Virus record (IMG/VR): IMGVR_UViG_3300036045_000066
Coordinates: 1-21,584 of that record
From: a virus
Strand: one strand, 5' to 3'
DNA: 21,584 nucleotides
The notes below the pieces were generated by a model, which was not told the DNA's origin, searched no databases, and saw only the letters and a list, made by a program, of their open reading frames with translations. Below are positions 1-21,584 of this stretch, in pieces (the first letter of the stretch is position 1; the number at the start of each line of letters is the position of its first letter). Both the position numbers and the translations under genes were made by a program.

Positions 1-390
1 ATCCAGCCCCCGCCGCTGCCTCCGCGCGGGCCCGAGCCGCCCCCACCGACCCCGCCCGCGGCGTACGGCCCGCGCGTCGATGCGCTCGACGCGCCGGGCG
101 CCGCAAGGGCGCTTGTGATGGCGCAGCTGAAGCGCCTGCAAGCCGACACGGCCCGGCTTAGGGAGTCGCACGCGAGCGACGCGGAGATCCGGAAGGCGGA
201 GGCGGCCGAGACGGCGCTCGCGATGCAGCTCGCCAAGCTTGCCGGCGAGCTCAACCCGACGGAAGAACAGCGATTGGTTAAATCCGTCCGCTGGCACGCG
301 ATCAAAGCGGCAGTCTTCAGAGCGCTCGCGCCCTGGCCGGATGCACTGAGGGCGGCGCTCGACGCGGTAGAGGCGGCTGAGGTCACGTGA
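1..390 (+). CDS. Probable small terminase subunit or pre-terminase protein, 5' end outside window
   Basis: The frame is open from base 1, so the gene begins upstream; a GTG at 115 and an ATG at 118 exist but the upstream codons read as ordinary protein. The visible 129 residues start with a proline-rich stretch (about residues 2-22), then a long charged alpha-helical region rich in Ala, Glu, Lys and Arg, then a short C-terminal helix near the Trp at LAPWPD. No enzyme motif is visible. Its last codons overlap the large terminase start (GTGA, 387-390), which suggests translational coupling. The position directly before terL is where Mu-like and other tailed phages keep the small terminase, whose oligomer binds phage DNA for packaging. 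The assignment is by position and helical character only; it could instead be an unrelated small protein. Confidence 0.5.
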   Translation: MQPPPLPPRGPEPPPPTPPAAYGPRVDALDAPGAARALVMAQLKRLQADTARLRESHASDAEIRKAEAAETALAMQLAKLAGELNPTEEQRLVKSVRWHAIKAAVFRALAPWPDALRAALDAVEAAEVT

Positions 391-2093
391 CAATCGCAAA
401 GCGGCATCGGCTCGATGATCTCGCGGGCGACGCGCAGCTCGTCACGCTCGCCGAGGACTTCGTTGCGAGCGGTCGTCAGTACTTGGCAGAGCTGTCGCGA
501 ATCAAATGGCCATCGCCAGTTTACCGCGGGCGTTACCGTGCTTTCGCTCACGACATTTTGGGGATCGAGCTGTGGTCAACGCGCGAGCTCGGAATCGAGG
601 ATCCTGATGCGGCTGGCCAAGTCGAGATCGCAGAGCTCGTCGCGGCGCATGAGCGCGTTGCAATCGCCGGCGGTCAGAAAATTGGCAAGACGACGCTCGA
701 GGCTGTGATCGCGCTGTGCGATTATTGCAGCTACGAAGACATGCGCGTCATCCTGACGGCGACGACGGCGCACCAAGTTGACTCGGTTTTCTGGCGCGAG
801 TTGACGATGCGCGTTGCTCGGTCCGGCAAATGCGTCGACTGCCTTCGTGCCGATCCGCACGACAAGACGATCCCGCGCCCGTGCCCGCACTCCGCGCGAA
901 TCGACGGCGAGCTCGGCGGCCGCGCCCGCACCGGGTTGCGATCAGGCTTCCGCGAGATCTTCGGGTTGACCGCCAACGAAGGCGAAGCGCTGCTTGGCAT
1001 CTCGGGTGCGAACATGCGATTCATCGTCGACGAAGCACCGGGCGTGAAAGACGTCATCATGCGCGCCATCGACGGCAACCGCGCCGGCGATGCTTCGTTT
1101 CTCATGTTCGGCAACCCGACGCGCAACGACGGTTACTTTTACGACGCCTTCCATGAGAAGTCAGCCTTTTGGGTCACACGGCACTGCTCGAGTGAGCACA
1201 CGCCGAATGTGATCGCCGGCGAGAAATTGATCCCGGGCCTCGCGACGCGCGCGTACATCGAAGAGCGCCGGGAGGAATGGGGCGAAAAGTCTCCGGAGTT
1301 CACGATCAAGATCAAAGGTCGCTTTGCCGTGCACGAAGCTGGCCGCATATTTTCTCTGCACGCGATTGGCGAAGCAGAGGCGCGCTGGCACGAAACAGAA
1401 GCCGTCGGTCGGTTGTGGGTTGGAGTCGACCCGGCCGGCGCGCGGGGCAGCGGCGACGAAACGTGCTTCGCCCCGCGGCGCGGGAAGAAGTTGCTCGAGC
1501 TCGAGACGGCACGCGGCTTGAACGCTGACGCGCATCTCGTGCGCATTCTGGCGATCCTCGGTCGACATCGAATTCAGGGCGAAGAGAAACCGGTCGTCGT
1601 GATCGATCGCGAAGGTTCGATCGGCGCGGAGCTATTTGGTTTGTTGCGCGACTATTCAGAGCGCAACCCGGAAGCGTTCGAGCTCGTCGCTGTGCGCGCG
1701 AGTGATGGCGCCGTGAGGCAACCCGCGATTTACGATCGCATGCGCGATGAGCTCGCCGCTAACCTCGAGGGTTGGATGCGTGAGGGCGGAGCGATTGTTT
1801 CGGATCTCAAGTTGGAGAAAGAGTTGCATTGCCTCCGCTGGAAGCAACGCGCTCACGACGGCAAGCTTAAGGTCACGGCAAAAGACGAGATCAAAAAAGA
1901 GATCGGGCGTTCTCCGGATCGATACGACGCCGTTGCGCTGTCGTGTTGGGAGCCGCTCGCGCTCCGCGACGACGACAACCCGGCGGCGAGGGCGGTCCAG
2001 GCGGCCAGGGCCGAGCCTGACGGCTTCGAAGACTTGGAAGCGCTGGCGCTTGACCCCTACTCGGAGGGCGCGCGATTCTGGGAAGGTCGCTAA
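387..2093 (+). CDS. terL: Terminase large subunit (packaging ATPase and nuclease)
   Basis: This 568-residue protein would pump DNA into the prohead through the portal and cut the DNA. The N-terminal ATPase domain has a Walker A-like loop GGQKIGKTT (residues 95-103, Lys101) and a Walker B strand FIVDEA with Asp215 and Glu216. The C-terminal RNase H-like nuclease domain shows three spaced acidic sites: VGVDPAG (Asp348), VVIDREGS (Asp407) and RYDAVALS (Asp514). This is the usual metal-binding Asp arrangement of terminase nucleases. A Cys-rich stretch near residues 149-168 (CVDC, PCPH) could bind a metal. Length fits Mu gp28-type terminases. The GTG start at 387 overlaps the upstream stop by four bases; no better start is seen. 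It is followed by a 52-base AT-rich gap before the portal gene. Confidence 0.93.
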   Translation: MTIAKRHRLDDLAGDAQLVTLAEDFVASGRQYLAELSRIKWPSPVYRGRYRAFAHDILGIELWSTRELGIEDPDAAGQVEIAELVAAHERVAIAGGQKIGKTTLEAVIALCDYCSYEDMRVILTATTAHQVDSVFWRELTMRVARSGKCVDCLRADPHDKTIPRPCPHSARIDGELGGRARTGLRSGFREIFGLTANEGEALLGISGANMRFIVDEAPGVKDVIMRAIDGNRAGDASFLMFGNPTRNDGYFYDAFHEKSAFWVTRHCSSEHTPNVIAGEKLIPGLATRAYIEERREEWGEKSPEFTIKIKGRFAVHEAGRIFSLHAIGEAEARWHETEAVGRLWVGVDPAGARGSGDETCFAPRRGKKLLELETARGLNADAHLVRILAILGRHRIQGEEKPVVVIDREGSIGAELFGLLRDYSERNPEAFELVAVRASDGAVRQPAIYDRMRDELAANLEGWMREGGAIVSDLKLEKELHCLRWKQRAHDGKLKVTAKDEIKKEIGRSPDRYDAVALSCWEPLALRDDDNPAARAVQAARAEPDGFEDLEALALDPYSEGARFWEGR

Positions 2094-2106
2094 AAAAGGC
2101 TCAAAG

Positions 2107-2133
2107 AGTTAAATTTGTGGAACAGAGTTTGAC
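2107..2133 (+). promoter_or_regulatory. Tandem AGTTTAAC-like element, copy A (before portal)
   Basis: Two imperfect 8-mers, AGTTAAAT (2107-2114) and AGTTTGAC (2126-2133), lie 19 bases apart start to start in the AT-rich gap after terL. The same arrangement occurs at 5511-5537 and 15203-15229. This copy is the most degenerate. The second 8-mer is 12 bases from GTG 2146. Function is unknown: it could be a late promoter, an activator site or a translational element. Confidence 0.4.
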
Positions 2134-2140
2134 TTTGCAA

Positions 2141-2167
2141 ATGGCGTGCCTCAAACTGGACCCGTGA
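2141..2167 (+). other. Possible 8-codon leader ORF before the portal gene
   Basis: An ATG at 2141 opens an eight-codon frame (MACLKLDP) whose TGA at 2165-2167 overlaps an in-frame portal GTG at 2164 as GTGA. The same GTGA overlap is used at 387 and at 14718. It could couple portal translation to a leader, which would make GTG 2164 the true portal start instead of GTG 2146. No strong ribosome binding site precedes any of the three starts, so this is only a possibility. Confidence 0.15.
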
Positions 2168-4764
2168 AGCTCCGTGACCGCTTGGCAGCCCTGATCGGCA
2201 GGTCGGTTTATCAGACCGACGATCCGATTCTGCCGTCGCTCGGATCGCCTCGCGTCGAGAAGGTTCGGAAGGCAATGAACGGCCAGCTCGTGCCGTTGCC
2301 CACGACGCGCACGCGCTGGTTTCTGTCCGACCTCGAGTCCGCCGAGTATCTCGCTGACCAGGGCGATCTGTCGCTTGCCGCGCAGCTCATGCGCGCGGCG
2401 ATGAAAGACGGCGTGCTTCGCGGCGTAATGTCGACGCGTACTGACGGCCTCGTGCGGTTGCCGAAGAAGTTCCGCGGCGAAGCTCAGGTCGTGCAAGCGC
2501 TCGAGCTCGGTCACGACAGCGTGCGGAGCGTCTTCGACGAAATGCTGCCGCCGGCGGAGCTCGCCGCCATGGCTGCTGACGGTCTTCTGCTCGGGGTCGC
2601 CGTGGGCGAGCTGGTGCCGGTGGTCGGGCGCGACTATCCGGTTCTCGTCAGGCTAGACCCCGAGTACCTCGTGTACCGATGGCAAGAGGATCGGTGGTAC
2701 TATCGATCGTCCGTCGGTCTGCTTCCGATCATGCCGGGTGATGGGAGGTGGGTGCTCCACACGCCGGGTGGGCGCTTGGCGCCGTGGCAGTCGGGGATCT
2801 GGCGCGCCGTCGCGTACGCATACATTCGCAAGACGCACGCGGGGCTTCATAAAGACGCTTGGGAGGCGAAGCTAGCCAACCCGGCGCGCGTCGCCGTTGC
2901 GCCGCAGGGCGCGACCGAAGCACAAAAGCAGTCGTGGTGGCGCGGGGTCATGGCGTGGGGCGTGAACAGCGTTTTCGGCGTGACGCCAGGCTACGACGTC
3001 AAGCTGCTTGAGTCGAACGGTCGCGGCTATGAGTCGTTCGAGTCGACGCAGGATCGCGCCGATCGCGAAATGATCATTTGCGTGGCGGGGCAGGTCGTCA
3101 CGACCGACGGCGGCGCGGGCTTCCAGAACAGCGACATTCACAAGTCGATCCGAAGCGACCTGATTCAGGCGACGGCCGACGCGCTCGCGTACACGGTCAA
3201 CGCGCAAGCGATCCCCGCGTTCGTTGTCGCTCGGTGGGGCGAGGCCATGCTCGAGCGCTCGGCGTGCGTCGCGTGGGACGTCACCCCGCCGAAAGACCGG
3301 AACAGCGAGGCAACGGCGACGCTTACGACCGCGAACGCGATCAAGGGCCTAGACGAGGCGTTGTCGCTGCACGACGTCGTCGCCGACGTAAAGCAGATTT
3401 GCGAACGGGCCGGCATTCCCACGCGGGTGCGCGAGCCCGGCGACGCAAAGGTCGTGACCGAAGGCGCGGAGACAGCCCCTTCAAATGACACGGTCGCGGC
3501 GACGCGTATCTGCGCGAGTGCTGCGCTGCAGCGTGTAACCGCGAGCGCGTTCACGTTCGAAGAAGACGGCGTCGAGCGGCCGGGCCCTGGTCAAGCGCCG
3601 ACCGCTTTCCGGATCTGGCGTTCGGGTCTCACGAAGACGGACAAGGGAGACAGCATTTTCAACGCGAAGGCGGCGGAAGTGCTGATGCTCGACCAGGCCA
3701 CGCGCGGCACGCTGTACTCGATCGACGTCGATCACATGAGCTTGAGCTCAAGTGCGCCGATCGATGCGCGTAAGGCGGTCGGTTGGCATCAGCTCGAGGT
3801 GCGGCAAGACGCCGCCGGCGAGCCCGAGCTGTGGGCCGTCGCCGTGCAGTGGACGGAAGCGGTCAAGGCGGGGCTCGAGCAAGAGCCGCCAGAGTGGCGC
3901 TACTTCTCGCCCGCGTACGACGTGAACCCCGAAACGCGCGAGGTCGTTCGATATCTGAACACCGCGCTCACGAATAACCCTGCCACTTGGCAGGTAACGG
4001 CGCTCGCAAACACGAGCGACGCGACGAGTAACGGCCGCATCGCGGCGAGCAACCAAGGCAATCCCATGAATTTCGAAGACGTAAAAGCCTTCGTTCGCGC
4101 GATGGCGTCGGGCGATGGTGACGAGGCAAAAACCTGCGCTGCGCTTTGCGCGGTGCTCGATGAAGGCGACAAGGAAAAGAAAGCGAAGAAGGCTTCCGAG
4201 GGCGCCGACGACGAGAAGAAGGACGACGACAAGGACTCCGAAAAGAAGGAGACCACGAAGGCGTCCGAGACGGCAGACGATGACGACGAGTCGAAGAAAA
4301 CCGCGATCGCCGCGTCGGCTACTCCGTCGAACGTGATCGACCTGGCCAAGCGCGTGCACGAGCTCGAAGCCGAGCGCGCCCGCGAGAAGGAAGCGGCCGA
4401 GATCGAGCGCCTCTTCGCGAGCCGCCCGGACTTCGCCGACGACGTCAAGGCCACGCTTGTCAAGGCGGGTGTCGACGCCGTACGTGACGCCGTCAAGACC
4501 TGGAAGCGCGGCCCCGCTGTCGCCAGCACCGTCAAGGATGCGAAGGCGGCCGTGACCGTGACCGCCACGCGCGGCGACGGCCAGGGCGAAGGCACGCAAG
4601 GCCGCGGCCTTCCTGCCGAAGAGTCCAATGCACTCAAGCTCCGCATGGGGCTGAAGACCGAAGAGACCTTCGTCGAGCACGCTGCGAACGCTTCGACGTT
4701 CCGCGCGCTCACGGCGGACGCCGCAAATCGAATTCTCGCCAGTAAGAAAGGGGCCGGCAAATGA
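2146..4764 (+). CDS. Fused portal (DUF935/Mu gp29-like), prohead protease (Mu I-like) and scaffold protein
   Basis: One uninterrupted 872-residue frame carries three head functions. Residues 1 to about 445 resemble Mu gp29/DUF935 portal proteins, the dodecameric DNA channel at the capsid vertex, including the typical DREMIICVAGQVVTTDGG stretch. Residues about 455-630 resemble the Mu I protease: an IDVDHMS motif (His530), then GWHQLE, a WAVAVQWTE strand and RYFSP (Ser588). His530 and Ser588 are the likely catalytic pair. Residues 673-720 are an extreme Lys/Glu/Asp stretch, followed by a coiled coil (about 731-761) and a basic C-terminus, as in scaffolds. In Mu, portal and I are separate genes with gpF and G between them; here they are joined and no F-like gene is visible. 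GTG 2146 is used, GTG 2164 is an alternative, and no strong Shine-Dalgarno is seen. The stop overlaps the next start as ATGA. Confidence 0.85.
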   Translation: MPQTGPVKLRDRLAALIGRSVYQTDDPILPSLGSPRVEKVRKAMNGQLVPLPTTRTRWFLSDLESAEYLADQGDLSLAAQLMRAAMKDGVLRGVMSTRTDGLVRLPKKFRGEAQVVQALELGHDSVRSVFDEMLPPAELAAMAADGLLLGVAVGELVPVVGRDYPVLVRLDPEYLVYRWQEDRWYYRSSVGLLPIMPGDGRWVLHTPGGRLAPWQSGIWRAVAYAYIRKTHAGLHKDAWEAKLANPARVAVAPQGATEAQKQSWWRGVMAWGVNSVFGVTPGYDVKLLESNGRGYESFESTQDRADREMIICVAGQVVTTDGGAGFQNSDIHKSIRSDLIQATADALAYTVNAQAIPAFVVARWGEAMLERSACVAWDVTPPKDRNSEATATLTTANAIKGLDEALSLHDVVADVKQICERAGIPTRVREPGDAKVVTEGAETAPSNDTVAATRICASAALQRVTASAFTFEEDGVERPGPGQAPTAFRIWRSGLTKTDKGDSIFNAKAAEVLMLDQATRGTLYSIDVDHMSLSSSAPIDARKAVGWHQLEVRQDAAGEPELWAVAVQWTEAVKAGLEQEPPEWRYFSPAYDVNPETREVVRYLNTALTNNPATWQVTALANTSDATSNGRIAASNQGNPMNFEDVKAFVRAMASGDGDEAKTCAALCAVLDEGDKEKKAKKASEGADDEKKDDDKDSEKKETTKASETADDDDESKKTAIAASATPSNVIDLAKRVHELEAERAREKEAAEIERLFASRPDFADDVKATLVKAGVDAVRDAVKTWKRGPAVASTVKDAKAAVTVTATRGDGQGEGTQGRGLPAEESNALKLRMGLKTEETFVEHAANASTFRALTADAANRILASKKGAGK
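4066..4764 (+). CDS. Possible internally initiated scaffold protein (Mu Z-like nested product)
   Basis: An in-frame ATG at 4066 (residue 641 of the long gene) is preceded by AAGG at 4055-4058 with a 7-base spacer. This is a better ribosome binding site than the one at the long gene's own start. Initiation here would give a free 232-residue protein starting MNFEDVKAF. It would contain the acidic-basic charged stretch, the coiled coil and the basic tail but no protease residues. Nested protease and scaffold genes in the same frame are known for lambda C/Nu3 and proposed for Mu I/Z, and free scaffold is needed in many more copies than protease or portal. The start position matches the expected domain border. 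Expression from this start is inferred. Confidence 0.5.
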   Translation: MNFEDVKAFVRAMASGDGDEAKTCAALCAVLDEGDKEKKAKKASEGADDEKKDDDKDSEKKETTKASETADDDDESKKTAIAASATPSNVIDLAKRVHELEAERAREKEAAEIERLFASRPDFADDVKATLVKAGVDAVRDAVKTWKRGPAVASTVKDAKAAVTVTATRGDGQGEGTQGRGLPAEESNALKLRMGLKTEETFVEHAANASTFRALTADAANRILASKKGAGK

Positions 4765-5504
4765 CCGCCTTGACCGCGCAGCGCGCGCGTAACGCGCATT
4801 CTCGCAAACATTTTACGTTCACGCTCAAGAGCGGCACGAAGGCCTGGAAAGGCGCCGCGATCTGTCTCGAGCTCGCGACCGGCAAGGTCATCCCGGCGAC
4901 CGCCGGCGAAGGCCTGGTTTTCTTAGGTTTGGCCGACGACACGGTCGACGCGACGAGCGCTGATCAAGAGATGTCCGTCGATCTGATCGCGGAGTTGTGG
5001 GCTTCCTACTTCGTCAACGCAACGGCGGGCGATGCCGTGGCCGCGACGGACGTCGGAAAGCTCTGCTACTTCCTCGACGATCAGACTGTGACCATCTCCG
5101 CTTACGGGCGGGCGGTCGCGGGCGTCGTGCTCGGCGTGAGCAGCACGAAGGGTGTGCTCGTGCAGAAGCTCGAGCGTACTCCGCACCTTCTGCCGGCCCC
5201 GTTGGCAGCCGTCATTCCGGCCTTCGTCGGAAACGACCTGATCCCGTTGCGCGTTCAGCACGACTCGATCATCGATATCCCGGCCACGGCCGCCGCGTCG
5301 ACGGTCACGCTTCCGGCGGGCTCGCCCGACGGCACGCGCGTCTACTTCGTCGCGGACGGCACGAAGAACGGCCACACCGTTCAGTATCGCGACGCAACCG
5401 GCCCCACCAACTTGACCACTGCCCTGACCGCGTCGAAGCGCCACCTCGTCGTGTGCGTGAAGCGCGACAGTAAGTGGTACGCAAATGCGTACGTCTCGCC
5501 GTGA
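4761..5504 (+). CDS. Putative capsid decoration (cement) protein with extra C-terminal beta domain
   Basis: The 247-residue product lies between scaffold and major capsid, where many phages keep the trimeric decoration protein (lambda gpD or DUF2190 type). The N-terminal 140 residues fit a small beta-barrel cement protein: they contain FTLKSGTKAWKGAAICLE, a GLVFLGLADDTV strand and a GRAVAGVVLG strand. The remaining part (about residues 155-247) is a beta-strand-rich extension ending in DSKWYANAYVSP, resembling the jelly-roll-like domains in the two tail-fibre genes at 17149 and 17790. It could be an exposed domain on the capsid surface. ATG 4761 overlaps the previous stop as ATGA, with AAAGG about ten bases upstream. 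Family membership is judged from pattern and position; a general head protein is the alternative. Confidence 0.6.
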   Translation: MTALTAQRARNAHSRKHFTFTLKSGTKAWKGAAICLELATGKVIPATAGEGLVFLGLADDTVDATSADQEMSVDLIAELWASYFVNATAGDAVAATDVGKLCYFLDDQTVTISAYGRAVAGVVLGVSSTKGVLVQKLERTPHLLPAPLAAVIPAFVGNDLIPLRVQHDSIIDIPATAAASTVTLPAGSPDGTRVYFVADGTKNGHTVQYRDATGPTNLTTALTASKRHLVVCVKRDSKWYANAYVSP

Positions 5505-5511
5505 CGCGAGA
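5494..5511 (+). other. Short hairpin spanning the decoration gene stop codon
   Basis: TCTCGC (5494-5499) pairs with GCGAGA (5506-5511) around a six-base loop that holds the TGA stop (5502-5504). The last stem base is the first base of the AGTTTAAC element before the capsid gene. A similar but stronger hairpin encloses the stop at 15183 just before the third copy of that element. The six-pair stem is short enough to be chance on its own. Confidence 0.3.
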
Positions 5512-5537
5512 GTTTAACTCATAGAAAGAAAGTCAAC
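5511..5537 (+). promoter_or_regulatory. Tandem AGTTTAAC-like element, copy B (before major capsid)
   Basis: AGTTTAAC (5511-5518) and AAGTCAAC (5530-5537) are spaced 19 bases start to start, and the second ends exactly four bases before the capsid ATG at 5542. Copy C at 15203-15229 has the identical spacing and the identical four-base distance to its ATG. A gene that needs very high expression follows, which fits a promoter or enhancer of translation. No sigma70-like -35/-10 pair with 17-base spacing is seen. Confidence 0.5.
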
Positions 5538-5541
5538 TGTC

Positions 5542-6582
5542 ATGGCAATCACTCCCTCTTTTCTGTTCGACCTCGAGTCGAATATGCGCGTCATCCAAGA
5601 GGACGTTTACGCGAAGCTGAGCTCGAACCTTTGGTGGTCGAAGTTCACGCGCGTGATGCCTTCGAAGTCGAAGCGCGAGCTGGTTCACTGGTTGATCTCG
5701 TCCGTCACGCTCGACGACCTCGGCGTGCGCGGCGGCAACATGAATTTTGAAGAGCTGGTGTCGACCTACACTGAGTTTACGAACCGCTTCAGCGGCAAGG
5801 GGCTCAAGGTCGTCAAGAGCGAATTCGACGACCTCGACGGCTCAGGCATCGACCAGGCGACGGCGTGGTCGCGCGACATTGCGCGTATGTTCGCCTACTG
5901 GCCGCAGAAGCAGGTCACGAAGCTGATTCTGAACGGCGAGACGGGCAAGACGTACGACGGCCTCGCGTTCTTCCACCAGTCGCACTTGAATCACCCGCTC
6001 GACGCGTCGAAGGGCACTTACGCGAACGTCTTCACGGGCGCCGCTTCGGGTGCTTACCCGGGCGCGCTGAAGATCGACGCGTCGGTGTCCGCCGAGCAGG
6101 CAGCGATCAACCTCGGCAAGGCAATCGCCTACATCCGAGGTACGCTGAAGCTGCCGAACGGCGAAGACCCGCGTTACGTGAAGCCGGGAACCCTCGTCGT
6201 TCCGCCGGCGCTCAGTGACCGTGCGCAGCTGCTCACGACCGCGAAGTATATCGCGATCGCGGCGGCCGCGGGCGGCGCGGGTACGGCGGACGTCGAAGGC
6301 ATGATCCGGTCGTGGCAGCTCGGTGCCCCGATCGTCGCCGAAGAGCTCGGCTCCGCTTTCGGCGGCTCGGACGTCGACTGGTACCTGACGACCGACGAGC
6401 TCGACGGGACGCAGCTTGGCAGCTTCGTCTATATCGATCGCGACCCCTATAAGATCACCTACTACGGCAACGTGGATCAGGCGTTCTTGGATCGCGTGCA
6501 AGAGCTCGAGTGGCACGCCATGGGCCGTAACGGCTCGGGCTACGGCCACCCGTACGGCTTCTTCAAGTGCAAGGCGGCCTGA
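5542..6582 (+). CDS. Major capsid protein (Mu gpT-like)
   Basis: The 346-residue protein resembles the Mu gpT head subunit family, which assembles the HK97-fold icosahedral shell. The N-terminus MAITPSFLFDLESNM is followed by an aromatic FxxRVMPSKSKRELVHWL stretch. Further on are YWPQKQVTKLILNGE and GLAFFHQSHLNH, close to the G-x-x-F-F-xx-x-H-x-N pattern of gpT proteins, and a C-terminal stretch ending HPYGFFKCKAA. Length is slightly above Mu gpT. No N-terminal delta domain is visible; scaffolding comes from the upstream gene instead. It starts four bases after a tandem AGTTTAAC-like element and has only a weak AGAAAG purine run upstream. It is followed at once by a strong inverted repeat, which may set its mRNA level apart from the connector genes. 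Confidence 0.88.
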   Translation: MAITPSFLFDLESNMRVIQEDVYAKLSSNLWWSKFTRVMPSKSKRELVHWLISSVTLDDLGVRGGNMNFEELVSTYTEFTNRFSGKGLKVVKSEFDDLDGSGIDQATAWSRDIARMFAYWPQKQVTKLILNGETGKTYDGLAFFHQSHLNHPLDASKGTYANVFTGAASGAYPGALKIDASVSAEQAAINLGKAIAYIRGTLKLPNGEDPRYVKPGTLVVPPALSDRAQLLTTAKYIAIAAAAGGAGTADVEGMIRSWQLGAPIVAEELGSAFGGSDVDWYLTTDELDGTQLGSFVYIDRDPYKITYYGNVDQAFLDRVQELEWHAMGRNGSGYGHPYGFFKCKAA

Positions 6583-6595
6583 CGAAAGAGGAATC

Positions 6596-6649
6596 GTGGC
6601 AGCCGCACGGCGTGGGGCTGGGCACACCACGCCGTGCGGCACCGACTAA
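6596..6649 (+). CDS. Possible 17-codon ORF inside the post-capsid hairpin region
   Basis: A GTG at 6596 is preceded by AAAGAGGA (6585-6592), one of the better ribosome binding sites in the window. It opens a 17-codon frame ending in TAA at 6647-6649, seven bases before the next gene. Nearly all of it lies in the 14-bp inverted repeat, so its peptide is dictated by the hairpin. It may be a leader whose translation opens the hairpin, or the purine run may be incidental. No similarity to any known peptide is seen. Confidence 0.15.
   Translation: MAAARRGAGHTTPCGTD
6602..6640 (+). terminator. Perfect 14-bp inverted repeat after the capsid gene (terminator-like or mRNA-stability hairpin)
   Basis: GCCGCACGGCGTGG (6602-6615) is exactly complementary to CCACGCCGTGCGGC (6627-6640), with an 11-base loop. 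It lies 20 bases after the capsid stop. No T-run follows (the next bases are ACCGACTAAG), so it does not fit a classical intrinsic terminator. It could be a U-less attenuator, a 3'-end stabiliser for capsid mRNA or a protein-binding palindrome. The pairing is certain; the function is not. Confidence 0.6.
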
Positions 6650-6655
6650 GACGCA

Positions 6656-7123
6656 ATGACCGCGTATTTGGACCGCAGCGCCTTCAAGGCGCGATCGATC
6701 ATGCCGGCGACGGACGTCGACGACCTCGAGTCGATCGCCGCCGGTTGGGTCGATATGCAGCTCGAGCAGGTCTCGCGCTGGATCGATTCGCGCCTGCGGA
6801 AGCGCTACGACGCGCCGTTCGACGTCGCCACGTGCCCCGAGATCGTCAAGTCGTGGCTAACTCGGCTGGTCACGCTGCGCGCGTACCTGCGGCGTGGGGT
6901 AGACGCGACGGACGCTCAATTTGAAATGATCAAGGCCGACGCAGAAGCGGCCGCGGTCGAGATCAAAGAAGCGGCTGACTCCGCCGACGGCCTTTTCGAT
7001 CTCCCGTTGAAGGACTCGAGTAAAGCGACCGGCGTCTCGCAAGGCGGCCCGTTCGTTTATTCGGAGGCTTCCCCTTACGATTTCATCGACGTGCAACGCG
7101 AGGCGGTGCGCGATGGCCAATAA
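6656..7123 (+). CDS. Head-tail connector protein, DUF1320/Mu gp36-like
   Basis: The 155-residue product fits the gp36/DUF1320 family: MTAYLDRSAF start, an early helix with ESIAAGWVDMQLEQVSRWIDSRLRKRYDAPF split across residues 23-54, then a long helical arm. The tail ends with a serine-rich stretch and SEASPYDFIDVQREAV. Proteins of this family sit just after the capsid gene in Mu-like phages and are thought to form a ring under the portal. The ATG at 6656 is the first after the inverted repeat; no strong Shine-Dalgarno is seen (TAAGACGCA). Its end overlaps the next gene by 11 bases, so the two are probably translated together. Confidence 0.7.
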   Translation: MTAYLDRSAFKARSIMPATDVDDLESIAAGWVDMQLEQVSRWIDSRLRKRYDAPFDVATCPEIVKSWLTRLVTLRAYLRRGVDATDAQFEMIKADAEAAAVEIKEAADSADGLFDLPLKDSSKATGVSQGGPFVYSEASPYDFIDVQREAVRDGQ

Positions 7124-7517
7124 CGCCGCCGCTTTCGCCGCGCTAGACGAGCAGATCCGCCGGCTCCGCGCCGTCGCCGGCCTGGCTGAAGACGCCGCAC
7201 CGCATGTTGCGGCCGCGCTGAAGGAAGAGCTCGACGCGCAGATAGCGCGCGGGCAAGGCCCTGACGGCAAGCCGTGGCTCAAGCGCGACGACGGCGGCCG
7301 CCCGCTGCGCAATGCCGCGGAGGCGACGACGGTCAAGGCTGTGGGCACGGCAATCGTTGCCCGTGTCACGGGGCATCATGCCTACCACCACAGGGGCCAG
7401 ACCCGCGGCAACGTCGTGCGGCAGATCTTGCCGACCGGCAAGCTGACGGATCCTTTCACGCGCGCGATCAAGCGCGTGCTTGACGAGCGATACGCGGCGC
7501 TCATGGGGGCGCGCTAA
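7113..7517 (+). CDS. Virion morphogenesis/tail completion protein (Mu gpG-like)
   Basis: The 134-residue protein has the layout of the phage virion morphogenesis family (Mu gpG, P2 gpS): an Ala/Glu-rich N-terminal helix, then the signature GPDGKPWLK (about residues 49-57). A HHAYHHRGQTRG segment follows, then RQILPTG, and a C-terminal helix IKRVLDERYAALM. The GPDG-x-x-W loop and the HxxHHxG stretch are the main grounds for the call. Such proteins act at the head-tail joint or tail end. In Mu the gene lies between portal and protease; here it lies after gp36, so the order is rearranged. It overlaps its upstream neighbour by 11 bases and its TAA overlaps the next ATG (TAATG). Confidence 0.72.
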   Translation: MANNAAAFAALDEQIRRLRAVAGLAEDAAPHVAAALKEELDAQIARGQGPDGKPWLKRDDGGRPLRNAAEATTVKAVGTAIVARVTGHHAYHHRGQTRGNVVRQILPTGKLTDPFTRAIKRVLDERYAALMGAR

Positions 7518-8134
7518 TGGCCGTCGTCTTTTCGCTAGAGAAGCTGATCGACGACGTCGTCGCGCGTTTCGCGACGGAAGGCCCGTGGCTCGTCGAGCCC
7601 GTGCTCGACCCGCCCACGCCGGGCACGCCGATCCCGAACGTCTTCGGCTGGAAGAAGCCCGAGCAGCAAATGCTGCGCGGCAATCGGATCATTTGGGTTC
7701 CGGGCGACGCGGAGAACGGGGAGGCCGGTGAGTACCTGCCTTCGCGGCATTCCGGCGAGGCGGATGCGCGGTTTCTCGCGCGACTCGGCGAGCGCTTCAC
7801 GGTGTACATCGTCGCGGAGAACAAGGCGCAGCCGGAGAACGAACGCGCGCAATACAACGCTTGCCGGCTGCTGCACGACGCTTGGTTTCGCGCCGTCTAC
7901 TTGGCGGCGCACGGTACTTTTAAGCTCGACAAGCCGCAATGGCTTGGCGACGCGAAGGAACGCCGCCGCGGCGCGGCGTTGCGCGTGCTCGGCACGATCG
8001 ACGCGCCGATTCCGGATGTAGTTCACGATTTCGTGGCGGCAGATGCACACGCCGAAGTCGGCGTCGCGCTGCACGCCTCATTTGACGACGAAGACGAAGA
8101 AGAAACGGTCGACACGACCGAGGTGGCACCATGA
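7517..8134 (+). CDS. Probable tail terminator/tail completion protein
   Basis: The 205-residue product lies between the morphogenesis protein and the sheath, the usual place of the tail terminator that caps the tube and joins the head. It shows an N-terminal helix (LEKLIDDVVARFATEG), a WxP loop region, strands RIIWVPGD and RFTVYIVAE, a helix ENERAQYNACRLLHDAW, and strands GAALRVLGTIDAPI. This alternation fits the alpha/beta fold of lambda gpU or Mu gp37-like terminators. The C-terminus is strongly acidic (DDEDEEE). Start ATG 7517 overlaps the previous TAA, and its stop overlaps the sheath ATG (ATGA). Function rests on position and fold pattern. Confidence 0.5.
   Translation: MAVVFSLEKLIDDVVARFATEGPWLVEPVLDPPTPGTPIPNVFGWKKPEQQMLRGNRIIWVPGDAENGEAGEYLPSRHSGEADARFLARLGERFTVYIVAENKAQPENERAQYNACRLLHDAWFRAVYLAAHGTFKLDKPQWLGDAKERRRGAALRVLGTIDAPIPDVVHDFVAADAHAEVGVALHASFDDEDEEETVDTTEVAP
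8120..8125 (+). promoter_or_regulatory. Strong ribosome binding site of the sheath gene
   Basis: GAGGTG ends five bases before the sheath ATG at 8131. It is inside the end of the upstream gene, so the sheath, which is needed in many copies, is both coupled and well initiated. Confidence 0.6.
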
Positions 8135-9603
8135 CTCAACCGAAAATCGCGATCACGGAACAAGACGGCGCCCTAGGCGTGCTGCCCCCGAGCGCCGGCG
8201 CGCTTTTCGCCGTCGCCGGCGTGGCGACGGCCGGGCCCCTCGACACGCCGACCACGTTCGGCCGCGTCAAGGATCTCGTCGCGGCGTTTTCAATCGCGGG
8301 TGTCAATCCCGGGCCGGCCATCGAGGCCGCCGCTCACTACATCGAGCGCTACGGCCGACCGGTCGTCTTCACGCGCATTGCCGGCGCGACCCCAGGCACG
8401 ATGGGCACGATCGACGTCAGCGAAATGACGGGCACGTCAGTCGCTTCGATCGCCGCGAGTCCAGCGCCGAACGACGACGCCGACGTCGTCGTGTACTTCC
8501 CGACCGGCGGCACCGTTGGCACGACCGGGATCGTGTACCAGGTGAGTCTTGATGGCGGCGTAAACTTCGGCGCGAAAACGGCGCTCGGCACGGCAAACAA
8601 CCTGACGGTTCCGGCCCTCGGCACGCTGCAATTCAATTTTGCGGCAGGCACGATCGTGTCGGGCAGCAGGCTGAGGGCCCGCGCCAATGCGCCTATGTGG
8701 ACTTCCATGGGGCTCGGCTCCGCGCTTGACGCGCTGAAGGTTTGGATCGGTACGTGGGAGATCTTGCACGTCGTCGGCAACCTCGACGCGACGCTCTTCG
8801 ACGCCGTCGAATCGAAGATTCAGGCAATGGCGGCAGAGGGCAAGGATCATCCGTGGATCGGCAGCTTCCGCATGCCGAACGCGGGCGAGACGGAGGCCGC
8901 CTATAAAACGGCGTTTGACACGGCGTTTGGCGCGAAGTCGACGACGTACGGCACCGTGTGTGCCGGCGCCGAGGATCTGATCTCGAGCGTCAGCGGTCGC
9001 AAGTACCGCCGGCCCTGGTCCTTCGCATACGCCGCGCGCGAGGCGAGCGTTTCTGAAGAGGTCAATACGGCGGATGTTAATCTCGGCGCTTTGCCGGGCG
9101 ACATTCGAAACGACAACGGCAACGTGAAGCATCACGACGAATCGGCCAACCCTGGCCTCGACGACTCGCGCGCGTGCGTCGCTCGTACGTGGGATGACTT
9201 CCCCGGCGTGTACGTCAACCGCCCGCGCCTGCTGTCGAGCGAGACCAGCGACTTTCAGCTCATGCCGCACCGGCGTGTGATGAACCTGGGGAAGAAGGCG
9301 CTCCGCGCGTACCTTCAGCGCCGGCTCAACAAGCCGATCCGCGTCGACAAGAAAACGGGCTTCATTCTCGAGGAAGAGGCGCAAGAGATCGAAGCGGGCG
9401 CAAACGCCGTGCTTCGCGACGTGCTCCTACAGAAGCCGAAGGCGAGCGACGCCTTCTTCGTGTTGTCGCGGACCGACAACGTGCTTTCCACCAAAACCCT
9501 GACCGGCGAGTGCCGAATCGTGCCGCTCGCTTACCCCGAGACGATCAACGTCGATCCGATCGCGTTCTTCAATCCGGCGCTGCAGATCGCGGCGGCCGCG
9601 TAA
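8131..9603 (+). CDS. Contractile tail sheath protein
   Basis: The 490-residue protein matches tail sheath architecture. The N-terminus has AGALFAVAGVATAGPLDTP and FGRVKDLVAAF with a following HYIERYGRPVVFTRIAG, typical of the first sheath domain. Residues about 95-190 form an inserted beta domain (VVVYFPTGGTVGTTGIVYQVSLDG split into strands). The C-terminal half contains WSFAYAAREAS, the ARTWDDFPGVYVNRPRL stretch and an arginine-rich MPHRRVMNLGKKALR. It ends with an arm of LAYPETINVDPIAFFNP, as expected for the sheath handshake region. It resembles DUF2586-type sheaths. The protein wraps the tube and contracts on infection. ATG 8131 has a GAGGTG ribosome binding site and overlaps the upstream stop. 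Confidence 0.88.
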   Translation: MTQPKIAITEQDGALGVLPPSAGALFAVAGVATAGPLDTPTTFGRVKDLVAAFSIAGVNPGPAIEAAAHYIERYGRPVVFTRIAGATPGTMGTIDVSEMTGTSVASIAASPAPNDDADVVVYFPTGGTVGTTGIVYQVSLDGGVNFGAKTALGTANNLTVPALGTLQFNFAAGTIVSGSRLRARANAPMWTSMGLGSALDALKVWIGTWEILHVVGNLDATLFDAVESKIQAMAAEGKDHPWIGSFRMPNAGETEAAYKTAFDTAFGAKSTTYGTVCAGAEDLISSVSGRKYRRPWSFAYAAREASVSEEVNTADVNLGALPGDIRNDNGNVKHHDESANPGLDDSRACVARTWDDFPGVYVNRPRLLSSETSDFQLMPHRRVMNLGKKALRAYLQRRLNKPIRVDKKTGFILEEEAQEIEAGANAVLRDVLLQKPKASDAFFVLSRTDNVLSTKTLTGECRIVPLAYPETINVDPIAFFNPALQIAAAA

Positions 9604-9615
9604 CGGAGTAGTCAC

Positions 9616-10086
9616 ATGGCTGGCGATCAAGTACGAGTGCAGGGCAGGCTAGTTAGCTGGGCCTCCAACATTTTCAAGATGAACGGCGTGCGCTACTACG
9701 GCGTGACTTCGGTCAGCTGGGATCAGTCGCGCACGCGCACGCTCGGCTACGGTCAGAACCGATCAGGGCGGCCGCGCGGCAAGACGGGCGGCAAGTACGA
9801 GCCGGGCGTGCTCAAGATCAAGATGCACACGGATACTGCCATCCAAATGCGCAAAGATCTCGCCGCGCTCGCGCCCGACCTCAAGTCGTACGGCGAAACC
9901 GAAGTGCCGATCACGAACCAGACGGCGGAGGGCAACATCAATTCGACCGCGGAATTTATCCGCTGTTGCCTAGCGAAGGAAACGCCAAGCGTCGAGGAGT
10001 CCGGCGAGCCGTCGCAAGAAGAGTGGGAGTTTTCGACGGAGGGAATCGTTACGGACGGTTTGAGCTTGTTCGATCAGCGTCAGTGA
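9616..10086 (+). CDS. Tail tube protein
   Basis: The 156-residue protein directly follows the sheath, where myophages keep the tube subunit through which DNA passes. Visible features fit a tube beta-sandwich: GRLVSWASNIFKMNGVRYYG at the start, a loop rich in Arg and Gly (GYGQNRSGRPRGKTGG), then strands around LKIKMHTDTAIQMRKDLAAL and EEWEFSTEGIVTDGLSLF. Length is normal for the family (Mu gpM is smaller, others 150-170). ATG 9616 has GGAG about nine bases upstream. A 16-base gap separates it from the chaperone gene. Confidence 0.8.
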   Translation: MAGDQVRVQGRLVSWASNIFKMNGVRYYGVTSVSWDQSRTRTLGYGQNRSGRPRGKTGGKYEPGVLKIKMHTDTAIQMRKDLAALAPDLKSYGETEVPITNQTAEGNINSTAEFIRCCLAKETPSVEESGEPSQEEWEFSTEGIVTDGLSLFDQRQ

Positions 10087-10102
10087 CCGTTGAGGTGCCC
10101 AA

Positions 10103-10528
10103 ATGGAAAGTCTGGAAGATCTGAAGAAGCGAGCGAAGGCGGCGGCGGATAAGGTCGCCGCGAAGGTCGCGGCCGCCGACGAAGCGCGCGAGCGTCGGCA
10201 GCTTGAAGGCGAGATCAAGCTCGCCGAGCTCGACGAGACGCTCGGCGTCCGCGGCCGCGATTACGAGGCCGTGTTCAGCCTGCGAACGGGTGACATGGTC
10301 GTCGTGAAAGCCCCGGGCGAAGTGCACTGGCAAAAGGTCAGCGCGAAGGGGCTCGACGGCGAGCTGTCACTAAAGGACATGCTCGAGCTCGTCGCCGCGT
10401 GCCTCGCCTACCCGGACCCGCCGGCCTTCGGCAAGATCTGTGAGCACACGCCCGCGATCATCGACGACGCCGTCGCGGCGATCACGCGGCTTGCGGGCGC
10501 GCGCGAGGCGAAGAAGGGAAAAGGGTAA
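10103..10528 (+). CDS. Tail assembly chaperone, 0-frame product (lambda G-like)
   Basis: The 141-residue protein lies between tube and tape measure, the fixed place of the tail assembly chaperone pair. It begins with an Ala/Lys-rich helix (LKKRAKAAADKVAAKVAAA). It then carries a compact domain with RDYEAVFSLRTGDMVVVKAPG and VSAKGLDGELSLKDMLELVAACLAYP, and ends in a basic tail AREAKKGKG. The chaperone would coat the tape measure during tail assembly. Its last codons form GGGAAAA in the right phase for a -1 slip, so part of the translation products should continue into the frame ending at 10716. No strong Shine-Dalgarno is visible before ATG 10103 (GAGG at 10093-10096). Confidence 0.75.
   Translation: MESLEDLKKRAKAAADKVAAKVAAADEARERRQLEGEIKLAELDETLGVRGRDYEAVFSLRTGDMVVVKAPGEVHWQKVSAKGLDGELSLKDMLELVAACLAYPDPPAFGKICEHTPAIIDDAVAAITRLAGAREAKKGKG
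10516..10522 (+). promoter_or_regulatory. Programmed -1 frameshift slippery site GGGAAAA
   Basis: The heptamer reads G GGA AAA in the chaperone frame, the X XXY YYZ form that allows both tRNAs to re-pair after slipping one base back. It is one sense codon before the 0-frame stop TAA (10526-10528). A GAGG at 10505-10508 could act as an upstream Shine-Dalgarno stimulator. The -1 frame is then open to 10716. Conserved frameshifts at this place are known in lambda G/GT and many other tailed phages. Confidence 0.8.
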
Positions 10529-10716
10529 CGGAGCTGCGCGAAGAGGTGCGGAAGAACTTGACTGAAGCCGGCGAATGTTTCGGTCGGTTCTTCCGCGGCG
10601 CAGCACCGGAGTCAGTCACCGATCAGGCCCGCCAGCAAGTAGGCGGCGAGCTATTCGCCAAGCTCGCCCAGAACCTTGACGAATTGGTTTCGGCACTGAG
10701 GTCGCAGAATGGCTGA
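10522..10716 (+). CDS. -1 frame extension of the tail assembly chaperone (T-like part of a GT fusion)
   Basis: After the slip, reading resumes at AGG 10522 and stays open for 64 codons to TGA 10714-10716, giving a 204-residue fusion. The extension reads RVTELREEVRKNLTEAGE, then CFGRFFRG and a helical DQARQQVGGELFAKLAQNLDELVSAL. It fills exactly the space between the 0-frame stop and the tape measure and overlaps the tape measure start (10709) by eight bases. In lambda the equivalent GT extension recruits the tape measure. GTG 10546 could in principle start a separate protein, but the slippery site favours the fusion. Confidence 0.75.
   Translation, partial: RVTELREEVRKNLTEAGECFGRFFRGAAPESVTDQARQQVGGELFAKLAQNLDELVSALRSQNG
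10548..10596 (+). other. 10-bp stem downstream of the frameshift site
   Basis: GCGGAAGAAC (10548-10557) is exactly complementary to GTTCTTCCGC (10587-10596), enclosing a 29-base loop. It starts 25 bases after the slippery heptamer, farther than the usual 5-9 base spacer of frameshift stimulators. It may still slow ribosomes or occlude the tape measure start region. It lies wholly inside the -1 frame extension. Confidence 0.35.
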
Positions 10717-12568
10717 CGCGGTATTTTCATTCGAGCTCGAAGGCAACGGCGACGCCGCGCTCGAGCAAGCCTCCGCACTCGAGCAGTTGCGCGACCGCCT
10801 GACTCAGGGCACGGCAGCGCTGCGCGGTATGCAGAGCAGCCTAAACGCTATGAAGGGCAGCGCGCACGCGAACGGCCCCGCGTTCAAGCAGCTGAAGGAC
10901 CAGATCGCCGCCCAGAAAGCGGCGCTTGCCGGCGCGCACGCGCGCTTCGTCGAGCTCGGCGGCGACTTCAAAAACCTGAAGCGTCCGGCCGTCGACGCAA
11001 AGGCCGGCTTCGAGCAATTCCTAGAGAGCGCGCGCGGCTCGAGCGGCCCGCTTGGGCGGCTCGTCGGCGGACTCGAGAAACTGAAGGGGCTAGGCGCGCG
11101 TGGCGCCATGGCAGCCGGCCTGGCCGGCATCGGGGCGGCGCTGCTCGCGCTCGCGGCCGCCGCGACGGTTGCAACGGCGGCGCTATTCAAGTTCGGCCTG
11201 GCCATGGCTGACGCGGTGCGCGCCGAGAGGCTGCAGCTGGAAGGTCTGACGAAGATCCGTAACTGGTGGGGTCTGGCCGCGGACAAGGCCGGCTTTCTTC
11301 AGGACACGATTTCAAAAGTGTCGGGTCAAGTCGCGCTCGGGCGCGATCAGATCAACGGCATGGCGACGAGCCTGTACAAGGCGGGTTTGCGTGGCGGCAG
11401 TCTGCAGCACGCGCTCGAGGGCGTCGCCATTGCGACCGCCGCCGCCGGCGAAGAGCAGGGCGAGTTTTACAAGGCGTGGTTTCTCGGCGCGTCGCGGAGC
11501 AGCGGCGCGACGAAGAAGCTCGCCGACGACATCAAAGCGCGCTTCGGCGGCGTGGCGAAAGCGCAAATGCTGTCGCTTGGCGTGCAGGCGAAAAAGCTCC
11601 GCGAAAATTTTCAGCAGCTTTTCAGCGGGCTACGGATTGAGCGCTTTCTTGAGGCGCTGCACGACGTCACGGATCTGTTCAGTCAAAACACGTTCAGCGG
11701 TCGCGCGCTGAAGACGATTCTTGAAACTGTGTTTCAGCCGATGGTCGACTTCGCGACCGGATACGGGATCTACTTTAAGCGCTTCTTTCAGGGCCTGATC
11801 ATCGGCGCGCAGCTGCTTGTGTTGGGTGTGCTCAAGCTTCGTAATTGGTTTCGAAAGACGTTCGGCGATTCGGAGATCCTGAAGGGCATAGACAAGCAAA
11901 AGATCGCTGTTTACGCGGGCGCGTTCGCGGTTGGAGCGCTTGCTGGTGCGTTCGTCGGCCTTGCCGCCGCGATTGCCGTCGTCGTTGCTCCGTTTGTTTA
12001 CCTTGCATATCGTATCGCGAAGTTTGTTAAAGACGTGTACGACGCCTATGCGGCTTTCCGTGCGATTGACTGGACTGCGGCGGGGCGTGCGCTCGTTGAT
12101 GGTATTGCGGCTGGTATCCGCAACGGCGCGCAATGGGTTATCAGCGCTGTGAAGAATCTGGGTTCACAAGCGCTGAAGGCCTTCAAAGAAAAGCTCGGCA
12201 TCGCCAGCCCTTCGCGCGTCTTCGCGAGGCTTGGCGTTGAAATGCCTCGCGGTGCCGCCGTTGGCATTCAGGCGGGCGCGCCGCAGCTGACCGCGGCAAC
12301 GCGGCGCATGGCCAATGAATCGAGCGCCGCATACGAAGCCGCTCCGCCGCTCACGGCAGCCCCCGTTTCGCCCGTTGTCGCGCCGGCCGCGGGCGGTCGT
12401 CGCGGCGCCATCGTGTCCCCTACGCTCAACCTGACGATCAATGTCGCGGCGCCGGCGGACGGCAAGACGTCAACGCTAGTCGAAGATATCCGGCGCGTGG
12501 TGCGCGAGGAGATCCCGGCCATGTTCGAGAGCGTCGCGATTCATCTCGGTGCTGAGGTGCCGGCGTAA
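10709..12568 (+). CDS. Tape measure protein
   Basis: The 619-residue protein lies after the chaperone pair and sets tail length. The first 125 residues are mostly helical and rich in Ala, Gln and Lys. Hydrophobic segments follow at about residues 130-170 (Ala/Gly-rich, GLAGIGAALLALAAAATV), 362-375 (GLIIGAQLLVLGVL) and 401-440 (GALAGAFVGLAAAIAVVVAP). These could help membrane passage of DNA after ejection. Residues about 490-525 carry LGIASPSRVFARLGVEMPRGAAVGIQ split over the typical tape measure C-terminal motif. A Pro/Ala linker and a short beta end follow. By the usual 0.15 nm per residue the tail would be near 90 nm. ATG 10709 overlaps the chaperone extension; its TAA overlaps the next ATG. 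Confidence 0.87.
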   Translation: MADAVFSFELEGNGDAALEQASALEQLRDRLTQGTAALRGMQSSLNAMKGSAHANGPAFKQLKDQIAAQKAALAGAHARFVELGGDFKNLKRPAVDAKAGFEQFLESARGSSGPLGRLVGGLEKLKGLGARGAMAAGLAGIGAALLALAAAATVATAALFKFGLAMADAVRAERLQLEGLTKIRNWWGLAADKAGFLQDTISKVSGQVALGRDQINGMATSLYKAGLRGGSLQHALEGVAIATAAAGEEQGEFYKAWFLGASRSSGATKKLADDIKARFGGVAKAQMLSLGVQAKKLRENFQQLFSGLRIERFLEALHDVTDLFSQNTFSGRALKTILETVFQPMVDFATGYGIYFKRFFQGLIIGAQLLVLGVLKLRNWFRKTFGDSEILKGIDKQKIAVYAGAFAVGALAGAFVGLAAAIAVVVAPFVYLAYRIAKFVKDVYDAYAAFRAIDWTAAGRALVDGIAAGIRNGAQWVISAVKNLGSQALKAFKEKLGIASPSRVFARLGVEMPRGAAVGIQAGAPQLTAATRRMANESSAAYEAAPPLTAAPVSPVVAPAAGGRRGAIVSPTLNLTINVAAPADGKTSTLVEDIRRVVREEIPAMFESVAIHLGAEVPA

Positions 12569-13092
12569 TGGCACGTCTCACGTCCCAGGGATACGGCGAT
12601 TTCGTCCTACTCGGCGGCCTCAAGTCGCCGGGCTTGTGCGACGTGCAGGGCGCGGGCTCGCCGCGCAAGTGGGATCAAGCAGCTGGCTACGGTTTGAGCG
12701 GTGCCGTGTCGCGCTTTCTCGGCAACGCGCTCTCGGAGTTCTCTATCAAGTTCCGGCTGTACGGCGATCCGAAGGTTCCAGACCCCGACTGGCAAGCTTG
12801 GCAGGCCTTCGAAGCCGTGCTCATGAAGCCGCCGGCGGGAAAGCACCCGCGTGCGCTCGACATTTGGCACCCAGTGCTCGAGCGGTTGAAGATCAAGTCG
12901 GTTGGCGTCGTCGACGTGGGCCAGCCGTATCAGTCTGACGACGGCGAGTGGACGATCGAGGTCAAATTCATCGAGTATCGGCGTCCGAAAATCACACTTG
13001 CGAAGCCGGAGGCCGCCAAAGCCACGCCGACTGATCCCTATGATCGGATCATTGATTCGCTCGACCAGCAGATCAAAGAGGCCGCGAAATGA
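12568..13092 (+). CDS. Tail/baseplate protein after the tape measure (possible tube initiator)
   Basis: I do not recognise this 174-residue family with certainty. It has a Gly-rich beta start (GYGDFVLLGGLKSPG), a SPRKWDQAAGYGLSGAVSRF stretch, strands FSIKFRLYGDP, a WQAWQAF helix and WTIEVKFIEYRRPKITL. The C-terminus is helical (DRIIDSLDQQIKEAAK). Its place between tape measure and hub is that of Mu gpN or the tube-initiator/LysM baseplate proteins, and its mixed beta pattern fits a hub-tube adaptor. It is much shorter than Mu gpN, so it is not a full-length member of that family. TAATG overlap upstream and ATGA overlap downstream (13089-13092) tie it to its neighbours. Confidence 0.45.
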   Translation: MARLTSQGYGDFVLLGGLKSPGLCDVQGAGSPRKWDQAAGYGLSGAVSRFLGNALSEFSIKFRLYGDPKVPDPDWQAWQAFEAVLMKPPAGKHPRALDIWHPVLERLKIKSVGVVDVGQPYQSDDGEWTIEVKFIEYRRPKITLAKPEAAKATPTDPYDRIIDSLDQQIKEAAK

Positions 13093-14228
13093 CAGCGGTC
13101 GTCACGCTCGGCGGAGAGAGCGTTTCTAGCGTGCGCCTGCACGTGCCGAACGTGGGCCCGTGGTTTGCTGACGTCGACTTCGTCGATTCACCGACGTTCA
13201 GCGGCCGACAGACACTCAAGATTGGCGAGCGAAGTTTCGTGGGCACGATTGATCCCCGTGAAGATGGTACTTTTGGTGGCCGTCGGCGCTGTAGGCTGGT
13301 CGCCGGCGCGGGCGGCTGGGGTAAGGCGCTGAAAGCGAAGCCGTATCACAACGATGCCGGCGTCAAAGCGCGCGCGATCGCCGACGACGCTGCGCGCGAG
13401 GTCGGAGAAACGATCGGCACGTTCACGCCGGGCGCGGATCGCGTCGGTGTTGACTACGTGCGCGAGGCACGTGAGGCGTCGACGGCGCTCGAAGACGCTG
13501 CGGGGGGCGTGCCCTGGTGGGTTGATTACGCGGGCGTGACGCATGTCAATCAACGACCGACCACGAAACCGGCGGCTGGCGCGTACGATCTGATCGAGTA
13601 CGCCGCGCGAGAGCGCGTTGCACTGCTTGTCGTTGACGATCTTGCCGCTGTGGGCATTGGCAGCGTGCTTTCCGAGCGGCTTGACGCACCGCAAACGGTC
13701 CGCGAGCTCGAGATTACGATCAGCAGTGACGGGATTCGCGTGCGTGCGTGGTGCGGCGGCGTACCTGCGGCGCGCGGGCGGCTTGCCGGTGCGCTTCAAG
13801 CCATCGTTGAACGGCTGATGAGCGGCCGCTTGTTTGGCAAATACCGTTATCGAGTCGTGAAAGTTGCCGGCGACGCGCGGTTGACGCTGCAGGCGGTACA
13901 CAAACGGCCGGGTTTGCCGGACATGGTGCCGATCGCCGTGTGGCCAGGCTTCGCCGCCGGCGAGGTGAATCCGCGCGAGGCGTCCGAAGCTCTCGTCGAG
14001 TTTATCGAGGGTGACCGCGCGCAGCCGATCGTGACCGGATTCGCAACCGAAACCGGCGGCGTCGAGGTTGCGTATAAGGGCGCGAGCGTCGAGATCCTGC
14101 TGCCGCCGTGCCTTTTTTCCGGGACGGTAGCGGGTGCGCCCGCCACTGGCGTTCTTACGTTCCCCCTGACGAAGACGCTGGGCGCGGTCACCGGCGGCAC
14201 GCCGCACATGAAGGTCAAGGTCGACTGA
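13089..14228 (+). CDS. Baseplate hub protein with spike-like OB region (Mu gp44/gp45, P2 D/V-like)
   Basis: The 379-residue protein is the best candidate for the central hub. Residues 1-80 form beta strands (VTLGGESVSSVRLHVPNVG, DFVDSPTF). Residues about 95-175 have a helix VKARAIADDAAREVGETI and a WWVDYAGVTHV strand pair, resembling hub domains of the gp27/gpD type. Residues about 240-318 read FGKYRYRVVKV to VEFIEGDRAQPIVTGFA, a pattern of the OB-fold in gpV/gp45 spike proteins. The C-terminus ends in GAVTGGTPHMKVKVD. No separate long spike gene is seen next to it, so hub and spike base may be combined. Exact family is uncertain. Confidence 0.6.
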   Translation: MTAVVTLGGESVSSVRLHVPNVGPWFADVDFVDSPTFSGRQTLKIGERSFVGTIDPREDGTFGGRRRCRLVAGAGGWGKALKAKPYHNDAGVKARAIADDAAREVGETIGTFTPGADRVGVDYVREAREASTALEDAAGGVPWWVDYAGVTHVNQRPTTKPAAGAYDLIEYAARERVALLVVDDLAAVGIGSVLSERLDAPQTVRELEITISSDGIRVRAWCGGVPAARGRLAGALQAIVERLMSGRLFGKYRYRVVKVAGDARLTLQAVHKRPGLPDMVPIAVWPGFAAGEVNPREASEALVEFIEGDRAQPIVTGFATETGGVEVAYKGASVEILLPPCLFSGTVAGAPATGVLTFPLTKTLGAVTGGTPHMKVKVD

Positions 14229-14229
14229 A

Positions 14230-14721
14230 ATGTTGACGTATGTCGGATCGCTCAGTTTGTCGGCGGCTGTTCCCGCGGTCGCCACTGTTTTCGCGTCGGC
14301 GATCGCCGATCTGGAAGCGAGGATCGCCGCGTTAGGTGCGGCGATCCCGACGTTCACGCCGCCGACGGTGCAGCTCGAGCTCGCTAAATCGATTCTGGCG
14401 GCAATCGAGGCCAACATTGCGCTAGGCATAACGCCGCCTTCGCTCGACCTACAGATCGGTCTATTCCTGGCGCAGATCGCGGAGCTGCAGGCTGCGCTAC
14501 AGATCGTGCTCGACGTCAAGGCGCTGTTTGCCGCGGCGGGCGTGCACGTTTATGTTTACTCCGGCACAGCCGGGGATTTCGGGGCGGATTTGACGACGGA
14601 GCTAGCCGCAGGCTTCCCGGGCGGCACCGGTCCGACGCAGTCAACTAACGCGATCGTGCTCGCGACGACGATCGGCGCGACGTGGTCAGCAATGGCCCAA
14701 GTGTTTCAGGTGACACCGTGA
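14230..14721 (+). CDS. Unrecognised helical baseplate-region protein
   Basis: I do not recognise this 163-residue protein. It is very poor in charged residues and rich in Ala, Leu, Ile and Thr. Helices include VFASAIADLEARIAALGAAI, LELAKSILAAIEANI and LFLAQIAELQAALQIVLDVKALF, separated by proline-containing links (TFTPP, GITPPS). A short beta end (VHVYVYSG) precedes a Gly/Thr-rich C-terminus. The heptad-like Leu spacing suggests a coiled bundle rather than a membrane protein, although one hydrophobic helix is long enough to span a membrane. It lies between hub and gp25-like genes with one base separating it from the hub stop, and its TGA overlaps the next GTG. A structural role in hub or spike assembly is inferred from position. 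Confidence 0.6.
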   Translation: MLTYVGSLSLSAAVPAVATVFASAIADLEARIAALGAAIPTFTPPTVQLELAKSILAAIEANIALGITPPSLDLQIGLFLAQIAELQAALQIVLDVKALFAAAGVHVYVYSGTAGDFGADLTTELAAGFPGGTGPTQSTNAIVLATTIGATWSAMAQVFQVTP

Positions 14722-15185
14722 CAATACTCGAAGATATTCAGGCAGAGGTCAGCGCGCTATTACGCGAGGTCGAGACGCCCGCGGCCGTCGGGTACGGCGT
14801 CGATCTTAGTTGCGTCGCCGATCTGCACGACGACTTGCGCGAGGTCGATCCAAATTCACCCGAAGGGATCGGCGAGGCCGTGCTGCGGCGCTGGACGTGC
14901 CCACGCGGGCAGAACGCAGACGATCCCGACTACGGCCGCGACGTGCGCGCGATTCTAAACCGTGGACTCACGCAAGCCGAGCTGCTTGGCGAGGCTGGCT
15001 TGCTGCGGGCCGAGGCCGAGAAAGAAGACACAGTCGACACGTGTGATGTGACACTGACGCTGAACGTAGCGGATCGCCTGGTTTCGATCGTCGGCAAGAT
15101 CACGCCGGTTGACCCGACGATCGAGCCGTTCCGCTTCGTGGCAGCCGTGACGGACGGCGCCACCATGCTGGAAATTCAGCGGTAA
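14718..15185 (+). CDS. Baseplate wedge protein, gp25/W-like (Mu gp46-like position)
   Basis: The 155-residue product from GTG 14718 has the pattern of gp25-like wedge proteins: YGVDLSCVADLHDDLREVD, GIGEAVLRRWTCPRG, then DYGRDVRAILNRGLTQAELLG. A helix and closing strands DVTLTLNVADRLVSIVGKITP follow. These proteins start sheath assembly at the baseplate rim. An in-frame ATG at 14682 exists, but it would overlap the upstream gene by 40 bases. GTG 14718 overlaps it by only four (GTGA) and has AGGTG at 14708-14712, so I prefer it. The stop lies in the loop of a nine-base-pair hairpin, followed by the AT-rich gap before the J-like gene. Confidence 0.68.
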   Translation: MTILEDIQAEVSALLREVETPAAVGYGVDLSCVADLHDDLREVDPNSPEGIGEAVLRRWTCPRGQNADDPDYGRDVRAILNRGLTQAELLGEAGLLRAEAEKEDTVDTCDVTLTLNVADRLVSIVGKITPVDPTIEPFRFVAAVTDGATMLEIQR

Positions 15186-15195
15186 ACGCTGAATT
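15173..15195 (+). other. Nine-bp hairpin with the wedge gene stop codon in its loop
   Basis: AATTCAGCG (15173-15181) pairs perfectly with CGCTGAATT (15187-15195) around a five-base loop GTAAA that holds the TAA stop. Six bases after it copy C of the tandem AGTTTAAC element begins. No T-run follows, so it is a weak candidate for an intrinsic terminator. It may be a processing or stability stem or a protein site. Confidence 0.55.
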
Positions 15196-15202
15196 CCTGG
15201 AC

Positions 15203-15229
15203 AGTTTAACATTGACATGAGAATTTAAC
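15203..15229 (+). promoter_or_regulatory. Tandem AGTTTAAC-like element, copy C (before J-like gene)
   Basis: AGTTTAAC (15203-15210) and AATTTAAC (15222-15229) are 19 bases apart start to start, and four bases separate the second from ATG 15234. Spacing and distance to the start are the same as before the capsid gene. There is no Shine-Dalgarno sequence in the gap, so the element may take the place of one or produce a leaderless or short-leader transcript. Confidence 0.5.
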
Positions 15230-15233
15230 GACG

Positions 15234-16412
15234 ATGACCGTCTCGATCGACGATCTAACCAAGCCCGTGACGCGCGACGAGGCGAAGGCGTCGATTTACG
15301 ACGCGCTCGGCATTGTCGGCGTCAACACAACGGCATGGCGTCCAGGCGCAGTCGTGCGGACGATTATCGCGGTCGTCGCCATCCTGTTCAGCGCGTGCAC
15401 ACGTTTGATCGCGGGCATCGCGAAGGCGGGCTTCTTGGAGTACGCGGCCAACGACTGGCTGACGCTGGTTGCGCGGCATGTGTACGGCGTCGAGCGGCTC
15501 GAGGCAACCTTCGGAACGGGCGCGCTGCGGCTAGTCAACGGCGGAGGCGGCGTGTTCAACAACGTCGCGCCCGGCGATCTGATCGTCCGAAACCCGGTTA
15601 CGAATAAGACGTACACAAACACGACCTTGTTTAGTTTGGGCGCCGGCGCGACGCTCGACATTCCGATCGTCGCGCAAGAGGCGGGCTCGGCGAGCACTTC
15701 CGGCGTTGGCGCGATTACTGGATTCGTCACGCCGCTGATCAATGTCACCTGCACCAACACGACGGCCGTTGTTGGCGCGGATGCAGAGGGCGACGCGCCG
15801 CTTCGTCTGCGTTGCCGTGAGGTGCTCGGCGCGCGGTCCGCGAACGGCCCCGCCGATGCGCACGCGAGCATTGCACGAAGCGCGAAGCGCGCGGACGGCT
15901 CAGCGATTGGCGTCACCCGAGTGCGAACCGTCAAAGACGGCCGAGGCAACGGCTATATTTATTTAGCGACCGCGGTCGGAGGGGTGCCTGGCGACGCAGA
16001 GAATATCGCGACGGATCTCGGGATAATCAACGATCGGATTCAACGGCAGGCGGCGCCGCTCGGGTTCACCGCGCACGTGCTCAGCGCGACGCCGCTGTCG
16101 ATCAACGTTTCGTATCGCGTTTGGTTGCTCGACACCTCTGGCCTGACACACGCGCAGCTTGCTGCGCTGATTGCGACGGCGCTCGGTAACTACTTTGCCG
16201 CCGCGCCGATCGGCGGGTACGTAATCGACGGCCAACCAGGTCGGATCTACCTTGAGGACATCAAGGGGGCGATCAAGGCCGTTCGCCCCGAAATCTTCCA
16301 CGTCGAGATCGACGGTCTGACGGCGGATATTGACGTGGGTCCGAATTTCGCGCCGGTGCTTGGTGCGTCAATTCCAGTTGCGATCACGGAATCGCAGCAG
16401 AGGGTTGTGTAG
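15234..16412 (+). CDS. Baseplate assembly protein J (Mu gp47-like)
   Basis: The 392-residue protein fits the baseplate J family, the main wedge component linking sheath, hub and fibres. The N-terminal third is helical with an ALGIVGVNTTAWRPGAVVRT stretch and a hydrophobic helix. Residues about 90-190 form the beta domain with VAPGDLIVRNP and PIVAQEAGSAST. Residues about 190-260 hold the family's conserved LRLRCREVLGARSANGPADA, VTRVRTVKDGRGNGYIYL and GGVPG. Near residues 320-345 is NYFAAAPIGGYVIDGQPGRI, followed by YLEDIKGAI, matching the PIGG...YLxDI signature. ATG 15234 lacks a Shine-Dalgarno sequence and sits four bases after a tandem repeat element. The TAG stop overlaps the next GTG. Confidence 0.87.
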   Translation: MTVSIDDLTKPVTRDEAKASIYDALGIVGVNTTAWRPGAVVRTIIAVVAILFSACTRLIAGIAKAGFLEYAANDWLTLVARHVYGVERLEATFGTGALRLVNGGGGVFNNVAPGDLIVRNPVTNKTYTNTTLFSLGAGATLDIPIVAQEAGSASTSGVGAITGFVTPLINVTCTNTTAVVGADAEGDAPLRLRCREVLGARSANGPADAHASIARSAKRADGSAIGVTRVRTVKDGRGNGYIYLATAVGGVPGDAENIATDLGIINDRIQRQAAPLGFTAHVLSATPLSINVSYRVWLLDTSGLTHAQLAALIATALGNYFAAAPIGGYVIDGQPGRIYLEDIKGAIKAVRPEIFHVEIDGLTADIDVGPNFAPVLGASIPVAITESQQRVV

Positions 16413-17149
16413 TGCTGAACTTTCGCGAGCTCGTCGCCACGATCACGCCGCCTTGGCTGCGCCGGCGGAATGGCGGCCGCATCCTGTATGTGATCGCGCT
16501 GCACTTCGACGCGCTGATCGAGCTCGTCACAGCGGCCATTAAGCTGCGCCTGCCAGGCGCCTACTCTTACGAGACGCTTCCGCAGTTGAGTCGCGAGCGC
16601 GGGATCCGTCAGGGCCTCGGTGAGAGCGATCACTCGTTTGCGTTGCGTTTAAACCACTACTTGTGGACCCACCGGGACCGCGGCGGGCCATACCCGATGC
16701 TCGAGCAGATTTTCGCGCGCTATCGGTACAGCGACGACGGCGCGTTTCCCGTGCATCTCATCTACACGAGCGGCGCGCGTCTGGACATGGGCGTCGACGG
16801 CGCGATCACGCGCGACGCGGCGTCGTTCGGCGCTGGACTGGGTCCTGATGAGTGGGCGCATTGGTTTCTCGTATACGAGTGGCCGAATGCAATTGGCGCT
16901 GACGGGGTTTGGGACGACCCCGGAACTTGGGGCGATGGCGGCGTGTGGGATTCCGATCTGACCGTCGCCGAAGTAACTGACTTGCGGTTGATTCCGACTG
17001 AGTGGAATAACGCATATTGCAAAGGACATTTGATTTTGCTCGCGCCGGGGCAAGCGCTTTGGGATGCGCCGCTTGAAGAGTGGGATGGCGGCGGTAGCGG
17101 AACCTGGGATGCTGGCGCAACGGATCCCGTGCAAGTGGAGATCGAATAA
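16412..17149 (+). CDS. Tail protein, P2 gpI/Mu gp48-like baseplate component
   Basis: The 245-residue protein follows J, as gpI does in P2 and gp48 in Mu. Residues about 56-115 hold the family pattern: LPQLSRERGIRQGLGESDHSFALRL, then THRDRGGPYPMLEQI. The C-terminal part is Trp/Asp/Gly-rich, with DDPGTWGDGGVWDSD and a second WDGGGSGTWDAG near the end. These look like two degenerate copies of a W-D-G turn motif. It probably connects the wedge to tail fibres. GTG 16412 overlaps the previous TAG, and AGGG at 16401-16404 is a fair ribosome binding site. Its TAA overlaps the next ATG. Confidence 0.7.
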   Translation: MLNFRELVATITPPWLRRRNGGRILYVIALHFDALIELVTAAIKLRLPGAYSYETLPQLSRERGIRQGLGESDHSFALRLNHYLWTHRDRGGPYPMLEQIFARYRYSDDGAFPVHLIYTSGARLDMGVDGAITRDAASFGAGLGPDEWAHWFLVYEWPNAIGADGVWDDPGTWGDGGVWDSDLTVAEVTDLRLIPTEWNNAYCKGHLILLAPGQALWDAPLEEWDGGGSGTWDAGATDPVQVEIE

Positions 17150-17790
17150 TGCCGTCTGATATCGTTGAAACACCCGTTTTTGGATCCGCGATCTCTGCAC
17201 CGATCGGCGCAGATGTCCGCAACGCGAACAGCGTAAGAGTGCCGTTCCAATCCGTAGGAAACCGCCTCAAGTTCCTCGAGAACTTCTATACTCTGATGAA
17301 AGTTTTTCTGCAGGGCGGAACATTGGCCCCGACGGGCACTTTGATTTGGGATTTAGCGAGCGGCGGGATCACGTTCAACGGCGACAGCGATTTCGCCATC
17401 AATTTGAATTCCGGCGTGAACGTGAACGTCAACGCCCGCAATTTTCGCGGGCCGATCACTGGCGTGACGGGAACGGATGGGCGCGTTCCGCGGCGTGTGC
17501 AGCGTGTCACGCCTGCATCAAACACGGTCGTAAACCCGACGCTGGTCGACGTTTTGCTGGTCGATCCGAGCGCCCCGATTGAAGTCAAGATCGCGCCGAC
17601 CGTCAAGGTCGACGGCGATTGGATTCGCGTCGTGAACCTCAGCACAACGCATATTGTCACTCTCGTTGACGAGCTCAGCAGCACGTCTCTCAAGGCGATC
17701 ACGCCGCGAACGGGCGGCGATTTGCCGTGGGCTGAGGCGGCATGGGCGGCCACGCCCGGGGCCTGGTACGTAATCGGGGTTGGCAAGTAA
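17149..17790 (+). CDS. Small tail fibre/baseplate-associated protein
   Basis: This 213-residue protein has no family I can name. Residues 1-55 form a mixed head with VGNRLKFLENFYTLMKVFLQ, a helix likely to trimerise or dock on the baseplate. Residues about 60-105 are repetitive beta strands with alternating Asn/Val (INLNSGVNVNVNARNF), as in fibre shafts. Residues about 115-213 form a jelly-roll-like beta domain (VDVLLVDPSAPIEVKIAPTV, WIRVVNLSTTHIVTLVDE) ending TPGAWYVIGVGK. A similar domain type ends the decoration gene and occurs near residues 249-340 of the next gene. It likely adapts the large tailspike to the baseplate or forms a short fibre. TAATG overlaps join it to both neighbours. Confidence 0.55.
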   Translation: MPSDIVETPVFGSAISAPIGADVRNANSVRVPFQSVGNRLKFLENFYTLMKVFLQGGTLAPTGTLIWDLASGGITFNGDSDFAINLNSGVNVNVNARNFRGPITGVTGTDGRVPRRVQRVTPASNTVVNPTLVDVLLVDPSAPIEVKIAPTVKVDGDWIRVVNLSTTHIVTLVDELSSTSLKAITPRTGGDLPWAEAAWAATPGAWYVIGVGK

Positions 17791-20700
17791 TGTCCGCGCT
17801 AGACGGCTTGTTCGGACTGCGCCGCCTGTTTATTCAGGGCAGCGAGGTTGCGTTCCGCCAAGCGCTTGAGTTTTTGGGCGAGGGCGTCGGCGTTTCTGAG
17901 CGTGTGATAGTCGAAAACGGGCAGCCGACTGTGATCAAATCGATCACGTTACCTGCGGGTGGCGGTGGCGGGGCCACACTGCTTAACGGTAATTTCGTTC
18001 AGCCCGCCGTTAATTCAACGGTCACGGCGACTGTGCTCGCGTCTGCTGGCATCGGTGTGGGTCAAATTCTGTATGTCGTCAATGGCGGCTATTACGAAGT
18101 AACCGCCGTGCCGAGTGGCACGACGATCACGCTCAAAAATCTCGGTTACGCGGGTAGCGCAGCGCCGGGCGCGACGGTGCCGACGGGAGGGCGTGTGGTG
18201 CCGGGCGGTTTGCAAGGCCCGGCGGGTTTGAACGGCGCGCAAGGCCCGGCGGGTGCAACGGGCCAGGCAGGCACCGCGAATACGACCACGACGGCGGGCT
18301 ACGTGCAACCTGCGGTTAACGCGACGGTCGTTGTTGCTGTGGCTTCAACCGCCACGTTCGTGATCGGCGGAATCCAACAAGTCGAAGGGGGCGGCTACTA
18401 CGAAGTTGTGGCGATCGCTAGCGCGACTGCCGCGACAATAAAGAATCTCGGTATTGTCGGTTCCGCCGCGCCGGGCGCAACGGTAGCCAGCGGTGCGCGA
18501 GTAGTGCCGACCGGCGCGCTCGGCGCTCCGTTCGTTGATCTCGTTCGCGGCACAGATTTAACGGACGCCGATCAAACGCTGACCGTCGCACAAGGCAATG
18601 TGCGTGTGCAGCCGGCGGGCAGCACGACCACGAACCGGACCAAGACGCTTTCGCCGACCGGAGCTGTCGGCAAAGAAGTCGTACGGATCGATAACCTCGC
18701 AAGCCACAACTTGATCGTCGTGAATGGTGGCCCAGCCGCGGGAACGCTCTACACGATTCTGCCCGGCCGCAGCAGCGACTTCGGTTTTGATGGCACCAAC
18801 TGGGTGCAGGGCAATAACAGCGCAGTCGCGCTCACTCCAGGCACGCCGGGCCCGACGGGCCCAACAGGCGCAACAGGCGCGCAAGGCATCCCGGGCCTAG
18901 GAATAAACTGGCGCGTGCCGCGCACCAGCGTGCGCGTCAAAGCGACAGGCAACGTCAACACAGCGTCGCCCGGTGCGACTCACGATGGCGTGACGCTCTC
19001 CACTAATCAAGTCATCTTTCTAGGCAGCCAGACGACGCCGAGTCAGAACGGCTTCTATATCTATGCCGGCGCGGCAGTACCGCTGATCAAGATTACGACC
19101 TTCGAGACCTGCTTCGCGACGGGGAGCGGGTTCTATGTCCACGTGCGCGAGGGCACGGTCGGCGCAGGGACCTACTGGTATATCAACTCCAGTTATGCCG
19201 TCAGCGCGGCGTCGCAGCAACTAGGACTGTCGCTTACCGAGTTTGACATCGAGGACTTCCACGTCACAGCGGACGGTACCGACTACTCGCCTGCGTTTCA
19301 TCGCGCGCAAGACGCGATGCGATGCAACAATGTTCAGGGAACGATCTGGGTTAGGCGTCAACCGTTTTATCGCTTCGCTACGCCGTTGTTGTTCACGACG
19401 GGTGTCGCGCTCAAGGGCAACGGCGGCACGCTAAAAAACCCGCCGCAGCTTAACTTCACAAAGTCCGGCATTTGGATCCTTGGTGGCCGGCGAGAGCATG
19501 ACGACGCAGTGACGTCTGCCGGCGGCGTCGCGCTCGAGGAGTTGTTGATCTTGGGTCCAAGCGCCACGGTCGGCGGCGACTTGAATGGCGTTCACGCGAC
19601 GTGTCAGATCTTCTGGAAAAACTGCGCGGTGCAGCGGTTCCCCGGTCGCGGCGTTGTTCTGCGCGCGTCCACGAGCGAAGATCACGGATCCGTAAACACG
19701 ACGCTCGCGGCTGGCTTCAACGTGCCGGCAATTGGCGACAACGTGACGCTCACGCTCACGAGCGGCACCGGGATCTCCGTCGGCTCCGTGCTGCGCATTG
19801 CGACCGCCGGACATTACTACGTGCGCGAGATCCTCGGCGGCAATCAGTTCAGGTGCCAAAACATCGGGTTCTCTCACGCTACCGCGTATGCGCCTGCGAA
19901 CGCCGCCCCAGCAACGGCGATTGCGAACGGCTCCGGCGTGCGTGGCGTGTTCACGAACGTTGACGTTTCGGGTATGTATGGCGGTCGTATCGCGGAGTGC
20001 GGACTGACCGGACTGCACATCAGCGGAGATAACGGTAACGCGATCTATGTCGTAGGACTCGACTTCACTAGCAATGGGCAGCGCGCGATCAAGGATGACA
20101 ACCATGGCCTAGTGGATAAGTCCTTTTTGGGGAATGCGTTTTACGGTTGCCACGCGGCAGGCAATACGGGCTTTGTTGCCACTGGCGTCACGACCACTGC
20201 GAACTTCAATCGCCCATACGAGACCGTCGGCACGGCGGACTATCTCGGTGCGCCAACGGTCACGCTCGACGTTACCGACACTTCGATCTTTACCGCTGGC
20301 GACCGTGTTGTGATCGAAGGCGCAGGGACTATCGCAGTCGTGCAGGTGCTCAACGGCACGCAAATGAAGGTCAACTTCTTGCGCCAGGTCGGCACCGTGG
20401 GCGACGTGGTCACCTCAGGCAAGTCGCTGATGTGGCCGGCGTACGCCTATCTCGCAGATCAGAGCGCAACCTCGAAGTTCTCTGGTTGCTACTCCGAGGC
20501 GTCCGACGTTTCGCGGATCGATCTGCCGTCTTCGATCTGGGGCGGCCGTATCGGCAACGTTGGCACCGCGGCGCGCATCGCCCCTAGCACTAGCGGCTGG
20601 GAACCTTCGCCGATGAAATGGCCCGCCAAAGGCAAGTGGCGGACGTTCCTATCCTCCCCGGCTGCGGGCAGCGACGAAGTGTTTTCGTTCGGCGCGGAGG

Positions 20701-21320
20701 GCGTAACAAACGAATCCGGATATCTCGTCAGCTGGAGTGACACGCGGAAAGCGTACGTCACTCGTTGGGCGAATTCCTCCTCTTACGAGGCCGAATACCT
20801 GACGGGCCAGGGGCACGGCAACAGCGTTGGATTCCGCTCGTTCCCGCGCGGTTTCCTGATCGGCGCACACCGGATCTTCTCCAGTAAGCTGGCGGATCTA
20901 CCTACCGTAAGTGTTGAGAGCGGCACCACTAACCCTTACAACATGGCCGCGGGGGTGGCGGATACGATTATTGGGCGCGACCCACCCGGCACGAGCGGCG
21001 CCGGCTGGTTCTACAAGTGCAATAAATCGGGCACAACGCTAACGTGGACGCCAGACCGTCTCGGTCTTAAAAACGAGACGTGTAACCTGGGGGCGTCTGT
21101 CGCCGCTGGGGCGGCGGCCACTCCAGTTGACAAGACACTGACGGGCGCCGCAGTAGGTGACAACGTCGTGTGGAACATTCGAAGCGGCGCCGTCAACGGC
21201 GTGATCTACCGCGTGCACGTCAGCGCGACGAACACTATTCAAGTCAACGCCTACAACACTACCGGCGGCCCCGTCGATCTATCCACGACTGTGATCGACT
21301 TTACGCTACTCAAGGTGTAA
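17790..21320 (+). CDS. Large tailspike/tail fibre with collagen-like and pectate-lyase-like beta-helix regions
   Basis: The gene encodes 1176 residues from ATG 17790 (TAATG overlap); an upstream in-frame ATG at 17742 lies inside the previous gene and is not preferred. Order of parts: docking head (1-60); beta module 1 (about 64-138); eight Gly-X-Y triplets (140-163); beta module 2 (168-240); jelly-roll-like domain (249-340); seven Gly-X-Y triplets (351-371); a fibre domain with DGVTLSTNQVIFLGSQTTP (about 385-484). From residue 485 a pectate-lyase-type start follows (HVTADGTDYSPAFHRAQDA) and a right-handed beta-helix, interrupted by modules 3 (635-718) and 4 (814-881). A C-terminal beta domain (1096-1176) closes it. 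The protein probably binds and may degrade host surface polysaccharide. Catalytic residues cannot be assigned by eye. Confidence 0.82.
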   Translation: MSALDGLFGLRRLFIQGSEVAFRQALEFLGEGVGVSERVIVENGQPTVIKSITLPAGGGGGATLLNGNFVQPAVNSTVTATVLASAGIGVGQILYVVNGGYYEVTAVPSGTTITLKNLGYAGSAAPGATVPTGGRVVPGGLQGPAGLNGAQGPAGATGQAGTANTTTTAGYVQPAVNATVVVAVASTATFVIGGIQQVEGGGYYEVVAIASATAATIKNLGIVGSAAPGATVASGARVVPTGALGAPFVDLVRGTDLTDADQTLTVAQGNVRVQPAGSTTTNRTKTLSPTGAVGKEVVRIDNLASHNLIVVNGGPAAGTLYTILPGRSSDFGFDGTNWVQGNNSAVALTPGTPGPTGPTGATGAQGIPGLGINWRVPRTSVRVKATGNVNTASPGATHDGVTLSTNQVIFLGSQTTPSQNGFYIYAGAAVPLIKITTFETCFATGSGFYVHVREGTVGAGTYWYINSSYAVSAASQQLGLSLTEFDIEDFHVTADGTDYSPAFHRAQDAMRCNNVQGTIWVRRQPFYRFATPLLFTTGVALKGNGGTLKNPPQLNFTKSGIWILGGRREHDDAVTSAGGVALEELLILGPSATVGGDLNGVHATCQIFWKNCAVQRFPGRGVVLRASTSEDHGSVNTTLAAGFNVPAIGDNVTLTLTSGTGISVGSVLRIATAGHYYVREILGGNQFRCQNIGFSHATAYAPANAAPATAIANGSGVRGVFTNVDVSGMYGGRIAECGLTGLHISGDNGNAIYVVGLDFTSNGQRAIKDDNHGLVDKSFLGNAFYGCHAAGNTGFVATGVTTTANFNRPYETVGTADYLGAPTVTLDVTDTSIFTAGDRVVIEGAGTIAVVQVLNGTQMKVNFLRQVGTVGDVVTSGKSLMWPAYAYLADQSATSKFSGCYSEASDVSRIDLPSSIWGGRIGNVGTAARIAPSTSGWEPSPMKWPAKGKWRTFLSSPAAGSDEVFSFGAEGVTNESGYLVSWSDTRKAYVTRWANSSSYEAEYLTGQGHGNSVGFRSFPRGFLIGAHRIFSSKLADLPTVSVESGTTNPYNMAAGVADTIIGRDPPGTSGAGWFYKCNKSGTTLTWTPDRLGLKNETCNLGASVAAGAAATPVDKTLTGAAVGDNVVWNIRSGAVNGVIYRVHVSATNTIQVNAYNTTGGPVDLSTTVIDFTLLKV
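17979..18509 (+). repeat. Tandem beta-module duplication in the tailspike (modules 1 and 2)
   Basis: Two copies of an approximately 75-codon module (17979-18203 and 18291-18509) flank the first collagen-like segment. Shared blocks are VQPAVN, GGYYEV, K-N-L-G and GSAAPGATV followed by RVVP. Equivalent positions of the two copies are 306 bases apart. DNA identity is clear but not complete, so the duplication is old or selected at protein level. Confidence 0.75.
18207..18278 (+). repeat. Collagen-like Gly-X-Y repeat 1
   Basis: Eight consecutive Gly-X-Y triplets (GLQ GPA GLN GAQ GPA GAT and so on) fall between beta modules 1 and 2. Such stretches form triple helices that hold trimeric fibres in register and are common in phage tail fibres. 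Confidence 0.85.
18840..18902 (+). repeat. Collagen-like Gly-X-Y repeat 2
   Basis: Seven Gly-X-Y triplets (GTP GPT GPT GAT GAQ GIP GLG) join the jelly-roll-like domain to the fibre domain before the beta-helix. The proline-rich X and Y positions fit a stable collagen triple helix. Confidence 0.85.
21312..21317 (+). promoter_or_regulatory. Ribosome binding site of the last gene
   Basis: AAGGTG ends five bases before ATG 21323 and decides that start. It lies in the last codons of the tailspike gene. Confidence 0.5.
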
Positions 21321-21322
21321 AT

Positions 21323-21584
21323 ATGCGCATCTCTCTCGGCATCTCGCTTGGTCTGGCGGCTTCGGGACGCGATGCTGTAGTAATTCCGACCCCGGCGCTT
21401 TTGCTCGATATCCGCAAGCGCATCGAGTTTCTCGCCGGTAACATGCGCGTTGTGAGCGGAACAAGCGTCCCCACTATCGCGATGGCTGCGGCGCCGGCCG
21501 GCTCTCTCGCGTTCGCCAGCAATCCCCCGGCGATCGAAGTCAACTGCGTTGACGTGAGCGGCGGAACTGCGCTCGGGCAAGCGA
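21323..21584 (+). CDS. Unknown protein, 3' end outside window
   Basis: The frame is open from ATG 21323 to the last base, giving 87 visible residues that start MRISLGISLGLAASGR. The N-terminus resembles the short docking sequences that begin many virion-attached proteins. It is not a typical signal peptide, because it has one Arg and then a mixed LAASGRDA region with no long hydrophobic core. A helix LLLDIRKRIEFLAGNM and a beta-prone Ala/Pro/Ser region follow. Position after the tailspike suggests a second receptor-binding or accessory virion protein, but no domain is complete enough to name. The preceding AAGGTG and the two-base gap after the tailspike stop support the start. Confidence 0.6.
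   Translation, partial: MRISLGISLGLAASGRDAVVIPTPALLLDIRKRIEFLAGNMRVVSGTSVPTIAMAAAPAGSLAFASNPPAIEVNCVDVSGGTALGQA

Follow-up and report, generated by a model that had tools for sequence, protein, structure and literature searches.

Paired boxes at fixed spacing before three structural gene starts of a phage with Mu-like gene order, probably of myxobacteria

Three structural gene units of an uncultured phage open behind pairs of short AGTTTAAC-like boxes set 19 nt apart, and the comparisons reported below with shuffled sequences, real intergenic gaps and related loci indicate that these paired boxes are a real, lineage-specific start element. The boxes were found in the window, by which we mean the whole viral record analysed (21,584 nt, or 21.6 kb; IMG/VR type), which represents only part of the genome. 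The window has a GC content of ~63% and a Mu-like structural gene order of large terminase, portal, decoration-like protein, major capsid, sheath, tube, tail chaperone, tape measure, and baseplate J (putative places for the unlabelled genes). At the protein level, no relative of the capsid was found in the GenBank phage set; a large uncultured family related to the window phage is present in IMG/VR. Prophage-like relatives occur in Myxococcota genomes, a Labilithrix MAG among them, which makes a myxobacterium the probable host.

Two further features of the gene layout were recorded. The portal and its protease/scaffold-like region form one long frame in the window (2164-4764) and two genes in the relative L004. 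The tail assembly chaperone (10103-10715) likely uses a programmed -1 frameshift at the slippery heptamer GGGAAAA (10516-10522), and its extension is open as far as the tape measure start; the chaperone of L003, the closest relative, has the GGGAAAA heptamer in the same frame as the window, as well as the extension.

The paired boxes and the starts they adjoin

An earlier sequence-only reading had proposed that the gaps before portal, capsid, and J each hold two AGTTTAAC-like 8-mers at a distance of 19 nt start to start, and this was confirmed at 2107/2126, 5511/5530, and 15203/15222 (Table 1). Identity to AGTTTAAC was 6/8 and 7/8 for the two portal words, 8/8 and 5/8 for the capsid words, the second copy thus being weak, and 8/8 and 7/8 for the J words, all of them on the + strand. 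AGTTTAAC is nearly palindromic and the boxes approximate AGTTNAACT, with T as the ninth base in 4/6 box copies and in the two L003 boxes; symmetry is perfect in the best copy, AGTT-T-AACT. No pair was present in the fourth long gap of the window (6583-6655).

As the same reading had stated, the second 8-mer ends four bases before the ATGs of capsid and J. Its wider claim, that the pair precedes portal and that all three genes share one geometry, stands with a correction. The pair is indeed there, but the adjoining ATG at 2141 lies 7 nt, not 4, past the second word and opens a short leader ORF, whereas the portal start by homology (~60 relatives) is GTG 2164, not 2146. The TGA of this leader, MACLKLDP*, overlaps the portal GTG. 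With the leader ATG taken as the target, each of the three pairs lies 4-7 nt ahead of an ATG. Leaders of this kind recur in the family: a six-codon leader starting exactly 17 nt upstream of the portal start was found in seven distinct relatives (L055, L100, L107, L022, L113, L031, L092), and the leaders in these relatives (6-8 codons including the window) overlap the portal start through an xTGA. Among xTGA portal starts in relatives, some leader ORF ended there in 13/23 versus 7.4 expected. A family-wide TAGTT in portal gaps was considered as a box homologue and dropped, since its TAG often terminates a long reading frame upstream, presumably terL.

Shine-Dalgarno (SD) energies at the boxed starts were -1.2 (capsid), -2.7 (J), and -3.3 kcal/mol (portal leader), as against -5.8 to -10.8 kcal/mol at nearly all other starts of the window, so that the earlier remark on the lack of a good SD at capsid and J is borne out. 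Other weak SD starts were g6656 (-1.7), the coupled portal GTG (-2.9), and g115 (-4.0 kcal/mol). In the wider family, all 35 distinct capsid starts (35/35) had an SD of -4.6 kcal/mol or better; the capsid SD is weak in the window and in L003 (-3.0 kcal/mol) because AGAAAGAAAG occupies the SD place. The box shows no pairing with the host anti-SD, which is canonical.

Table 1. Features of the window discussed in the text
Feature	Position	Strand	Remarks
Tandem pair before portal leader ORF	2107..2133	+	AGTTAAAT-N11-AGTTTGAC
Leader ORF, 8 codons	2141..2167	+	MACLKLDP*; stop overlaps portal GTG (GTGA); analogous short leaders in relatives
Portal gene, fused to protease/scaffold-like region	2164..4764	+	likely start GTG 2164, homologous starts in ~60 relatives
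Tandem pair before capsid	5511..5537	+	AGTTTAAC-N11-AAGTCAAC
Purine tract AGAAAGAAAG	5523..5532	+	10/10 kept in L003; at the relatives' SD place (GAAAGGA/GAGGA)
Major capsid protein gene	5542..6582	+	PHROG 371
14-bp hairpin just 3' of capsid gene	6602..6640	+	GCCGCACGGCGTGG/CCACGCCGTGCGGC; terminator-like, without U-run
Hairpin just before J pair	15170..15197	+	GGAAaTTCAGCG-gtaaa-CGCTGAATTCC; stop codon of upstream gene in loop; z -4.4
Tandem pair before J	15203..15229	+	AGTTTAAC-N11-AATTTAAC; ends 4 nt before ATG
J-like baseplate gene	15234..16412	+	PHROG 6, baseplate wedge

Distribution, chance, and conservation

At a threshold of at least 13/16 to AGTTTAAC-N11-AGTTTAAC, the + strand of the window matched at 2107, 5511, and 15203 only, all in gaps, and one further 13/16 match on the - strand was the portal site read backwards, a consequence of the near-palindromic word. 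With spacings other than 19, in the range 8 to 40, 0-1 sites reached 13/16 in the window, and no pair reached at least 13/16 in the relatives' loci (3.47 Mb counting both strands). The pattern is therefore not as frequent inside genes as in gaps; equal frequency is what the sequence-only reading had named as refuting the element, so that this check, made on the window and the relatives' loci, was favourable. The search pattern suggested in that reading, with a 7-letter second word, undercounts.

Agreement between the gaps was measured in a free test over all three, allowing any 8-mer at any spacing of 8-30 and giving a score out of 48. The observed score of 41/48 was matched by 0/3000 dinucleotide shuffles (mean 33.2, sd 1.05, max 39) and by 0/1500 triples of real gaps from relatives (max 40). 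In pairwise free tests, P was <0.001 for capsid and J, 0.003 for portal and J, and 0.05 for portal and capsid, while the single-gap score was significant in none of the three gaps; the signal is agreement between gaps, strongest for capsid and J. These results, together with the scan at 13/16 or better, uphold the judgement that the element is unlikely to be chance, with some selection remaining in the chance tests because the three gaps had been chosen by the reader who first proposed it.

Exact AGTTTAAC occurred four times in 1.66 Mb (window and relatives): twice in the window, once in the homologous L003 capsid gap, and once at a distant locus. The pair matched once in 379 Myxococcota genomes and is thus not a host promoter or host regulatory motif of Myxococcota. 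A stricter scan of viral contigs gave six matches, all in phages of 32-39% GC without a real ORF; a looser scan of such contigs, with 14 letters, was dropped because AT-rich chance matches saturated it.

Conservation could be followed in L003, the sole close relative (capsid ~80% identical), there being no close relatives that cover J or portal. The capsid gap was identical between window and L003 at 28/37 positions compared with 54.5% at 4-fold (neutral) sites of the same genes (P=0.007). The first capsid box was kept at 9/9 positions in the block AGTTTAACT, and AACTGTC, the last bases before the capsid ATG, at 7/7, whereas the second box changed at 2/8 positions to AAGCAAAC in L003, which leaves it at 4/8 to AGTTTAAC. 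Three parts of the gap are thus under constraint, namely the first box, the purine spacer, and the final bases ahead of the capsid ATG; the second box as a whole does not show it.

Beyond L003, the pair is not a family feature: 77/79 J homologues are without such a gap, and an ordinary SD precedes the capsids of 35 relatives. In the window the J gap measures 48 nt, versus -17 to 12 nt in 77/79 distinct J starts, which overlap or abut the preceding gene. As a separate observation, CTAACA was enriched before relatives' capsids (5/32 versus 0.2 expected; 7/34 in another count) (L025, L029, L031, L032, L038, L045, and others). It lies ~19-31 nt from the capsid ATG, roughly where the first box stands in the window, and is possibly an ancestral start signal.

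The boxes apparently sit at the edges of separate transcription units, given that the J gap comes with its own hairpin and that the capsid unit ends in a hairpin whose arms covary between window and L003. In the J gap, a strong hairpin is followed by the pair and then by J. The hairpin 3' of capsid shows compensatory changes in L003 (about 1722-1760), where the arms match, and most relatives have a strong hairpin after the capsid gene. An RNA hairpin formed between the two boxes was also considered; it was plausible in the portal gap, not in the other two, and was set aside.

Possible modes of action

Late promoter, activator operator, and translation element, the three options listed in the sequence-only reading, were a reasonable choice; sequence cannot separate them, and a near-leaderless late promoter leads. 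We tentatively favour, at a little short of an even chance, a late promoter that is specific to the phage, combined with a start module and giving a very short leader. The promoter, alone or together with the site of a phage-encoded specificity factor, would be formed by two AGTTTAAC(T) boxes at a distance of 19 bp, with transcripts starting at the ATG or within a few nucleotides of it. Acting in transcription and read by a phage factor, the element would start the portal operon (via the coupled leader ORF), the capsid gene, and the J/baseplate operon separately and without a normal SD. A late promoter is favoured because it explains the fixed box-ATG geometry, the missing SD, why the boxes lie at unit edges, and why they are absent from relatives and, bar one match, from 379 host-phylum genomes. 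No host sigma-70 TTGACA-N16-18-TATAAT-like hexamers (-35/-10) were found in the three gaps, which, together with the pair not being a host motif, argues for a phage-specific factor. Counting against a promoter, a repeat of 19 nt falls short of the usual -35/-10 spacing, and L003 keeps the purine spacer and AACTGTC while its second box is at 4/8, which also fits a weak ribosome site. No phage sigma or RNA polymerase gene was visible in the window, the record being part of a genome; among 25 long relatives, one had a sigma-70 region 2 and none a Mor/C activator (PF08765), for which the window itself is partial. That the boxes define a new promoter class, in which two AGTTTAAC boxes 19 bp apart and a phage-encoded factor would give leaderless portal leader, capsid, and baseplate mRNAs in place of the relatives' capsid SD, is unlikely.

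An RNA-level element and a dimer operator would fit almost as well as a late promoter. In the former, which we regard as possible though rather unlikely, AGUUUAAC repeats in the mRNA leader would be recognised by an RNA-binding protein of phage or host, or directly by the ribosome, and would control how the SD-less genes are translated. Several observations are in line with this: the second box lies at the SD place, 4, 4, and 7 nt from the ATG, weak SDs are found mainly around boxed starts, L003 keeps the purine tract and AACTGTC, and cluster K mycobacteriophages have start-associated repeats 3-7 nt from starts (PMC3203893). However, the canonical host anti-SD offers no pairing with the box, no RNA fold conserved across the three gaps was found, and the hairpin and gap that came along with the J pair rather resemble a new transcription unit.

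Rather less probable than this is a tandem operator, in which a dimeric repressor or activator of the phage would occupy each pseudo-palindromic box, AGTTNAACT, in the manner of stoperators or immunity-repressor sites. The perfect symmetry of the best copy, the ninth-base T noted above, and the fact that the sites score on the - strand too all favour such a site, but a second box ending 4 nt before the ATG leaves no space for a separate downstream promoter, and the window has three sites only, without family conservation.

A mostly ordinary explanation, with one AT-rich start signal per gap and second copies arising by chance or as an eroded SD-spacer, is improbable. It would account for the second capsid copy (5/8 in the window, 4/8 in L003) and for the lack of a significant single-gap score, but not for the outcome of the three-gap free test against shuffles and real triples, nor for second copies of 7/8 before J and portal. 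Finally, antitermination sites of the rrn boxA type (UUUAAC core), next to a hairpin resembling boxB, are very improbable: the first J box reads TTTAACA and follows a hairpin with a GUAAA loop, but a boxA-like site beside 16S in two related host genomes is (G)(G/T)TCTTTGAAG (by eye) with a TCTTTGA core, which the GTTTAAC of the element does not match, and Rfam finds nothing.

Relation to known phage elements and significance

The nearest published analogue is the SAS/ESAS system of cluster K mycobacteriophages, short phage-group-private repeats that lie in one orientation 3-7 nt before the starts of several genes and whose mechanism is unknown (PMC3203893). The window boxes likewise share one orientation (+) and lie 4, 4, and 7 nt from a start codon. 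By comparison of their features, the element is not a member of this system, because SAS contain an SD and precede non-structural genes: SAS is a single 13-mer, GGGATAGGAGCCC, with an SD core (AGGAG), whereas the window element is AT-rich with SD energies of -1.2 to -3.3 and its pairs precede structural genes. ESAS, moreover, are inverted repeats, in contrast to a direct pair at fixed spacing. The late promoters of phiKZ-like phages (AR9 AACA-N6-TA/G; phiKZ TATG; PMC5312081) resemble the element as phage-specific short motifs at late genes, with phage transcripts that are often leaderless. They differ in being single short motifs without a 19-nt pair, used by a phage multisubunit RNA polymerase in giant phages unrelated to the window phage.

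Late promoters of Mu, with their Mor/C activators, lie at several places inside the structural region, as do the window pairs within a Mu-like gene order, but the Mu sites are unlike the window boxes in sequence and no Mor-family gene was found in the 25 long relatives. Stoperators are single asymmetric 13-bp sites, many per genome, repressor-bound and not tied to start codons, which sets them apart from three pairs tied to starts. The likeness is that those of cluster A mycobacteriophages are short, phage-private, and oriented with transcription (PMC3203893, PMC4351075), as are the window boxes.

In the literature collection searched, nothing addressed late-gene transcription in this uncultured myxobacterial phage group, for which the element offers specific sites open to testing. 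A recent, phage-private start signal would here have replaced the SD that every examined wider relative keeps before capsid, and may thus allow late phage expression to be compared before and after such rewiring.
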